Assembly: GCF_024580735.1 (NCBI RefSeq)
Contig: NZ_JANIJX010000011.1
Span: 1 to 64,000, forward strand
DNA from: Brevibacterium moorei
Lineage (GTDB): Bacteria > Actinomycetota > Actinomycetes > Actinomycetales > Brevibacteriaceae
Reading direction: 5' to 3'
Length of the DNA: 64,000 bases
Below are positions 1-64,000 of this stretch, piece after piece. Each line of letters opens with the position of its first letter. Within the stretch, counting starts at the first letter, position 1. A program made the position numbers and the translations under genes. A model generated the notes under the pieces. The model had not been told where the DNA came from, searched no databases, and worked only from the letters and a program-made list of their open reading frames with translations.

Positions 1-64
1 ACGCCCCAGAGGATTCCTCAACGATCCGAAATACACGCATCGACCCGAGATGGACACGAAGTCA

Positions 65-123
65 TGAGACATCAATGGACACACCTGGTTGAGACATCAC
101 GTGGCCCCGATGTCCTGAGACAT
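65..123. repeat. Three TGAGACAT direct repeats
   Basis: TGAGACAT occurs at 65-72, 90-97 and 116-123, spaced 25 and 26 bp, in a stretch with no convincing gene. Two copies extend to TGAGACATCA. The same octamer recurs as an inverted pair at 51419-51475. Similar repeats occur, from memory, near ends of actinobacterial IS481/IS3-type elements, so this may be the edge of an element lying left of the window. No transposase is visible here. Confidence 0.45.
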
Positions 124-151
124 GACACACGGCAGCGCTGCATGAACCGGC

Positions 152-180
152 CACTCGATGCGAACGTGGAACATCGAGTG
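152..180 (-). terminator. Hairpin after the MHS transporter gene
   Basis: CACTCGATG (152-160) and CATCGAGTG (172-180) form a perfect 9-bp stem with an 11-nt loop, 9 bp past the stop codon of the leftward transporter gene. There is no U-tract, as is common for actinobacterial hairpins. Terminator function is inferred from position. Confidence 0.6.
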
Positions 181-188
181 TTCCCGCG

Positions 189-1553
189 CTATTCGCGCTG
201 CGCATCGGGCAGTTGCGTCCCGCGCAGCGAGGCCCCCGTGGTCTCCTTCATGAAGACGGTGGCCACCAGCCCGATCAGGCAGGCGCCCATCATGTAGAAG
301 GCCGGGACCAGGGGATTGCCCGTGGCCGAGATCAACGCGTCGTTGGCGGCCGGCGCGGTGCCGCCGAACACCGCGGTCGACACGTTGTAGGAGATCGCGA
401 AGCCCGCGAACCTGACCTGCGCGGGGAACATGGCGGGGAAGGTCGCCGAGATCGTCGACAGCTGCGGGATGTAGAGCAGCCCCAGTACCGCGAAGCCCAA
501 CAGTGCGAACCAGAAGCCCTGCGCGATCAACAGGTACATGGGCACGGAGAAGACGAACAGCCCGATCAGCGAGAAGTACCAGACCGGCTTGCGCCCGACG
601 CGGTCGGAGAGCCTCCCGCCGAAGGGGATCACGACCATCATCGCCGCCTGGGCCAGGAACATGACCGTCAGGGAGGTCTGGGTCGACATCCCCACCTGGT
701 TCTCCAGATAGGTGGGCATATAGGTCAGCAGGGTGTAGTTGACGACGTTGACGGCCACCACCATTCCGGCCAGGATCAGCAGCTGCCGCCAGTGCTGGGT
801 GAACAGGATCCGGAACACTCCGCCGACCTTCTCGTCCGCGCCGGCCTCCGTGAGCTCCTGGAACACCGGTGATTCGTCCAGGCGCAGCCGCAGGTACAGG
901 CCGATCAGGCCCAGCACACCGGCCAGCAGGAAGGGCACGCGCCAGCCCCAGGCCATCATCGCCTCGTTGCCGATCGTCAGCTCGCCGAGCAGCACGATGA
1001 GCGAGCCCAGGGCCATCCCGGCCAGGGTGCCGAACTCCAGGAAACTGCCGAAGAAGCCGCGGCGCCGCTTCGGGGCGTATTCGGCCATGAAGGTCGCGGC
1101 GCCCCCGTATTCCCCGCCCGAGGAGAAGCCCTGGACGATGCGCAGGACGACCAGCAGGATGGGCGCCCAGATGCCGACCGTGTCGTGGGTCGGCAGCAGG
1201 CCGATGCAGAAGGTGGAGCCGGCCATCAGCAGGATGGTCAGCGACAGTACGTGTCGCCGCCCGATCCTATCGCCCATCGGGCCCCAGAACACGCCGCCCA
1301 GGGGACGGACGACGAAGGAGAATGCAAAGGTCAACAGGGTCAGGACGGTGCCGTAGGCCCCGGGGAAGAAGTGCGGGGTGATGTAGGCGACGGACACCGC
1401 GAACAGGCTGTAGTCGAACCACTCCGTGGCGTTTCCGATGGCCGAGGCGGCAGTCGCCTTGCGCACCGTGGCCGGATCGGGTCCGGTGGGTGGCGCGGGT
1501 GCGGGCCCTGTTGGGTTGTGGGGACCGGGTGAGGTCTGTGAAGCCGATGTCAT
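189..1553 (-). CDS. MHS-family MFS transporter (ProP-like)
   Basis: Product of 454 aa, close to the usual length for the metabolite:H+ symporter branch of the major facilitator superfamily (ProP, KgtP, ShiA). These proteins import small organic acids, betaines or aromatic acids at the inner membrane with protons. Visible family marks are GNATEWFDY in the first helix, RPLGGVFWGPMGDRIGRR after helix 2, the helix 4-5 region RIVQGFSSGGEYGGAATF, and a second-half loop GGRLSDRVGRKP. About 12 hydrophobic segments are present. I chose the ATG at 1553 because AGGAGG sits about 9 bases upstream; an in-frame extension to 1682 has no ribosome site and a proline-rich, non-membrane character. The gene is alone on its strand. 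The substrate cannot be read from the sequence. Confidence 0.9.
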   Translation of the reverse strand: MTSASQTSPGPHNPTGPAPAPPTGPDPATVRKATAASAIGNATEWFDYSLFAVSVAYITPHFFPGAYGTVLTLLTFAFSFVVRPLGGVFWGPMGDRIGRRHVLSLTILLMAGSTFCIGLLPTHDTVGIWAPILLVVLRIVQGFSSGGEYGGAATFMAEYAPKRRRGFFGSFLEFGTLAGMALGSLIVLLGELTIGNEAMMAWGWRVPFLLAGVLGLIGLYLRLRLDESPVFQELTEAGADEKVGGVFRILFTQHWRQLLILAGMVVAVNVVNYTLLTYMPTYLENQVGMSTQTSLTVMFLAQAAMMVVIPFGGRLSDRVGRKPVWYFSLIGLFVFSVPMYLLIAQGFWFALLGFAVLGLLYIPQLSTISATFPAMFPAQVRFAGFAISYNVSTAVFGGTAPAANDALISATGNPLVPAFYMMGACLIGLVATVFMKETTGASLRGTQLPDAQRE

Positions 1554-1731
1554 TGTGTCCGAACCTCCTGTCGTGGAGTTCGAACCCGGGCGGGGCCGAC
1601 GCGGGGCGACCGTGTCCAGGCGATCGCCAGGAGCCGGCCGTGGCACGGGTCCTGCGTGCTGAAACGCCATCCACGCTAACAAGGCGTCTTGTCGGTGTCC
1701 ACCGCCGCGTTCAGCCGTCCCGCTCGGTTCT

Positions 1732-2046
1732 TCAGCTCAGTCGTTCGACCTCGACGAAGACGACGTCCGGATCGCCCGGCCCGCCGGGGTTCGCGCACAT
1801 GTGTTCCTGGCCGGCGGTCCGCGTGTAGCTCACGCCGGGTTCCATCACGGCGTCCAGTTCGGTGCCGTCGGCCTGGGTGACGTGCATGGTGGCGGCGTTG
1901 ACGGGCACCACGACGTAGTCGAACTCGTGCAGGTGCATGGGGATGTGCCCGCCCGGTTCGATCGTCCAGCGCGTGGCGCGGAACCTCTCATTGTCGATCT
2001 GGACCTCGCCGGTCGAGCCGGTTCCCGCATCGATGATCTCGCTCAT
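1732..2046 (-). CDS. Small cupin-domain protein
   Basis: About 104 aa, a single cupin barrel. The metal-site motif is recognisable as PGGHIPMHLHEFDYVVVPV, giving the two His and the Glu of motif 1, and a second motif around AGQEHMCANPG. Such proteins bind a metal and act as small isomerases, dioxygenases or sensors; no substrate can be assigned. The ATG at 2046 is taken as start; a GTG at 2064 adds six residues and has a similarly weak ribosome site. The gene begins 24 bp after the stop of the FAD oxidoreductase gene on the same strand, so the two are probably co-transcribed, which suggests a related substrate. Confidence 0.75.
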   Translation of the reverse strand: MSEIIDAGTGSTGEVQIDNERFRATRWTIEPGGHIPMHLHEFDYVVVPVNAATMHVTQADGTELDAVMEPGVSYTRTAGQEHMCANPGGPGDPDVVFVEVERLS

Positions 2047-2070
2047 GGACCCATCTTCGCGCACCCGCCC

Positions 2071-3690
2071 TCAGAGACCGAGGTGGGGGGTGGGGAGGTG
2101 GTAGTCGTGCTCCAGCGCGGACAGGGCCGCGTACCAACCGGGCAGGCCCGTCACCCCGGGGCCCGGGGGCGTGGCCGAGGATCCCAGGTAGATACCCGCG
2201 CCCGAACTCGCGCCCAAGCCACCACCCCGGGCAGGTATGCGCCAGGGGTCCCCGGAGAGCACCGGACGGGCCAGCAGTTGGCGCATGGTCACGGCACCGG
2301 CGCTGAAGTCCCCGCCCACGTAGTTCTCGTTATAGGCCTCGAGCTCGGCGGCGGTCGTCACCCGCATGTCCACGATGCGGTCGGTGAACCCGGGGGCGAA
2401 GCGCTCGATCTGCGCCACCACCTGCCGCGACACGTCCACCATGGACCCGGCCGGCACGTGCGTATAGCTCCATACCGCGTGCACCCCGGCCGGATTGCGC
2501 CCCGGATCGAAGGCCGTTGGCTGGGCCAGCAGCACATAGGGCCGGCCCGGGTGGCGGCCGCGGGCCACGGTGCGCTCGGCCGTGGCGGCCTCGGCGCGGG
2601 TGCCGCCCAGGTGCACCGTGGGCGCCTGGTGCACCCGCTCATCGGCCCAGGGGATCGGCCCGTCGAGCACGAAGTCGACCTTCGTCGCCCCGTTGCCGAA
2701 GCGCTGGCGCCGCAGCGCGCGCCGGTAGCCGGCCGGCAGCGCGTCCCCGGCGATGGCCTCGAGCCCGGCGGCCGAGGTGTCGAACACCTTGACGTGGAAA
2801 CCGGCTAGTTCGTCCAATCCGGTCACCTGGTGGCCGGTCTCGATCACCCCGCCGTGGGCCAGCAGGTCGGCGGCCAGGGCGTCGGTGATCGCGCGGGAGC
2901 CGCCGATGGGCACCGGCCAGCCGCTCGCGTGCCCCAGTGCGCCGAGCATCACGCCCACGGCCGCGGTGGCCAGGGACGGCATGGTCCCGATGCTGTGGGT
3001 CGCGACTCCGGAGATCAGCGCCGGCGCCGCGTCCTCGGCGAAGCGCAGGTTCCACAGGTGGGTGCCCTGTTCGAGCGTGCGCAGCCCGGTCGCCAGGGTT
3101 CCGGCCGCGGCCCCGCGGATGCCGGACCCAAGGTTCACGGCAGCAGCGCCGAGCCCTCCGCCCACGCTCGGGTCCGAGCCCTCCGTCCCGGGCAGGCGGA
3201 GGTGTGCGGGGCCGGGCCCGGTGCCCGGGATCCGCAGCATCGAGCCGCCCAGTCCGAAGTCCAGCACTTCTTCCAGATGTTCCAGCAGGGGCCGGTAATA
3301 GCGGGCGTAGGAGGGGCCGTCGACGCCCAGTTCCGCCACCGTGCGGCCGAGGTCCCGGTAGGCGATCGCGGCGGGCCGACCCGCCCCGCGCGCCGCGGCT
3401 CGGCCCGGGCTATCGTCCAGGGGATTGGCGTAGGAGGCGACGGGGACCGCGAAGTCCATCCGGCGGGTCAGCTCGAAGGCGCGGAAGAATCCTGTGGCCA
3501 GCGCCATCGGGTGGATCGCCGAGCACACATCGTGGAGCACCCCCGGTGCCACGAGCTCCCTGGTCCGGGTGCCGCCGCCGATCGTGTCGGCGGTTTCGAA
3601 GACGGTCACCGGCACCCCGGCGCGGGCCAGGGTGACGGCGGCTGCCAGGCCATTGGGCCCGGCGCCGACGACCGCGGCGTTATCTACCAT
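2071..3690 (-). CDS. FAD-dependent oxidoreductase, phytoene-desaturase/NAD(P)/FAD type
   Basis: 539 aa. The N-terminus carries a dinucleotide-binding motif, VVGAGPNGLAAAVTLARAG, followed by the FAD-ribose acidic residue (VFETADTIGGGTRTREL), typical of CrtI-like/NAD(P)-FAD proteins. The C-terminal FAD motif region includes GLGASSGAGIYLG and GLPGWYAALSALEHDY. These enzymes desaturate or isomerise lipophilic or polyene substrates, but many homologues in non-carotenogenic bacteria have unknown roles. No carotenoid synthase lies nearby, so the CrtI name should not be applied. The start is ATG 3690, directly before the glycine-rich motif; a longer open frame upstream has no family-like sequence. 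It is followed by the cupin gene on the same strand. Confidence 0.8.
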   Translation of the reverse strand: MVDNAAVVGAGPNGLAAAVTLARAGVPVTVFETADTIGGGTRTRELVAPGVLHDVCSAIHPMALATGFFRAFELTRRMDFAVPVASYANPLDDSPGRAAARGAGRPAAIAYRDLGRTVAELGVDGPSYARYYRPLLEHLEEVLDFGLGGSMLRIPGTGPGPAHLRLPGTEGSDPSVGGGLGAAAVNLGSGIRGAAAGTLATGLRTLEQGTHLWNLRFAEDAAPALISGVATHSIGTMPSLATAAVGVMLGALGHASGWPVPIGGSRAITDALAADLLAHGGVIETGHQVTGLDELAGFHVKVFDTSAAGLEAIAGDALPAGYRRALRRQRFGNGATKVDFVLDGPIPWADERVHQAPTVHLGGTRAEAATAERTVARGRHPGRPYVLLAQPTAFDPGRNPAGVHAVWSYTHVPAGSMVDVSRQVVAQIERFAPGFTDRIVDMRVTTAAELEAYNENYVGGDFSAGAVTMRQLLARPVLSGDPWRIPARGGGLGASSGAGIYLGSSATPPGPGVTGLPGWYAALSALEHDYHLPTPHLGL

Positions 3691-3857
3691 GGTGTCTAAC
3701 CTAGTGGATGCCGGGCCCCGGAGCGCGAAGTTCACCCGGCCTGCGTCTGACCCTCGTCCGGTCCGCGTCCCGCGTCCGCGCCGGGGTGCCACCGGGCCGT
3801 GTAACGTGCAAGCCGATGGCGTCCAGTGTTCATCACATGTCCTTGAGGAGAAGCGCA

Positions 3858-4805
3858 GTGAACTCAGAACAGCCGGAGTCCGCTCGGCCCGGTGAGTCCA
3901 GCGGGGCCCAGACTGCAGCGGCTGCAGATGACACGGCCGAAGCGACTGCGACTGCGACCGCAGTCGCAACCGCGACTGCGACCGCGGCAGATGGTCCCGG
4001 CGACCCGGCCCCGCGCCGCAAGACCTGGGTCCGCATCGTCGCCTGGCTCGCGGTGCTTCTGACGGCCTGGCACATCCTGGCGTCCTTCCTGTGGATCGCC
4101 CCCTATTCCTCCAGCGCGCGCGAGGTCGTCCCTGGCAATACGCTGAGCAAGTACATGCTGCCGTTCTTCGGGCAGTCCTGGTCGGTCTTCGCCCCCGAGC
4201 CGATCAACGGCGACTATCACTTCAACGTCCGCGCGATCGTCCCCGGCGCCGATGGCAAGGACACCACCACCGGTTGGGTCAGCGCCACCGACGTGGAGAT
4301 CTCCATGATCCGCTACAACCTGGCTCCGCCGCGGGCCGGTATCCAGTCCAATGAGCTGGCCTCGGCGTACAAGGATTCCTTCGACGGGCTGACGGACAGG
4401 GAGAAGGCGATTGTGCGCGGGGACTTCACCGCCTCGAACTGGGAAGTGGGGCTGGAGGCGGCGCTGGCAGCCAAACCGGGCGCGGCCCCTGCGGCCGACA
4501 GTGGAAAATCCACCCGCCAGTCCCCGGCCGCCAAGCGCACAGAACTGGCCGCGCAGGAGCACCGCTCCACCGCCTATGCCACGCAGGTGGCCAGGGCGAT
4601 CTGGGGCGAGGACGTCAAGCGTGTGCAGTACCGGGTGTCACGGCAGAACGTGGTGCCCTTCGAGAAGCGGCACGATCCGGATGCCAAGCGGCCAGATCCC
4701 GTGGTGGTGCTGCCCGGCTGGAGGGCACCGGTCGTCGAGCAGGGACAGAATGACGAGAACTTCCGCAAGACCTTCGTGCGTGCCTACGAGAGGATGTCGA
4801 AGTGA
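3858..4805 (+). CDS. DUF5819-family membrane-anchored protein
   Basis: 315 aa from a GTG start at 3858, preceded by GAGGAG seven bases upstream. Residues 1-55 are disordered and contain an Ala-Thr run (about residues 28-44) encoded by GCGACT-type hexamer repeats. One membrane segment follows (about 60-85), then an extracytoplasmic domain including LPFFGQSWSVFAPEP, the hallmark of the DUF5819 family found beside HTTM proteins. Function is unknown. The stop overlaps the GTG start of the HTTM gene by 4 bp, so the two are translationally coupled and probably form a complex. The Ala/Pro/Lys-rich stretch near residues 205-235 looks like a linker. Confidence 0.75.
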   Translation: MNSEQPESARPGESSGAQTAAAADDTAEATATATAVATATATAADGPGDPAPRRKTWVRIVAWLAVLLTAWHILASFLWIAPYSSSAREVVPGNTLSKYMLPFFGQSWSVFAPEPINGDYHFNVRAIVPGADGKDTTTGWVSATDVEISMIRYNLAPPRAGIQSNELASAYKDSFDGLTDREKAIVRGDFTASNWEVGLEAALAAKPGAAPAADSGKSTRQSPAAKRTELAAQEHRSTAYATQVARAIWGEDVKRVQYRVSRQNVVPFEKRHDPDAKRPDPVVVLPGWRAPVVEQGQNDENFRKTFVRAYERMSK

Positions 4806-5863
4806 ACCTGTTGTCATCCATCGCGACCTTCATCGGCAGTCTGATCGCAGGACTCTGGCGGGCCTTCCGTGAGACCGTGGGCCGGATCGTGGCCTTCGTC
4901 GAGGATTGGCTCTTCACCGGTAAGAAGGCCCTGTACGGCCTGGCCGTGACCCGTATCCTGTTCGGCCTGACGGCCCTGGGGATCCTGGCGACGAACTGGA
5001 ACACCCGGCTCTACACCTTCGGCTCCGGCTCGGCCTGGAACGGCGAAATGCGCCAGCCGGTCAGTGATTTCCCCAAGATCTGGCTGTTCAGTCTGTTCCA
5101 CAATGTTGCTGGCTCGGACTTCTGGCTGACCTTCTGGTATCTGGTCCTGACGGTTCTAGCCGTGCTGTTCGTACTGGGCTGGCGCTTCCGGATCGTGCAC
5201 CCGATCTTCTTCGTACTGTGGATCGGCTTCATCGAGATGAACGATATGGTCGGCGATCAGGGTGACAATATGTTCCGCATCGCGCTGATCCTGTTGTTCT
5301 TCGCAGACCCGGCCGCCCGCTGGTCGCTCGATGCCCGGCGCCGGGCGCGCGAGGCCGCGGACCGCTCCCGGGTTCCCGCCTGGCGGCGCGCCTGGAGCGA
5401 CGAGGGGAGTTCCGGAAACCAGATCGGCACGGTTCTGCACAATCTGACCTTGGTGGCGCTGACCCTGCAGGTGGCCTTCGTCTACGCCTCGGGTGCCCTG
5501 TACAAGGCCGAGGGCGCGCCGTGGCAGCAGGGCTATGCCGTGTACAACCCGCTACACACCGCGCGGTTCGGCACCTGGCCGGTGCTGTCCGATCTGGCCA
5601 CCGCCTGGGGACCCGCGGTGGCGGCGGCGACCTGGGGCTCGATCATCCTGCAGATGACCTTCCTGCTGGCACTGCTCTCGCGCCCCACTCGGCTGGTCGG
5701 ATTGGCGGGCATCATGTTCTTCCATGTGGCCATCGGCGTGCTCATGGGTCTGCCCTGGTTCTCCCTGGCGATGATCGCGATCGACTCGATCTTCATCCGC
5801 GACGTCAGCTGGCGGCGGGTGGCCGCCGGCGTGGCCACCCGCTGGCGCGCGGCGCGCGGGTAA
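4802..5863 (+). CDS. HTTM-domain integral membrane protein
   Basis: 353 aa, polytopic. It matches the HTTM domain (the membrane part of vitamin K-dependent gamma-carboxylase-like proteins) in its N-terminal RILFGLTALG segment, the FYLVL/ADPAARWSLD region and the VYASGALYKAEGAPWQQGYAVYN stretch; only parts of the last are motif-like. Bacterial homologues are widespread and mostly uncharacterised; carboxylase activity should not be assumed. The start is the GTG at 4802, overlapping the preceding stop (GTGA). Partnering with DUF5819 is a recurring actinobacterial arrangement as I know it. A strong palindrome 13 bp past the stop likely ends transcription. Confidence 0.8.
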   Translation: MNLLSSIATFIGSLIAGLWRAFRETVGRIVAFVEDWLFTGKKALYGLAVTRILFGLTALGILATNWNTRLYTFGSGSAWNGEMRQPVSDFPKIWLFSLFHNVAGSDFWLTFWYLVLTVLAVLFVLGWRFRIVHPIFFVLWIGFIEMNDMVGDQGDNMFRIALILLFFADPAARWSLDARRRAREAADRSRVPAWRRAWSDEGSSGNQIGTVLHNLTLVALTLQVAFVYASGALYKAEGAPWQQGYAVYNPLHTARFGTWPVLSDLATAWGPAVAAATWGSIILQMTFLLALLSRPTRLVGLAGIMFFHVAIGVLMGLPWFSLAMIAIDSIFIRDVSWRRVAAGVATRWRAARG

Positions 5864-5875
5864 CGGCCCCGCATC

Positions 5876-5935
5876 TTGTACCCCCAGTCCCTTAACACCC
5901 CTGAACTCAGCGGTGATATGGGACTGGGGGTACAA
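5876..5935. repeat. 16-bp-arm palindrome, TTCAGGGGTGTTA-loop family
   Basis: Perfect arms TTGTACCCCCAGTCCC (5876-5891) and GGGACTGGGGGTACAA (5920-5935) enclose a 28-nt loop. It lies at the convergent ends of the HTTM gene and the MarR gene, and the last codons and stop of the MarR gene lie inside it. The loop, read on the minus strand, shares TTCAGGGGTGTTA-GGGACTG with the structure at 62002-62055, so this is a dispersed repeat rather than a one-off terminator. A bidirectional terminator role is inferred from position. Confidence 0.8.
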
Positions 5936-6470
5936 CATGCGTTTCGGCCAGGTGTGCATCCAGGGCTTGCAGGGTGCGGGCGGTGGTCAGGAGGTCGGTG
6001 GGGCTGGGTCCGGCACCTGCGCCTTCACCTGTTCCCAGCAGGTGTTGCCAGGCTGCTTGGATGCGGCGCAGATTGGTCCGCGCCTTGTCCGTCAGCTCCA
6101 GCCCGATCCTCCGGCCGTCCTGCGGATCCCTGGCCCGCACGACCAGGCCCAGCTCTTCGAGTCTGCGCACGGCCACCGAGGTGTTCGAGCGCTGGATCCG
6201 CAGATTCTGGGCCAGGGCCGAGGGCGCGATGCCCGGGTTGCGCTGAATGCTCTGCAGCACCAGGGTCTCCAGGGGCGTCAGCGGGTCCAGTCCGTCGTCG
6301 GCCGGCACCCGGGCGGAGAGTTTGCGCGCCAGGTGCTGCACGGCCTCGGCGATGTCGACCAGAGCAGAGGCGTCCTCAGCCGACTCTGCGTGAGGGGCCG
6401 AGGCGGTCCCAGCTCCCGTTGCTCCCGTGGCGTCGGCTGGGTCACTTCCGCTTACGCGCTGCGTGTTCAT
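5907..6470 (-). CDS. MarR-family transcriptional regulator
   Basis: 187 aa. A low-complexity N-terminus (about 1-35) precedes a MarR winged helix: the recognition part is APSALAQNLRIQRSNTSVAV, followed by the wing VVRARDPQDGRRIGLELTDKA. MarR dimers usually repress their own gene and an adjacent transporter and are released by small phenolic or lipophilic ligands. It is divergent from the Bcr/CflA-type exporter at 6602, the classic regulator-efflux pair. The C-terminal residues are encoded by one arm of a repeat palindrome, so that tail may have been acquired by repeat insertion. Confidence 0.88.
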   Translation of the reverse strand: MNTQRVSGSDPADATGATGAGTASAPHAESAEDASALVDIAEAVQHLARKLSARVPADDGLDPLTPLETLVLQSIQRNPGIAPSALAQNLRIQRSNTSVAVRRLEELGLVVRARDPQDGRRIGLELTDKARTNLRRIQAAWQHLLGTGEGAGAGPSPTDLLTTARTLQALDAHLAETHVVPPVPYHR

Positions 6471-6473
6471 GTG

Positions 6474-6506
6474 TTAGATTCTAAGCTTGAATTGGTTGTT
6501 AAACCA
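6474..6506. promoter_or_regulatory. Candidate MarR operators
   Basis: Two short palindromes lie just upstream of the MarR start: TTAGATTCTAA (6474-6484) and TGGTTGTTAAACCA (6493-6506). The region is markedly AT-rich against its surroundings and lies between divergent regulator and exporter genes, where a MarR operator is expected. The assignment rests on symmetry and position only. Confidence 0.5.
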
Positions 6507-6601
6507 TAACCATCTAGCGTGATTCCCACTGCCGACTCCTGCAGTGGCTCCCACGCGCTCTCTCATCCGCCGCATCCGACGGAACACCGTCGAAAGGCAT
6601 C

Positions 6602-7864
6602 ATGAACCACCCCACCACGGCGTCCGGGACTGTGACCCGGCTCAGCGTCATCGGCCTGATCACCCTGGCCGTCCTCAACGCGGCCGCGCCCCTGAGCACC
6701 GACCTCTACCTGTCCGCCCTGCCGGATATGGTCACCGATCTGCACACCACCACGACTGGCGCGCAGCTGTCCCTGACCGCATTCCTGCTGGGCTCCGGCG
6801 TGGGCCAGGTGATCTTCGGACCGTGGTCGGACCGCAAGGGCAGGATGGTCCCGCTGGTCTCCGGCCTGGTGCTCTACCTGGTCGCCAGCATCGTGTCGGT
6901 GTGCGCGCCCAGCGTGGCCGTGCTCGTCATCGCGCGCCTCCTGCAGGGCATCGGCGCCTCGTCCGGCATGGTGATCGGCCGTGCGATGATCCTCGACCTC
7001 CAGACCGGTGCTGCCGCTGCCAAGGCGCTCAACGTCATGGTCCTGATCGGCGGGGTGGCCCCCGTCATCGCCCCGCTGCTGGGGTCCACCCTGGCCGCTT
7101 CCCTGGGCTGGCGCGGCCTGCTGGCGATCGTCGCGGCGCTGGCCGCCGTCGTGCTCATCATGACCTTCGCGTTCCTGCGCGAATCCCTGCCGGCCGAGGT
7201 CCGGGCCGAGCGCCTGGCGAACAAGCAGCCGGGCGCCTCGAAGGCCCTGGGTCGGCGTCACTTCGTGGGCAATCTGCTGTCCTTCGGCTTCGCGATGGGC
7301 GTGCTCATGGGCTATATCTCCGCCTCCCCGTTCATCTACCAGCAGATGATCGGCATGGGGCATGTCGCCTACGGCCTGATGTTCGCGGTCAACGCTGTGG
7401 GCATGATGATCGGCGGGGCGATCGCCGGCAAGCTGGCCGGGAAGTTCCCGTTGCGCCGCGTCACGCTGATCGGCGAGCTCATCAGCGCCGTGGGCATCCT
7501 GGCCGTCGTCGTTCTGACAGTGGTGGGTGCGCCGGCCGTGACGCTCATCGTCCCGCTGTTCGTCGCAATCGCTCCGCTGGGTCTGGTGCTGGGCAACTCC
7601 ACGGCACTGGCCATGGGAGAGGTCCCCGCCGGGTCCACTGGAATGGCCTCGGCCCTGTTGGGGCTGCTGCAGTTCGTCATCGCCGGTGTGGCATCAGGCC
7701 TGGTGGGCATCGCCGGCGAATCCACCCTGCCGCTGGCCATCATCATGGCCGTCTCCATCATCGTGGCGCTGACGGGGCTGCTGTCCGGCCGCCACGCGAA
7801 GGGCGAGTTCGATCCGGGCACCGTGGTGGAGCGTCCGGCGACCCGCGAGACCCTGGCGGACTGA
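6602..7864 (+). CDS. Bcr/CflA-type multidrug efflux MFS transporter
   Basis: 420 aa with 12 predicted membrane helices. Typical drug:H+ antiporter-1 marks are LSTDLYLSALPDM at the end of helix 1, FGPWSDRKGRMVPL after helix 2 (motif A, GxxSDRxGRR), the RLLQGIGASSGMVIGRAM stretch and the helix 5 motif C-like GGVAPVIAPLLGS. Bcr/CflA proteins export bicyclomycin, sulfonamides or other small drugs, and some export cysteine. The start is ATG 6602, preceded by GAAAGG. It is probably controlled by the divergent MarR gene. Confidence 0.88.
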   Translation: MNHPTTASGTVTRLSVIGLITLAVLNAAAPLSTDLYLSALPDMVTDLHTTTTGAQLSLTAFLLGSGVGQVIFGPWSDRKGRMVPLVSGLVLYLVASIVSVCAPSVAVLVIARLLQGIGASSGMVIGRAMILDLQTGAAAAKALNVMVLIGGVAPVIAPLLGSTLAASLGWRGLLAIVAALAAVVLIMTFAFLRESLPAEVRAERLANKQPGASKALGRRHFVGNLLSFGFAMGVLMGYISASPFIYQQMIGMGHVAYGLMFAVNAVGMMIGGAIAGKLAGKFPLRRVTLIGELISAVGILAVVVLTVVGAPAVTLIVPLFVAIAPLGLVLGNSTALAMGEVPAGSTGMASALLGLLQFVIAGVASGLVGIAGESTLPLAIIMAVSIIVALTGLLSGRHAKGEFDPGTVVERPATRETLAD

Positions 7865-7888
7865 GGCGGGCGGACTGAAGCACGTCCA

Positions 7889-7953
7889 TAGACACCACCT
7901 TGGCGCGCGGATTACCTGCTGCAGCAAGTCATTCGCGCGCTGAAGTGGTGTTT
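7889..7953. terminator. Imperfect 65-bp palindrome after the exporter gene
   Basis: The arms read ACACCAC-TT-GCGCGCG-AT-AC-TGC on both sides of a CTGCAG centre, with scattered mismatches. It starts 25 bp past the exporter stop and about 185 bp before the mevalonate operon. Probably a terminator isolating the two units. Confidence 0.6.
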
Positions 7954-8137
7954 ACGGTGTCCGGGCGCTGTCTGTGCCGCGCTGCGTAGCGGTACCCGCC
8001 AGGGCCGCCTGTGATGAAGGCCTCTTGGACAGCCGCAGGGAGGGTTCAGGGCCGGTGCGTACACTGGGACAGTTGAAGAACCAGTCGTCTGTCGCCCTGG
8101 GCTCGGGCCCAGACCGCAGTTGGAAGGAAAGGGCCGG

Positions 8138-9253
8138 ATGGGGTCGGATATGCAAGCGGAGGGACGCGCTGTGCCCGCAGACCCGTCGGCGGCTCCGCCG
8201 GCTGCCACCGGGTTCACCGGCTCCGACCCGGCTCGGACCTCGGTCCTGCAGGGCGATCTGCTGCACTTTCCCGCGCGCGGCCGCGCGCACGCCAAGGCCA
8301 TTCTGTTCGGCGAACACGCCGTGAACTACGGGGCGCCGGCCATCGCCATCCCCGTGCGCGCCCTGGCGGCCACCGCCAGCATCACCTCGCGCGAGCCCGG
8401 GGCCGGCCTGGCCCTGGAATGCGAGCTCTACACCGGCGAGGCCAAGGACGCCCCCGAGCGTCTGGCCCCGGTGCTCACCGCCCTGCGGATCGCGGGCAAG
8501 CGCCTGGCACCGAACACCGCTTCCCGCCACGTGTCGGTGCTGGATGCGGATATGACTCTACGGATCGACTCCTCAGTGCCCTATGAGCGCGGATTGGGGT
8601 CCTCGGCGGCGGTGGGGGCCGCGATCGTGCGCGCCTTCATGGACTTGACGGAGACCTCCGAGGACTCCCTGGACCGGCCCGAGTTCCTCGAGATCATCCG
8701 CCAGGCCGAATGCGTGGCGCACGGCTCGTCCTCGGGCCTGGACCCCAACACCGTGGTGTCCGAGGGTCCCATCAGCTTCCAGAACCGCGTCGCCTCGCCA
8801 CTGCGGGTGGGCAGGCCGCTGACCTTCGTGCTGGCCGACTCCGGCGTGCCCGGCTCCACCTCCACCGCGGTCGCCCAGGTACGCGCCCGCCACGATGCCG
8901 ACCCGTCGTTCTTCGACAAGACTCTGGGTGCACTGACCGAACACGCGTACGCCGCAGCTGGGGACCTGGGCCAGGGCAATGACGTCCGCCTGGGTACCCG
9001 GATGACCCGGGTGCACTCCCTGTTGGCGGGTCTGGGTATCAGCACCCCGGGCCTTGACACCCTGGTCGGCTGCGCGCAGGACGCCGGTGCGCTGGGCGCC
9101 AAGCTGACCGGCGGGGGCCGCGGCGGCTGCATTGTCGCGTTGGCAGCCGGGGACACGGATGCCGCGCAGGACGATTCCGCCCGCACGATCGAAACCGCAT
9201 TGCTGCGCGCCGGCGCCGCACGAACCTGGAAGACGACGGTGAACGCGATATGA
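8138..9253 (+). CDS. mvk: Mevalonate kinase
   Basis: 371 aa, a GHMP kinase phosphorylating mevalonate to mevalonate 5-phosphate, the first of three ATP steps to isopentenyl diphosphate. Motif 1 is KAILFGEHAVNYGAPAIAIP, motif 2 the phosphate loop PYERGLGSSAAVGAAI, and motif 3 KLTGGGRGGCIVAL near the C-terminus. The Glu of GEHAV and the Asp in LDPNTVVS-like sequence fit mevalonate kinases. ATG 8138 is chosen because GGAAGGAAAGG lies just upstream; a TTG at 8120 is less likely. The first 45 residues are a non-conserved leader. It overlaps mvaD by 4 bp (ATGA), so the operon is translationally coupled. Confidence 0.92.
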   Translation: MGSDMQAEGRAVPADPSAAPPAATGFTGSDPARTSVLQGDLLHFPARGRAHAKAILFGEHAVNYGAPAIAIPVRALAATASITSREPGAGLALECELYTGEAKDAPERLAPVLTALRIAGKRLAPNTASRHVSVLDADMTLRIDSSVPYERGLGSSAAVGAAIVRAFMDLTETSEDSLDRPEFLEIIRQAECVAHGSSSGLDPNTVVSEGPISFQNRVASPLRVGRPLTFVLADSGVPGSTSTAVAQVRARHDADPSFFDKTLGALTEHAYAAAGDLGQGNDVRLGTRMTRVHSLLAGLGISTPGLDTLVGCAQDAGALGAKLTGGGRGGCIVALAAGDTDAAQDDSARTIETALLRAGAARTWKTTVNAI

Positions 9254-10527
9254 CGAGCACGACGACTGCGGCCGGGCACGCGGTACCGGGAGACTCCGCG
9301 GCGGAAAAGGCTGCGCCGGGAGATGTCGCGCCGGAAAAGGCTGCGCCGGGAGACGCGACGCCGGGCCACGCGATCGCACGGGCGCATCCGAACATCGCAC
9401 TCATCAAGTACTGGGGTAAGCGCGACGAGGCCTGGATGCTGCCGGTGGCCGGCTCAATGTCGCTGACTCTGGACGGTTTCGCCACCACGACCGAGGTGAC
9501 GCTCGCCGACGCTGTGCCCACAGCCGCTGTGCCCGACGGCACCTCCTCCTCGCCCGCCGACACCTTCGAACTGGGCGGGGCGCCCGCCGACGCCAAGGCG
9601 ACCGCTCGCGTCACCGCGTTCCTCGACGTGGTGCGCGCCCTGGCCGCCGAGGCCGGACTGCCCACCGCCGGCCGCGCCGCCCGGGTGCGCAGCCACAATG
9701 AGGCTCCCACCGGTGCCGGACTCGCGTCCTCGGCCGCCGGATTCGCAGCGCTGGCCACCGCCGCCTCGGCCGCCTATGGCCTCGAGCTGGACTCCGCGGC
9801 ACTGTCCCGCCTGGCCCGCCGCGGCTCCGGCTCGGCGAGCCGCTCGATCATCCCTGGCACCGCGATCTGGCACGCGGGCGAGGGCATGGGTCGGGCCGCC
9901 GACGCAGGCTGTTTCGCCGAGGCCCTGGCTGCTCCGGACATGCGCCTGGTCATCGTCACCGTCGATGGGCGCACCAAGGCCGTGTCCAGCCGCACTGCGA
10001 TGCGCGCGACCGCTGCGACCAGCCCGTTCTACCCCGCCTGGATCACCTCGACCGAACAGAGCCTGCAGGATATGCAGGCCGCCTGCGCCGCCGGAGACTT
10101 CGAACGCATCGGAGCGCTCACAGAGACCCACGCGATGCGTATGCACGCGCTCATCCAGTCCTGCGAACCGCCGATCCGCTACCTGCAGCCGGCGTCCATC
10201 GCGCTGTTCGACGAGTGCGCTCGCCTGCGCGCGGCCGGGCTGCAGGCCTGGGGCACCGCGGACGCGGGCCCGAACGTCGCGATCCTGACCACCCCGGAGG
10301 ATGCCGCTGCCGTGGCCGAGGCCGCGACCGCCGTGATCGGCGACGCCGGGGCAGTGCGCGTGGTGGGCCCCGGCCCCGGCGCAGCGCTGGTCGACGCCAC
10401 GACGCTGGAGGAGGCGCTGGCCGCCGTGGGGACAGCCGGCGCGGGGAGCGCCGGAGCGGCCGCCTCGGACGCGGGGACAAGCGCGCAAACGACGATTGCG
10501 CAAGCGACTGCGGAGGGAACGAAATGA
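9250..10527 (+). CDS. mvaD: Diphosphomevalonate decarboxylase
   Basis: 425 aa; converts mevalonate 5-diphosphate to isopentenyl diphosphate with ATP and loss of CO2. Diagnostic motifs are HPNIALIKYWGKRDEAW, NEAPTGAGLASSAAGFAALA and RRGSGSASRS. The N-terminus carries an extra roughly 40-residue Ala/Pro/Gly leader made of a 10-residue repeat (AAPGD..PEK), and the C-terminus a further Ala/Gly tail; typical enzymes are about 330 aa. The start ATG overlaps the mvk stop, and its stop overlaps the next gene (ATGA). Gene order mvk-mvaD-pmk is the usual bacterial one. Confidence 0.93.
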   Translation: MTSTTTAAGHAVPGDSAAEKAAPGDVAPEKAAPGDATPGHAIARAHPNIALIKYWGKRDEAWMLPVAGSMSLTLDGFATTTEVTLADAVPTAAVPDGTSSSPADTFELGGAPADAKATARVTAFLDVVRALAAEAGLPTAGRAARVRSHNEAPTGAGLASSAAGFAALATAASAAYGLELDSAALSRLARRGSGSASRSIIPGTAIWHAGEGMGRAADAGCFAEALAAPDMRLVIVTVDGRTKAVSSRTAMRATAATSPFYPAWITSTEQSLQDMQAACAAGDFERIGALTETHAMRMHALIQSCEPPIRYLQPASIALFDECARLRAAGLQAWGTADAGPNVAILTTPEDAAAVAEAATAVIGDAGAVRVVGPGPGAALVDATTLEEALAAVGTAGAGSAGAAASDAGTSAQTTIAQATAEGTK

Positions 10528-11639
10528 GCTCGGCCGTGATCGAGACCCGCGCGCCGGGCAAACTGTACATCGCAGGCGAATACGCCGTGGTGGAACCGGG
10601 CCACACCGCTCTGCTGGTGGCCGTCAACCGCTACCTGACCGTGCGCCTGACCCCTGGCACGGCCGATCAGGGCCGCGTCATCTCCAGCGAGTACGGCCGC
10701 GCGCCGCTGGTGTGGGAGCGCGACCCCAACGGCGACGGGATCATCCTCGAACACAATCCCTATGACTATGTGGTCGCGGCGATCAACCTGATGGAGCGGC
10801 TGCGCGCGGAGCTGAACCTCGAGCCGCGCTACTTCGACATCGCGATCGAAAGCGAGTTGGACGACAAGTCCGGGCGGAAGTTCGGCCTGGGGTCCTCGGC
10901 CGCCGTAGCCGTTGCGGTGATCGCCGCGATCGAGGAGTTCTACGAAATGGGTCTGTCCCGCGTGGAGCGCTTCAAACTGGCGATGCTCACCACGATCCAG
11001 GTGGCTCCGGCGGCCAGCGGCGGGGACGTCGCGACCAGCACCTTCGGCGGCTGGATCGCCTACACCTCGCCCGACCGCGAGGCTCTGCGCCTGCGGGCGG
11101 CCGTGTCCACCGTGCGCGAGGCCCTGACGGCTTCGGAATGGGACCTGTGCAAGGTGCGCCGCCTGCCGCATCCGCCCGGCCTGCGCCTGCTGGTGGGGTG
11201 GACCGGATCCCCGGCCTCGACCGAGCGCCTGGTCACGCGGGTGAAGAAGGCCGAGCCCGAATTCGCCGCGAGCTATGCGACCTTCCTCGACGAGACCCGC
11301 GCCTGCGTCGCGGACCTGATCGCCGCCTGGGAGGCCGGGGATACCGCCGGCACCGCCGAGGTCCTGGCCGGCATCCGCCGCGCCCGCCTGCTGCTGCAGG
11401 GCCTGGGCAAGGCGGCCGGTTCGAGCATCGAGACAGCCGAACTCGAGGCCCTGTGCGAGACCGCGGAACGTCATGGCGGGGCGGCCAAGCCGTCCGGCGC
11501 CGGCGGCGGGGACTGCGGCATCGTGCTGTTGGGCGATGACGCGGACACCGCGGAGATCTTCAAGGAGTGGGAACTGGGCGGGATCCGCAGGCTCTCGGTC
11601 TCGGCCGTCGCCCCGGAGGGTTCGCCCGAGGGGTTGTGA
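10524..11639 (+). CDS. mvaK2: Phosphomevalonate kinase
   Basis: 371 aa GHMP kinase; phosphorylates mevalonate 5-phosphate to the diphosphate. Motifs: TRAPGKLYIAGEYAVVEPGH at the N-terminus (residues 6-25 region), KFGLGSSAAVAVAVIAA (phosphate loop), and KPSGAGGGDCGIVLL (motif 3). GGAGGGAACGAA precedes the ATG. The usual downstream genes of actinobacterial mevalonate operons (fni/idi2, HMG-CoA reductase, HMG-CoA synthase) do not follow here, so the upper half of the pathway must lie elsewhere in the genome. Confidence 0.92.
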   Translation: MSSAVIETRAPGKLYIAGEYAVVEPGHTALLVAVNRYLTVRLTPGTADQGRVISSEYGRAPLVWERDPNGDGIILEHNPYDYVVAAINLMERLRAELNLEPRYFDIAIESELDDKSGRKFGLGSSAAVAVAVIAAIEEFYEMGLSRVERFKLAMLTTIQVAPAASGGDVATSTFGGWIAYTSPDREALRLRAAVSTVREALTASEWDLCKVRRLPHPPGLRLLVGWTGSPASTERLVTRVKKAEPEFAASYATFLDETRACVADLIAAWEAGDTAGTAEVLAGIRRARLLLQGLGKAAGSSIETAELEALCETAERHGGAAKPSGAGGGDCGIVLLGDDADTAEIFKEWELGGIRRLSVSAVAPEGSPEGL

Positions 11640-11684
11640 GGCGTGGCGGTGAAGCGTTGGTTCACAGCGGTCGGAAGTCCTGTT

Positions 11685-11867
11685 TCATCGCCGGTCGCCC
11701 GCCCGTCTGTGCTGCACTGCGAGGACGATGATTCCGGTCAGAGCGACCGCCGGGAAGACGACGACCAGCAGTATCACCCGCGGACCGAAGCCGGGTCCGG
11801 ACGTGCCCGCCAGCACGCTGCAGGCGAAACCGATGCCCAGGGCGAATGCGAGGATGATATCCCGCAT
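11685..11867 (-). CDS. Small two-helix membrane protein
   Basis: 60 aa: two hydrophobic segments (about residues 2-22 and 29-51), a Gly/Pro turn (GTSGPGFGP) between them and a basic tail (QHRRAGDRR). A clear ribosome site, GGGAGG, lies about 5 bases before ATG 11867, which supports a real gene despite its size. It converges on the phosphomevalonate kinase gene. No family recognised; it could be a small stress or subunit protein. Confidence 0.6.
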   Translation of the reverse strand: MRDIILAFALGIGFACSVLAGTSGPGFGPRVILLVVVFPAVALTGIIVLAVQHRRAGDRR

Positions 11868-12081
11868 GGTGTCCTCCCAACATGTCCTTTACGGCAGGAT
11901 TCCTTGTATCCTACAGCGAGGCCCCACCCGCGAACAGGGGCCGTTTCCTGAGACCCAGGACACGCGGAGTACCCGCTGCAGGCCCCGGTTACCGGGTCCG
12001 TTACCGAAATATCCCCATGTGGACGTTCGGCGCATTTCCGGGCCCCGGGTGCCACCATGGCAGGGAACATCGAACCGGTCG

Positions 12082-12120
12082 GTGGGCCGTTCGGGGCACC
12101 TACGCCCCGGCGGGGCCCAC
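12082..12120 (+). other. Nested stem-loop in the 5' leader of the acyl-CoA synthetase gene
   Basis: GTGGGCC (12082-12088) pairs with GGCCCAC (12114-12120), and GGGGC (12093-12097) with GCCCC (12104-12108), ending 23 bp before the ATG. The stretch 11868-12143 has no gene. The stem could be an attenuator or could affect ribosome loading; I do not recognise a known riboswitch. Confidence 0.4.
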
Positions 12121-12143
12121 CGACAGTATGCGAGAAGGTCCCC

Positions 12144-13682
12144 ATGGCGATTGCGCCCGATTATGTCGATTCCCTCCTGGCCCAGTACGCGGGCCCCGAC
12201 GCCAATGCCGCGTACCTCATGTGCGACCGGCACGATCCGGCCACCGTCGCCTTCACCCTGGTCGACGACGATCTGTCCAGCCGCGAGATGACCTTCGGCG
12301 AACTCCACGACCGCTCGGCCCGGCTGGCCACCACCCTGCACGAGCGCGGGATCGGGGTCGGTGACCGGGTGGGCGTGCTGCTGACCAAGCGCGCGGAACT
12401 GCCCGTGACCCTGCTGGCCCTGGCCCGGGTCGGCGCGGTCTACATCCCCCTGTTCACCGCCTTCGCCCACGGTGCGGTCGAGATGCGGATGCAGGCCGCC
12501 GGCGCCAAGCTCGTCGTCACCGAACCCGGCCAGGTGGAGAAGCTCGCCGGTCTGCCGGACATCCAGAAACTCGTGGCCGGCCCGGATTTCGCAGCCGCGG
12601 AGGCCGCGGAACCGCTGGAGACCTCGGCGTCGCTGGGGCCCGATGCCCCGTTCCTGCAGCTCTACACCTCCGGCACGACCGGCAGCCCGAAGGGCGTGCC
12701 GGTGCCGATCCGCGCGATGGCCGCCTTCCACGCCTATCACGAGGTCAGCCTGGACCAGCGGGCCGACGACGTGTTCTGGAACAACGCCGATCCCGGCTGG
12801 GCCTACGGCCTGTACTACGGGATCGTCGGCCCACTGATCCGCGGGCTGAAGAACATCCTGCACCATATGCACTTCACCCCCGAATCGACCTTCGCGGTGA
12901 TGGAGAAGTTCCAGGTGACGAACTTCGCCTCGGCGCCCACGGTGTACCGAGCGCTGTCGAAGTCGGGCCTGCCGACCACCGCCCGGCTGCGGGTCGCGTC
13001 CTCGGCCGGTGAGCCGCTGACGGCCGATGTGACCGAATGGTCGCAGCGCGTCCTCGGGTCCGAGGTGCGCGATCACTACGGCCAGACCGAGACCGGCATG
13101 CTCATCTGCACGCACTGGAACCCGGTCGCCGAAACCCAGGTCAAGCCGATGTCCATGGGCACGCCGCTGCCCGGTATCGAGGGCACGATCCGCGACGGGG
13201 TCATCTCATTCGCCGCCGACAGCCCCATGCTGTGGTTCATGGGTTACGCCGACGACCCGGCCAAGACCGCCACGCGCTACACCGCGGACGGCCAGTGGTA
13301 CTTGACCGGCGACCTGGGCCGGACGGACGAGGACGGCTACTTCTACTACATCAGCCGCAATGACGACATCATCCTGATGGCCGGCTACCGGATCGGGCCC
13401 TTCGACGTCGAAAGCGTCATCATCAACCATCCCGCGGTGGCCGATGTGGCGGTGGTTGGCCGTCCCGACCCCTCGGGCGTGCGCGGCGAACTGGCCGAGG
13501 CCTTCGTCGTCTTGGCCCCGGGGGTCGCCGGCTCGGACGCCCTGGCCACCGAGCTCAAGCTGCTGGTCAAGGAGAACTACTCGGCCCACGCCTATCCGCG
13601 CTGCGTGCACTTCGTCGACCAGCTGCCCAAGACCGAATCGGGCAAGGTCCAGCGCGGCGTCCTGCGCAAACTGGAGCTCTAA
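12144..13682 (+). CDS. AMP-forming acyl-CoA synthetase
   Basis: 512 aa ANL-superfamily enzyme: activates a carboxylate with ATP to an acyl-adenylate and transfers it to CoA. Motifs in order: the phosphate loop LYTSGTTGSPKGVP, the aromatic/acid motif HYGQTETG, the hinge DDIILMAGYRIGPFDVES, and the catalytic lysine in PKTESGKVQRGVLRKL. The NNADPGWAYGLYYG stretch resembles acetyl/medium-chain acyl-CoA synthetases. The substrate cannot be fixed; acetate, propionate or a medium-chain acid are candidates. Start ATG 12144 follows GAGAAGG. A GTGGCTCCAC repeat palindrome lies 37 bp past the stop. Confidence 0.88.
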   Translation: MAIAPDYVDSLLAQYAGPDANAAYLMCDRHDPATVAFTLVDDDLSSREMTFGELHDRSARLATTLHERGIGVGDRVGVLLTKRAELPVTLLALARVGAVYIPLFTAFAHGAVEMRMQAAGAKLVVTEPGQVEKLAGLPDIQKLVAGPDFAAAEAAEPLETSASLGPDAPFLQLYTSGTTGSPKGVPVPIRAMAAFHAYHEVSLDQRADDVFWNNADPGWAYGLYYGIVGPLIRGLKNILHHMHFTPESTFAVMEKFQVTNFASAPTVYRALSKSGLPTTARLRVASSAGEPLTADVTEWSQRVLGSEVRDHYGQTETGMLICTHWNPVAETQVKPMSMGTPLPGIEGTIRDGVISFAADSPMLWFMGYADDPAKTATRYTADGQWYLTGDLGRTDEDGYFYYISRNDDIILMAGYRIGPFDVESVIINHPAVADVAVVGRPDPSGVRGELAEAFVVLAPGVAGSDALATELKLLVKENYSAHAYPRCVHFVDQLPKTESGKVQRGVLRKLEL

Positions 13683-13718
13683 CCCGTCATCCCTCCAGGG
13701 TGCGCGCGCTTTGCCGGA

Positions 13719-13790
13719 GTGGCTCCACAAATGCATCAGTGGCTCGAAAAGTCGTGAGTTTTCGAGCCACACGTGCATTTGTGGAGCCAC
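13719..13790. repeat. Two-tier palindrome, GTGGCTCCACAAATG family, copy 1
   Basis: Outer arms: a 17-bp perfect match between 13719-13735 and 13774-13790 (GTGGCTCCACAAATGCA and its complement). Inner arms: 12 bp perfect, GTGGCTCGAAAA (13739-13750) with TTTTCGAGCCAC (13759-13770). It lies between the convergent acyl-CoA synthetase and LysR genes. A second copy at 16096-16167 is nearly identical across the whole 75-bp unit, including the preceding GCCGGA. Bidirectional terminator role inferred. Confidence 0.85.
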
Positions 13791-13797
13791 CGCGGGT

Positions 13798-14784
13798 TCA
13801 GGCCTCCAGGGTGCGCGAGGCGGGGGAGCGGGTCAGGGCCTCGGCCGCCTGTTGGAAGGCCTGGCGCACCGCCAACAGTGCCGGATGGGACTGCCGGCCT
13901 GCGCGCACCTCGGTGAACAGGGTGCGCGCAGGATGTCCCGGCAGGTCCAGGGGCACCACCCCGGCCAGGTGCACATCGCCCAGCAATGCCGGGACGAAGG
14001 CGACCGCGTGGCCGCGGCGCACCAACTGCAGGTGCAGCAGCGGATCCGGGGTTTCGAACAGCACCCGGGGATGGAACCCTGCGGTGCGGCACTGCGTTGC
14101 CGCCCACTCGTAGATCCGCGTGCCCGGCGGCTCGAAGGCCCAGGCCGCCTGCGCCAGATCCGCCAGGGTCCGCGGCGCATCCGGGACGGCATCCTCTCCG
14201 TCGCCGAGGTCCTGGCCGGCTTCGTCCGCGGGCGCGGGCCCCGGGATGCCGCGGGCCGGCACGACCAAACGCAGTGGGTCGGTGTAGAAGTCCTCGCGGT
14301 GCACGCCCGGCTGCGCGGGTACCGGCAGGCCGGGGTACTCCTCGCCCAGGACCAGGTCGAAGTCGTGGGCCAAGAGCCCGGCGTGCCCGGCCTCGACCTC
14401 CTGGTGGATCAGCTGGACGTCGAGCTCCGGTGCGGACCTGGCCAGCTTCGACAGGGCCAGCGGGGCGATCTCCAGGAGCACGGTGTGGAAGGACGCTACG
14501 CGGATCTTGCCGCGTGGGCGGTCCTGCGCTGCGGCGAGTTCGGACTCGGCCAGGGCCAAACGGTCGAACACGGCCTGGGTGTGCTCCACCAACTGCTGGG
14601 CCGCCGGCGTCAGCTGCACTCGGCGGCCGACATGTTCCAGCAGCGGCACCCCGGCCTCGCGCTGCAGGGCGGAGAGCTGTTGGGACACCGCGGACGGCGT
14701 GAAGTGCAGGGACTGGGCGGTCTTGGCCAAGGTGCCCTGCCGGGCCAGTTCGTGGAGCACCCGCAGGTGTTTGAGGTTGAGCAC
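13798..14784 (-). CDS. LysR-family transcriptional regulator
   Basis: 328 aa. N-terminal winged helix-turn-helix: LNLKHLRVLHELARQGTLAK, with TPSAVSQQLSALQREAG as the recognition helix; then an effector-binding domain of the periplasmic-binding-protein fold (about 95-310). The GTG at 14784 is preferred because AGGAGG stands 4 bases upstream; an ATG at 14802 lacks a site. It is divergent from the EamA transporter, the common LysR arrangement, so it likely activates that gene in response to an amino acid or related solute. Confidence 0.88.
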   Translation of the reverse strand: MLNLKHLRVLHELARQGTLAKTAQSLHFTPSAVSQQLSALQREAGVPLLEHVGRRVQLTPAAQQLVEHTQAVFDRLALAESELAAAQDRPRGKIRVASFHTVLLEIAPLALSKLARSAPELDVQLIHQEVEAGHAGLLAHDFDLVLGEEYPGLPVPAQPGVHREDFYTDPLRLVVPARGIPGPAPADEAGQDLGDGEDAVPDAPRTLADLAQAAWAFEPPGTRIYEWAATQCRTAGFHPRVLFETPDPLLHLQLVRRGHAVAFVPALLGDVHLAGVVPLDLPGHPARTLFTEVRAGRQSHPALLAVRQAFQQAAEALTRSPASRTLEA

Positions 14785-14827
14785 GGGGCCTCCTGGAAAC
14801 ATTAGTGAAGATCACCTATTCGCATCA

Positions 14828-14854
14828 TAAACGTTAACTAGATTTATCCGTTTA
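14828..14854. promoter_or_regulatory. Candidate operator in the LysR/EamA divergent region
   Basis: The inverted repeat TAAACG (14828-14833) / CGTTTA (14849-14854), separated by 15 bp, lies in an AT-rich stretch between the two divergent genes. LysR proteins often bind such interrupted dyads. No experimental link; assignment by position and symmetry. Confidence 0.45.
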
Positions 14855-14873
14855 CGAGCGCGAATATTGATTC

Positions 14874-15902
14874 GTGACCACCTCCTCTTTTGAAGTCCCC
14901 GGGCCCTCTACGGCCTCTTTGCCCATCGTTCCCGCCGGCGCCGGAAACACTGGAATCGTCGGTGCCAGTGGTGTCTCTGGTGCGTCCGGTACTGCGCTGG
15001 GCACCGCTCCGGGCCCCGGCGCGCTCGGCCCCCGCCACCGCCCCGTACAGGGTGCGCTGTTCGTCCTTGGGTCGTGTCTGTCCCTGCAGTTCGGCGCGGC
15101 CTTCGCCGTGCAACTGTTCCCGGTGCTGGGCAGCTGGGGGACCACAGGGCTGCGGCTGGGCCTGGCCGGGCTGATCCTGTTGCTGGTCTTCCGGCCCAAG
15201 TTCTGGCGATTCACCGGGCAACAGTGGCGTGCGGTCGTCCTCTACGGCCTGGTGCTGGCGGGGATGAATGGCTTCTTCTACGCGGCCCTGGCCCGTTTGG
15301 ACCTGGGTGTGGCCGTGGCGATCGAATTCCTGGGTCCCCTGGTCCTGGCGGCCTGCCTGTCCCGCAGGGCCGCCGACTTCGCCTGGACCGGCCTGGCCCT
15401 GGCGGGTATCGCCTTGTTCTTCGTGCGCGACCTGCTGGCCGTCTCCGGGGTGCACGCGGGCGCAGGCAAGGCGCTGGACCCGATCGGCGTCGTCTTGGTG
15501 CTGGTGGCCGGCGGCTTCTGGGCGATGTACGTGCTGGTGGGGGAGAAGACATCCCGCGTGGTGCCCGGCAAGGCGGGTCTGGCGGTGGGCGTGAGCATCG
15601 GCGGGGCGCTCAGCCTGCCGTTCGTGCCCGCCACCGTGCCCCATCTGAGCGCCGATCCGAAATTGCTGCTCATGGCCCTGGCCGTGGCGGTGATGAGTTC
15701 GGTGCTGCCCTATTCGCTCGAGTTCTCCGCCATGCGCAGGCTGCCCAAGGCCGCGTTCGGGGTGCTGCTGAGCGTGGAACCCGCGATCGCGGCCCTGGCC
15801 GGTTGGTTGTTGCTGGGCCAGAGCATCGGCGTACTGGGTCTGGCCGCGATCGCCCTGGTGGTGGGCGCCAGCGTAGGTTCGACGGCGACCGCGCGCCGAT
15901 GA
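14874..15902 (+). CDS. EamA/RhtA-type transporter
   Basis: 342 aa, ten hydrophobic segments in two EamA (DMT-superfamily) halves after a non-conserved, Gly/Ala-rich roughly 60-residue N-terminus. The stretches FAVQLFPVLGSWGTTGLRLG and the second-half LLSVEPAIAALAGWLLLGQ match the RhtA threonine/homoserine exporter branch. It is predicted to export amino acids or similar metabolites. The start is a GTG at 14874 without a strong ribosome site; an internal start nearer the first helix is possible because the first 55 residues look unconserved. Confidence 0.8.
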   Translation: MTTSSFEVPGPSTASLPIVPAGAGNTGIVGASGVSGASGTALGTAPGPGALGPRHRPVQGALFVLGSCLSLQFGAAFAVQLFPVLGSWGTTGLRLGLAGLILLLVFRPKFWRFTGQQWRAVVLYGLVLAGMNGFFYAALARLDLGVAVAIEFLGPLVLAACLSRRAADFAWTGLALAGIALFFVRDLLAVSGVHAGAGKALDPIGVVLVLVAGGFWAMYVLVGEKTSRVVPGKAGLAVGVSIGGALSLPFVPATVPHLSADPKLLLMALAVAVMSSVLPYSLEFSAMRRLPKAAFGVLLSVEPAIAALAGWLLLGQSIGVLGLAAIALVVGASVGSTATARR

Positions 15903-15959
15903 GTCGCTGATGCACTGAGCTATCCGGGCGGACCGGCCGGGTCGTCCTCGACTTCTCGA

Positions 15960-16027
15960 CATCGCATGCGCAAACCTGCAACACATACGCGTATGTCCGT
16001 ATGTGTTGCAGGTTTGCGCATGCGATG
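15960..16027. repeat. Perfect 30-bp-arm palindrome
   Basis: Positions 15960-15989 are exactly complementary to 15998-16027, with an 8-nt loop. The stem includes CAAACCTGCAACACATACG. It lies 58 bp past the EamA stop, in the same convergent interval as the second GTGGCTCCAC-family palindrome. I saw no second copy in the window. Likely a transcription terminator. Confidence 0.85.
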
Positions 16028-16095
16028 CGGTCAGGAACGGAGGAATGGCCCTACCGGAGACCGCCGGTCGCCTTGGGTGCCTGCGCCATGCCGGA

Positions 16096-16167
16096 GTGGC
16101 TCCACAAATGTATCTGTGGCTCGAAAAATCGTGAGTTTTCAAGCCACGCGTGCATTTTTGGAGCCAC
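16096..16167. repeat. Two-tier palindrome, GTGGCTCCACAAATG family, copy 2
   Basis: Same architecture and nearly the same sequence as 13719-13790: outer arms starting GTGGCTCCACAAATG, inner GTGGCTCGAAAA / TTTTCAAGCCAC. A few arm differences make this copy less perfectly paired, suggesting decay. It lies 14 bp from the stop of the leftward alcohol dehydrogenase gene, between convergent genes. Confidence 0.85.
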
Positions 16168-16181
16168 CGTCCGTGACCGTC

Positions 16182-17228
16182 TTAGAACGTCGCGGCGTCG
16201 ATCACGAAGCGGTAGCGTACATCGGAGGCGACGACCCTGTCGTAGGCCTCGTTGATCTGGTCGGCGTTGATCAGTTCGATCTCCGCGGTGACCCCGTGGG
16301 CGGCGCAGAAGTCGATCATCTCCTGGGTCTCCTTGATCCCGCCGATGTTCGAGCCCGCCAGGACCTTCGAACCGCCGGTCAGGGATCCGGCCGGCACCGG
16401 CAGGTCCTCCGGGGGCAGCCCTACCAGCACCATCGCGCCATTGGGCCCCAGCATCCGCATATAGTCGGCCGGTTCGAACTGTGCGGAGATCGTGTTGATG
16501 ATGAGGTCGAACTCCGATGGGTGCGCCCGCAGGGCCGCGGGGTCGTCCCCGGTGTGGATCAGGCCCGCCGCCCCGAACCGCAGCGCATCGTCGTCCTTGG
16601 CATGGGAGTGGGAGACGACCCAGACCTCGGCGCCCATGGCGACGGCCAGCTTGAGCGCCACATGGCCCAGCCCTCCCAGGCCCACCACCGCGACCCGCTT
16701 GCCCGGTCCCGCGCCCCAGCGCGCCAGCGGCTTGTACGTGGTGATCCCGGCGCACAGCAGGGGAGTCGCGGCTGCGGGGTCCAGCGATTCCGGGATGCGG
16801 ATGAGGAAGTCGTCCTTGACCGGGATGTGGGTGGAGTAGCCGCCCTGGGTGATCGAGCCGTCGACCAGGTCCACCGAGTTGTAGGTGCCGGCCTTGCCGC
16901 CCGAGCAGTTCTCCTCCTGCCCGGCCAGGCAGAACTCGCACTCCCCGCACGAGTCGACCAGGCAGCCGACGCCCACCCTGTCGCCCACCGCGAAATCGGT
17001 GACGGCCGGGCCGATTTCGCTGATCCGGCCGACGATCTCGTGGCCCGGCGTCATGGGATAGCGGCAGCCGCCCCATTCGTCGCGCACGGTGTGGATGTCG
17101 GAGTGGCAGATGCCGGAGTACTCGATGGCGATCATGACATCGTGGGCGCGCAGGTCGCGGCGGTCCACGGTGGACTTCTCGAGCGGGCGGTCGGGGGCGA
17201 ATGCGGTCATGCTGGCTACGGTCTTCAT
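16182..17228 (-). CDS. Zinc-dependent NAD(P) alcohol dehydrogenase (YahK/CAD type)
   Basis: 348 aa medium-chain dehydrogenase. The catalytic zinc site shows Cys-His in GICHSDIHTVRDEWGG and GHEIVGRI; the structural zinc has its four cysteines in DSCGECEFCLAGQEENC; the nucleotide motif is GLGGLGHVALKLAVAMG. This set fits cinnamyl-alcohol-dehydrogenase-like YahK enzymes, which reduce a range of aldehydes, usually with NADPH. ATG 17228 is the natural family start, though no strong ribosome site precedes it. It is a single-gene unit between palindromes on both sides. Confidence 0.9.
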   Translation of the reverse strand: MKTVASMTAFAPDRPLEKSTVDRRDLRAHDVMIAIEYSGICHSDIHTVRDEWGGCRYPMTPGHEIVGRISEIGPAVTDFAVGDRVGVGCLVDSCGECEFCLAGQEENCSGGKAGTYNSVDLVDGSITQGGYSTHIPVKDDFLIRIPESLDPAAATPLLCAGITTYKPLARWGAGPGKRVAVVGLGGLGHVALKLAVAMGAEVWVVSHSHAKDDDALRFGAAGLIHTGDDPAALRAHPSEFDLIINTISAQFEPADYMRMLGPNGAMVLVGLPPEDLPVPAGSLTGGSKVLAGSNIGGIKETQEMIDFCAAHGVTAEIELINADQINEAYDRVVASDVRYRFVIDAATF

Positions 17229-17298
17229 GCAGGCCAGGCTACCGGGTGCGGGTAACGGATGGGTGACAGCGCCGGGCGGTGGCAGGGGCGAGTGCGCG

Positions 17299-17370
17299 GG
17301 TGGTACCACTTGCGCACAGTGGCAGCAGATGCGCGCGCATCTCGTGCCACCGAGCGCAAGTGGTACCACC
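17299..17370. repeat. 72-bp near-perfect palindrome
   Basis: Outer arms GGTGGTACCACTTGCGC (17299-17315) and its complement (17354-17370) are perfect; the interior continues with GTGGCA/TGCCAC and AGATGCGC/GCGCATCT around a GCGCGC centre, with few mismatches. It lies between two leftward genes, after the siderophore-interacting protein and before the alcohol dehydrogenase, so it probably terminates the former. Confidence 0.85.
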
Positions 17371-17448
17371 GTCAGGCTCGGGCGCTCGCCTCGACGGCGG
17401 TCCGGACCTCGCTCCCGGTCGCCTGAGCGGGGGCTGGGCCGGCGCGGA

Positions 17449-18189
17449 TCAGTGCCCGGCCTTGCCCTCGATCCAGTAGTACTGCGTGAAGTAGGTGCCG
17501 CGCGGCATGCCCCAGGTCTCCTTGGCGTGCTGCTTGACCGCGCGGACCAGGGCGCGTTCCCCGGCGCCCCACACATAGGTGTCCGGCTGCGGGGTCGGCA
17601 GGGTGCGCAGCCACGCTGCCAGTTCTGTGCCCTTGGGCTCGTTCGCGGCCGGTTCGATCCAGTGCAGGTCGAGGCGCGGGTGAGTGGCGATGGGCAGGCC
17701 GGTGCGATCGGCGTGATCGTCCTCGATCGCCACCGTGATCGCCTGGTCGGCCGGGGTATCCGCGATCCACGTGTTGATCGCCGGCAGCGCAGTCAGGTCT
17801 CCCACCAGCACATACGCCGAGGTCCCCGCCGGGACCTTGGGCTGTGCCGGGGTGAGTGCCACAAGGGACTCCTGGCCCGGTTGGGCGTGCTTGGCCCAGT
17901 CGGTGGCCGCACCGGTGGCGTGCAGCACGAAGTCGGCGTCGAAGGTGCCGGCGGCCCGGTCCACCGCGGAGAAGGTATAGGCGCGCATCGTGTCCTGGCT
18001 GGTGTCCTCCTGTCGTGGGGCCCAGAGGCGGAACCAGGCGGTGGGGAACACGTCGAGGTCCGCCACGAGGTCCGGCGCGTGGAATCGGATGCGCAGGTAG
18101 TAGTCGTTGAGGTACTCGATGGACTCCACCACGACGGGGTGGTCTTTGATCCGCCACAGCTTCGTGATTACGCGATCGACATTCACCAT
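17449..18189 (-). CDS. Siderophore-interacting protein (FAD-dependent ferric reductase family)
   Basis: 246 aa. An N-terminal FAD-binding barrel with the flavin motif RAYTFSAVD, a middle NAD(P)H-type domain (YVLVGDLTALPAINTWI) and the C-terminal TQYYWIEGKAGH characteristic of ViuB/SIP proteins. These cytoplasmic enzymes reduce ferric siderophores to release iron. Start ATG 18189. No siderophore transporter or synthesis genes lie beside it, so it probably serves uptake systems elsewhere. An iron-dependent operator was not identified. Confidence 0.88.
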   Translation of the reverse strand: MVNVDRVITKLWRIKDHPVVVESIEYLNDYYLRIRFHAPDLVADLDVFPTAWFRLWAPRQEDTSQDTMRAYTFSAVDRAAGTFDADFVLHATGAATDWAKHAQPGQESLVALTPAQPKVPAGTSAYVLVGDLTALPAINTWIADTPADQAITVAIEDDHADRTGLPIATHPRLDLHWIEPAANEPKGTELAAWLRTLPTPQPDTYVWGAGERALVRAVKQHAKETWGMPRGTYFTQYYWIEGKAGH

Positions 18190-18324
18190 GCAGCACAGGC
18201 TACCCTGAATCTGCGGTTCTGTGGAGCACGGCTGAGCCCTGGTCGCGAGATTCAGGGGCGAGCTCCGGTCCTGAGCGCCGGACACGGCCTACCGGAAATT
18301 TCATATCTCGCTTATATTTGCCAT

Positions 18325-18948
18325 ATGTGGCTTCTGGCAATGGTGCTGGGCACCCTTGGAATCATCTTCAATGTCTTTCTGGCCTGGCCCCAGGTGTGGC
18401 GCGCCGCGCGCGTGGGCGCCGAGGGCGTTGCGATCGGCACCGTGCTGATCGGCTTCCTGGCGCGCGCCCTGTGGTCGGCCTATGCGGTGCGCCTGCACGA
18501 CCCGACCCTGTTCATCGGCCAGGCGCCGGCCGGTCTGGGACTGCTGGCCGTCGCATTCTTCGTCTCCCGGGATCGGCGCCATGTCTCCCGCCGGGCGGCC
18601 TGGACCATGTGGACGGGCCTGGTGGTGGCCGTCGCGGTGTCCTCGGTGATCGTCATGATCAGCCCCGTGATCTTCACCGTGCTGGCCGTGGGGATCGCGG
18701 CCATCGCCTCCCTGCCGCAGCTGTTCCGCGTGCTGGCCGCCCCCGAGCGCTCCAGCGGGGTGTCGGTGGCAATGCAGTGGTTCACCGCCGCGGCCAGCAC
18801 CTGCTGGTTGACCTACGGGCTGGTCACTGGCAACTGGGTGATCTCCCTGCCGCACCTGGTGCTGCTGCCGGCCGCGGTCATCACCGCCTGCGTGGTGCTG
18901 CGCGCCCGCCGCAGCCCGGCCCCGCGCATGGCCGTCGCATTTCCCTGA
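18325..18948 (+). CDS. PQ-loop repeat membrane protein
   Basis: 207 aa, about seven hydrophobic segments. Two PQ motifs are visible, FLAWPQVWRA (about residue 19) and ASLPQLFRV (about residue 131), each followed by a basic stretch, as in the PQ-loop/SWEET-like transporter fold. Substrate unknown; sugars or basic amino acids are possible. The ATG at 18325 follows TTATAT by 7-8 bases with no Shine-Dalgarno, consistent with a leaderless transcript. Confidence 0.75.
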   Translation: MWLLAMVLGTLGIIFNVFLAWPQVWRAARVGAEGVAIGTVLIGFLARALWSAYAVRLHDPTLFIGQAPAGLGLLAVAFFVSRDRRHVSRRAAWTMWTGLVVAVAVSSVIVMISPVIFTVLAVGIAAIASLPQLFRVLAAPERSSGVSVAMQWFTAAASTCWLTYGLVTGNWVISLPHLVLLPAAVITACVVLRARRSPAPRMAVAFP

Positions 18949-18969
18949 GGTCGCGCCCCTGGAATCTCT

Positions 18970-19025
18970 GGGCCATGTGTTTCAGATTGGGCCATTCGTC
19001 CGGCCCAATCTGAAACACATGGCCC
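18970..19025. repeat. GTTTCAGATT-family palindrome, copy A
   Basis: 24-bp perfect arms, 18970-18993 and 19002-19025, loop ATTCGTCC. The outer arm contains GTGTTTCAGATT and the inner stem is GGGCC/GGCCC. It lies 22 bp after the PQ-loop gene. It belongs to a four-copy family (also 20372, 22206 and 34224). With copy B it brackets the winged-helix gene. Confidence 0.9.
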
Positions 19026-19102
19026 AAAGATCTCCGACGTGATGATCGCAGTACTGCTGCACCGTTATCGGCCGCCTGCTGCCATCGCGCTACCGTGGTG
19101 TC

Positions 19103-20341
19103 ATGGCAGTCCGCGTATCCGTCGAACAGGTAATCGCCCATCGCCTGCGCGCGCACCATCTGGACGAGCGCCTGGGCGAGCCGGCGGGCCCCATGACGGC
19201 CTTGGGTTGTGCTGCGGGGGCGTGCGGCGTCCAGGACAGCCCGCCCGGGTCGGCCCTGCTGTCCCTGCACGCCCGGGTCCGCGGCGTCACCCGGGAGCGC
19301 TTCGACGCAGCCCTCGGCACGGAGAAGTCACTGCTGGGCAGCTGGTGCATGCGCGGCGCTCCGTACTTCTTCCCCACAGCCGACCTCGCGGTGTTCACCG
19401 CCGGCGTGCTGCCGGCAGACGAGGCCGCCCTGCGGCATTTCCTTCCGGGCGCGGTTCCCAGCGTGGACCGGCTGGGCATGAGCCTGGACGCTCTCGCCGA
19501 CCTGGCCGCCGCCGAGGTCCCCGCCGTGCTGCGCGGGCGTCGGCTGGCGATCGGGGATCTGGGCCGGGAACTGGCCGAGCGCCTGGCCGAACACCTCACC
19601 GCCGACCAGCAGAGGGTCTGGTGGCAGGAGGGCCCGCACGCCGCCGGACAGCCCGTCGGCGAGGCCCTCGTGCATTTCTGCGTTCGGATCCTCACGTGTC
19701 GTGGAATCGTGTGTTTCGCTCCCCGCCAAGACAAGACGCAGCCGTTCATCCTGGTCGAGGACTGGCTGGGCGCCGACGGGTGCCGGGCCCAGCGCGATGC
19801 TGTCGGCGCCGATGACTTCGCGGCTGCGCGCACCGAACTCGCCCGGCGCTACCTGCACTGTTACGGGCCATCGACGCGGGCGGATTTCGCATCCTGGCTG
19901 GGGGTGCGCACGGGCGACGTGGGTCCGTGGTGGGACGGCCTGTCCGATGAACTGACCCAGGTGGACTTCGGACGCCGGACTTGGATGCTCGAGGCCGATG
20001 TGGAGGCACTCGCCGCGGCGTCCCTTCCGGAACCGGGGACCGGTGGGGTGCGCCTGCTGCCGCCGCACGATCCCTACACCCAGGCGCGGGATCGGAGCAC
20101 GATCCTCGACAAGGGGTTCCATCGGCAGATGTGGAAACCGGTGGGGGATCCGGGTGCTGTTCTGGTCGATGGGCGGATCGTGGGCATATGGCGTCCGCGC
20201 AAGGCCGGTAGACGGTTGCAGCTGAAGGTCTCGGAGTTCGCGCCTCTTTCTCCGGAGGCCCGCCAAGCGCTCCGCACGGAGGCGGAGTGCATCGCGGTCC
20301 TGCGGGGAGCCTCGGCCGTAGGGGTCGAATTCGACGCATGA
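19103..20341 (+). CDS. AlkZ-like winged-helix DNA-binding protein (HTH_42)
   Basis: 412 aa. It matches the winged-helix family that includes the E. coli crosslink glycosylase YcaQ and Streptomyces AlkZ: SVEQVIAHRLRAHHL at the N-terminus, KSLLGSWCMRGAPYFFPTAD (the family's W-x-x-R-G/T region) and a C-terminal FDLLPPHD-like LLPPHDPYTQARDR with GIWRPRKAGRRLQLKV. Members are either DNA glycosylases for bulky or crosslinked adducts or proteins of unknown role. The glycosylase QxQ/QxD-type motif was not clearly found, so catalysis is uncertain. Palindromes of one repeat family flank the gene. Confidence 0.78.
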   Translation: MAVRVSVEQVIAHRLRAHHLDERLGEPAGPMTALGCAAGACGVQDSPPGSALLSLHARVRGVTRERFDAALGTEKSLLGSWCMRGAPYFFPTADLAVFTAGVLPADEAALRHFLPGAVPSVDRLGMSLDALADLAAAEVPAVLRGRRLAIGDLGRELAERLAEHLTADQQRVWWQEGPHAAGQPVGEALVHFCVRILTCRGIVCFAPRQDKTQPFILVEDWLGADGCRAQRDAVGADDFAAARTELARRYLHCYGPSTRADFASWLGVRTGDVGPWWDGLSDELTQVDFGRRTWMLEADVEALAAASLPEPGTGGVRLLPPHDPYTQARDRSTILDKGFHRQMWKPVGDPGAVLVDGRIVGIWRPRKAGRRLQLKVSEFAPLSPEARQALRTEAECIAVLRGASAVGVEFDA

Positions 20342-20371
20342 TGCGCCGTTTCTCGTGTCCCCGAAATCTGT

Positions 20372-20427
20372 GGGCCATTTGTTTCAGATTGGGCCGGACG
20401 AATCGCCCAATCTGAAATAGATGACCC
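20372..20427. repeat. GTTTCAGATT-family palindrome, copy B
   Basis: Arms 20372-20394 and 20405-20427 pair at 20 of 23 positions and contain TTTGTTTCAGATTGGGC. The loop is the reverse complement of copy A's loop (CGGACGAAT against ATTCGTCC-G), so this is the same repeat in opposite orientation. It lies between the convergent winged-helix gene and the small hypothetical gene. Confidence 0.85.
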
Positions 20428-20457
20428 AGAGATCTCCGGTGTGCTGCTTACTTCGCG

Positions 20458-20772
20458 TTATTGCCGGCCCAGCGCGTCGACCAAGTCCTCGACGTCCGGG
20501 GCGAGCATGATCCGACCCTGATAGAAGAAGACGGGCGGGACGTACCAGATTTGCACGGCCCAGGAGTTGAGTTCGGCCAGGTACCGGACGTCCTCGGCGT
20601 CCAATTCGGCGCCCGAGCGCAGCCTGCGGAGCGCGTCACCGGCTGAAGCGACCTCGCACGCGGTATGGAAGTTGTGTTCCCGGACGATGGAAGGTTCTGT
20701 GTCGTCCGGCTTCCATGACCGCAGCTCCTCACCGGGTCGAAAGTTCGACGACTCGAAGAACTCCACGGACAC
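20458..20772 (-). CDS. Small hypothetical protein
   Basis: 104 aa from a GTG start at 20772, with AGGGAGG five bases upstream. Acidic and aromatic: it contains RPGEELRSWKPDD, a patch AELDAEDVRYLAELNSWAVQIW and ends in APDVEDLVDALGRQ. No membrane segment or signal peptide. I do not recognise the family; it could be a small cytosolic regulator or antitoxin-like protein. It is divergent from the membrane protein at 20880. Confidence 0.65.
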   Translation of the reverse strand: MSVEFFESSNFRPGEELRSWKPDDTEPSIVREHNFHTACEVASAGDALRRLRSGAELDAEDVRYLAELNSWAVQIWYVPPVFFYQGRIMLAPDVEDLVDALGRQ

Positions 20773-20879
20773 ACCAGCCTCCCTCGGCACCTTGGAAGGC
20801 CCATTGTAGGGACGTTTGACAATCCTCGCAGGCGGGAGAAACGTGTGTGCAAATGAGAGCCGTATGAGGGAGACATCAC

Positions 20880-21305
20880 ATGAGCGACGATGAGTCGAAG
20901 CCCGAATCGGAAGCCGTGCCGAAGGCTGCACAGGTCGGTGTGGCACCGGAAAGTCCCGCGCAGGAGGGAATAGCGCAGCCCACGACCGGCCCGACCAAAC
21001 CGAAGAGCAAGGAGTGGCTGGTGTGGGCGGCGCTCGCCGATATGGTGGCCGCCCCCATCGGCGGATTCGTGCTCGTCGGCATATCGCCCGATGAGCACTT
21101 CGCAGCGGTTCCAGCCGCATGGATCGTGGTCACGGGCCTGCTGCTCATCCTCTTCATCGCCATGGGAGCTTCAGGCGAATCGGGGAATGGTCGCCTGAGC
21201 CTGGTCATCCTCGGCATAGTGGTCGTCATCGGAACCATCGTCCTGGCCATCATCGCCTTTTATGCGGCCGCCTTCATGGGCTACGGGCACACAGTGGAAG
21301 GCTGA
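20880..21305 (+). CDS. Hypothetical protein with three membrane helices
   Basis: 141 aa: an acidic, Pro/Glu/Thr-rich cytosolic leader (1-42), then three hydrophobic segments (about 46-66, 75-97 and 106-134). GAGGGAGA precedes ATG 20880. No family recognised. It converges on the amidohydrolase gene with only 11 bp between stops, so no separate terminator fits there. Confidence 0.65.
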   Translation: MSDDESKPESEAVPKAAQVGVAPESPAQEGIAQPTTGPTKPKSKEWLVWAALADMVAAPIGGFVLVGISPDEHFAAVPAAWIVVTGLLLILFIAMGASGESGNGRLSLVILGIVVVIGTIVLAIIAFYAAAFMGYGHTVEG

Positions 21306-21316
21306 CCGTGGTAGCC

Positions 21317-22150
21317 CTACCGCCCGTCGGCTCCCGGGTAGAACTGCGCGGCGTTGTTCCAGAACACCTTGGGGACCTCATCGGGCTGCAGGGCCGCGCG
21401 GACGATGTCGAAGTCGGCTTCCTGGAAGGGGCGCCGGGCCCGGGTCGACGGAAGATCGGTGCCGATCATCAGCGCACTGGGGTCGATGTCCATGATCGCG
21501 CGGATCGCCTTGGCCGGATCGATGTCGATCCGGCCGAACCCGGTGGCCTTGACCCTCACCCCGCGTTTGACCAGGCGCAACAGGTTCCCCAGTCCTGCCG
21601 CGCTCATCCCCAGATGGTCGATGCCGACCGCCGGCAGGCTCGCAATACGATCGCACAACCCGGCGTCCAGCCCCGCGGCGTCGATGTAGATCTCCGCATG
21701 CCACCCCACCAGGTCGTATACCCGGCGAGCGAAGGGCTCGAGGTCGGCCAGCACGGCCGCGCCACCTCGGGCCACGTTGAAGCGCACCGCGCGCACCCCG
21801 GCCGCGTGCAGTTCGCGGATCCTCCGGTCAGTAGTGTCGGCGGGCAGCTGGGTGACGCCCACGAACCCGGGGCCCAGAGCGGCCAGCGCTGCCACCAGGT
21901 AGTCCTGGTCGAAGCCCTGGAACGAACCCGATACCACCGCGCCGCCGGCGATCGGCAGGTCCGCGATGCGCGTCCGGTAGTCGGCGACCGTGAAGGGTTC
22001 GGGCAGGTAGCCGTTGTTGACGATGAGCGGGTGGGCCGGATCGATGATGTGCAGATGAGCGTCGAACACGGGCTGGGCCGCGTCGCACTCCGGCCGGGGT
22101 GCGACGGCGGTCTGCGGACCTGCTGGCGGGTGGGCGGGGGAGTGGTTCAT
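21317..22150 (-). CDS. Amidohydrolase-family metal-dependent hydrolase
   Basis: 277 aa TIM-barrel hydrolase of the amidohydrolase_2 type (2-pyrone-4,6-dicarboxylate lactonase, ACMSD and related). The N-terminal metal motif is FDAHLHIIDP (His-x-His); later features include VGWHAEIYID, VGIDHLGM and the late Asp in MIGTDLPSTRARRP. These enzymes hydrolyse lactones or decarboxylate aromatic-pathway intermediates. Start ATG 22150, with GGAG about ten bases upstream; a longer frame to 22243 would run into the repeat palindrome. The neighbouring NCS1 permease is divergent, so a shared pathway such as a cyclic nitrogen compound is possible but unproven. Confidence 0.8.
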   Translation of the reverse strand: MNHSPAHPPAGPQTAVAPRPECDAAQPVFDAHLHIIDPAHPLIVNNGYLPEPFTVADYRTRIADLPIAGGAVVSGSFQGFDQDYLVAALAALGPGFVGVTQLPADTTDRRIRELHAAGVRAVRFNVARGGAAVLADLEPFARRVYDLVGWHAEIYIDAAGLDAGLCDRIASLPAVGIDHLGMSAAGLGNLLRLVKRGVRVKATGFGRIDIDPAKAIRAIMDIDPSALMIGTDLPSTRARRPFQEADFDIVRAALQPDEVPKVFWNNAAQFYPGADGR

Positions 22151-22205
22151 CGGGTGATCTCCAATATCCTGTCGTCGGTCGGATTCTCGCGCCCGCGCGA
22201 TCCTT

Positions 22206-22263
22206 GGACCAGCTGTTTCAGATTTGGCTGTTCGAACAGCCAAATCTGAGATAAACAGTCCAG
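22206..22263. repeat. GTTTCAGATT-family palindrome, copy C
   Basis: A perfect 30-bp core palindrome at 22219-22248 (CAGATTTGGCTG-TTCGAA-CAGCCAAATCTG) with less regular outer arms GGACCAGCTGTTT / AGATAAACAGTCC. Unlike the other copies it is not downstream of any gene: it lies upstream of both divergent genes, amidohydrolase and permease. It could therefore act as an operator or a leader structure rather than a terminator. Confidence 0.85.
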
Positions 22264-22557
22264 AGAAGGATTGTCGAGCCCGGGCTGAGGGTAGATCACA
22301 CCAGCGACCGCCGCGGAGCGACGCCGAACGCGGTATACTCGAGGTAAGTTTTCCACGATAGTAAGTGTGCTGATTATAAGTATCTCAGGTCGACTGCGTC
22401 AGGTTGTCCACCCACTGTCCTCCGACTGACAGTCGCATCGCGCGGGTCCACGTGCTTCCACACGCCTCCCAGCGCCATCGTGCACTTTCACTTTTCACAT
22501 CCGTGGCGGCACTTCTGTGGCCACGTACTCGTCATCAATTCCAGAAGGTCTTGACAC
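22264..22557 (+). promoter_or_regulatory. Leader region of the NCS1 permease gene
   Basis: The 407-bp gap between the divergent amidohydrolase and permease genes holds the copy C palindrome and this stretch. A TATACT at 22334-22339 is a fair -10 box, which would give an unusually long 5' leader of about 210 nt. The AT content drops toward the gene. I see no recognisable riboswitch. AGAAGG lies 9 bases before the permease ATG. Confidence 0.4.
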
Positions 22558-24027
22558 ATGCCCGGTGACACCGGCTCCCCATCCACGATCGAACACCATT
22601 CCATCGACTACATTCCAGAGTCCGAGCGGCACGGCAAAGCCTGGCACCTGGGTCCACTGTGGTTCGCGGTCAACGCGAACCTGACCATTCTGGCCACGGG
22701 GGTTTTCGGTCTGCTGGCCGGCGCCAACCTCTTCTGGTCCATGGTCGCGGCCCTGACCGGGGTTTCGGTCGGCACGTTCTTCATGGCATCCCACTCGGCA
22801 CAGGGACCGCAGCTGGGAATGCCCCAGATGGTGCAGTCACGCGCCCAGTTCGGGTACCGCGGAGCACTCGTGGTCGTTCCCGGCGTGTTGATCATGTACA
22901 TCGGCTACAACATCCTCAACACCCAGCTCGCCGCCGAGGCGACCAATGTCGTGATCGGTGATTTCGGCGGAGGGGCCCTGCCGCCCAGCCTGCTCTACAT
23001 CCTGCTCCTGGTCCTCGTCCTGATCGTGGCTGTGGTCGGCTACAACCTCATCCATGTGGTCCAGCGCGTGCTCACGGTGCTCTTCCTCATCGTGTTCGGC
23101 ACCCTGACCATCGGAGCGCTCTTCACCATTCACCTGTCGGCCGGTGCGATGAATCCGAACAACGGGTTCGTCTGGCTGGCCTTCCTCTCCCAGTTCAGCA
23201 TCGCAGCGGCCAGCCAGATGGGCTGGGCTCCCTATGTCGCGGACTACTCGCGCTACCTGCCCAAGCGGGTGGGCCTGCGAGCGACGTTCTGGTGGACCTA
23301 CGCCGGTTCGCTCTTCGGCGCGGTTTGGATGATGTGGTTGGGCGCACTCCTGATGAGTGCGGTGGGCCTGGACGCCAGCCCCGTTACCGCGGTGCACTCC
23401 GCCGCGCAGCACCTCTTCGCAGGATTCGGCCCCATCGTGCTCATCGTCGCGATCCCCGGGTTGTTGGCAGTGACCACGGTCAACACCTACTGTGCCGGTC
23501 TGACACTGCTGACGGTGTCCGATTCGATCCGACCGTTGAAGGCCACGACGACCAAGCGGGTCCTGTCCAGTGCCATCATCGCCGTCGCCACCTTCGCGGG
23601 GGCCTCGTACGCCTCCGAGAACTTCCTGGCGACCTTCCAGAACCTCATCGTCATCATGCTGTACTGCTTCATCCCGTGGACCTCGATCAACCTGCTGGAC
23701 TTCTACGTCATCCGGCATGGTCGTTATGAGATCAAGGAGATGTTCAAGCCGGACGGCGTCTACGGTAAATGGAACTGGCGGGGCCTGGTGACATATGTGG
23801 CCACCATCGTGATCATGGTGCCGTTCTTCAGCATCGGCGACTGGTACACGGGCTCCGTGGCCGAACGGTTAGGCGGGATCGATATCGCCATGTTCGTCGG
23901 ACTGCCCATTGGCGCCATCATCTACTACATCCTCAACCGGTACGGGTCCCGGCCCGACGGGATGCTCGATCAGGCGCAGGCCTCGGCCCCGGCGGCCAAA
24001 CCCAAGTCGGCTCCGGCGCTCGCCTGA
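22558..24027 (+). CDS. NCS1-family purine/cytosine-type permease
   Basis: 489 aa with 12 hydrophobic segments. N-terminal HLGPLWFAVNANLTILATG and the QSRAQFGYRGALVVV region are typical of the nucleobase:cation symporter-1 family (CodB, PurP-like, allantoin and thiamine-precursor permeases); SQMGWAPYVADYSRYLPK is the conserved segment before helix 6-7. Imports a nucleobase, hydantoin or related heterocycle. The substrate is unresolved; the divergent amidohydrolase may act on it. Start ATG 22558 with AGAAGG upstream. Confidence 0.88.
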   Translation: MPGDTGSPSTIEHHSIDYIPESERHGKAWHLGPLWFAVNANLTILATGVFGLLAGANLFWSMVAALTGVSVGTFFMASHSAQGPQLGMPQMVQSRAQFGYRGALVVVPGVLIMYIGYNILNTQLAAEATNVVIGDFGGGALPPSLLYILLLVLVLIVAVVGYNLIHVVQRVLTVLFLIVFGTLTIGALFTIHLSAGAMNPNNGFVWLAFLSQFSIAAASQMGWAPYVADYSRYLPKRVGLRATFWWTYAGSLFGAVWMMWLGALLMSAVGLDASPVTAVHSAAQHLFAGFGPIVLIVAIPGLLAVTTVNTYCAGLTLLTVSDSIRPLKATTTKRVLSSAIIAVATFAGASYASENFLATFQNLIVIMLYCFIPWTSINLLDFYVIRHGRYEIKEMFKPDGVYGKWNWRGLVTYVATIVIMVPFFSIGDWYTGSVAERLGGIDIAMFVGLPIGAIIYYILNRYGSRPDGMLDQAQASAPAAKPKSAPALA

Positions 24028-24054
24028 CCGGGTGGGCGCACGGTCGCGCTGCGG

Positions 24055-25209
24055 CTACTGTCCTCCGGGTTGAACCTCCAGGATCCGGTCGTCGCCTCGA
24101 CCCGGGCTGCCGCGGCCGTCCGTATTGTTCGTCACCGCCCACAGCCCGCCAGCGGGAGCGCTCACCACATCGCGCAGGCGCCCGTGCTCGCCCACGAAGT
24201 ATTCGTGTTGCTGCTTCGGGTCTGCCAACTCGACCGTGCGCAGGCGCTCGCCGCGCAGGTTCGCGATATAGGCGGTGCCGCCGGAGATCGCCATCCCGCT
24301 GGGACTGGCCTCGGACGGTTTCCACTGCGCGATCGGATCGGTGAACCCCTTCCGCTTGGCCGCGCCCTCGACGGTGGGCCAGCCGTAGTTGGCGCCGGGC
24401 TCGATCGCATTGAGCTCATCCCAGTCGTCCTGGCCGAACTCCGAGGCGTACATCGCACCCTTGGCGTCCCAGGCGATGCCCTGCGGGTTGCGATGGCCGA
24501 GGGTGTAGACGAGCGAGTCGGCGAAGGGATTGTCCTTGGGCACGCCACCGTCCGGCGTCATCCGCAGGATCTTGCCCGCGAGCGATTCCCTGTTCTGAGC
24601 ATTGGGCCGATCGCCGGCGTCCCCGGTGGTCGCGTAGAGCATTCCGTCGGGCCCGAAGGCCAGCCGGCCGCCATTGTGATTGCCCGCCGCCGGGATCCCG
24701 TCGATCAGGGTGCTGGGCTGGCCGAGCCCGAAGCCGCCGGCTTCACCCGTGAGCGTGTAACCGACGATCCGGTTGCCATCGGCCGCGGTGTAATAGGCGT
24801 AGAGCCGCGAGCCCTGCACTGTGATGCCCAGCAGTCCGGCCTCGCCGGAGGCCTCGACCCCGTCGATCGTGCCGACGGTCCGCGTCCCGCCGTCTGCGCC
24901 CAGTTCGAGGATGCGGCCCGAATCGCGCTCGCTGACCAGTGGCGTGTTCTGCGCGAAGGCCACCGACCAGGGCGCTTGCAGGCCCGAGGCGATGGTCTCG
25001 GGGCGCTCCGCGATCGGCCGGCCCGTGGCCGGTTTGGTGCCCGTGGCCGAGGTCGCCCCCGGTTCGGCGGTGGCCGATCCGGCCGCCGTTGCCCGGGTTC
25101 CGGAGGGAGGCGCCCGATGGTCTGCGGGGCCGTGTTGCCCCGTGCAGCCGGCCAGTACGAGGCAGGCGGCCAATCCTGCACCGATGAGTGCCCGGTGTGG
25201 ATGGTTCAT
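24055..25209 (-). CDS. Lipoprotein PQQ-dependent sugar dehydrogenase-like protein
   Basis: 384 aa. The signal peptide ends in a lipobox (LVLAGC, Cys about 22), followed by a Thr/Ala/Gly linker and a six-bladed beta-propeller of the glucose/sorbosone dehydrogenase family. Motifs: AGNHNGGRLAFGPDGMLY, TGDAGDRPNAQNRESLAGK, LGHRNPQGIAWD and SEFGQDDWDELNAIEPGANY. These extracytoplasmic enzymes (Asd, YliI) oxidise aldose sugars with PQQ. No PQQ synthesis genes occur in the window, so the cofactor would be scavenged or the protein may have another role. It is convergent with the permease and stands alone. Confidence 0.88.
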   Translation of the reverse strand: MNHPHRALIGAGLAACLVLAGCTGQHGPADHRAPPSGTRATAAGSATAEPGATSATGTKPATGRPIAERPETIASGLQAPWSVAFAQNTPLVSERDSGRILELGADGGTRTVGTIDGVEASGEAGLLGITVQGSRLYAYYTAADGNRIVGYTLTGEAGGFGLGQPSTLIDGIPAAGNHNGGRLAFGPDGMLYATTGDAGDRPNAQNRESLAGKILRMTPDGGVPKDNPFADSLVYTLGHRNPQGIAWDAKGAMYASEFGQDDWDELNAIEPGANYGWPTVEGAAKRKGFTDPIAQWKPSEASPSGMAISGGTAYIANLRGERLRTVELADPKQQHEYFVGEHGRLRDVVSAPAGGLWAVTNNTDGRGSPGRGDDRILEVQPGGQ

Positions 25210-25296
25210 AACGTCCTCCCGTTGGATTGGCCTTCCAGCCTAGATCCGGCGGGTGGGTCAGGGGAAGGGGTGCGTGGATCCGACGACTTCGTCGTT

Positions 25297-25599
25297 TCAC
25301 GTGGAACGGCCGGATATGTTCCTATAAGCATCCTGCGCGTCCTGCGCCCCGGCCGTGCGCGCCGCCTCCTGTGCCGCGGCCCTGGCCCAGATGAGCTCGG
25401 CGGGCTCGCGCAGCGTGAGCCATTCGGCGACCTCGCCGCCGTCGCACCGGCACAGTGCCACGCGCGCCGTTCCGGGGCCGAGGCCCTCGATCCGCCAGGT
25501 GCCGCCCGCCCCCTCCCAGCGGTCTACCGCTGCGGGCATGGGTGGCGAGTGCGGGTCCGGGGAATCCGCACGGGAGTCTGTGCCGGGGGTCTCTGCCAT
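25297..25599 (-). CDS. Small hypothetical protein
   Basis: 100 aa. A Pro/Asp/Ser-rich first 30 residues, then a compact stretch WRIEGLGPGTARVALCRCDG and EVAEWLTLREPAELIWARA, ending in an Ala-rich helix. It resembles small actinobacterial proteins of unknown function; I cannot name a family. Start ATG 25599. Its 5' end faces the DUF3021-type gene at 25676. Confidence 0.55.
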   Translation of the reverse strand: MAETPGTDSRADSPDPHSPPMPAAVDRWEGAGGTWRIEGLGPGTARVALCRCDGGEVAEWLTLREPAELIWARAAAQEAARTAGAQDAQDAYRNISGRST

Positions 25600-25675
25600 G
25601 TTCCAACGGTACGGCACGGTCGTGCACGAGGCTCCTGTGGTTCACTCTGTATCCTGCAAGAATGAAGGCTGTGAA

Positions 25676-26089
25676 ATGATCTGGCGGATCTTGGCTGCGA
25701 CCGTCATCCCCCTGGGGATCATGACCGCGATCGGGCTGTACCTGCTGTCCCAGGGCGAGGTCGCCGATGGCCGCTCCGTGCTGTGCGTGGGCGTCATTGC
25801 CGGGGCCGTCGGGGGATCGGCATTCATTTATCAGATCGAACGGTGGAGCCTGTTGCGCCAGTCCCTTCTCCACCTGGGGATCATGCTGGTCACGGTCCTG
25901 CCGGCGCTGCTGTCCACCGGCTGGTACGACCTGGGCACGGCCGCCGGCTGGTGGGGTGCGGTGGTGACCTTTGCGATCTGGGGCATCGGACTCTGGTCGA
26001 TCCTGTACTGCGTGTTCAAGCTGATCGACCGGCGCAGGGCACGGCGCGAGTCGCAGTACCCTGAGGGGTCGCAGCACTCCGAGGCCTGA
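25676..26089 (+). CDS. DUF3021-like four-helix membrane protein
   Basis: 137 aa with four hydrophobic segments (about 4-22, 32-50, 62-80 and 88-112) and a basic C-terminal tail RRRARRE. The pattern, short loops and segment WYDLGTAAGWWGAVVTFAIWG fit DUF3021, small membrane proteins often found beside LytTR regulators. No LytTR gene is present here. GAAGG precedes ATG 25676. Function unknown. Confidence 0.6.
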   Translation: MIWRILAATVIPLGIMTAIGLYLLSQGEVADGRSVLCVGVIAGAVGGSAFIYQIERWSLLRQSLLHLGIMLVTVLPALLSTGWYDLGTAAGWWGAVVTFAIWGIGLWSILYCVFKLIDRRRARRESQYPEGSQHSEA

Positions 26090-26163
26090 GCGTGGCATAA
26101 CCACGGCATAAGCGGCATGGCGACACCGGACCGAAGTGTTTGAACCCCGCGTCGCGCCTACAG

Positions 26164-26178
26164 GTCTACACTGTAGAC
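26164..26178. promoter_or_regulatory. TetR-type operator
   Basis: Perfect 15-bp palindrome GTCTACACTGTAGAC (arms of seven around a central C), 26 bp before the TetR-family start codon. This is the classic placement and size for an autoregulatory TetR-family operator controlling the tetR-ABC exporter operon. Confidence 0.75.
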
Positions 26179-26203
26179 TCACGTACATGTTGGAGGGTCG
26201 GCC

Positions 26204-26851
26204 ATGAGTCAACGCAAGGGCGCGCGAGGCATCCCGCTGAGCCGCGAGCGGGTGGCCGAGGCCGCGCTGCGCCTGATCGACCGCGACGGCCTGGAGTGGT
26301 TGAGCATGCGCCGGCTGGGCGCGGAACTGGGCGTGGACGCGATGATGGTCTACCGCTTCTTCGCCAATAAGGCCGCGGTGCTCGATGGGGTGATGGGCAC
26401 GATCTGGGCAGGCGTCCGAATCCCCGAACCCGAGTCCGGCACCGACTGGCGGGATCAGCTCGTCGCGACCATGCACGCGCTGCGCACCAGCCTGCTCGCC
26501 CACCCAAGGGCGCTGCCCGTGATCGGCACGCGGCCCGCCTCGGGAACCGCAACCTTCGACCTGATGGAGCAGCTGCTCACCCGGCTCATCGCAGCCGGCC
26601 TGCCGGTGCGCGCGCAGACTGCCGATCTGCTCAACGCCCTGGTCAACTACACGGTAGGCCATGTCCTGGCCGAGGCCGGGGAACCGGCGGGCGGGGACAC
26701 GGAAGAACAGGCTGACCTCCAGGTGCTGCTCGCCCGTTACCCGCATCTTGCCTCGGTCTTCGCAGCTGGCTGGACCTACGATCCGCATCGGCAGTTCGAC
26801 ACTGCGTTGCGCGCCATGGTTGCCGGCTGGGCCGAAGGGGGAACCCCATGA
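26204..26851 (+). CDS. TetR-family regulator (TetR_C type)
   Basis: 215 aa. N-terminal helix-turn-helix: PLSRERVAEAALRLIDRDG, then SMRRLGAELGVDAMMVYRFF (recognition helix around MMVYRFF); the C-terminal ligand domain resembles the TetR class proper, with conserved LLAHPRALPVIGTRP. Expected to repress its own operon and respond to a drug-like ligand. The stop overlaps the permease ATG by 4 bp, so regulator, permease and ATPase are one transcript under the palindromic operator. Confidence 0.9.
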   Translation: MSQRKGARGIPLSRERVAEAALRLIDRDGLEWLSMRRLGAELGVDAMMVYRFFANKAAVLDGVMGTIWAGVRIPEPESGTDWRDQLVATMHALRTSLLAHPRALPVIGTRPASGTATFDLMEQLLTRLIAAGLPVRAQTADLLNALVNYTVGHVLAEAGEPAGGDTEEQADLQVLLARYPHLASVFAAGWTYDPHRQFDTALRAMVAGWAEGGTP

Positions 26852-29295
26852 AATCGCTCCTGTTGCGTTATCTGCGCAACGACCTGCGCCGCAACCGGGG
26901 CGTGACCATCGTGCTGCTGATCGTGCTCGTGCTCAGCGCCTTCCTCATGGCCAGCGGAGCGCTGGTGATGGAGCGCCTCGGCGGTTCGGTGGGCCGACTG
27001 AGCGCGGCGGCCCGTCCCCCGCACTTCCTGCAGATGCACCAGGGCGAATACGACCGCCGCGCCCTGGACGACTTCGCCGCAGCCCACCCGGAGATCGCCG
27101 ACTGGCAGATCGAGCAGATGGCCGGCTTCGACGGACAGCAGATCACCTGGACGCGCCCGGGCACCGAGTCGCGCGGTGACCTCTCCGAGAGCCTCATCGA
27201 CAATCTGTTCGTCGAGCAGTCCGCGGGCTTCGACCTGCTGCTCGACCGCGCCGACGCCCCTGTGCAGCCGGCCGCCGGCGAGGTGTACGCACCCGTCGGC
27301 TACGAACGGCTCTTCGGTCTGCGGACCGGGGACGTGCTCACCGTGGGCGCCGCGGACACGGGCGTCCGCCTGCGGGTGGCGGGCTTCGTGCGCGACGCCC
27401 AGATGGCGTCCTCCCTGTCCTCGGCGACGCGCTTCGTCGTCGCGCCGTCCGACTTCGCCCGCCTGCGCGCCAGCACCTCCGCCCCCGAGGTCATCATCGC
27501 CTACCGACTGCACGACACCGCGCAGATCGACGGGCTGCAGCGGGCCTACGAATCCGACTCCGCCCTGCCGAAGAACGGCCAGGCCGTCACCGAGGTGATG
27601 ATCCGGCTGGTCAATATGCTCAGCGACGGACTGGTCGCCGTGGCTTTCGTCTTCGCAGGCCTCCTGCTCATCATCATCGCGCTGCTCAATGTGCGCTTCG
27701 TGATGCGCGGGACGATCGAGGACGAGATCCACGAGATCGGCGCGCTCAAGGCGATCGGCATCCCGCAGCGCACCGTCACGCTGCTCTACCTGGCGCGCTA
27801 CGGCGCGATGGCGCTGCTCGCCTGCCTCATCGGCGGCGGACTGGCCGCCGCCTCGCTGGGCGCCCTGACCTCGGGCATCCGGGCGAATTTCGCCGAGGCG
27901 CCGGTCACCTGGCTCACGGTGCTCGCCCCGATCCTGGCGCTCGCGGTGCTGTTGGCCCTGGTCCTGGGGATCTCGGCCCGCGCGATGCGCGCGGTGCGCC
28001 GGGTGGGCGTGGTCGAGGCGCTCGTGCAGGGGCGCACCACCCCGGCCAGGCATGCGCGGCCCGCCAGGCGGGCGAAGTCGACCAAGCGAGCTCGGACCTC
28101 GGTCCCGTCCATCCCCGCCCGGAAATCCGCGGCAAGCCGGAAGTCCCATCTGGCCCCCAGCCGCGGGGGCCGGCTGAACCTGCGGCTGGCCCTGCTCGAT
28201 CTGCGCGCCGAACGCCGCCGGTGGGCGCTGGTGCCCGCAGTATTCTTCCTTGCGGCCCTGCTCATCACCCTGCCGATGAACCTGCTGAGCACCTTCGAAA
28301 GCCCCCGCTTCGTCACCTATATGGGCGCGCCCCAGAGCGATCTGCGCGCCGACATCCAGTTCGTCGACCCCGCCGCCGGCACCGGGGCCGAGGCGATGGC
28401 CAAGCTGCGGGGGCAGCTGGATCGGGACTCACGGGTGACCGATGTCAAGGCCTTCGCCACGGTGCTCGCGGAGGCCCCCGGGGAGGAGGGGTGGGAGGCG
28501 CTGCGTGTGGGCATCGGCGACTATTCGGACGCCGGGCTGGTGTACCTGTCCGGCTCCGGGCCGCGGGACGGGCAGATCGCGCTGTCGGCCTTCAACGCCG
28601 AGAAATACGGCGTGGGACCGGGGGACTCGATCGAGCTGCGACAGGCCGGTGGAACCACACGGGCCCAGGTCAGCGGCGTCTACCAGGACGTGACCAGTGG
28701 CGGCTTCACCGCGAAACTGCAGGGCGAACCCCCTGCCGAAGCCGAAAGATGGACCCTCTTCGCCGATGTCGCCCCCGGTGCTGATCCGGCCGAGGTCTCC
28801 GCGGACCTAGATGCGGCGAATCCGGCGGCCACCGTTATCCCGATGCGCGAATACGTGCGGCAGACGCTGTCCTATGTCACGGATACGCTGCGCACCGCCG
28901 TCATCATCACCCTGGTCTTCGGGATCGGGTCCGCGGCGCTCATCTCCACCCTGTTCCTGCGCCTGTGCATCGGGCGGGACCGGCAGAAGATGGGGGTGCT
29001 GTCCGTGCTCGGCTTCTCAACAGGTGAGATCATCGGCCAGCTCCACCTCAAAATGCTCATCACGGTGGCGGCCGGCACCGTCCTGGGCACGCTGGTGGCG
29101 GCGACCCTGGGCGAGCGCCTGGTGGGAGCGCTCATCTCCCTGGCCGGACTGGGACTGACCCAGCTGACCTTCATCCCGCAGCCGTGGATCGTCTACGCGC
29201 TGTTCCCCGTCCTGCTCACCGGCGCAGGAATGGGCGGGGCCGCACTCGTGGCGCACAGTCTGCGCGGGGCCGACCGCAGCGGGTGGCTGCGATGA
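26848..29295 (+). CDS. FtsX-like ABC exporter permease
   Basis: 815 aa with two FtsX modules. A first helix (about 18-40), a long extracytoplasmic domain, three helices (about 255-375), a basic Ser/Arg/Ala linker (about 395-435), then a repeat of the same layout: helix about 450-470, external domain, three helices (about 680-800). This duplicated architecture is that of MacB/LolE-type permeases that move lipoproteins, peptides or antimicrobials. It starts within the TetR stop (ATGA) and is followed by its ATPase. Confidence 0.88.
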   Translation: MKSLLLRYLRNDLRRNRGVTIVLLIVLVLSAFLMASGALVMERLGGSVGRLSAAARPPHFLQMHQGEYDRRALDDFAAAHPEIADWQIEQMAGFDGQQITWTRPGTESRGDLSESLIDNLFVEQSAGFDLLLDRADAPVQPAAGEVYAPVGYERLFGLRTGDVLTVGAADTGVRLRVAGFVRDAQMASSLSSATRFVVAPSDFARLRASTSAPEVIIAYRLHDTAQIDGLQRAYESDSALPKNGQAVTEVMIRLVNMLSDGLVAVAFVFAGLLLIIIALLNVRFVMRGTIEDEIHEIGALKAIGIPQRTVTLLYLARYGAMALLACLIGGGLAAASLGALTSGIRANFAEAPVTWLTVLAPILALAVLLALVLGISARAMRAVRRVGVVEALVQGRTTPARHARPARRAKSTKRARTSVPSIPARKSAASRKSHLAPSRGGRLNLRLALLDLRAERRRWALVPAVFFLAALLITLPMNLLSTFESPRFVTYMGAPQSDLRADIQFVDPAAGTGAEAMAKLRGQLDRDSRVTDVKAFATVLAEAPGEEGWEALRVGIGDYSDAGLVYLSGSGPRDGQIALSAFNAEKYGVGPGDSIELRQAGGTTRAQVSGVYQDVTSGGFTAKLQGEPPAEAERWTLFADVAPGADPAEVSADLDAANPAATVIPMREYVRQTLSYVTDTLRTAVIITLVFGIGSAALISTLFLRLCIGRDRQKMGVLSVLGFSTGEIIGQLHLKMLITVAAGTVLGTLVAATLGERLVGALISLAGLGLTQLTFIPQPWIVYALFPVLLTGAGMGGAALVAHSLRGADRSGWLR

Positions 29296-29309
29296 CGAAA
29301 GGAAGCGAT

Positions 29310-30086
29310 ATGACAGGCGGGAGCCAACCGCGTCTGCAGGTGCGCGATCTGTCCAAGACCTTCTTCACCACGGATCCGCCGGTCGAGGTGCTGCGCGGGA
29401 TCGACCTGGACGTGGCAGCCGGCGAGTACCTGGCGATCATGGGGGCCTCGGGCTCGGGCAAGTCGACCCTGCTCTACGCCATGAGCGGGATGGACCATCC
29501 GACTGGCGGCAGCGTGTGCCTGGACGGGCGCGAGCTGACCGAGCTGGGCGAGGCCGAGATGAGCCGGGTCAGGCTGACCCGGATGGGCTTCGTGTTCCAG
29601 CAGTCGCACTTCCTCCGCAATCTCAATATCCGGGACAATGTGCTGCTCCCTGCGCTCAAGGCCGGCAACAGCGCCGAGCAGGCCGCCGCGGCGCAGCAGA
29701 CGGTCGACCGGCTGCTGGAGCGCTTCGGCATCGCCGAGGTCGCCGACCACGAGGTCACCCAGGCTTCGGGCGGGCAGCTGCAGCGGGCCTCGCTGTGCCG
29801 GGCCCTGGCCACCGACCCGGCCGTATTGTTCGCCGATGAGCCCACCGGAGCGCTGAACAGCAGCGCCACCCAGGACGCGCTCGATGCGCTGACCGAGGCG
29901 AACCGGGCGGGCACGACCATCGTCATGGTGACCCACGATCCGGTCTGCGCGGCCCGGGCCGAACGGCTGGTCTACCTGGTCGACGGCCGGGTGGTCGACA
30001 CCCTGCGGCAGGGACCCTGGAGCGCCGAGGCCGCGGCTCAGCGGGAGCGGGAGCTGCTGGCCTGGCTGGGTGGCCAGGGGTTCTGA
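29310..30086 (+). CDS. ABC exporter ATP-binding protein (MacB/LolD type)
   Basis: About 258 aa. Walker A GASGSGKST, Q-loop FVFQQSHFLRNLNI, signature ASGGQLQRAS, Walker B AVLFADEPTG, H-loop VMVTHDPVC. The signature is ASGGQ rather than LSGGQ. ATG 29310 has AAAGGAAG five bases upstream; ATG 29292, overlapping the permease stop, is the alternative and adds six residues. Works with the FtsX-like permease, probably in drug or antimicrobial peptide resistance under TetR control. Confidence 0.9.
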   Translation: MTGGSQPRLQVRDLSKTFFTTDPPVEVLRGIDLDVAAGEYLAIMGASGSGKSTLLYAMSGMDHPTGGSVCLDGRELTELGEAEMSRVRLTRMGFVFQQSHFLRNLNIRDNVLLPALKAGNSAEQAAAAQQTVDRLLERFGIAEVADHEVTQASGGQLQRASLCRALATDPAVLFADEPTGALNSSATQDALDALTEANRAGTTIVMVTHDPVCAARAERLVYLVDGRVVDTLRQGPWSAEAAAQRERELLAWLGGQGF

Positions 30087-30184
30087 GCGGGCGGAAACGA
30101 CTGGCCATCATTGGTGATGGCCTGGCTGGTCAAGCTGTTCAGTGACATCCAACCCCGGCATCCGTATCCTATGCACGCCCGCCG

Positions 30185-30343
30185 GCGCTGCCGCAGTTCA
30201 CGAATACAGCCGGTTGGCCCCTTCCGATCCAGCTCGCCGTTCTCGGCGTGCTCTATGCGCTCATCGCCGGGACGGTTTACCTGCCGTTGGGGTATGCGGC
30301 TGATCGGGTGCTTGGAGCCCGCCCGGTTATTGTGTCCTGCTGA
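30185..30343 (+). pseudogene. Possible LysE/RhtB exporter remnant
   Basis: In one frame this intergenic stretch reads ALPQFTNTAGWPLPIQLAVL followed by GVLYALIAGTVYLPLGYAAD before a stop. The LPQF and PLPIQ..VLGVLYALIA pattern resembles the C-terminal half of LysE/RhtB amino-acid exporters. There is no start codon or upstream domain in frame (a stop lies at 30143). I read it as a degraded fragment; chance similarity is possible. The rest of 30087-30353 shows nothing. Confidence 0.35.
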
Positions 30344-30353
30344 GAGAATCGAC

Positions 30354-30635
30354 TCAGACCACTTCGAAGCCCCAGACGTCGACGCTCATGCCGCGTCGCT
30401 GATCGGCATCGTGGGCGTGCTGATCGCGGGCGGCACTCCAGGCCTCGTAGGCTTCCCGGGTGTCCCAGCGGGTGACGACGAAATACTTGTCCTGGCCGCT
30501 GACCGGGCGCAGTAATTCGAAGCCCGCGAATCCCGGTGCCTGGTCCACCGCCTTCTTGCGCGCGGCGAAGCGCTTCTCGATCTCGGCCGCGGCGCCGGGA
30601 GGGAAGGTCAGTGCGGTGATGTTGACGAATGCCAT
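30354..30635 (-). CDS. Antibiotic-biosynthesis monooxygenase / heme-degrading (HmoA-like) protein
   Basis: 93 aa ferredoxin-like ABM domain: ITALTFPPGAAAEIEKRFAA, the Trp-containing FVVTRWDTREAYEAW strand-helix and GFEVV at the end. Cytosolic members of this family (IsdG, HmoA, MhuD relatives) open heme to release iron; others oxidise quinones. The asparagine near the N-terminus (VNITAL) and the Trp fit heme-oxygenase members. Start ATG 30635. Single gene. Confidence 0.8.
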   Translation of the reverse strand: MAFVNITALTFPPGAAAEIEKRFAARKKAVDQAPGFAGFELLRPVSGQDKYFVVTRWDTREAYEAWSAARDQHAHDADQRRGMSVDVWGFEVV

Positions 30636-30806
30636 GGTGGTCTCGCTTCCCCGCCCAGTTCCCGGGCGGTCGTCGGGGTTTGGAGATTGCGGATAAGCCC
30701 ACCCTAACAACGTGGGCGCGGTGGGTGCTAGGCGAATGACGAAGATCGGCTGGTACCGTGGCCCGGCGTAACGATCCGATTTCGTAGGCGCGCAGAGGGT
30801 GATGAG

Positions 30807-31694
30807 ATGTCCCATCCGAACGATCCCCGGCAACAGGGTTGGTATACCGGCGGTCCCGGTGGAGGGAATCCGCCGGTTCCGGGCTACCCTCCCGCACCGG
30901 GGAATGCGCCTGTGAACCCGCCGGGGAACGCTGCGGGTGCCGGGTCCAAGAACGGTGTGGGCCTCTGGGCCATGATCCTGGGCATCGTCGGCTTCATCGT
31001 CTGGCCGGCCGGCGTGGTGGCGATCATCCTGGGGATCCTCGGCCTGCGCAACCTCAACCTGAACCGTGCCGACAACAAGGGGCAGACCGTCACGGGTCTG
31101 GTCCTGGGGATCTTCACGACGATCGTCGGGTTCATCGTGAGCGTGGCCATCGTGATCGCGTTGATCGTCGGCATCGGGGCGACTTCGCAGGATGACACCG
31201 GGGGGATGCACGGTGACTCGGGGATGCAGGGTGATTCCCCGGCCGAGCCGGCACAGCCCGGCTCCGATGGGGACGCAGGGGGTCAGAAGGACTCCGGACA
31301 GGAACTGGTGCCGGGGGTGACCATGGAATTGGAGCCCGAGGCGTCCGGCAAGGCGTCCGAGCACGCCGCTCCCGACAGGATCCAGGGGCAGAACCCGGTC
31401 TTCCTGCGCGTGCACCTGCGCAATTCCTCGGATGCGGACTTCGCTCCACCGTACCCGCTCATCACGTGCACCTACGGTGGGGGAGCCGAATGTCCGGAGG
31501 TCTTCGACAGGAGTGTGTCTCCGACCATCGACGGGACCGACAAGGGATTCCACTCCTCTGTTCCCGCGGGCAAGGACCTGTCCTTCATCACCGCCTATGC
31601 CGTACCGGCCGAGCAGATGAAGTCATTGCACCTGAAGTACGAGTTCGCGATCGACGGGCAGGGCCGGCGTGCTCTGGACTTCTCGGCGGGGTGA
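30807..31694 (+). CDS. DUF4190-type membrane protein with an extracytoplasmic domain
   Basis: 295 aa. A Pro/Gly-rich N-terminus (1-47), two helices with the DUF4190-like spacing (about 51-77 and 93-120: AMILGIVGFIVWPAGVVAII then GLVLGIFTTIVGFIVSV), an acidic Gly/Asp/Gln linker, and an extracellular beta domain (about 165-295) with two cysteines and DUF4352-like character (VFLRVHLRNSSDADFAPPYP). Likely a surface-exposed protein of unknown function. AGAGGGTGAT precedes the ATG. Two further surface-type genes follow. Confidence 0.65.
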   Translation: MSHPNDPRQQGWYTGGPGGGNPPVPGYPPAPGNAPVNPPGNAAGAGSKNGVGLWAMILGIVGFIVWPAGVVAIILGILGLRNLNLNRADNKGQTVTGLVLGIFTTIVGFIVSVAIVIALIVGIGATSQDDTGGMHGDSGMQGDSPAEPAQPGSDGDAGGQKDSGQELVPGVTMELEPEASGKASEHAAPDRIQGQNPVFLRVHLRNSSDADFAPPYPLITCTYGGGAECPEVFDRSVSPTIDGTDKGFHSSVPAGKDLSFITAYAVPAEQMKSLHLKYEFAIDGQGRRALDFSAG

Positions 31695-31784
31695 TTCGTC
31701 CGGGACACCGGGCGGATCACCCCGGGTGACCTGGGTCTATGGGTCGCAGAGGCGCAATGTGACCTGCGTGATACGTTTAGAAAC

Positions 31785-32454
31785 ATGAATAGGTTAAGGA
31801 TTACATCAGGCGTTGTCGCCGTTGCCGCCACCATCGCCCTGGCCGGGTGCGGGGGAGCCCGAACAGGATTCCCAGCCCTCGCACGCGGCCGCCCAGCCGG
31901 CCGAGGCCTCGGCTCCGGGTGTCGATGGGGGTGCCGCGGACGGTGCGGCGGGCGAGGACTCCGCCGCCGCGGGGCAGCAGGGCGGCGGCCCGGTTGCCGA
32001 CGGTCAGGAGGTGACGGACAAGGAGTACACGTTCCGCCTGCCCGCCGACTGGACGGATGCCAAGACCGTCCCCGGCGCCTCGATTCCCGACGGAATGAAG
32101 GTGTGTGCGCTCAAGGGCACCAAGGACGGCATCCCCAATATGAATATCGCGATGACCACCACGACGAGTGCGGATACGACGATCGACGATGTGGAGAAGG
32201 ACGCGGTATCCCAGATCAAGGACACCGGCGCCAAGAACCCGAAGGAATACGACAAGTTCACCGTCGACGGTGAACAGGCCCTGCACTTCTCGATGGAGAG
32301 CCAGAGCAACGGCCGGTCCTTCCTCGCCGACCAGTTCTACCTGCTGCACGGCACGAATGTCTACGTTCTGAGCTTCGGCAACGACCCGAAGGTCAAGCAG
32401 GGCGATCGCAACGACATGCTGGTCTCCGTGCTCAACAGCTGGAAGTGGAAGTAG
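31785..32454 (+). pseudogene. Frameshifted lipoprotein (LpqN/LpqT-like layout)
   Basis: ATG 31785 opens a textbook lipoprotein signal, MNRLRITSGVVAVAA followed by TIALAGCG, but that frame then turns into nonsense. The natural continuation (EPEQDSQPS..., an acidic Ala/Gly linker, then a folded domain EVTDKEYTFRLPADWTDAKT ending in VLNSWKWK) lies in another frame. Losing one G from the GGGGG run at 31851-31855 joins the two exactly at the lipobox. So this is a real 1-base frameshift, a reversible homopolymer switch, or a sequence error. The repaired product would be about 222 aa. It resembles secreted LpqN/PsbP-like proteins; function unknown. Confidence 0.7.
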
Positions 32455-32457
32455 GGC

Positions 32458-33018
32458 ATGGGAAAACGCCGGATGGAGTCGGGGTGGTGGATCACCCCGG
32501 CCTGCGCCTTCGCGCTCGCGGCCTTCATGATCGTGCTGGGCGTGTGGGACCGGCAGATCAACCGGTACGAGGCGTCGACGATGACGTCCACGGTGACGGC
32601 GAGTGTGCTGGCCGGAGCGAGCGAATCGACGCACCGGGAATGCGGCTCGGAGCAGAAGACGTGCAGCACGACCTACACCTGCACGATTCGGTACGTCTTC
32701 ACTCCGGACCCGGCCAGGCCCGAGGCCAGGGCCACCGGTGAGGCCGAGGAGTCCGGGCGCTGTGGTGAGCAGCAGGCCGAGGGGACTCAGCGCACCGTCT
32801 ACTTCGATCCGGCGGATACGGCCCAGTCGACGGTGTCCGACCCCAATGCGGGGTTGAACCGGCACGGCTGGCTGCTGTGGGTGGGTATCGGGGTCCTCAG
32901 TCTGGCCTTCGGTTTCGCCGGCATCTGGTTCCACCGCTGGCTGGCGGGCCTCGGCGAGGCGAAGAATGAATCGCGGAAGCAGTCGGCCGGGCCCGCGAGG
33001 CCCGAAGGGGCAGGGTAG
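32458..33018 (+). CDS. DUF3592-like membrane protein
   Basis: 186 aa. One helix near the N-terminus (about 10-28), an extracytoplasmic stretch with four cysteines (HRECGSEQKTCSTTYTCTIR and a later GRCGEQ), and a second helix (about 138-158) before a basic tail. The order helix, small Cys-containing beta domain with YFDP, helix fits DUF3592. It begins 3 bp after the frameshifted lipoprotein stop, so the two are co-transcribed. Confidence 0.6.
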   Translation: MGKRRMESGWWITPACAFALAAFMIVLGVWDRQINRYEASTMTSTVTASVLAGASESTHRECGSEQKTCSTTYTCTIRYVFTPDPARPEARATGEAEESGRCGEQQAEGTQRTVYFDPADTAQSTVSDPNAGLNRHGWLLWVGIGVLSLAFGFAGIWFHRWLAGLGEAKNESRKQSAGPARPEGAG

Positions 33019-33060
33019 GCGGGCCCGGCGGGGAAGGGCCCGATCCCGGGTGGGCCCGCC
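33018..33060 (+). terminator. Hairpin after the DUF3592-like gene
   Basis: GGCGGGCCC (33018-33026) and GGGCCCGCC (33052-33060) form a perfect 9-bp GC stem beginning at the stop codon. No U-tract. From here to the glyoxalase-fold gene at 33234 I see no gene. Confidence 0.6.
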
Positions 33061-33233
33061 ATACCGGGATCCCGGCCGCCGATCCCGGTGCGGGGGTCGT
33101 GGTCGAGGTGCAAGGTTGAGGGTGCGCGGCAGGTCGAGCTCGAGCGCGTTCGCGGATTGTGACTGGGTGGGCCGTGCTTGTTCGGGTCGCGCTTGTCCGG
33201 ACTGTGTTTCCGAAGCCGGTGTGCGCATGGCGA

Positions 33234-33602
33234 TCAGGCCTGGTCGTGCACCGTGACGGCGTAGCCGTCCGGGTCCGCGAAGGTGAAGGTCCGGCCGAAG
33301 GGGCTGGGCTTGGGCTCCGAGAGGATCGGGGTGCCCGCGGCGGTCAGCGAGTCGTAGAGCCCCTGCACATCGTCGCAGCACAGCCACAGCGCGACTCCCA
33401 GACCGGGCTGCTGGACCTGGTCGAGATTGACGCCGGGTAGCGGTTCGCGCACGGCGAAGGCGATCGGGGTGGTGGTGAAGACGATTGCGCCGGGAGGTGC
33501 GCTCGGCGCCCGGTGCAGGCCGAGGTGGGTCTCGTAGAACTTCGCCGAGCGCTGCAGGTCGCGTACCTGGAGGGCGATGAAATCGGGTCCGGTGACTGAC
33601 AT
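33234..33602 (-). CDS. VOC/glyoxalase-fold protein
   Basis: 122 aa with the paired beta-alpha-beta-beta-beta modules of the VOC superfamily: FIALQVRDLQRSAKFYETHL, then LWLCCDDVQGLYDSLTAAG and FTFADPDGYAVTVHD. Metal-ligand positions look partly conserved (Gln/Glu/His), so it may be a dioxygenase, lyase or drug-binding protein. AAGGAAC precedes ATG 33602. It is divergent from a MarR regulator whose operators lie in the shared gap, so it is the likely target of that regulator. Confidence 0.8.
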   Translation of the reverse strand: MSVTGPDFIALQVRDLQRSAKFYETHLGLHRAPSAPPGAIVFTTTPIAFAVREPLPGVNLDQVQQPGLGVALWLCCDDVQGLYDSLTAAGTPILSEPKPSPFGRTFTFADPDGYAVTVHDQA

Positions 33603-33693
33603 GGGGTGTTCCTTACTGTTCGACTGTCCTGGATCGACGATCCTGGACCGATTGTCCTGGTCCGTCCGGGGTTCGGTCCGAAGCCGGAGCGCG

Positions 33694-33739
33694 ATGTCAG
33701 GATGCTGACGTAGTCCACTATATGTCAGAATACTTACAT
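33694..33739. promoter_or_regulatory. Tandem MarR-type operators
   Basis: Two 18-bp copies of one semi-palindrome, ATGTCAGGATGCTGACGT (33694-33711) and ATGTCAGAATACTTACAT (33722-33739), with start-to-start spacing of 28 bp in the VOC/MarR divergent region. Consensus ATGTCAGnATnCTnACnT. The second overlaps the MarR start codon, so binding would block initiation of its own transcript. Confidence 0.7.
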
Positions 33740-34220
33740 GATTCAAGAGGTAAACGCGCGCGCGGCGGGCGAATCCGGAATCGCCGATTCCGGCCCCGAG
33801 GATTTGGGGACACTGGTGGGCTACCGGCTCAAAGAAGTGCAGTCGATACTGCGCTCCCGGATGGACGAGACCTTGCGGCCACTGGGCCTGACGACCCCGC
33901 AGTACGTCTGCCTGGAGGTACTCAGTCGCACTCCGGGCGCCTCGAACGCGGAGCTGGCCCGCGGCGCCTTCGTCACCCGGCAGACCATGAACACCCTGCT
34001 GCGCGGCCTACAGGAGCGGGGCCTGATCGAACGCGCGGTGCGCGCATCCAGTGGCAGGGCACTGCCGATTTCACTCACCGCGGCCGGGCGCGAGCTGCTG
34101 GGGGCCGCCGTCGAGCGCACTCACCGGGTCGAGGCCCGCCTGGTCTCCAGGCTCACCGCCGTTCAGCGCGAAACGCTGCAGGAAGCGCTGGCGGCCTGCG
34201 TCGAGGGCCTGCGCGATTGA
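33738..34220 (+). CDS. MarR-family transcriptional regulator
   Basis: 160 aa. LVGYRLKEVQSILRSRMDET opens the dimerisation helix; NAELARGAFVTRQTMNTLLR is the helix-turn-helix; RASSGRALPISLTAAGREL is the wing. The start ATG 33738 has no ribosome site and overlaps an operator, consistent with leaderless initiation. Likely represses itself and the divergent VOC gene. The stop is 4 bp from a perfect 58-bp palindrome. Confidence 0.88.
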   Translation: MIQEVNARAAGESGIADSGPEDLGTLVGYRLKEVQSILRSRMDETLRPLGLTTPQYVCLEVLSRTPGASNAELARGAFVTRQTMNTLLRGLQERGLIERAVRASSGRALPISLTAAGRELLGAAVERTHRVEARLVSRLTAVQRETLQEALAACVEGLRD

Positions 34221-34223
34221 ATG

Positions 34224-34281
34224 TGGACCGTTTGTTTCAGATTCCACTGTTCGAACAGTGGAATCTGAAACAAACGGTCCA
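34224..34281. repeat. GTTTCAGATT-family palindrome, copy D (perfect 58 bp)
   Basis: Positions 34224-34281 read the same on both strands: arm TGGACCGTTTGTTTCAGATT then CCACTG, centre TTCGAA. No mismatch. It lies between the convergent MarR and nhaA genes. The outer arm matches copies A-C, while the inner CCACTG/CAGTGG replaces copy C's TGGCTG/CAGCCA and copy A's GGGCC/GGCCC with pairing preserved. Confidence 0.92.
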
Positions 34282-34301
34282 TGGATGGAGGGCGCGGACC
34301 C

Positions 34302-35648
34302 CTACCGCAGATTGTCGCGGTAGTTGTTCTTGTACATCCGGTTGCGCGGGGCCAGCCATAGCGCGGAGAGCACGGTGGCCAGCACACTGGCCAGCAGGAT
34401 CGCGATCTTCGCGTCGTTCGCATGCTCTCCGGACACGCCGAAGCTCAGATCGGATACCAGCAGTGCAACCGTGAAGCCCACGCCCGCGACGATCGACACG
34501 CCGAACAGATCGGTCCAGGTCACCTGCCGGTCCAGGCGGCCCAGCGGGGTACGGGTGATCAGCCAGGTCGAGGCCATGATGCCGATCGGCTTGCCCAGCA
34601 CCAGGCCCACCATGATCCCCCAGAACACGGGCGCCTGCAGGGCTGCGACGAAACCGGACCAGCCGCCGATCGCCACGCCGGCGGAGAAGAATGCGAAGAT
34701 CGGAACGGCGATGGCCGAGGACAGCGGCGAGACCCGGTCGGACAGAATCATGGCCAGGGGGCGCTGCTCGGCCTCCACGCCCGAGGTCGCCGCCGGCGCG
34801 TCCTCATCCTCCTCCTCGAGTGCCACCTGGGACGCCGGCTTGGCGCCGTTGGCGGACATGGCCGCCGGCGTCACCAGCCCCAGCACCACGCCGGCAATCG
34901 TCGCGTGCACGCCGCTTTGGTACATGCACAGCCAGGCGATTGCGCCGATCGGCAACAGGATCAGCCACATCGCCCAGGCGTGCTTGGCGAAGAATCGGGG
35001 GGCGCCGCGGACCAGGAAGAAGTAGGCGAGGATCGGGACCAGCGCGCCCAACAGCCACAGGGGCTGGAGCCCCTGGGCGTAGAAGATCGCGATGATGACG
35101 ATCGCGATGAGGTCGTCGACCACGGCCAGGGTCATCAGGAAGACCCGCAGTGGGCTGGGCAGCCAGCGACCCACCACCGCCAGGATCGCCAGGGCGAAGG
35201 CGATATCGGTGGCCGTCGGAGTGGCCCAGCCCTGTAGGCCCTCGGTCCCGCTGGAGGCCACGATGGCCGCGAAGATGAGTGCCGGCACGATGACCCCGCC
35301 GCAGGCCGCGACCATCGGCGTCAGCGCCTGGCGCCAGTCGCGCAGGGCTCCACCGGTGAACTCGAACTTCAGGTCGAGGCCCACGCAGAAGAAGAACACG
35401 GCCAGCAGTGCGTCCGCGCACCAGTGGGCCACGCTCAGGTGCAGGGTGGTAAAGCCCAGGGGTAGGTCGAGGTAGGTGTCGCGCACGGCGAAGAACCAGC
35501 CCGCCAGTGGGGAGTTCGCGCAGATCACGGCCAGCACCGCCGCGACGATGAGCATGATGCCGCCCAGGTGTTCCCCGCGCAGGGCATTCATGATGGTGGT
35601 GCCCAGCGACGGTTTCGCGGGCTTGAGTGTTGTCGGTGTACTGGACAT
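34302..35648 (-). CDS. nhaA: Na+/H+ antiporter NhaA
   Basis: 448 aa inner-membrane antiporter that expels sodium in exchange for protons. Key residues are visible: TATDIAFALAIL (the Asp of helix IV, equivalent to Asp133) and TLAVVDDLIAI (the Asp-Asp pair of helix V, equivalent to Asp163/164). The cytoplasmic loop after helix VIII carries an acidic insert EEEDEDAP (about residue 290) longer than in E. coli. ATG 35648 follows GAAGAGGA. It stands alone, with a palindrome after the stop. Confidence 0.93.
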   Translation of the reverse strand: MSSTPTTLKPAKPSLGTTIMNALRGEHLGGIMLIVAAVLAVICANSPLAGWFFAVRDTYLDLPLGFTTLHLSVAHWCADALLAVFFFCVGLDLKFEFTGGALRDWRQALTPMVAACGGVIVPALIFAAIVASSGTEGLQGWATPTATDIAFALAILAVVGRWLPSPLRVFLMTLAVVDDLIAIVIIAIFYAQGLQPLWLLGALVPILAYFFLVRGAPRFFAKHAWAMWLILLPIGAIAWLCMYQSGVHATIAGVVLGLVTPAAMSANGAKPASQVALEEEDEDAPAATSGVEAEQRPLAMILSDRVSPLSSAIAVPIFAFFSAGVAIGGWSGFVAALQAPVFWGIMVGLVLGKPIGIMASTWLITRTPLGRLDRQVTWTDLFGVSIVAGVGFTVALLVSDLSFGVSGEHANDAKIAILLASVLATVLSALWLAPRNRMYKNNYRDNLR

Positions 35649-35888
35649 TGGGGTCCTCTTCGGATCGACGGGGTCGCCGGGCACATGCGCAGCACGTGCT
35701 CTGACCCCGATTATTCACATGAGAGACCACCCGCGCCGTATACCGTGGGTACGCGCCGAGGTGTTCCCGCCGACCAGACTTCCCGGCACACCGGGGACAA
35801 CCTTAGCGGCTCATGTCGCCCAGCGCACATTCTGTGTTTCGCCGCGGCCCCTTGCCAGGTGCGCGGGGTCGTGATGTGATGGATGTGT

Positions 35889-35992
35889 GACACGGGGTAC
35901 CGCCCGTATGCGCCGGATGAAGATCGGGTGCGACGAGTGGCTGAGAAATACCCGTTGAACCTGATCCAGTTAGCACTGGCGAAGGGATTGTC
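35889..35992 (+). promoter_or_regulatory. TPP riboswitch (THI box)
   Basis: Clear thi-box conserved parts in order: the ACACGGGGT 5' arm, CTGAGA (35941-35946), ATACCCGT, and GAACCTGATCCAGTTAGCAC then TGGCGAAGGGA (35957-35987). P1 can close with GACA (35889-35892) and TGTC (35989-35992). It binds thiamine pyrophosphate and normally turns expression down when TPP is plentiful. It lies 123 bp before an SDR gene that is followed by a flavin monooxygenase, not beside a known thi synthesis gene. Confidence 0.93.
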
Positions 35993-35996
35993 CGGT

Positions 35997-36023
35997 GTTC
36001 ACCGCCCACCGTGGGCCGGTGAC
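35997..36023 (+). terminator. Expression-platform hairpin of the TPP riboswitch
   Basis: GTTCACCGCCCAC (35997-36009) and GTGGGCCGGTGAC (36011-36023) form a GC-rich stem directly after the aptamer. CCGGTG at its 5' edge adjoins the P1 strand, so alternative pairing is possible. No U-run follows, so it may be a Rho-dependent or actinobacterial-type terminator, or it may act on a later step. Confidence 0.55.
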
Positions 36024-36114
36024 AGTGTATGGTCGGCCGGCAGCAGGGTATCCACCCGCGGGCACGACCGGACGCGCACCGATCGCCTTCGCCTCCTATC
36101 GAGAGGCATGCATC

Positions 36115-36891
36115 ATGACATCAACCGTTCTTCCGCTCGCCGAGCAGATCGTCCTGGTCACCGGTGGGGCCCGCGGCCTGGGCGCGGCCGTGTCCAGGGC
36201 ATTCCTGGGCCAGGGCGCCCGCGTCGTCATCGACTATCGTGCTTCGCACGATGCCGCCGGGGCCCTGGCCCAGGAGTTCCCCGACCGGGCACTCGCGATC
36301 CAGGCGGACGTCCGGGACCGTGCCCAAGTCGATTCCCTTTTCGCCGAGGCATCCGCCACCTGGGGTGCCCCCGTCACCACGGTGGTCAATAACGCCCTGA
36401 TCGACTTCTCATTCAACGGTGATGCCCGAGCGAAGGCGGACCGGATCACGTACCCGGAACTCGCCGCGCAGTTCGCCGGTTCCGTTCAGGGCCCACTGAA
36501 TGTCATCCAGTCGGCGCTGCCCGGCATGACGCGGGCCGGTTTCGGGCGGGTCGTCAACATCGGGACCAATCTGTTCCAGAACCCTGTTGTGCCGTATCAC
36601 GACTACACCGCCGCCAAGGCGGCACTGCTGTCCCTGACCAGGACGTTCGCCGACGATCTGGGGCCCCGGGGGATTACCGTCAATATGGTCTCCGGTGGAC
36701 TCCTGCAGACCACCGATGCATCGGCGGCCACCCCGGAAGAGGTCTTCGCCGGGATCGCCGCGAGTACCCCGCTGCGCGCGGTCACAACGCCCGAACAGCT
36801 GGCCGACGCGGTGTTGTTCTTCGCCAGCCCCTGGGCGCGGGGCGTGACCGGACAGAATCTCATCGTGGACGGCGGCCTGGTCAAGGGGTGA
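36115..36891 (+). CDS. SDR oxidoreductase under TPP-riboswitch control
   Basis: 258 aa Rossmann short-chain dehydrogenase annotated in relatives as 3-oxoacyl-ACP reductase-like. Cofactor motif TGGARGLGAAV; active-site Tyr-Lys in YHDYTAAKAAL. Counting 13 back from that Tyr, the usual catalytic Ser is Thr (NIGTNLF), and the NNAG motif is NNAL, so this is a divergent subgroup. The segment NIGTNLFQNPVVPYHDY and the tail ASPWARGVTGQNLIVDGG are, from memory, shared with thiamine-regulated SDRs of Firmicutes (the predicted oarX group). GAGAGG precedes ATG 36115. It overlaps the monooxygenase by 4 bp. A role in thiamine precursor salvage or repair is inferred. Confidence 0.85.
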   Translation: MTSTVLPLAEQIVLVTGGARGLGAAVSRAFLGQGARVVIDYRASHDAAGALAQEFPDRALAIQADVRDRAQVDSLFAEASATWGAPVTTVVNNALIDFSFNGDARAKADRITYPELAAQFAGSVQGPLNVIQSALPGMTRAGFGRVVNIGTNLFQNPVVPYHDYTAAKAALLSLTRTFADDLGPRGITVNMVSGGLLQTTDASAATPEEVFAGIAASTPLRAVTTPEQLADAVLFFASPWARGVTGQNLIVDGGLVKG

Positions 36892-38222
36892 GGGACGTGA
36901 CGGTCAAGCAGGCCCATCTCAACCTGTTCATCCACGGTGTCGGCCACCACGCGGCCGCTTGGCGTGCACCGGATGCGCCAAGCGAACACCTCACCGATGT
37001 GGAGTACTACAAGGAACTGGCCAGGATCGCCGAACGCGGCAAACTGGACGCCGTGTTCTTCGCCGACGGACAGTCCCTCAGCGGGGACGCAGTGCAGGAC
37101 GGGCCCGGTTGGGCCCTCGAACCCCTCACTCTGCTGGCCGCCATGAGCCAGGCGACGGATCGTATCGGACTGGTCAGTACTGTGTCGGCCACGTTCTACA
37201 CGCCGTACCATGCGGCGCGGATGTTGGCCGGTCTGGACCATATTTCAGGAGGGCGCATCGGCTGGAACGTGGTGACCTCGATGTTCGATGCAGAAGCGCA
37301 GAACCACGGCATGCCGCACCTGCCGGATCATGCCACCCGTTACGCCAGGGCCGAAGAGTTCGTCGACGTCGTGTTGCGGCTGTTCGATTCCTGGCCGGCC
37401 GACTCCATCGTCGTCGAACGGGGAGAGGGGATTGGGGCTTCTGGAGTCCACCCCGGCCGGTATGTCGATGCCGCCATGCTCACCGAGCTCAACCACAGCG
37501 GTCGGAATTTCGCGGTGCGGGGCCCGCTCAACGTGCCGAGCCCTCCCCAGGGTCGGCCTGTGCTCTTCCAGGCCGGGGCCTCGGAACAGGGCCGCGACCT
37601 GGCCGCGCGCCGCGCGGAGGCAATATATGCGGTGGCCTACGACGCCGAGGCCGGACGTGCCTATCGTGGCGATGTGCGCCGTCGCATCGCCGCCGCCGGG
37701 CGCAATCCGGACGCAGTGGCGATTCTGCCCGGTTTGGTGACCTATGTGGGGTCGACCATGGAAGAGGCCCTGGCCAAACAGGCGGCACTCGACGGACTCC
37801 TCCCCGTGGAGAACTCGCTGCGGCAGCTCAGCGTGTTCATCGGACAGGACACCTCGGGATGGGACCTGGATGCACCCGTGCCGCCGCTGCCCCCGTTGGA
37901 GGAGTTCACGGGGCCCAAAGGCCGCTACGCCACGATTCTGCGCATCATCGCCACTCAACGGCCCACGGTGCGCCGGCTGCTGGGCCGGTTGGCGGCGGGT
38001 GGGGGCCATTGCACGATGGTGGGCACACCGGAGTCGATCGCCGACGAGATCGAGATGTGGCTCGATACCGGTGCCGCCGATGGGTTCAATCTGATGCCGC
38101 CCTCCCTGCCACAGGGTATCGAGGACTTCGTCGACCATGTCGTGCCCCAATTGCAGCGGCGCGGTAGATTCCGCACGGAATACGTGGGAAAGACCTTGAG
38201 AGCTCACCTGGGCCAGTCCTAA
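36888..38222 (+). CDS. NtaA/SnaA/DmoA-family FMN-dependent monooxygenase
   Basis: 444 aa luciferase-like TIM barrel. Family marks: GKLDAVFFADGQSL, ISGGRIGWNVVTSM, RYARAEEFVDVVLRLFDSW and GFNLMPPSLPQGIEDFVDHV. Enzymes of this branch use FMNH2 and O2 to cleave C-S or C-N bonds (dimethylsulfide, nitrilotriacetate, EDTA) and need a separate flavin reductase. The GTG start overlaps the SDR stop (GTGA), so the pair is coupled and falls under the same TPP riboswitch. Together they could oxidise a sulfur- or nitrogen-containing thiamine fragment such as a thiazole; this is inference. Confidence 0.87.
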   Translation: MRDVTVKQAHLNLFIHGVGHHAAAWRAPDAPSEHLTDVEYYKELARIAERGKLDAVFFADGQSLSGDAVQDGPGWALEPLTLLAAMSQATDRIGLVSTVSATFYTPYHAARMLAGLDHISGGRIGWNVVTSMFDAEAQNHGMPHLPDHATRYARAEEFVDVVLRLFDSWPADSIVVERGEGIGASGVHPGRYVDAAMLTELNHSGRNFAVRGPLNVPSPPQGRPVLFQAGASEQGRDLAARRAEAIYAVAYDAEAGRAYRGDVRRRIAAAGRNPDAVAILPGLVTYVGSTMEEALAKQAALDGLLPVENSLRQLSVFIGQDTSGWDLDAPVPPLPPLEEFTGPKGRYATILRIIATQRPTVRRLLGRLAAGGGHCTMVGTPESIADEIEMWLDTGAADGFNLMPPSLPQGIEDFVDHVVPQLQRRGRFRTEYVGKTLRAHLGQS

Positions 38223-38300
38223 GTCGTCCCGCACGGCCCAGCGACATCCGTAACCTGTCCGTCGCAAATCTTCGCTAGACTTGGCAGCAGCCGTCATGAC

Positions 38301-38485
38301 GCGCTCTGGGAGAGCCGCTGGACGAATCGGACCGATGATCGGACCAGTGGCGCCGTAGGTGCAATTCCCTCCCCGGGAAACTCTCAGGCCCAGTACCAGT
38401 GCGCGCAGGCAACTCTGGAGCGCACGCGCGCCCGCCTCGGACCCCTGGCCCGAGCAGCGCAAGCCGAGTGACAGAGCGGGGAGGA
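38301..38485 (+). promoter_or_regulatory. Glycine riboswitch
   Basis: The first aptamer shows GGGAGAGCC (38308-38316), GCGCCGTAGGTGCAA, and the signature CCCGGGAAACTCTCAGGCCC (38374-38391 region). GCGCTC (38301-38306) can close with GAGCGC (38418-38423). Downstream, GTGACAGAGCGGGGAGG (38469-38485) is the usual 3' end, but the GGAGAG/ACTCTCAG core of a second aptamer is not intact, so this looks like one aptamer with a ghost second. It senses glycine and should switch on gcvPTH. It lies in the 294-bp gap before gcvP. Confidence 0.88.
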
Positions 38486-38516
38486 CTGACCTGATCCAGC
38501 CGATCGAAGGAAGTTC

Positions 38517-41536
<3,020 letters not shown>

Positions 41537-41540
<4 letters not shown>

Positions 41541-42676
41541 GCCAGACCGCCCTGTACAACGTCCACAAGCAGCTGGGTGCTGCGTTCACCGACTTCGGCG
41601 GCTGGGACATGCCGCTGAAGTACGGTTCGGAACTGGCCGAGCACCGCGCGGTGCGCCAGACGGCCGGACTGTTCGATCTGAGCCATATGGGCGAGGTCCG
41701 GGTGTCCGGCCCGGATGCCGCTGCCTATCTGGACTACGCCCTGCTGGCCCGCTACACCCCGATGGAGGTGGGCCGGGCCAAGTACGGCGTGATCCTGGAC
41801 GCCGCCGGTCACACGATCGACGACCTCATCACCTACCGGCTGGCCGATGACGAATTCCTCGTCGTGCCCAATGCCGCGAACACCGCCGTGGTCTTCGCCG
41901 CCATGAGCGAACGCACCGGCGACTTCGAGGTGACGGTGGTCGACGAATCGGCCCAGACCTCGCTCGTTGCGGTGCAGGGGCCCGCCGCCGAGGCGATCCT
42001 GCTGGCGACGCAGGGTGAGGACACTGCGGCCGCCGAGGACGCTGCGATCGCCGCAGCCCGCACGGCGATCACGGAGCTGCGCTACTACGCCTGGACCCGG
42101 GTGGAGATCCTGGGCGTGTCCGTGCTGCTGGCGCGCACCGGCTACACCGGTGAGGACGGCTTCGAGCTGTTCGTCGACAATGCGCACGCGGTGCTGCTGT
42201 GGAACTACCTGGAGAACGTGGGCGAGGACAAAGGGTTGGTCCCGTGCGGCCTGGCCAGCCGCGACTCCCTGCGCCTGGAGGCCGGGATGCCGTTGTTCGG
42301 CCACGAGATGGACTCCACCACCAGCCCCTTCGACGCGGGGCTGGGCGGAATGGTCCGCGGAGCGCTGAAGCACAAGGGCGAGTTCTTCGCTCGCGCGGCG
42401 CTCGAGGCGATGGGCGAACCGACGCGCGTGCTGGTGGGGCTGAGCTCCGAACAGCGCCGCGCCGCCCGTGCGGGAGCCACCGTGCTCGATGCTGCCGGGG
42501 CCGCGATCGGCACGGTCACTTCGGGCCAGCCGAGCCCCACCCTGGGCCACCCCATCGCACTGGCCTATGTGGACACGGCGGTTGCTGCCCCCGGCACACA
42601 GCTGAGCGTGGACGTGCGCGGCAAGGGCCTGCCGTTCACGGTGGTCGAACTGCCGTTCTACCGGCGGCAGTCCTAG
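41537..42676 (+). CDS. gcvT: Aminomethyltransferase, T-protein
   Basis: 379 aa. Transfers the methylene group from aminomethyl-GcvH to tetrahydrofolate, releasing ammonia. Start [17 protein letters not shown]..., with MSHMGE-equivalent [14 protein letters not shown], the folate-site Asp in GEDGFELF, and [30 protein letters not shown] precedes the ATG, which lies within the gcvP stop. Followed by a hairpin, then gcvH 97 bp downstream. Confidence 0.95.
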
Positions 42677-42680
42677 GGTC

Positions 42681-42718
42681 GCGGGCCCAAGGCGTCGTGC
42701 TTAAGGCGTCGGGCCCGC
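42681..42718 (+). terminator. Hairpin between gcvT and gcvH
   Basis: GCGGGCCC (42681-42688) pairs with GGGCCCGC (42711-42718); the loop carries AAGGCGTC twice. It lies 5 bp past the gcvT stop. Since gcvH follows, this could be a partial terminator or an RNA-stability stem that sets unequal subunit levels. Confidence 0.55.
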
Positions 42719-42773
42719 GCATGGCGCGAGCGTTCTAGAGTTTTCATACACACATATTCAAAGGAGCATCATC

Positions 42774-43172
42774 ATGGCCGAACTTCCCCCGCTGCCGCAG
42801 GACTTCCAGTACTCGGCGGACCACGAATGGGTCAACACGACCGCATCCGAACTGGTCGGCACGACCGTGCGGGTGGGCATCACCGCGGTTGCCGCCGACG
42901 CCCTCGGCGAGGTCGTCTTCGTCGAGCCCCCGGCCGTCGGTGATAGCATCACCGCAGGTCAGGCCTGTGGCGAGGTCGAATCGACGAAGTCGGTATCCGA
43001 TATCGTGGCACCCGTGTCCGGTACCGTGACCGCGGTCAACGAGGCCGCCACCGCGGACTCGAGCCTGCTGAACTCGGACCCCTACGGCGCCGGCTGGCTG
43101 TTCGAGGTCGAGGTCACCGCAGCGGGCGAGCTGCTGGACGCCGCCGCCTACGCCGCGGCCAACCACATCTGA
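42774..43172 (+). CDS. gcvH: Glycine cleavage system H protein
   Basis: 132 aa lipoyl carrier. The lipoyl lysine is in [19 protein letters not shown] (VESTKS). Other marks: YSADHEWV near the N-terminus and [16 protein letters not shown] near the end. AAAGGAGCATCATC precedes ATG 42774. Shuttles aminomethyl groups between GcvP and GcvT. A possible local promoter (AT-rich ACACACATATTC, about 42748-42759) could add to read-through from gcvT. Confidence 0.95.
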
Positions 43173-43187
43173 GGAAACACCCCCTGA

Positions 43188-43250
43188 CGCTGAGCAGGCG
43201 ATTCGGTCTGAGAAAAGTGCCTGCGAGCCGACCGAACCGCCTGCTCAGCG
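43188..43250 (+). terminator. 21-bp-arm palindrome after gcvH
   Basis: CGCTGAGCAGGCGATTCGGTC (43188-43208) pairs with 43230-43250 with one mismatch, loop 21 nt. It lies 15 bp past gcvH and 22 bp before the sdaA start. It could end the gcv transcript or only reduce read-through into sdaA. Confidence 0.7.
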
Positions 43251-43272
43251 TGGGGATAGGAGAAGGGTAGTC

Positions 43273-44730
43273 ATGGTCAGCGTCTTCGAACTGTTCACGG
43301 TGGGCATCGGCCCGTCGTCATCGCACACCGTCGGCCCGATGCGCGCGGGCCTGCGCTTCACGCACCTGGTAGCCGAGGCCGTGGCCGGGGACTGGTCCCG
43401 CCTGGCCGGGCTGCGGGTGGACGTATTCGGTTCGCTGGCCGCCACGGGTTCCGGCCACGGCACCTTCGATGCGATCCTGCTGGGCCTGCAGGGCTGCGAC
43501 CCGGAGACCACCCTGCCGAATGAGGTCGACGCCCGGAACTCGCGCCTGGCCCAGACCGGGATGCTGCCGTTTGCCGACCGCCTGATCGGCGCGGGGGAGT
43601 TCCCCGGCGAGGTCCGCTGTCTGCCGTTCACCGAGGCGGACATGGTCAAGCGCCCGCTGACCGTGCTGCCGCGGCACACGAACGCGCTGGAACTCACGGC
43701 CTTCGACCGGGACGGCGCCCAGCTGGCCCACGACACCTACTACTCCGTGGGCGGCGGTTTCATCGTCGCGGCCTCGGAGGAGGAAGGCGAGGCGGCCGAC
43801 GGCGCCGCGCAGGCGTCCCAGGGGGCACCCTCCGGGGCGCCGGCTGCGGTGCATGCGTTCGCCTCGGGCGCTGATCTGCTGGAACTGGCCGGGCACACCG
43901 GCAAGCCGTTCTGGCGGCTGGTGCTGGACAATGAGCTGACCAGCCGGACCGAATCGCAGATCCGCGCCGGCGTGCTGCACATCTACGAGGTGATGGAACA
44001 GTGCGCGGCGAACTCGATCGACCGCTCCGGCTTCCTGCCCGGCGGGCTCAATGTGCGCAGGCGCGCGCACGACTGGTTCCTCAAGCTCAAGGAGATGGAC
44101 CCCGAGCGCAAACCGGAGTTCTACCAGGAATGGGTGAACCTGGTGGCGCTGGCCGTCAACGAGGAGAACGCCTCGGGCGGGCGGGTCGTCACCGCGCCCA
44201 CGAATGGCGCGGCCGGGATCATCCCCGCCGTCATGCACTACGCCCTGAACTATGTGCCCGGTGTCGTGGCCGAGGGGCAGCGGGGGCGGGAGCGCGCGAT
44301 CGTCGAATTCCTGCTCACCGCCACCGCGATCGGCACGCTCTACAAGCGCAACGCCTCGATCTCCGGGGCCGAGGTCGGCTGCCAGGGCGAGGTCGGATCC
44401 GCGTCCTCGATGGCAGCGGCCGGCCTGGCGCAGGTCCTCGGCGGGACCCCCAAGCAGGTGGAGAACGCCGCCGAGATCGCGATGGAGCACAATCTGGGCC
44501 TGACCTGCGATCCGATCGCCGGACTGGTCCAGGTGCCGTGCATCGAACGCAATGCGATCGCCGCGGGCAAGGCGATCAACGCCGCGAAGATGGCACTGTG
44601 GGGCGATGGCGAGCACCGCGTGAGCCTGGACGAGGTGATCCAGACGATGAAGTCCACGGGCGAGGACATGAGCCACAAGTACAAGGAGACCGCAATGGGC
44701 GGGCTCGCGGTGAATGTGGTGGAGTGCTGA
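43273..44730 (+). CDS. sdaA: L-serine ammonia-lyase, iron-sulfur, single chain
   Basis: 485 aa one-chain L-serine dehydratase; converts L-serine to pyruvate and ammonia. The beta-like domain has [12 protein letters not shown] near residue 16, and the catalytic domain [19 protein letters not shown]. Three cysteines fit the [4Fe-4S] ligands: GCQGEVGS, then [18 protein letters not shown] with ten residues between the last two. A 25-residue Ala/Gly insert occurs near 170-190. GGAGAAGG precedes ATG 43273. Beside gcvPTH it lets glycine-derived serine drain to pyruvate, provided GlyA is encoded elsewhere. Confidence 0.95.
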
Positions 44731-44769
44731 GGCGCTGAGCTCTGGGGCGCTGGGTGCACCCACAACTGT

Positions 44770-44814
44770 AGGTGTTTGTTCACTCGCGGGCGCCGTGGCG
44801 GTGCGAGTGTAACC
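44770..44814 (+). repeat. AGGTGTTTGTTCA repeat, copy 1
   Basis: AGGTGTTTGTTCACTCG at 44770-44786, followed by CACTCGC/GCGAGTG dyad sequence and GTAACC. It matches 45921-45937 exactly over 17 bp and 46028-46044 with one change on the other strand. It lies just past the 3' end of the endonuclease-like gene. Confidence 0.75.
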
Positions 44815-44905
44815 TCCGGGCGCTGATTCGTGGCCTGGATGGCGTGGTGTCGCATGTTCGTGGAACCCCACGCCGTGCGACTGTACGGTCTAATACAGGC
44901 GTGGC

Positions 44906-45844
44906 TCAATACAGAGGCAGGGCCTTTGTGGCGATGTGCTCCCTGACTTCCGCCAGGACCCAGCTCAGCGCGGTGTACTTGGAGACGCGGATGACAAGCC
45001 AGCCGGCCTTCGTCAGATAGAAGTACCGCTGCATATCGTGTTCGATCTGATCGGCGTCGAGGAAGTGGTGCCCACCCTCGTATTCGATGGCGAGTTTGAT
45101 CCCGGGGTAGGCCAAATCGGGATGGATGGTGCCGAATCCCGGAATCGTCACGGGGTGGCCCACAACGGGGGTGGGCAGGCCGGCTTTCTCCAGGGCCAGG
45201 CGCAGACGTGTCTCCCGAGGCGAGCCGACTTTCTCCCGCGCGGTCTCCAGGGCCGTCAGGAGATTTCTGCGCCCGCGAAAGTTTCCCAGTGCATCGGCGA
45301 ACGCCCGGATCTCGGCCTTGGTCGCCTCGGGTGGACCGTGCCAGGGCCCCATGACGGCATCCAGGAGGTAGACCATGTCCACCGGCTGGAGGATCCGCGT
45401 GAGCTCGACGATGAGAAAGGCCGTCGGTTGCACCAGGATGCCCGCCGTCGGGTGGTCCCCATGGTGCTTGGTGCGCAGGGTGTCGATGCCGGGCCTGCGG
45501 ATCAACCCCGTTCCCGCCCGGCGGCTGATCTGCAGGAGCGAGGTGTCGGTGGAGACGGGCAATCCGCGTAGATAGGCTCCCGTGCGCCGGCCGGGGCGCG
45601 CATCGGGGAAGAGTCGTTGGAGGGCGGCTGCGCGAGTGCGCAGTTCGAGCCAGTCGGGATCATCTGCTCCGAACCGGGGGCACTCGACATCCTGGGTGAC
45701 ATCATCACTGGTCCACACACCGGAGTAGATGAGTCGCAGTCCGTTCCTGCCGTCCCGTGGGGTCCGGGAGATCCCGGTTCTACGCACCTCCGAGGTCAAT
45801 AAGGGTCGGTGGATAGTTCTTATGACTGTTTGCGATAGTTTCAT
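44906..45844 (-). CDS. DUF559/Vsr-like endonuclease-domain protein
   Basis: 312 aa. The C-terminal half carries a PD-(D/E)xK-type core as in DUF559 and Vsr proteins: SPRETRLRLALEKAGL, then GTIHPDLAYPGIKLAIEYEG with GGHHF and a late YLTKAGWLVIRVSKY. The Asp in HPDLAYP and the Glu-x-Glu/Gly of AIEYEG are the likely metal residues. The N-terminus (1-60) resembles the winged AbiEi-type domain common in actinobacterial members. Role unknown: defence or DNA repair are the usual guesses. ATG 45844 has no ribosome site and lies in an unusually AT-rich 160-bp stretch. Repeats flank the gene. Confidence 0.72.
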   Translation of the reverse strand: MKLSQTVIRTIHRPLLTSEVRRTGISRTPRDGRNGLRLIYSGVWTSDDVTQDVECPRFGADDPDWLELRTRAAALQRLFPDARPGRRTGAYLRGLPVSTDTSLLQISRRAGTGLIRRPGIDTLRTKHHGDHPTAGILVQPTAFLIVELTRILQPVDMVYLLDAVMGPWHGPPEATKAEIRAFADALGNFRGRRNLLTALETAREKVGSPRETRLRLALEKAGLPTPVVGHPVTIPGFGTIHPDLAYPGIKLAIEYEGGHHFLDADQIEHDMQRYFYLTKAGWLVIRVSKYTALSWVLAEVREHIATKALPLY

Positions 45845-45920
45845 GTATATGAGAGTAATCTAGTGCAAACAGTCTCAAAAGACATAGATTGTGTGAATAT
45901 GTTGAGTGAGATACATGTGC

Positions 45921-45964
45921 AGGTGTTTGTTCACTCGGACCGGCTTCAGTGGCGCGAGAGTAAC
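45921..45964 (+). repeat. AGGTGTTTGTTCA repeat, copy 2
   Basis: Same 17 bp as copy 1, again followed by a CTCG...GCGAG dyad and GTAACC, in direct orientation 1.15 kb away. It lies upstream of the endonuclease-like gene. Similarity to copy 1 continues loosely into GGGCGCTGAT/GGGCTGAT. Confidence 0.75.
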
Positions 45965-46003
45965 CAAAAGGGCTGATCTCGTGCGAAATCGGGGTGAACG
46001 CGA

Positions 46004-46044
46004 TCAGTCGCACGACTTGAAGTCATGCGACTGAACAAACACCT
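46004..46044 (-). repeat. AGGTGTTTGTTCA repeat, copy 3 (inverted), with CAGTCGCA dyad
   Basis: CGACTGAACAAACACCT at 46028-46044 is copy 1 inverted with one mismatch. It adjoins the dyad CAGTCGCACGACTTGAAGTC-ATGCGACTG. The element sits 11 bp from the stop of the leftward SDR gene, where it may also act as its terminator. Confidence 0.7.
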
Positions 46045-46055
46045 ACATATGTAGA

Positions 46056-46907
46056 TCAGTGCATCGTCATGCCGCCGGTGACGTTGATGCCCTGGCCCGT
46101 CATATAGGACGCCAGGTCCGACACCAGGAACAGCGCCACATTGGCCACGTCCTGCGGATCGGCGGTCCGTCCCAGCGGGACCTGGGAGTTGTCCTCGGCC
46201 TCGACCTCGGCCGCGGTCATCCCGCGCAGCGCTCCGCCCTCGACGCGCTCGCGGTGCTTCATCGGGGTTTCGACGATCCCCGGGCAGATCGCATTGACCA
46301 GGATTCCGGCGGCGGCCAATTCGATCGCCATGGTCTTCGTCAGCCCCAGCACAGCGTGCTTCGAGGCGACATAGGCGCCCATCGCGCGGTAGCCGTTCTT
46401 GCCCGCCTGGCTGGCCAGCAGCACGATCCGTCCGGGCAGGCCCGCATCCTTGAGCCGGCGCGCCACGCCCCTGGCCACCAGATAGGTGCCGGTCGAGTTC
46501 ACCCGGTTGGTCTTCTCCCAGTTCGCCAGGGTGGAATCGACGACGAAGTCCATCGTCGACATGCCCGCGACGTTGACCAGGATGCTTACGGGCCCCAACC
46601 CGCGCCAGGCTGCGTCGAGCAGGGCCTCGACCCCGGCCTCGTCCGAGACGTCCAAGCGCGCCTCGAACAGGCGGCCGCCGGTCGCAGCCGCCGTTCCGCC
46701 TGCCGCCGAGGCCGCGGCGCCCACCGCGACCTCTGTGGGTTCCGCGCTCGGATGGGCCAGATCGGCGCTGATGACCGTGGCGCCCTGGGCCAGCAGGGTG
46801 TCGCGCACGGCGGCGCCGATGCCCTGGGCGCCGCCGGTGACGAGGGCCACCCGGCCGCGCAGTTCTGGGAAGCGGGGGAGTGGACTGCGTGCGGAAACTG
46901 TGCTCAC
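46056..46907 (-). CDS. SDR-family oxidoreductase downstream of luxS
   Basis: 283 aa. Cofactor motif [17 protein letters not shown] (NNAG variant), catalytic Ser in [10 protein letters not shown], and Tyr-Lys in YVASKHAV; the tail [20 protein letters not shown] is typical of sugar-alcohol or 3-hydroxyacyl dehydrogenases. A Gly/Ala-rich insert occurs near residues 60-75. The GTG start at 46907 overlaps the luxS stop (GTGA), so the two are translationally coupled. The resulting DPD/AI-2 product is a dicarbonyl sugar-like molecule, which such an enzyme might reduce; that link is inference. Confidence 0.83.
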
Positions 46908-47395
46908 GCGAGTACGGAACGGTCGAAGGCGTCGATGCTGATGCCCTGCTCCAGCACGGTCTTCGACCATTCCTGTGCGGAGAACAGGCTGTGGTCGCGG
47001 TAGTTGCCGCAGGTCTCGATCGTGGTGCCGGGCACATCGTCCCAGGTGATGGAGTGCGCAATCTGGTCCAGCGCGTCCTTCAGGGCCGAGGCGACCTCGG
47101 CGGCGGTGGGCTCACCCCAGACGATCAGGTGGAAGCCGGTGCGGCAGCCGAACGGCGAGCAGTCCACGATCCCGGGCAGGCGGTCGCGCAGCAGCCCGGC
47201 CAGCAGATGCTCGATCGTGTGCAGGCCGCCGGTGGGGATGGCCGTCTCGTTCGGCTGGGTCAGGCGCAGATCGAAGTTCGACAGCGCATCCCCGCCGGGG
47301 CCGTGCTCCACGGCGATCCGGCGCACATATGGCGCCTTGACGATGGTGTGGTCCAGTTCGAAGCTCTCAATCGTCGATTCGATCTTCTCGCCCAT
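46904..47395 (-). CDS. luxS: S-ribosylhomocysteine lyase LuxS
   Basis: 163 aa. Cleaves S-ribosylhomocysteine to homocysteine and DPD, the precursor of autoinducer-2, in the methyl cycle. The metal motif is [15 protein letters not shown] (HxxEH), with the third ligand Cys in [10 protein letters not shown]; the catalytic Cys is in [11 protein letters not shown]. All key residues are present. AAGGAGGAACC precedes ATG 47395. No pfs/mtnN nucleosidase gene adjoins it. Three 20-bp-phased repeats lie upstream. Confidence 0.95.
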
Positions 47396-47490
47396 GGTTC
47401 CTCCTTGAGATACGTGGTGTTTTGTTTTCGCTGCTCACAGGCTAGGCCCGATCCCGGCCGCGGCACCGTGGGCCTGTCATATGACACTGT

Positions 47491-47540
47491 GTGGAGCCAC
47501 AGTCGACATTGTGGAGCCACTCTCGACACAGTGGAGCCAC
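47491..47540. promoter_or_regulatory. Three 20-bp iterons, GTGGAGCCAC
   Basis: GTGGAGCCAC occurs at 47491-47500, 47511-47520 and 47531-47540, exactly 20 bp apart, that is on one DNA face. Each unit continues as AGTCGACATT, TCTCGACACA or CGCCCGATAT, so a second weaker box (CGACA/CGATA) is also phased. They lie in the luxS/amidase divergent region. Likely a cooperative regulator array. The core also appears in the arms of the palindromes at 13719 and 16096. Confidence 0.7.
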
Positions 47541-47579
47541 CGCCCGATATTGTGACGTGGAGCATATTAGAGTGGTGCC

Positions 47580-49049
47580 ATGAGCGAGCACACCGACTTC
47601 ACCGATCCCACCGAGCTGGCCTATGCCTCTGCCACGGAATTGTTGACCGCTTTCCGTGCCGGAACCACCACCCCCACCGCGGTGCTCGAGGCGCAACTGG
47701 CGCGCATCGACGCATACGACGGGGCAGGCGGCACCCCCGACGGCGGTACCGACGGGCTGGGCGCGATCGTCGACCGCTACGACGACGAGGCCCGCGAACT
47801 GGCCGCTGCCGCCACGGAACGCTACCGCGCCGGCACCGCCAGGGCACTCGAGGGGATCACCGTGGCGGTCAAGGAGAAGCACGCGATGGCCGGGCGCCAT
47901 ATGACCGAGGGCTCGCTGGCCTGGGACGGCACTGTGCCGGACTTCGACCATCCCGTCGTCGAGCGGCTGCGCGCGGCCGGGGCGATCCTGCACGCGCGCA
48001 CCGCCACCCCGGAGTTCTCCATCACCGGCTACACCCAGTCCCTGGCCTGGGGCGTGACCCGCAACCCCTGGAACCCGGATTTCTCACCTGGCGGTTCCTC
48101 CGGCGGGTCCGGTGCGGCCCTGGCCGCCGGGATGACGACCCTGGCAACGGCCTCGGACATCGGCGGTTCGACCCGCGGGCCCGCGAGCTACTGCGGACTG
48201 CTGGGTTATAAGGCGCCCTATGGCCGGGTGCCCGGTGCCGCGCCCAATAGCCTCGACTACTACCGTGGCGACGGCCTGCTGGCGCGCAGTGTGGAAGACG
48301 CATGCGTGGGCTTCAACCTGATCTCCGGGCAGCACTGGCGCGACCAGACCTCGCTGCCGGACGTCACGATCCGCGCTGATGAACCGGTGGCCGGGATGCG
48401 CATCGCCTACAGCGAGGACCTGGGCGGTTTCGCCGTGGACGCCGAGGTCAGGGCCAACACCCGCGCCCTGCTCGAGGCCCTGTCCGACGCCGGGGCCGAG
48501 GTCGAGCAGGTCGCCTTCCCCGACCTGCGGCGCGAGTTCGCGACCGCACTCATGGTGCACTTCGGGCAGTTGAATTCCCAGCTGGTCACGCGCACCACCG
48601 CCGGCCGCGAGGACGAACTGACCGACTACGGCCGTGACACCGTGGCGCTGGGCCGGCGGGTCGCCGCGGAGCACACGATGTACGACGCGGTGCAGGCGGA
48701 ATGGGCGATTCAGCAGGCCCTGGCGCGGATCATGAAGGGTTTCGACGCGCTGGTGTGCCCGACCTCGGCGACGGTCGGACAGCCGGCGGGAGTCGACGTC
48801 AATGCGACGGGGATCGAAGTGGGCGGCCGGCAGGTCAGCGGGATCGAGGCCCTGCTGACCGCCCAGCTCAATGTCAACAACCGCTGTCCGGTGATGAGTG
48901 TGCCCAGTGGGTTCGCCTCCAACGGGGTGCCGACGGGTGCGCAGATCGTGGGCAGGCCCTATGCCGATGACACGGTGTTCTCCCTGGCAGCCGCCGTCGA
49001 ATCGCTGGGCTATGTGCCCTTCACCCGCGGGGTGCGCCCGGAGCTGTAG
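47580..49049 (+). CDS. Amidase-signature family hydrolase
   Basis: 489 aa. The Ser-cisSer-Lys triad is visible: Lys in TVAVKEKHAM, the cis-Ser in GGSSGGSGAALAAG and the nucleophile Ser in DIGGSTRGPAS. Hydrolyses a linear or aryl amide; GatA, urethanase or aryl-acylamidase names are not justified. No gatC/gatB neighbours, which argues against a tRNA amidotransferase. ATG 47580 lies 40 bp from the iteron array. The neighbouring alcohol dehydrogenase is convergent. Confidence 0.88.
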   Translation: MSEHTDFTDPTELAYASATELLTAFRAGTTTPTAVLEAQLARIDAYDGAGGTPDGGTDGLGAIVDRYDDEARELAAAATERYRAGTARALEGITVAVKEKHAMAGRHMTEGSLAWDGTVPDFDHPVVERLRAAGAILHARTATPEFSITGYTQSLAWGVTRNPWNPDFSPGGSSGGSGAALAAGMTTLATASDIGGSTRGPASYCGLLGYKAPYGRVPGAAPNSLDYYRGDGLLARSVEDACVGFNLISGQHWRDQTSLPDVTIRADEPVAGMRIAYSEDLGGFAVDAEVRANTRALLEALSDAGAEVEQVAFPDLRREFATALMVHFGQLNSQLVTRTTAGREDELTDYGRDTVALGRRVAAEHTMYDAVQAEWAIQQALARIMKGFDALVCPTSATVGQPAGVDVNATGIEVGGRQVSGIEALLTAQLNVNNRCPVMSVPSGFASNGVPTGAQIVGRPYADDTVFSLAAAVESLGYVPFTRGVRPEL

Positions 49050-49108
49050 GGCCCTGGCGCGACCCGCGGGCGTTGAGCCTCCCCGCGCGATACAGGATCG
49101 GTATCCGC

Positions 49109-50212
49109 TCAGTACACGACGACCGGTTTGATCGTCGTGCCCGATTCGGAATCCGCGAAGGCCTGGTTGATGTCCTCGAAGGCGTAGGTCTTGACCAACT
49201 TGTCGAAGGGGAAGAGCCCCTTCTCATACATCGAGACCAGTTTCGGGATGTACTCGCGCGGCACTGCATCGCCCTCGACGACCATGGACACGTTGATCCC
49301 GCTGGTCAGCAGGGTGCCGATGTCGAAGGGCGCCTCGGTGCCCAGTTTGGCAGCACCCACCAGTGCCCCGTGCCCGCGCAGGGCCAGGGACTTCGTCATC
49401 TGGGAGAACACGGGCGGAACGCCGGTCGTGTCCAGGGCGTACTGGACGCCCTTGCCACCGGTGATCTCCCGGATCGCCTCGACGGGGTCGACCTCCTTGG
49501 AGTTCACCACATGGGTCGCGCCCAGCTCCTTGGCGAACTCCAGGCGGCTGGGGACGATGTCGACCATGATGATGGTCGTGGCGCCCGCGGCCACCGCGCC
49601 CATCATCCCGGACAGACCCACCGCGCCGGTGCCGAAGATGGCGATCGACTCCCCGGGGCCGGGCTTGAGGACGTTGAGGACCGCACCGGAGCCGGTCATG
49701 ATGCCGCAGCCCAGGGGCCCGAGCTTCTCCAGCGGGGCGTCGTCGTCGACCTTGACCGCATTGCGGGCACGGACATTGGTGCGGGTTGCGAACGAGGACT
49801 GCCCGAAGAAGTTCGAGGACACGGGTTCGCCTGCGGAATCGGTGAACATCTTCGAGCCGTCGGTCCTGGCCCCGCCGAAGTTCAGGTTGTAGAAGTCGAC
49901 ACAGTACTGCGGGTGGCCGGCGATGCAGTTCTCGCAGACGCCGCAGGACGCGGGGGCCAGCACCACCTTGTCGCCGACGGCCAGATCGACGACATCTGTG
50001 CCCACGGCCTCGACGACGCCCGAGCCCTCGTGGCCGAGCACTGCCGGCAGCGGGGTCGGGTACCACTGGTCGCGGACGATCGCGTCGGTGTGGCAGACGC
50101 CGCTGGCGACCAGGCGGACGGTGACCTCGTCGGGACGTGGGGCGTCGAGCTCCAGTTCGCGGATTTCCAGATCGGTCTTCGGTGCGGTGGCAACCGCTGC
50201 GTTCACCTTCAT
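49109..50212 (-). CDS. Zinc-dependent (aryl-)alcohol dehydrogenase
   Basis: 367 aa medium-chain dehydrogenase of the class III/aryl-alcohol type. Catalytic zinc: GVCHTDAIVRDQW and GHEGSGVVEAVG, third ligand in GPLGCGIMTGSGAVLNVL; structural zinc Cys in CGVCENCIAGHPQYC; nucleotide loop FGTGAVGLSGMMGA followed by the Asp of MVDIVPSR, which favours NAD. Benzyl or other aryl alcohols are probable substrates. GAAGGAG precedes ATG 50212. Located next to a YheO-type regulator on the same strand, 111 bp upstream. Confidence 0.9.
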   Translation of the reverse strand: MKVNAAVATAPKTDLEIRELELDAPRPDEVTVRLVASGVCHTDAIVRDQWYPTPLPAVLGHEGSGVVEAVGTDVVDLAVGDKVVLAPASCGVCENCIAGHPQYCVDFYNLNFGGARTDGSKMFTDSAGEPVSSNFFGQSSFATRTNVRARNAVKVDDDAPLEKLGPLGCGIMTGSGAVLNVLKPGPGESIAIFGTGAVGLSGMMGAVAAGATTIIMVDIVPSRLEFAKELGATHVVNSKEVDPVEAIREITGGKGVQYALDTTGVPPVFSQMTKSLALRGHGALVGAAKLGTEAPFDIGTLLTSGINVSMVVEGDAVPREYIPKLVSMYEKGLFPFDKLVKTYAFEDINQAFADSESGTTIKPVVVY

Positions 50213-50322
50213 CGTGAACTCCTTCCGGGTAGATTCCGGAGCGCGCAGGATCAGCGCGGGTCCACCTTCCAACCTAACGCAGAACGCGGGTCCTGGCCGG
50301 GGTCACCTGCGACTTCCTGTGC

Positions 50323-51273
50323 TCAGGACCCCGCCGCCTCCGCGGTATCGTCCCCTGGTTCGTCTGCGGGGGCCTCGGCTTCGATCTCGTTGAGGTAGTT
50401 GTAGATCGTGAAGCGGCTGACGTCCAGTGCCGAGGCGACCATCTCCACCCCGTCGCGCAGCAGGAACATGCCGCGGGACTTCAGGATCCGCACGGCCTCG
50501 ACCTTGTGGGCCTTGCGCATCAGGTGCACGGGCACGCCCACCCGGGCGATCGCCCGCGAGAGCAGCAGGTCGGCCAGTTCGTTGACATCGCGGACGAACA
50601 CCTCGGGGTCCGCGGGCGCCGGGGCGCCGGTCTCCTGTTCCCGGGTTCCCGCCCCGGCCGCCGGATCCCCGGGTGTCGCCGGGGCCGAGGCGGCAGCAGC
50701 CTCCGCGGTCGGGCGCAGGACCGCACCCGGCCCGGATTCGGGAACCGGAGCGTCGCCCCGCCCGGCGGGGGCCTCGGCGCCGGTGGTTCCCGTTTCAGAG
50801 GGCTCGTCCCCGGCCGTCTCCTGGCCCAGCATGCTCGCGGCGATGCGGGAGACCTGATTCCAGACGCTGGTATCGGAGTTGATGCACAGGGCCGCCACGG
50901 GGTTGCCCGCCACATCGTTGATCACCATGGTCGAGGACTTCAGCCTGCGCCCGTCGGGTAGCTGGGTCTCATAGCCGACCACCGTCTCCAATTGATGGGT
51001 GGCACTGCGGTGCAACAACAGGTCCGTGGCCGGGTCGCCGATCCTGCGATGGGTGACGTCGCCGTAGACGGCCACGATCGAATTGGGCAGCAGGCTCAGA
51101 TCGTGCAGCACCACCTCGCTGGTGGCCGGCAGCGAACGGCCCAGGGGCTCGACCAGCTGTTTGAACACGACGATGAGGCGCTCACCGTCGATGGTGCGCG
51201 TGAACGGCGTCTCCTGGGGCGTCTCCTGGTTCGTTGCGCCTGGTGTCGGATCAGCGGCGATGGGAGTTGTCAC
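50323..51273 (-). CDS. YheO/DauR-type PAS transcriptional regulator
   Basis: 316 aa. The N-terminal YheO-like PAS domain (about 30-145) includes LPNSIVAVYGDVTHRRIGDP and NPVAALCINSDTS; a long Ala/Pro/Gly/Thr linker (about 150-215) is atypical; the C-terminal helix-turn-helix is GVEMVASALDVSRFTIYNYL. This matches the HTH_22 family that includes DauR, a D-arginine-catabolism repressor. GTG 51273 follows AAGGAGG. It is divergent from an MFS transporter and is its likely controller. Confidence 0.85.
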   Translation of the reverse strand: MTTPIAADPTPGATNQETPQETPFTRTIDGERLIVVFKQLVEPLGRSLPATSEVVLHDLSLLPNSIVAVYGDVTHRRIGDPATDLLLHRSATHQLETVVGYETQLPDGRRLKSSTMVINDVAGNPVAALCINSDTSVWNQVSRIAASMLGQETAGDEPSETGTTGAEAPAGRGDAPVPESGPGAVLRPTAEAAAASAPATPGDPAAGAGTREQETGAPAPADPEVFVRDVNELADLLLSRAIARVGVPVHLMRKAHKVEAVRILKSRGMFLLRDGVEMVASALDVSRFTIYNYLNEIEAEAPADEPGDDTAEAAGS

Positions 51274-51418
51274 ACGCGCCTCCTTGGGATTCGGGTGTCG
51301 ATGGTCGGGGTAGTGCCCGTCTGCATGGTTCTGGCGGCAACTCTACTCAAGACATCAAGGAGTTCAACAGGGTGTTGCATCTACTGGTGATGATTTGTAG
51401 GATCGCTATAGCCTCATT

Positions 51419-51475
51419 ATGTCTCAGGTCACACGACAGGTGATGTTGTGCCCGCTGGAACACCTGATGAGACAT
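51419..51475. promoter_or_regulatory. Inverted ATGTCTCA/TGAGACAT pair in the regulator/MFS gap
   Basis: ATGTCTCA (51419-51426) and TGAGACAT (51468-51475) face each other, with CAGGTG...CACCTG nested between them. The 305-bp divergent region 51274-51578 otherwise shows only AT-rich promoter-like DNA and no gene. It may be the operator of the PAS regulator. The same octamer is the direct repeat at 65-123. Confidence 0.5.
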
Positions 51476-51578
51476 GCGTGACAGTGATATATCGAGTGCT
51501 TAGTATGGCATGAACCTCCACCACGATTTCCGTGACGACACCGCGACGCCACCATGAGCAGACGAAGAGATTGAGACG

Positions 51579-52883
51579 ATGACGACCCAACAGGCCACGC
51601 CCGCGAAACCCCGCAGTGCCCTGGCCCGCAATACGACCTTCCTGGCCCTGGGCCAGCTGTTCTCCGGAGTGGGCATCGCCTCGGGCATCGCGGTGGGCGG
51701 CCTGCTGGCCGAAGAGCTCACCGGCTCGACCGAGTTCGCCGGCCTGTCGCAGACCGCCTCGATCCTGGGCGCTGCGATCGCCGCGATCCCGCTGGCGAAC
51801 CTGGCGCGCAAGTACACGCGGCGCCGGGCGCTGACCACAGGGTTCTCGCTGGCGGCCGTGGGTGCGCTCATCATCCTGGTCTCGACCACCCTGAACTTCG
51901 CGCCCGGCTACTTCATGGGCATGCTGTTCATCGGCGTGGCCACGGCGACCGGCCTGCAATCGCGCTACGCCGCCACCGACGACGCCCCCGACCACATCAA
52001 GGGCCGGATGATGTCCTTCGTGGTCTGGGCGACGACGATCGGGTCCGTGGCGGGGCCCAACCTGACCGAACCGGGTGCCCACGTGGGCCGGGCCCTGGGT
52101 CTGCACCCGCTGGCCGGCCCCTTCGTCCTGTCGGTCTGCGCCTTCGCGATCGCGGCCTTCTTCGCCTCGCGCGTGAAGTCCGAGCCCGTGCCCGGTGCGG
52201 TGGGGGAGGGGCCTGCGGCCGGCTCCCCGGGCCGGGCTGAGGACGTCGCCGTGGCCGAGGCCCCCGCCCCCGGCGTGCGCCAGGTGCTCGGTATCGTGTG
52301 CCGCAACAAGGTGGCCCTGTTCGGGCTGGTCACGGTCGCCACGGCGCAGATGATGATGTCATCGGTGATGGTGATGACCCCGGTTCACATGGCCCACGAC
52401 GGGATGGCGCTGCACTTTGTAGGGATCGTCATCAGCCTGCACATCCTGGGCATGTACGGACTGTCGCCGTTGTTCGGTTGGATGGCAGATAAGTGGGGCG
52501 GGCAGACCGTGGCGATCCTGGGCTACGCGATCTTCGCGATCGCCTTCGCCTTGGGCATCTACGATGCGATCGCCGGCTCCCAGATGCCGCGCATCTCCAC
52601 AGCCCTGACTCTGCTGGGCGTGGGCTGGTCGGCCTGTTTCATCGGCGGTTCGATGGTGCTCAACGGTTCGGTCCCGGCTACGGCCAGGGTACCGCTGCAG
52701 GGCCTGTCGGACTCGATCATGAACTTCGGCGCCGCGATCATGGCTGCGGCCTCCGGCAGCCTGCTGGAGCTGGGCGGATTCCAGCTGATCAACATCGTGG
52801 CGGCGTGTCTGCTGGTACTCACCCTGCTGGCGGGTGCTCGGGCGAAGTTCGGTTTCGGATCGGCTGCGCACCGGGTCGCCTGA
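51579..52883 (+). CDS. MFS transporter
   Basis: 434 aa with about 12 hydrophobic segments; motif-A-like ANLARKYTRRRALTTGF after helix 2 and GWMADKWGGQTVAILG after helix 8. A hydrophilic loop in the middle (about residues 205-230, VPGAVGEGPAAGSPGRAED) separates the halves. No closer family assignment. Given a DauR-type regulator next door, amino-acid or related export or import is possible. Confidence 0.82.
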   Translation: MTTQQATPAKPRSALARNTTFLALGQLFSGVGIASGIAVGGLLAEELTGSTEFAGLSQTASILGAAIAAIPLANLARKYTRRRALTTGFSLAAVGALIILVSTTLNFAPGYFMGMLFIGVATATGLQSRYAATDDAPDHIKGRMMSFVVWATTIGSVAGPNLTEPGAHVGRALGLHPLAGPFVLSVCAFAIAAFFASRVKSEPVPGAVGEGPAAGSPGRAEDVAVAEAPAPGVRQVLGIVCRNKVALFGLVTVATAQMMMSSVMVMTPVHMAHDGMALHFVGIVISLHILGMYGLSPLFGWMADKWGGQTVAILGYAIFAIAFALGIYDAIAGSQMPRISTALTLLGVGWSACFIGGSMVLNGSVPATARVPLQGLSDSIMNFGAAIMAAASGSLLELGGFQLINIVAACLLVLTLLAGARAKFGFGSAAHRVA

Positions 52884-53085
52884 TTCCGTGGGGGTTTCCG
52901 GACGAGTAGTGAGCCCTCAGGTGACCCGTCACCTGTACTTCAAGTAGATGTTGAATTGAGTGATTGAGCTCACCCTTACTCATTTTGAATACTCGTGGAT
53001 TATATAAAAAATCCGTGTAACAACTTCACAAGGAACGCGAAAAATATCAACTGAGAGTTGAGACTTCGTGCTAATCTGAGTCGCA

Positions 53086-53101
53086 CATCACACTTGTGAT
53101 G
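53086..53101 (+). promoter_or_regulatory. 16-bp palindromic operator before the ABC importer
   Basis: CATCACACTTGTGATG is a perfect 16-bp palindrome, 30 bp before the binding-protein start. The 248-bp gap is strongly AT-rich (about 52920-53080) and also holds CAACTGAGAGTTG (53049-53061). The palindrome resembles a GntR/LacI-class operator. It would control the whole rightward operon. Confidence 0.6.
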
Positions 53102-53131
53102 CACGTCTCCTAGAACTGCACGGAGGAATGC

Positions 53132-54751
53132 ATGGGTATCCGCATGCGTCGCCTGGCCGCACTGACAGCCGGTCTCACGGCCCTGGTCCTGGGCCTGAGC
53201 GCCTGCGGTTCGGCGGGTTCGGACTCCGATGACCCCGATACGGTCACCTACGCGATCGACACGGACTTCCTGGGGCTGGACCCCAACACCACCCCGCAGG
53301 CGCAGGACGCACGGGCCGCCAGGCAGATCTATGACAATCTGTTGGCCAAGGACGACAAGGGGAAGATCGTCGGCTGGCTGGCCACCGAGTTCGCGCAGCT
53401 GGACGGCGGTAAACGGTTCACCTTCACTCTGCGCGACGGGGTGAAGTTCCACGACGGCACTGATCTGGACGCCCAGGCGGTCTGCGACAACTTCGATCGG
53501 ATCACCGATCCCAAAGCCGGTTCCCGCTATGCGATCTCGCTCCTGGGCCCCTATGAGTCCTGCAAGACGCACGGCAAACTGAAGTTCGAGGTGGACTTCA
53601 AGCACGCCTATAGCCCGTTCTTCGAATACCTGACTTCGCCCTTCCTGTCGATCACCTCGCCGACGGCCGTGAAGAAGTACGGTGATCAGTTCAATTTCCA
53701 TCCGGTGGGCAGCGGCCCCTTCATGTTCGACAGCTACACAGTGAAGAACCAGCTGGTCCTCAAGGCGAATCCGGATTACAACTGGGGCCCGCCCACCTCC
53801 GCGCACACGGGGCCGCCGAAGATCAAGAAGCTGATCTTCCAGATCATCACCGACCCTACGGTCCGCGTGGGCTCGTTGCGTTCCGGAGGTGTGGATGCGA
53901 TCGGCAATATCCCGGAGACCGATGCCGGCACCCTGCAACAGGATCCATCATTGGAGTTCTTCGCGAAGGCCCAGTCCGGGGCGCCCTATCAGCTGCACCT
54001 GAATACCAAGCGCGACCTCTTCAAGGACGTGAAGGTCCGGCAGGCCTTCGTCAAGTCGGTCAACGTTCCCAGTATCAACAAGGCGCTGTACTTCGGCGTC
54101 TACGATACGGCGATCGAGGCGATCTCCCCGACCACCGGTGGATTCGATGATTCCCTGCAGGGAACCATCTCCTATGATCCGGAGGGCGCCAAGAAGCTGC
54201 TGGACGAGGCCGGCTGGAAGCCGGGGCCGGACGGGGTACGGGTCAAGGACGGCAAGCGCCTGACCATTCACACCAATGACGTCGCTCCCAACCGGGAGAA
54301 ACGCCAGGATGTGGCCCAGTTCGTCTACAGCTATGCGAAAAAGGTGGGCTTCGAGGTCAAGAGCGGCATGATCCAGACCGCGGAGGCGCCGGCCTATGTG
54401 CAGGCGGGCAAGTACGACATCTACGGGCTGAGCCTGGTCAATGCCAGTGCCAATGTGCTCAGCACCCTGTACGGATCGGAGAACATCCCGACCGCGGAGA
54501 AGTACGCCATGAACATCTCCAAGGTCGACGACCTGGACGACAAGCTGCAGGCGGCACAGACCGAACCGGACGAGTCCAAGCGCACGGAGATCTACCGGGG
54601 AATTCTGAAGTACGCGCTCGACCGGGCATATGCGCTGCCGATCTATGTGCCCACGTACACGGTGGCGACCAAGGGGATCAAAGGCCTGACGTTCGATGCC
54701 GAGGCATATCCCAGCTTCTATGGGGTCGAACCCGCGGACGGAGATAACTGA
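53132..54751 (+). CDS. ABC importer substrate-binding lipoprotein (family 5)
   Basis: 539 aa. Signal peptide with lipobox LGLSACGSAG (Cys about 27). SBP_bac_5 fold: WLATEFAQLDGGKRFTFTLR, DGVKFHDGTDLDAQAVCDNF, and VRQAFVKSVNVPSINKAL, the set typical of oligopeptide, dipeptide or nickel-type binding proteins. Captures the substrate outside the membrane for the DppBCDF-like proteins that follow. GGAGG precedes ATG 53132. The ligand is not readable from sequence. Confidence 0.9.
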   Translation: MGIRMRRLAALTAGLTALVLGLSACGSAGSDSDDPDTVTYAIDTDFLGLDPNTTPQAQDARAARQIYDNLLAKDDKGKIVGWLATEFAQLDGGKRFTFTLRDGVKFHDGTDLDAQAVCDNFDRITDPKAGSRYAISLLGPYESCKTHGKLKFEVDFKHAYSPFFEYLTSPFLSITSPTAVKKYGDQFNFHPVGSGPFMFDSYTVKNQLVLKANPDYNWGPPTSAHTGPPKIKKLIFQIITDPTVRVGSLRSGGVDAIGNIPETDAGTLQQDPSLEFFAKAQSGAPYQLHLNTKRDLFKDVKVRQAFVKSVNVPSINKALYFGVYDTAIEAISPTTGGFDDSLQGTISYDPEGAKKLLDEAGWKPGPDGVRVKDGKRLTIHTNDVAPNREKRQDVAQFVYSYAKKVGFEVKSGMIQTAEAPAYVQAGKYDIYGLSLVNASANVLSTLYGSENIPTAEKYAMNISKVDDLDDKLQAAQTEPDESKRTEIYRGILKYALDRAYALPIYVPTYTVATKGIKGLTFDAEAYPSFYGVEPADGDN

Positions 54752-54753
54752 TC

Positions 54754-55686
54754 ATGTTGATGCTCACCGTGCGCCGCCTGGTCGCGGCGATACCCACGCT
54801 CATCGGCGTCACCCTGGTGCTGTTCCTGGTCCTGCGCGTTCTGGCGGGCGATCCCGTCACCGTGCTGTTGGCCGGCGGTCAGTCGACCCCGGAGGTCGAA
54901 GCGGAGCTGCGGCAGCAGTTCGGCCTCGACAAACCCCTGTGGTTGCAATATCTGGTATTCGTCGGCGGGATCTTCAAGGGTGACCTCGGCCTGAGCTACG
55001 CCACCAGGTTGCCGGTGGCCGATCTGCTGCTCGGCCAGATTCTGCCCACCCTGGCGCTGGCCCTGTCGGCGGCAGTGGTCTCCGCCCTGATCGGCATCAT
55101 CCTGGGTTCCCTGGCCGCGATGTTCAAGGGCTCGTGGGTGGACTCGGTCATCCGCGTCATCTCCCTGCTCAACACGTCTATGCCGTCCTTCTGGGTTGGA
55201 CTGTTGCTCATCGTCGTGTTCGCCTTCGGCCTGGGGTGGTTCCCGGCCACGGGCTCCGATGGTTTCAACACCCTGGTGCTGCCGGCCATCGCACTGGGGC
55301 TGTCCGCAGCGGGCACCGTGGCCAGATTGGTCCGCAATTCCGTGGTGGACGTGCTGGGGGAGAACTTTGTGACCGCCCTGCACGCCAAGGGCCTGTCGAT
55401 GGGCGCGATCGTCATCAAGCACGTGCTGCGCAACGCCATCATCCCCACCGTGACGATCGTGGGCCTGCAGCTGGGCAACCTGGTCGCCGGCGCGGTCATC
55501 GTGGAAGCGGTGTTCTCCCGGCAGGGCCTGGGCCAGATGTTGGTCCAGGGCGTGGCATCCAGTGACTTCCCCGTCATCCAGGCAGTGGTGCTCGTCATCG
55601 CCGTCATCTACATCCTGATCAACATCCTGGTCGACCTGTCCTATGCGGTCATCGACCCGCGGGTCAAGACCGCGACATCCAACTGA
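54754..55686 (+). CDS. ABC importer permease (DppB-like)
   Basis: 310 aa, six helices. N-terminal MLTVRRLVAAIPTLIGVTLV and the EAA loop region AKGLSMGAIVIKHVLRNAII are standard for DppB/OppB. EAVFSRQGLGQMLVQGV is also conserved. It begins 2 bp after the binding-protein stop; pairs with the next permease. Confidence 0.92.
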   Translation: MLMLTVRRLVAAIPTLIGVTLVLFLVLRVLAGDPVTVLLAGGQSTPEVEAELRQQFGLDKPLWLQYLVFVGGIFKGDLGLSYATRLPVADLLLGQILPTLALALSAAVVSALIGIILGSLAAMFKGSWVDSVIRVISLLNTSMPSFWVGLLLIVVFAFGLGWFPATGSDGFNTLVLPAIALGLSAAGTVARLVRNSVVDVLGENFVTALHAKGLSMGAIVIKHVLRNAIIPTVTIVGLQLGNLVAGAVIVEAVFSRQGLGQMLVQGVASSDFPVIQAVVLVIAVIYILINILVDLSYAVIDPRVKTATSN

Positions 55687-55708
55687 GGCACGAAGGAAAG
55701 GGATTACC

Positions 55709-56584
55709 GTGGCCATCTCAACGCCCACCGCACCCGTCGGGGTCTCCGCCGCCGGCCAGGGACACAAGCGGATCGGCAAGATCTCCGTCAACAAGATATT
55801 CCTCGTCCTGTCCTATGCCTGGATCGTCCTGGTCGTCCTGGCCGCGTTGGTCCCCGGGCTGCTGACCCGCGGAAATCCGCTGGACCTGGACCCGGACAAT
55901 GTCCTGTTGGCACCGGGGGCCGGTGGCCTGCTGGGTACCGATCAGTATGGGCGCAGCGTGCTCACGCTGCTGATCTACGGTGCGCGCACCGCGATCATCA
56001 TCGGCCTGGCGGCCACCGCCATCGGGCTGGTGATCGGTACGGTCATCGGCCTGGCAGCCGGCTATGTGGGCGGAGTCGTCGATATGGTCATCGGCCGCGT
56101 GCTGGATATCCTGATGTCCTTCCCGGGCGTGCTCATGGCCCTCATCATCACCGCTGCCCTGGGCGCGACCACCGGGAACCTGATCCTGGCGGTGGGGATC
56201 GCGGCGATCCCGCAGTTCGCCCGCGTGATGCGCGGACAGACGATCGCGGTGCGCTCGAAGCTCTACATCGAGGCGGCCAGGGCATCGGGGTTCTCCAACC
56301 GGAGGATCATCTTCGGCCACGTCCTACCCAATGCCGTCGCCCCGATCGTGGTCCTGGCGACGGTGACCGTGGGTGTGTCGATCGTGGCCGCGGCCTCGCT
56401 GTCCTTCCTGGGTCTGGGCCCGCGCTCCGACATCCCGGACTGGGGGCAACTGCTGGCGATGGGCCAGCCCTATCTGTCCGCTGCCTGGTGGATCAGCACC
56501 TTTTCCGGCGTGGCCCTGACGATCACCGTGATCGCGGTGAGCCTGATCGGCGACTCCGTCAGCGACGCAATGGAGAAAGGCTAA
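55709..56584 (+). CDS. ABC importer permease (DppC-like)
   Basis: 291 aa from GTG 55709, preceded by GAAGGAAAGGG; an in-frame extension to 55643 overlaps dppB and lacks a ribosome site. Marks: LGTDQYGRSVLTLLIYGART, RVLDILMSFPGVLMALII, and the EAA loop AARASGFSNRRIIFGHVLPN. Forms the channel with the DppB-like subunit. Confidence 0.92.
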   Translation: MAISTPTAPVGVSAAGQGHKRIGKISVNKIFLVLSYAWIVLVVLAALVPGLLTRGNPLDLDPDNVLLAPGAGGLLGTDQYGRSVLTLLIYGARTAIIIGLAATAIGLVIGTVIGLAAGYVGGVVDMVIGRVLDILMSFPGVLMALIITAALGATTGNLILAVGIAAIPQFARVMRGQTIAVRSKLYIEAARASGFSNRRIIFGHVLPNAVAPIVVLATVTVGVSIVAAASLSFLGLGPRSDIPDWGQLLAMGQPYLSAAWWISTFSGVALTITVIAVSLIGDSVSDAMEKG

Positions 56585-56588
56585 GACC

Positions 56589-57611
56589 ATGAATGCACCT
56601 TCCGGCGCACCCGCATCCGCTCCGCTGCTCAAGTTGGACGATGTCCGCGTGACCCTGGACAACGGCGTCAAACGACTGCCGTTGATCCGCGAGGCCACTT
56701 TCCAGATCCGCCCGGGTGAGATCGTCTGCCTGGTGGGCGAATCCGGTTCCGGCAAGTCCGTCACCGCGCGGACCATCATGGGCCTGTTGCAACAGGACGA
56801 TGACATCCGGGTCGACGGGTCGATCGTGTTCGACGGAGCGGAGATCGCCGCCGGCGGCAAGACCAGCGCAGGCCTGCGGGGGAGGGACATCGCGATGGTC
56901 TTCCAGGAACCGCTGAGTTCCCTGGACCCGGTCTTCACCATCGAGACCCAGCTGACCGAGGCCCTGCGCCGCCTGGGCCCGCGCAAGTCGAAGAGGGCCG
57001 ATAGGGAGCAGCTGGTGGAACTGCTGGCCAAGGTCGGCATCCACGACGGCCCGCGCGTGCTGCGCAGCTATCCGCATCAACTGTCCGGCGGTATGTGCCA
57101 GCGCGTGATGATCGCCCAGGCGCTGGCCGCCAAACCGAAACTCCTCATCGCGGACGAACCGACTACCGCCCTGGACGTGACGATCCAGGCGCAGATCCTC
57201 AGCCTGATCGAGGAGCTGCGGGACGAGACGGACATGTCAGTGCTGCTGGTCACCCACGATATGGGCGTAGCCGCGGAACTGGCCGACCGAGTGGTCGTCA
57301 TGTACGCCGGCCGCGTGGTCGAGGACGCGGCGCCGTCCGAGGTCTTCACGGCAGCCCACCACCCCTACACCTCGGGCCTGTTGTCGTGCATTCCGCCGCT
57401 GACCGGCGAGAAGCCGGAGCGGCTGCCGGCGATCGAGGGTTCGGTCCCCGATCCCTCGAACCTGCCGACGGGTTGCTCCTTCCACCCGCGCTGCCCGTTC
57501 GCCACGGACGAATGCGCGGCCGAGGTCCCCGAGCGCCGGCGGATGGGCTCCGGTTACGCTTCCTGCTTCAACCCGCTGAACCTGGAGCCGGCCGCGGCCG
57601 GTGCACGCTGA
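56589..57611 (+). CDS. ABC importer ATPase (DppD-like)
   Basis: 340 aa. Walker A GESGSGKSVTAR, signature LSGGMCQRVMIA, Walker B LLIADEPTTALDV, H-loop LLVTHDMGV, and the C-terminal oligopeptide-transport motif with four cysteines, beginning CSFHPRCPFATDEC, probably an Fe-S-like or structural element in this subgroup. Starts 4 bp after dppC. Confidence 0.93.
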   Translation: MNAPSGAPASAPLLKLDDVRVTLDNGVKRLPLIREATFQIRPGEIVCLVGESGSGKSVTARTIMGLLQQDDDIRVDGSIVFDGAEIAAGGKTSAGLRGRDIAMVFQEPLSSLDPVFTIETQLTEALRRLGPRKSKRADREQLVELLAKVGIHDGPRVLRSYPHQLSGGMCQRVMIAQALAAKPKLLIADEPTTALDVTIQAQILSLIEELRDETDMSVLLVTHDMGVAAELADRVVVMYAGRVVEDAAPSEVFTAAHHPYTSGLLSCIPPLTGEKPERLPAIEGSVPDPSNLPTGCSFHPRCPFATDECAAEVPERRRMGSGYASCFNPLNLEPAAAGAR

Positions 57612-57622
57612 AAGGACCGACC

Positions 57623-58684
57623 ATGACGACGACAGCGGAAGCAAGCGGCGGCCGGGTCCCGGCGGATGCCGTTTCACGTGAAACGGACGGCGGGGTCAGC
57701 GGCGAACCCGTGCTGCGGGTGAAGAACGTCTCGAAGATCTTCGAACTCAAGGACCCGGCCAAGCCGTTTTCCAAGCCGGCTCAGTTGTACGCGGTCAACG
57801 ACGCCTCGCTGGACGTGTACAAAGGGGAGACCGTCGCGCTGGTGGGGGAATCGGGCTCCGGCAAGTCCACCCTGGGACGGGTGGCTCTGCGGATGACCGA
57901 GCCCACCCTGGGCAGCGTCGAGTTCAAGGGCCAGGACATCTCGCACACCCCGGAGAAGCGCCTGCGCTCGCTGCGCCCCGATATGCAGATCGTGTTCCAG
58001 GACCCCTACGGCTCGCTCAATCCGCGCAAGAAGGTCGGCGATGCAGTTGCCGAACCCCTCAAGGTGTTCGGGCACATGCGGGGGCGGGAGCTGGAGACCA
58101 GGGTTGCCGAGCTCATCGAGAAGGTCGGGTTGGATGTTGGCCGCGCCGCGGCACGGCCCCGGGCCCTGTCCGGCGGGCAGCGGCAGCGCGTTGGGATCGC
58201 CCGTGCGATCGCCCTGAATCCCAGCCTGATCCTGGCCGATGAGGCCCTGTCTGCTCTGGATGTGTCCGTGCAGGCGCAGGTCGCCAACCTCATGATGGAC
58301 CTGCAGAGGGAGATCGGCGTCTCCTATCTGTTCATCGCCCACGGCCTGCCGATCGTGCGCCAGATGGCCCACCGGGTCGCTGTGATGTACCTGGGGCGGA
58401 TCGTGGAGACGGCGCCCGTCGACGCTTTCTTCGCGGCCCCGGCCCACCCCTATGCCCGGGCGTTGCGCGCGGCCTCGCCGATCCCGGATCCGGCGGCCAA
58501 ACGGGAGCGGATCCTGCTCAAGGGGGAGCCACCGAACCCGGTGAATCCGCCTTCGGGCTGTGCGTTCCGGACCCGCTGCCCACTGGCTCAGCAGGTCTGC
58601 GCGGATGTGATCCCACCCAGCATTCCGGTGGGCCCACCGGAAGCGGGCCACACGGTGGCGTGTCACTTCCCCGTAGGGGAATAG
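57623..58684 (+). CDS. ABC importer ATPase (DppF-like)
   Basis: 353 aa. Walker A GESGSGKSTLGR, Q-loop IVFQDPYGSLNPRKKV, signature LSGGQRQRVGIARAI, C-terminal CAFRTRCPLAQQVC. Two small departures from the family: Walker B reads LADEALSALDV rather than ADEPVSALDV, and the H-loop is FIAHGLPIV rather than ISHDL; the switch His is kept. AAAGGACC precedes ATG 57623. The N-terminal 30 residues are an extra leader. Confidence 0.92.
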   Translation: MTTTAEASGGRVPADAVSRETDGGVSGEPVLRVKNVSKIFELKDPAKPFSKPAQLYAVNDASLDVYKGETVALVGESGSGKSTLGRVALRMTEPTLGSVEFKGQDISHTPEKRLRSLRPDMQIVFQDPYGSLNPRKKVGDAVAEPLKVFGHMRGRELETRVAELIEKVGLDVGRAAARPRALSGGQRQRVGIARAIALNPSLILADEALSALDVSVQAQVANLMMDLQREIGVSYLFIAHGLPIVRQMAHRVAVMYLGRIVETAPVDAFFAAPAHPYARALRAASPIPDPAAKRERILLKGEPPNPVNPPSGCAFRTRCPLAQQVCADVIPPSIPVGPPEAGHTVACHFPVGE

Positions 58685-58748
58685 GCAGTAGAGGCCTATG
58701 ACCGATTGAGCCCGATGACCGATTGAAACACGAAGAAGGAGTATGAAC

Positions 58749-59903
58749 ATGGATGTATTGGCCGCGACCCAGGAGATCACCCCGCAGCTGGTGGCCTGGC
58801 GCCGGGAGTTCCATCAGCACCCTGAACGGGGCCTGGAGGAAGTATGGACGCCTGCGCGGATCAAGGAAATCCTGGCCGAGCTCGACATCCCCGTGGTCGA
58901 GGTGGGCGAGGGTTCGCTGGTCGGCCGGATCGGGCAGCGCGGCGAGAAGAACCTGGCGATCCGCGCGGATATGGATGGCCTGCCGGTGGTCGAGGAGACT
59001 GGCCTGCCGTTCGCCGCGACCAATGGGCATATGCACGCCTGTGGCCACGACGGCCACGTCACCATGTTGTTGGGCGAGGCGAAACTGCTCAAGGCAGCGG
59101 AATCCCAACTGCACGGAGCCGTCTACCTGTGCTTCCAGACGGCCGAGGAGATCGGCCGGGGTGCTCAGCCGATCATCGACTATCTGAAGGAGCAGGGCGG
59201 GGTGACCGAGGCGATCGGCTACCACCTGTGGGCCGATGTCGCCTCGGGCACCGTATCGCTCAAACCGGGGCCGGTGATGGCAGGGGCGGACGGCTTCACG
59301 ATCACGGTGCACGGGGTGGGCGGGCACGGATCGCGCCCCGACCTGGCCAAGGACCCGATCAAGCCCGCATGCCAGATGGTCCTGGAGCTGTCCGCTCTGC
59401 CGTCGAACGTGGTCTCCCCACTGGATTCCGGAGTGCTGCACATCGGGCAGATCACGGCCGGCACAGCCGGCAATGTGTTCCCCGATACCGCCTTCATCCA
59501 GGGTGCGATCCGGCACTTCGACCCGCAGGTCCGGGAGAACCTGCTGGCCGGGATCAAGCGAGTCGTCGAACACACGGCGGCCGCCTGGGACGTGGAGGTC
59601 GACCTGGACTTCCTGCGCAGCGGTCTGGCCGTGGTCAATACGGAGGCCTGTGTCGACGAGGCGGTGGACGTGCTCGACGAGATGGGCGACCGGTTGGTGG
59701 GCGTTCAGGCTCCCCATATCCTCGCCTCGGAGAACTATTCGCTGTTCGTCCACGAGTTCCCGGGCTTCCTGGCCCACCTGGGTGTGGAACGCGAGGGCGT
59801 CGAACAGTTCTACCATCACCACGCCAAATTCGACATCGACGAGGATGTCCTGCCCCTGGGTGTCGAGTTCTTCGTCCGCTATGCGATGCGCATGCTCGGC
59901 TGA
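58749..59903 (+). CDS. M20-family amidohydrolase (aminoacylase/hippuricase type)
   Basis: 384 aa. Peptidase M20D marks: RREFHQHPERGLEE, the di-metal motif GHMHACGHDGHVTMLLG, QTAEEIGRGAQPII, and HGVGGHGSRPDLAKDPI. These cytoplasmic enzymes hydrolyse N-acyl amino acids (hippurate, N-acetyl-cysteine conjugates, N-acyl-glutamine) or indole-acetyl-amino acids. Of two nearby ATGs (58743 and 58749) the second has AGGAG seven bases upstream, so it is taken as start. It lies in the operon after the importer ATPases and before a C-S lyase. Confidence 0.9.
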   Translation: MDVLAATQEITPQLVAWRREFHQHPERGLEEVWTPARIKEILAELDIPVVEVGEGSLVGRIGQRGEKNLAIRADMDGLPVVEETGLPFAATNGHMHACGHDGHVTMLLGEAKLLKAAESQLHGAVYLCFQTAEEIGRGAQPIIDYLKEQGGVTEAIGYHLWADVASGTVSLKPGPVMAGADGFTITVHGVGGHGSRPDLAKDPIKPACQMVLELSALPSNVVSPLDSGVLHIGQITAGTAGNVFPDTAFIQGAIRHFDPQVRENLLAGIKRVVEHTAAAWDVEVDLDFLRSGLAVVNTEACVDEAVDVLDEMGDRLVGVQAPHILASENYSLFVHEFPGFLAHLGVEREGVEQFYHHHAKFDIDEDVLPLGVEFFVRYAMRMLG

Positions 59904-59965
59904 TGGGGGCGGCTGACACAATGACAGTGATACACGACACGACAAGCACCAAGGAGAACCCGCAC

Positions 59966-61168
59966 ATGGCGGATACAACCGCTGCATACGATTCCATCAC
60001 CCGCGCCAGCCTGGAGGAGAAGGCCTCCACCAAGTGGAGCACGTATCCCGGCAAGATCGGCGCCTTCGTCGCGGAAATGGACTACGGCGTGGCCGAGCCC
60101 ATCCGCCAGGTCCTCAAAGACCTCGACGCCCGCGACCTCTACGGCTACCCGCCGGCGGACATCGTCACCGCCCTGCGCGAGGCGACCGCCGGATTCTACG
60201 CCCAGCGCTACGGCTGGAACATCGCGGCCGACCATGTGGACACGATCTCCGATGTGCTCTCCGGCCTGGGGGCCGTTCTCGACGTGTTCGCGCCCGCCGG
60301 CGGGAAGGTCATCCTGCCCACCCCTGCCTATATGCCCTTCATGACCCTGCCGGGGATGCACGACCGGGAAATCGTCGAGGTCCCGCTGCACCGCAATGAC
60401 GCGGCCGACCGCTGGGACTTCGACTTCGCGGCCCTGGATGCGGCGATGGCGACCGGCGGTCCCGATGGGACGTCCGGCGGTGTGCTCATCATGTGCAATC
60501 CGCACAATCCGATCGGCAAGGTCTACACCCGCGAGGAGATGGAGCAGATCGCCGCGATCGTCGCCAAGCACGGCGGCCGGGTGTTCTCCGATGAGATCCA
60601 CGCGCCCCTTGTCTATGACGGCGCCGAGCACGTGCCCTATGCGACGATCAACGCGGACACCGCAGCGCACACGATCACCGCGACCAGCCACTCGAAGTCG
60701 TTCAACACCCCGGGCCTGAAGTGCGCGCAGATCCTGTTCTCCAATGACGAGGACCTGGCGCTGTGGCAGAAGAAGTGCGTGTTCACCTCCCACGGGGCCT
60801 CGAATCCGGGCATTATGGCAGGCACCGCCGCCTACACCAAGGGCCTGGACTGGTTGGCGGGCACGAAGGACTATCTGCAGGGCAACCGTGACCTCATCGC
60901 CCAGCGTCTGTCCGAGGAGCTGCCGGAGGTCGTCTACATCAAGCCCTCCGGCACCTACCTGGGCTGGATCGACTGCTCGGCGCTGGGGATCGATGGCAAT
61001 GTGCAGGAGTACTTCCTGGAACACGCCGGCATCGCCTTCACGGACGGGGAACTGTGCGGTGCAGTGGGTGCCAAGCACGTGCGCCTGAATCAGGGTCTGC
61101 CGCGGCCGATCCTGAACGAGCTGCTCGATCGCTTCATCGCCTCGGCCAAGGAGGCCCTGGGGAAGTAA
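59966..61168 (+). CDS. MalY/PatB-type PLP C-S beta-lyase (cystathionine beta-lyase family)
   Basis: 400 aa fold-type I aminotransferase. The PLP lysine is in TATSHSKSFNTPGLKCAQ; NPHNPIGKVY and VFSDEIHAPLVYDG bind the cofactor; the N-terminal KWSTYPGKIGAFVAEMDYG is MalY/PatB-like. Such enzymes cleave cystathionine or cysteine S-conjugates to pyruvate, ammonia and a thiol. AAGGAG precedes ATG 59966. Immediately after an M20 aminoacylase and importer, it suggests use of S-conjugates rather than methionine synthesis. A perfect hairpin follows the stop. Confidence 0.9.
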   Translation: MADTTAAYDSITRASLEEKASTKWSTYPGKIGAFVAEMDYGVAEPIRQVLKDLDARDLYGYPPADIVTALREATAGFYAQRYGWNIAADHVDTISDVLSGLGAVLDVFAPAGGKVILPTPAYMPFMTLPGMHDREIVEVPLHRNDAADRWDFDFAALDAAMATGGPDGTSGGVLIMCNPHNPIGKVYTREEMEQIAAIVAKHGGRVFSDEIHAPLVYDGAEHVPYATINADTAAHTITATSHSKSFNTPGLKCAQILFSNDEDLALWQKKCVFTSHGASNPGIMAGTAAYTKGLDWLAGTKDYLQGNRDLIAQRLSEELPEVVYIKPSGTYLGWIDCSALGIDGNVQEYFLEHAGIAFTDGELCGAVGAKHVRLNQGLPRPILNELLDRFIASAKEALGK

Positions 61169-61172
61169 CCGA

Positions 61173-61206
61173 GTGGCCTCAGAGTCCGTCCGGGCTCTGA
61201 GGCCAC
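61173..61206 (+). terminator. 12-bp hairpin after the C-S lyase gene
   Basis: GTGGCCTCAGAG (61173-61184) and CTCTGAGGCCAC (61195-61206) form a perfect stem with a 10-nt loop, 5 bp past the stop. Likely ends the importer operon, 21 bp before pxpA. Confidence 0.8.
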
Positions 61207-61226
61207 CACCCCGGTAGGCTGGCGCC

Positions 61227-61985
61227 ATGGTCAGCATCGATGTGAACTCCGATCTGGGCGAGACCACCGCGGGCAATCCCGTCAGTGACGACGCCGCGAT
61301 CATCCGGGTGGTCAGCTCCGCGAACGTCGCCTGCGGCTTTCACGCCGGGGACCCGCACGGGATCGCCGCGACCCTGCGCGCGGCCGTCGCCCGGAATGTC
61401 AGCGTGGGAGCGCATGTGGGCTATCACGATCAGGCCGGCTTCGGTCGCCGCTTCATCGACTACGCCCCGGCGGAACTGGCCGACGAGGTTCTCTACCAGA
61501 TCGGTGCCCTGGAAGCCCTGGCCCGGTCCGCCGGAACCCGCGTTGCCTACGTCAAACCACACGGTGCGCTGTACAACCGCATCGTGCACGATCCGGTGCA
61601 GGCCCAGGCCGTGGTCGACGGGGTCAAGGCCTTCGGCGGTGACCTGCCGCTGCTCCTGCTGCCCGGCTCGATCGCGATCGAACGGGCGGCCGCGGCGGGC
61701 CTGCGCACCGTCGGTGAGGCCTTCGCGGACCGCAACTACAACCCGGACGGCACACTGGTCTCCCGCAGCGAGCCGGACGCGGTGATCGCCGATCCGGACG
61801 CTGTGGCCGCCCGCGTCGTCGAATTGGCGCGCACCGGGACGATCATCGCGCGCGACGGCAGCCCGCTGCGCATGGAGGCCGAATCCCTGTGCGTCCACGG
61901 GGACTCGCCCGGAGCGGTCGAACTGGCCCGCCGCATCGTCGCGTCCCTGCAGGAGGCCGGCGTGCAGGTGCAGAGGTTCGTATGA
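61227..61985 (+). CDS. pxpA: 5-oxoprolinase subunit A (LamB/YcsF)
   Basis: 252 aa. Typical opening DVNSDLGETTAGNPVSDD, then SSANVACGFHAGDPHGI and VKPHGALYNRIVHDP. With PxpB and PxpC it uses ATP to open 5-oxoproline (pyroglutamate) to glutamate, a repair reaction. ATG 61227 has no strong ribosome site upstream (GTAGGCTGGCGCC). Together with the following fused gene it makes the complete enzyme. Confidence 0.92.
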   Translation: MVSIDVNSDLGETTAGNPVSDDAAIIRVVSSANVACGFHAGDPHGIAATLRAAVARNVSVGAHVGYHDQAGFGRRFIDYAPAELADEVLYQIGALEALARSAGTRVAYVKPHGALYNRIVHDPVQAQAVVDGVKAFGGDLPLLLLPGSIAIERAAAAGLRTVGEAFADRNYNPDGTLVSRSEPDAVIADPDAVAARVVELARTGTIIARDGSPLRMEAESLCVHGDSPGAVELARRIVASLQEAGVQVQRFV

Positions 61986-62001
61986 GTGCCGTCGCATTCT
62001 G

Positions 62002-62055
62002 TACTTTCAGTCCTATGGCGGTGCCGGTTTCAGGGGTGTTATGGGACTGAGGGTA
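62002..62055. repeat. TTCAGGGGTGTTA-loop repeat, copy 2
   Basis: TACTTTCAGTCC (62002-62013) and GGGACTGAGGGTA (62043-62055) pair with several G-U-type mismatches. The loop TTTCAGGGGTGTTATGGGACTG equals the minus-strand reading of the palindrome at 5876-5935 over about 20 bp. It lies 17 bp past pxpA and its right arm contains the proposed start of the fused pxp gene. Confidence 0.7.
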
Positions 62056-63915
62056 GAAAATGCGGGGCGGGTGCGCCGGGTCGGGGACCGGGCACTGCTG
62101 GTGGATCTCGGTGGTGCCACAGACGGCTCCGGGGAAACGAGTGCCGTGCTACGGCGGGTGCTGGAACTGTCCGCTGCGTTGCGCGCCGCACCCGTGTCCG
62201 GGCAGGTCGATGTGGTCGCCGCTGCCGCCACCGTGTTGCTCGTCCTGGACTCGGCACGAGCCGCCGCACGGGCCCAGGGCCTGCTGGCGGCCCGGCTGCG
62301 CGATGAGGCCTCTGCCGACTCCGTCCGAGCCCCCGCCGCAGCCGAGGTCCCCGCCGGCCCGCAGAGGACGCGCGAGGTCGTGCTCGACGTGGTCTACACC
62401 GGCCCGGACCTCGCCGCTGCCGCAGAACTGCTGGGCCTGTCATCCGAGGCGCTCATCACCGCGCACACCGCCGAGACCTGGATTGCGGCCTCCGGCGGCT
62501 TCGCACCCGGGTTCGCCTATTGCGTGCCCGAGCGCTTCCTCACGGACTCCGGGTCGGCTGGTCCGGTCTGGAATGTTCCGCGCAGGTCCTCCCCGCGCAC
62601 CGCGGTGCCACCGGGTTCCGTGGGCCTGGCCGGGCGCTTCTCCGCGGCTTATCCGCGCTCCAGCCCCGGTGGCTGGCAGCTCATCGGGCACACGGACGCC
62701 CCACTGTGGGACGAGACCGGACGGTCCGGAGCCGGCAGGGACCACGGCGGCCCCGCGCTCATCGTCCCCGGAGACCGGGTGCGCTACCGCGCCGTGCCCG
62801 AGCGGATTGAAACGGTGGCAGGGGGAACCGGCACCGAGGACGCTGGACCTCCGTCAGTCGAGCCCGTTGAACCGGGCGCAGACCAAGCAGATCCAGTTCC
62901 CCACGCACATCCCGTGTTCGAGGTCCTCGACGCCGGACTGCTGACCCTGTTCCAGGACGCCGGGCGGCCCGGGCGTGGGGATATGGGCGTGACTACCTCG
63001 GGCGCGGCCGACCGGGGTGCCGCCTGGCGCGCGAACGACCTGGTTGGCAATGCGGGCGGGGCCCGGTCCCTCCGACCTGCCGGGGCCGTGGTGCTCGAGA
63101 ACATCGGCGGTCTGCACCTGCGCGCCCTGGATGACTGCGTTGTGGCCATCACCGGGGCCCGGGTGGAGCTATCGTTGGTGCGCACCGCCGCAGCGCCGGC
63201 GCGTCGGGTGGCCCTGGACTCGCCGTTCCTACTGCGGACGGGCGAGGAGCTGACCCTGTCCGCGGCCGCCCACGGACTGCGGTCCTATCTGGCGGTGCGC
63301 GGGGGATTCGCGGCACCCGCATCCCTGGGCTCGGCGGCCAGCGATGTGCTCTCCGGCCTGGGGCCCGCGCCGGTGCGGGCCGGAGCCGAACTGAACGCGC
63401 TGTCCGGCGCGGCCTGCGGGCCGATCCTGTCCGTTGCGGGTTCCGTCGATCCTCTGGGGTCCGTGAGGGGAACCGCGGGAACAGACGAGGCGGGCGATCA
63501 GACCACCGTCCTGCGCTGTGTCGCAGGCCCGCGTGCGGACTGGTTCGCCGCCGGTGAACTCGCCCGGTTCGCCCGGACCCGCTGGCGGGTGACCCAGCAG
63601 TCGAACCGGATCGGCCTGCGCCTGGAGGCAGACGGCACCGCCCCGGAAACAACCGCGGCCGGCCCAATCCGCCGTCGCCCGGACAGCGGTGAACTCGCCA
63701 GCGAGGGCATGGTCGCCGGCTCCATCCAGGTGCCACCGGCCGGCGCACCCGTGGTGTTCCTGGCCGATCACCCCGTGACCGGCGGCTATCCGGTCATCGC
63801 CACCCTCGTCGCCGCCGACCTCGACCCTGCGGCCCAGGTGCCGCCCGGCGCCCAGGTCCACTTCGCCCTGGTCGACCCCGACACCCTGCAGCCCATCCCG
63901 GAAGGACGGCCATGA
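62041..63915 (+). CDS. Fused 5-oxoprolinase subunits B and C
   Basis: 624 aa. Residues about 1-290 are PxpB/KipI-like: VGDRALLVDLGGATDG, HTAETWIAASGGFAPGFAYC and PPGSVGLAGRFSAAYP. Residues about 295-624 are PxpC/KipA-like: VLDAGLLTLFQDAGRPGRGD and MGVTTSGAADRGAAWRANDL. In E. coli and Bacillus these are two proteins; fusion is known in some lineages. ATG 62041 is in a repeat arm and the first ~10 residues may not be native; GTG at 62071 is an alternative. A start at 62041 has AGGGG upstream. Confidence 0.88.
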   Translation: MGLRVENAGRVRRVGDRALLVDLGGATDGSGETSAVLRRVLELSAALRAAPVSGQVDVVAAAATVLLVLDSARAAARAQGLLAARLRDEASADSVRAPAAAEVPAGPQRTREVVLDVVYTGPDLAAAAELLGLSSEALITAHTAETWIAASGGFAPGFAYCVPERFLTDSGSAGPVWNVPRRSSPRTAVPPGSVGLAGRFSAAYPRSSPGGWQLIGHTDAPLWDETGRSGAGRDHGGPALIVPGDRVRYRAVPERIETVAGGTGTEDAGPPSVEPVEPGADQADPVPHAHPVFEVLDAGLLTLFQDAGRPGRGDMGVTTSGAADRGAAWRANDLVGNAGGARSLRPAGAVVLENIGGLHLRALDDCVVAITGARVELSLVRTAAAPARRVALDSPFLLRTGEELTLSAAAHGLRSYLAVRGGFAAPASLGSAASDVLSGLGPAPVRAGAELNALSGAACGPILSVAGSVDPLGSVRGTAGTDEAGDQTTVLRCVAGPRADWFAAGELARFARTRWRVTQQSNRIGLRLEADGTAPETTAAGPIRRRPDSGELASEGMVAGSIQVPPAGAPVVFLADHPVTGGYPVIATLVAADLDPAAQVPPGAQVHFALVDPDTLQPIPEGRP

Positions 63916-64000
63916 CTGTGCCAGACCCGCAAGCACCCGACATCGCAGCGCTCGCCTCGGCGCCCACCAGGGCACTGACCGCCGTGCTCATCGCCAACCG
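63912..64000 (+). CDS. Biotin carboxylase-domain protein, N-terminus only (cut by window)
   Basis: Only 29 residues are visible, ending ALTAVLIANR, the classic opening of biotin carboxylase subunits and fused acyl-CoA or urea-type carboxylases. It overlaps the previous stop (ATGA). In several actinobacteria a biotin carboxylase gene follows pxp genes, sometimes as a urea-amidolyase-like enzyme. The first ~18 residues are a non-conserved leader. The identity of the full protein cannot be settled here. Confidence 0.75.
   Translation, partial: MTVPDPQAPDIAALASAPTRALTAVLIAN

Follow-up and report, generated by a model that had tools for sequence, protein, structure and literature searches.

The NtaA/DmoA family, which includes YtnJ, an NTA monooxygenase, DszA, EDTA monooxygenase and riboflavin lyase, cleaves C-N and C-S bonds, YtnJ being a C-S monooxygenase. 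The oarX group, which the initial annotation brought to bear on the SDR described here, is said to consist of thiamin-repressed SDRs predicted by comparative genomics; a literature text search for oarX together with thiamin gave no match. A TPP leader before an SDR gene has been published for cg0825 of C. glutamicum, where it is supported by RNA-seq according to the main text of the report (PMC3890552). Going by that description, our locus is alike in having a TPP element before an SDR, but it also encodes a monooxygenase of the NtaA/DmoA family (LLM), whereas the main text on cg0825 mentions no monooxygenase (PMC3890552). Given this published precedent, the novelty of the locus lies less in its SDR half than in its LLM half. 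The main texts of two papers on TPP regulons name no dehydrogenase or monooxygenase (PMC2211319) and no short-chain enzyme or oxidoreductase (PMC3766115). No TPP-controlled LLM appeared in the titles and abstracts among the matches listed, a coverage that leaves out most subscription journals, including the 2002 thiamin regulon paper. A further point of comparison is provided by the bacimethrin operons of Clostridium botulinum and Paenibacillus. The Paenibacillus operons carry a putative TPP riboswitch and a Nudix gene (PMC5627462), and an SDR-LLM pair is not among the cluster members described in the parts of the reports used here (PMC12345177, PMC5627462).

The remainder of this study compares with these systems a two-gene operon found in a 64-kb stretch of DNA (the window; Table 1). 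The operon is very probably a TPP-controlled module of thiamin metabolism. Overall, it is best explained as a TPP-repressed two-gene operon for the salvage of a thiamin precursor, a reading to which we give a probability of roughly one half. As a conserved enzyme pair marked by a riboswitch, it represents a compact, testable gap in the thiamin salvage network.

Table 1. Positions of the leader elements and genes of the operon in the window
Feature	Position	Strand	Basis
TPP (THI-box) riboswitch aptamer, P1 to P1'	35889..35992	+	RF00059, model R1, homology to 20 related leaders
GGCGAAGG, putative switching strand within the aptamer, complementary to 36086-36093	35978..35985	+	same 8-mer complement in 9/13 leaders
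CCTTCGCC, immediately before the ribosome-binding site; possible partner of 35978-35985, or folded toward the Shine-Dalgarno sequence instead	36086..36093	+	leader comparison, folding
GAGAGG, Shine-Dalgarno-like, 8 nt before the SDR ATG	36101..36106	+	sequence; aligned in related leaders
SDR-family oxidoreductase, 258 aa, NF006393/PRK08642 '3-oxoacyl-ACP reductase'	36115..36891	+	profile match, relatives
NtaA/DmoA-family FMN-dependent monooxygenase (LLM), 444 aa, GTGA-coupled to the SDR	36888..38222	+	profile match, solved relatives

The TPP element and the two genes behind it

A cmscan search of the 64-kb window revealed a match to RF00059 at 35914-36004 on the forward strand, with 55.7 bits against a gathering cut-off of 54.3, and the same element was recovered at 35883-36005 with 56.5 bits in a whole-genome Rfam search. 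A covariance model (R1) was also built, with the window excluded, from 20 leaders in other genomes that precede related SDR genes or thiMED operons; the structure of the model is that given by RNAalifold and comprises 15 pairs, P1 being absent. This model gave a single match in the 64 kb, at 35886-35996 (71.7 bits; E 1.2e-16), and scored no more than 15.5 bits on locus L026 and on 45 control loci, which were the surroundings of SDR or LLM homologues without a TPP link (two of them, L014 and L118, are one place). The thi-box proposed in the initial annotation thus passed the covariance check with both models. That the element is a chance or decayed match, and the operon unrelated to thiamin, is extremely improbable. 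The Rfam score exceeds its cut-off by only 1.4 bits, but the match to the window-free model was strong and the only one in the window, and the TPP-SDR-LLM order was found again in all 13 intact relatives compared.

Homology to the relatives identified GACA-CGGG (35889-35896) as the 5' strand of P1 and P2, and the pairs read from the sequence are 35889-35892/35989-35992 for P1 and 35893-35896/35951-35954 for P2. The aptamer had earlier been taken to begin near 35889, and this start is borne out by the homology and by model R1, whose only match in the 64 kb begins at 35886. The cmscan register was probably shifted by the long P3 arm found in Brevibacterium leaders. Across 21 leaders, including that of the window, 29 alignment columns are invariant, indicating that the ligand-binding core is conserved; CUGAGA, ACCC.U.GAACCUGA and GCG.AGG.A are what we take to be its core motifs. 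The second Rfam match in the 64 kb was a glycine riboswitch (38297-38408) located before gcvP.

The first protein matched NF006393 with 420.5 bits (cut-off, 292) and the second TIGR03860 with 507 bits (cut-off, 279.7), and their reading frames overlap by GTGA at 36888-36891. This agrees with the original description of an SDR and a GTGA-coupled NtaA/DmoA-type monooxygenase behind the thi-box. The SDR shares 68-80% identity with its TPP-linked relatives from Brevibacterium, Nesterenkonia and other Actinomycetes, and it contains the TGxxxGxG and YxxxK motifs. In the relative from strain S22, R replaces the last G of TGxxxGxG. Classical SDRs have the catalytic tetrad N-S-Y-K. Inspection of the window protein confirmed NNAL at 92-95, Thr151, and Y-x3-K at 164-168. 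The usual catalytic Ser is absent, and Thr151 stands at what is presumably its position in all six aligned SDRs; replacement of the catalytic Ser by Thr is known from other SDRs. A comparison of 21 TPP-linked with 12 unlinked rows yielded no position that is invariant in the former yet rare in the latter, and NNAL and Thr151 are therefore not taken as marks of a thiamin function. The unusual active-site residues singled out at the outset are thus present.

Among proteins of solved structure, the LLM was best matched by YtnJ (the top one by profile), an NTA monooxygenase, DszA and others. The LLM is a member of the NtaA/DmoA family by sequence (TIGR03860) but is set apart from the members named above in a TPP-linked clade of its own. 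Seventeen positions mark the TPP-linked rows, one of which, His140, is also found in YtnJ.

Distribution of the TPP-SDR-LLM unit

A survey of orthologue neighborhoods had been set beforehand as a refuting test of the thi-box link, and it gave the opposite result: each of the 13 intact LLMs in the tree, including that of the window, is immediately preceded by the SDR, which in turn follows a TPP element. Eleven of the 13 elements scored over the Rfam cut-off, and the other two, both from Nesterenkonia, scored 52.4 and 52.8 bits. The 13 TPP-linked LLMs span three phyla and form one clade (support, 100/99) against 15 homologues whose loci, for the most part retrieved together with some 1.5 kb of flank, yielded no TPP element; the tree comprises 28 hand-chosen, not random, rows, and the program warns of long branches, Mesobacillus among them.

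The LLM was also searched for in 394 genomes of the class (E up to 1e-140, with at most four candidates per genome scored). There were five matches besides the window's own genome, and in all five the SDR lies directly 5' of the LLM and a TPP element comes first (61.2-69.2 bits). The unit is present in Brevibacterium sp. CS2 (TPP element, 59.6 bits) and in three Nesterenkonia genomes (61.5 bits for the one element above the cut-off), as well as on plasmids of Rhodococcus sp. DMU1 (65.7 bits), Pseudochrobactrum sp. XF203 (70.0 bits) and Mesobacillus foraminis (82.0 bits). P. algeriensis has a TPP element too (87.5 bits with model R1). On a plasmid of Exiguobacterium acetylicum, the TPP element (77.4 bits) and the SDR are followed by an LLM split over two frames. 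Besides the 13 loci with an intact LLM, five loci retain the TPP element and the SDR with the LLM lost or broken.

A plasmid search with the SDR returned 18 records, and the surroundings were inspected in 11. Four of these, from Neorhizobium, Gemmobacter and two Rhizobium, have the order TPP-thiM-thiE-thiD-SDR, with the SDR as the fourth gene; in the two Rhizobium, where the operon is unannotated, thiM was recognized by PF02110 (257-261 bits). Two Caballeronia SDR loci had neither a TPP element nor an LLM. The thiMED salvage operons of Rhizobiaceae share a TPP element and an SDR with the window, whose SDR is 66-68% identical to those of Rhizobium and Neorhizobium and 64% identical to that of Gemmobacter, but in the window operon thiM-thiE-thiD are replaced by the LLM. 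A tree of the SDRs unites the thiMED-linked rows in a single clade (99/99), and the LLM-linked rows need three changes. The SDR thus occurs alongside genes of thiamin salvage whether the LLM is present or absent, and some relatives accompany neither. It is the constant TPP-SDR-LLM order, together with the SDR inside TPP-thiMED operons, that leads us to the reading of a thiamin-precursor salvage module.

The SDR family is named 3-oxoacyl-ACP reductase, and the FabG-like name would suit a different role, in which the pair makes no thiamin and instead replaces or relieves a TPP-dependent step in thiamin starvation, for example one involving keto acids or fatty-acid building blocks. Consistent with such a bypass, a paralogue of the SDR is found in 47 of 60 genomes of the family (it is absent from the window's genome at E up to 1e-45), and none of the 24 loci scanned of the 47 other matches has a TPP element. 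No thi genes were recognized beside the paralogue in the translations of 5 of the 24 loci. The location of the SDR inside thiM-thiE-thiD operons, however, fits precursor salvage better, and we regard a TPP-sparing bypass as improbable.

Thiamin gene content and the proposed chemistry

In the window's genome (3.56 Mb), a thiO-like-thiS-thiG-thiF operon and a thiE-thiD-tenA operon each have their own TPP element, and a further one precedes an ECF-type transporter with two ABC_cobalt/YkoE-like proteins, of which one is fused to ABC domains. Genome searches found ThiG but neither ThiC nor ThiM. With the ThiG operon present and ThiC absent, the genome should therefore, by gene content, make thiazole but not HMP, and its host should be among those bacteria that need the pyrimidine half of thiamin from outside.

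Gene content was compared across the 14 genomes that carry a TPP-linked SDR, one of which is 89% complete and three of which, all Nesterenkonia, are without a completeness figure. ThiC was found in 5 of these carriers and is missing in 9, the window's genome included. Full-score ThiG was found in 13, the exception being CS2. A clear ThiM (>150 bits) was found in 6 and is missing in 8; not counted were two Nesterenkonia matches of 33-39 bits, which exceed the cut-off yet fall within reading frames 506-513 residues long, and a match in G248 that is below the cut-off. As regards co-loss with thiazole synthesis genes, which had been put forward as a check, ThiG is thus mostly retained. ThiM is present in 2 of the 10 genomes with an intact LLM but in 4 of the 4 with a lost or broken LLM (Fisher, 0.015), a contrast that is a hint only because the genomes are related.

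These counts bear on the possibility that the pair acts on the thiazole side, turning an oxidized or alkylated thiazole into hydroxyethylthiazole. The SDR of Alphaproteobacteria does sit with ThiM, the hydroxyethylthiazole kinase, and YtnJ, the profile-best solved relative of the LLM, acts on C-S bonds. Against this stand the frequent lack of ThiM beside a nearly constant ThiG, which is also the state of the window's genome, and, weakly, the distribution of ThiM with respect to an intact LLM; we consider thiazole-side salvage quite unlikely. By these genes, most carriers should make thiazole themselves, often without being able to phosphorylate a salvaged one, and many should be unable to make the pyrimidine. 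A product on the pyrimidine side is therefore more likely than recovery of thiazole or sulfur, although gene content is no proof of it. The joint role first suggested for the two enzymes is therefore upheld as regards thiamin salvage, by the occurrence in three phyla and in thiMED operons, but not as regards recovery of thiazole or sulfur. Absence of ThiC is common in the family, and ThiC is present in some carriers, so its lack proves no need. Loss of ThiC as a driver of the unit was considered and set aside as suggestive at most: 43 of the 60 family genomes are without ThiC, whereas a TPP-linked SDR was found in only 6.

The enzyme families and the genome context lead us to propose, tentatively, a chemistry based on a pyrimidine aldehyde as the likeliest of those considered. 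The LLM, with FMNH2 and O2, would act on a pyrimidine-CH2-X compound, for which a damaged or modified thiamin and an aminomethylpyrimidine are candidates, and would split it oxidatively at a C-N (or C-S) bond, thereby releasing the 5-formyl pyrimidine. The SDR, with NAD(P)H, would reduce this aldehyde to HMP, which ThiD and ThiE could then use. Where the aldehyde arises otherwise, as may be the case in the thiMED-SDR operons and in strains without the LLM, the SDR alone would suffice. TenA is a hydrolytic route to HMP, and it is already encoded in the window's genome, which counts against a need for a pyrimidine-salvage pair. That the TPP-repressed LLM and SDR constitute an undescribed oxidative thiamin salvage by way of 5-formyl pyrimidine and HMP, using neither ThiC nor TenA, is possible but doubtful. 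If true, the LLM monooxygenase family would gain a vitamin function, and the oxidative route would feed bacteria from three phyla, among them many that lack ThiC.

A second TPP-switched operon lies directly 5' of the TPP-SDR unit in four Brevibacterium genomes, namely, CS2, S22, G049 and ATCC 9175, the last a strain of the cheese-rind species Brevibacterium aurantiacum, which is thereby linked to thiamin antivitamin chemistry. This operon encodes a NUDIX protein, a ThiD-like kinase, a hydroxymethyl-CMP hydrolase, a CMP 5-hydroxymethylase (BcmA), a methyltransferase and a second NUDIX protein. The families and PDB matches were obtained from the CS2 copy (hydrolase with 4jem, E 3e-45; hydroxymethylase with 5jnh, E 3e-80), and the other three copies were placed by tblastn. 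By the descriptions in the parts of the reports used, the four genomes share the enzyme set of the C. botulinum and Paenibacillus bacimethrin operons minus thiaminase I (PMC12345177, PMC5627462). The adjacency raises the possibility of detoxification, in which the LLM (with the SDR) would destroy a thiamin antivitamin or damaged thiamin and so protect the cell at low TPP, for instance by oxidative O-demethylation of bacimethrin or 2'-methoxythiamin. The riboswitch and Nudix gene noted for the Paenibacillus operons are in line with this idea (PMC5627462). Yet in three of the four genomes the LLM aligns over no more than its first 28-37 residues, and inspection of 0.5-9 kb of flank revealed no bcm gene next to the unit in Nesterenkonia, the other Actinomycetes, Rhodococcus, Pseudochrobactrum or Mesobacillus. 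In addition, the window's genome differs from the bacimethrin clusters in having no BcmA. We therefore consider detoxification unlikely. An integral part of the SDR-LLM pair in bacimethrin synthesis was rejected, because the LLM is gone in three of the four genomes and the unit occurs elsewhere without visible bcm genes. Close copies of BcmA (93-100%) are present in 5 of the 60 family genomes, with one more at 29%. In genome G014, the second operon is represented by its front half, with no SDR next to it, and G045 has no BcmA and an LLM in two frames.

The leader and putative translational control

A perfect complement of GGCGAAGG is found between the aptamer and the SDR start in 9 of the 13 leaders, and in the aligned ones it adjoins the Shine-Dalgarno sequence; the other four leaders are without it, and for a single leader 2-6% of shuffles reach the same match. 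A scan for promoter- and terminator-like sites found none. Folding of the window leader gave the GGCGAAGG/CCTTCGCC helix a probability of 0.72 when the aptamer was unforced versus 0 when it was forced, and over nine folded leaders the probability of the switching helix ranged from 0 to 0.76 without a forced aptamer.

Translational control of the SDR by a putative TPP switch appears likely from these leader comparisons. At low TPP, the aptamer would be unfolded and its GGCGAAGG would pair with CCTTCGCC before the SDR ribosome-binding site, allowing translation; when TPP is bound, the aptamer would be locked and the ribosome-binding site masked. Forcing the aptamer shifted the predicted accessibility of the Shine-Dalgarno sequence by 0.04 or less in six of the nine folded leaders and lowered it by 0.10-0.18 in the other three, from 0.32 to 0.21 in the window, from 0.36 to 0.18 in CS2, and from 0.17 to 0.07 in S22.

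Retention of the SDR gene and limits of the clade

The TPP-linked SDR gene was still open at loci where the NtaA/DmoA-family monooxygenase gene had been lost or broken, and this was observed repeatedly (fetched loci L101, L099, L100, and L160). The aligned monooxygenase remnants were unequal in length, with 37 aa in genome G049 versus 28 aa in B. aurantiacum and strain S22. NtaA/DmoA homologues at L154, L155, and L115 to L118, with 41 to 48% identity and no TPP element found in the fetched stretch, mark the boundary of the TPP-linked monooxygenase clade.

Bacimethrin-type operon

A bacimethrin-type operon under a TPP riboswitch was present at L097 (strain CS2), L098, L099 (B. aurantiacum ATCC 9175), and L100, and the front half of such a riboswitch-controlled operon was found at L114. 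None of its six genes encodes thiaminase I; two encode NUDIX proteins, which might serve in self-protection. Close BcmA was detected in 5 of the 60 genomes of the window's family.

Other riboswitches of the window genome

Two TPP elements scored under the Rfam cutoff but nevertheless head the thiazole and thiE-thiD-tenA operons, indicating that this cutoff is strict for the genome. The gene order 3' of the glycine riboswitch is gcvP, gcvT, gcvH, and then a gene for L-serine dehydratase.

Coordinates of riboswitches, operon, and sites of monooxygenase gene loss or breakage
Feature	Location	Score (bits)
Glycine riboswitch, upstream of gcvP	window 38297-38408	47.1
TPP element	G000:C24:257-389	49.4
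TPP element	G000:C23:52123-52254	48.3
Bacimethrin-type operon	L097 1273-5438	
Loss/breakage	L101 3170-3198	
Loss/breakage	L099 6881-6964	
Loss/breakage	L100 6644-6754	
Loss/breakage	L160 5818-6877
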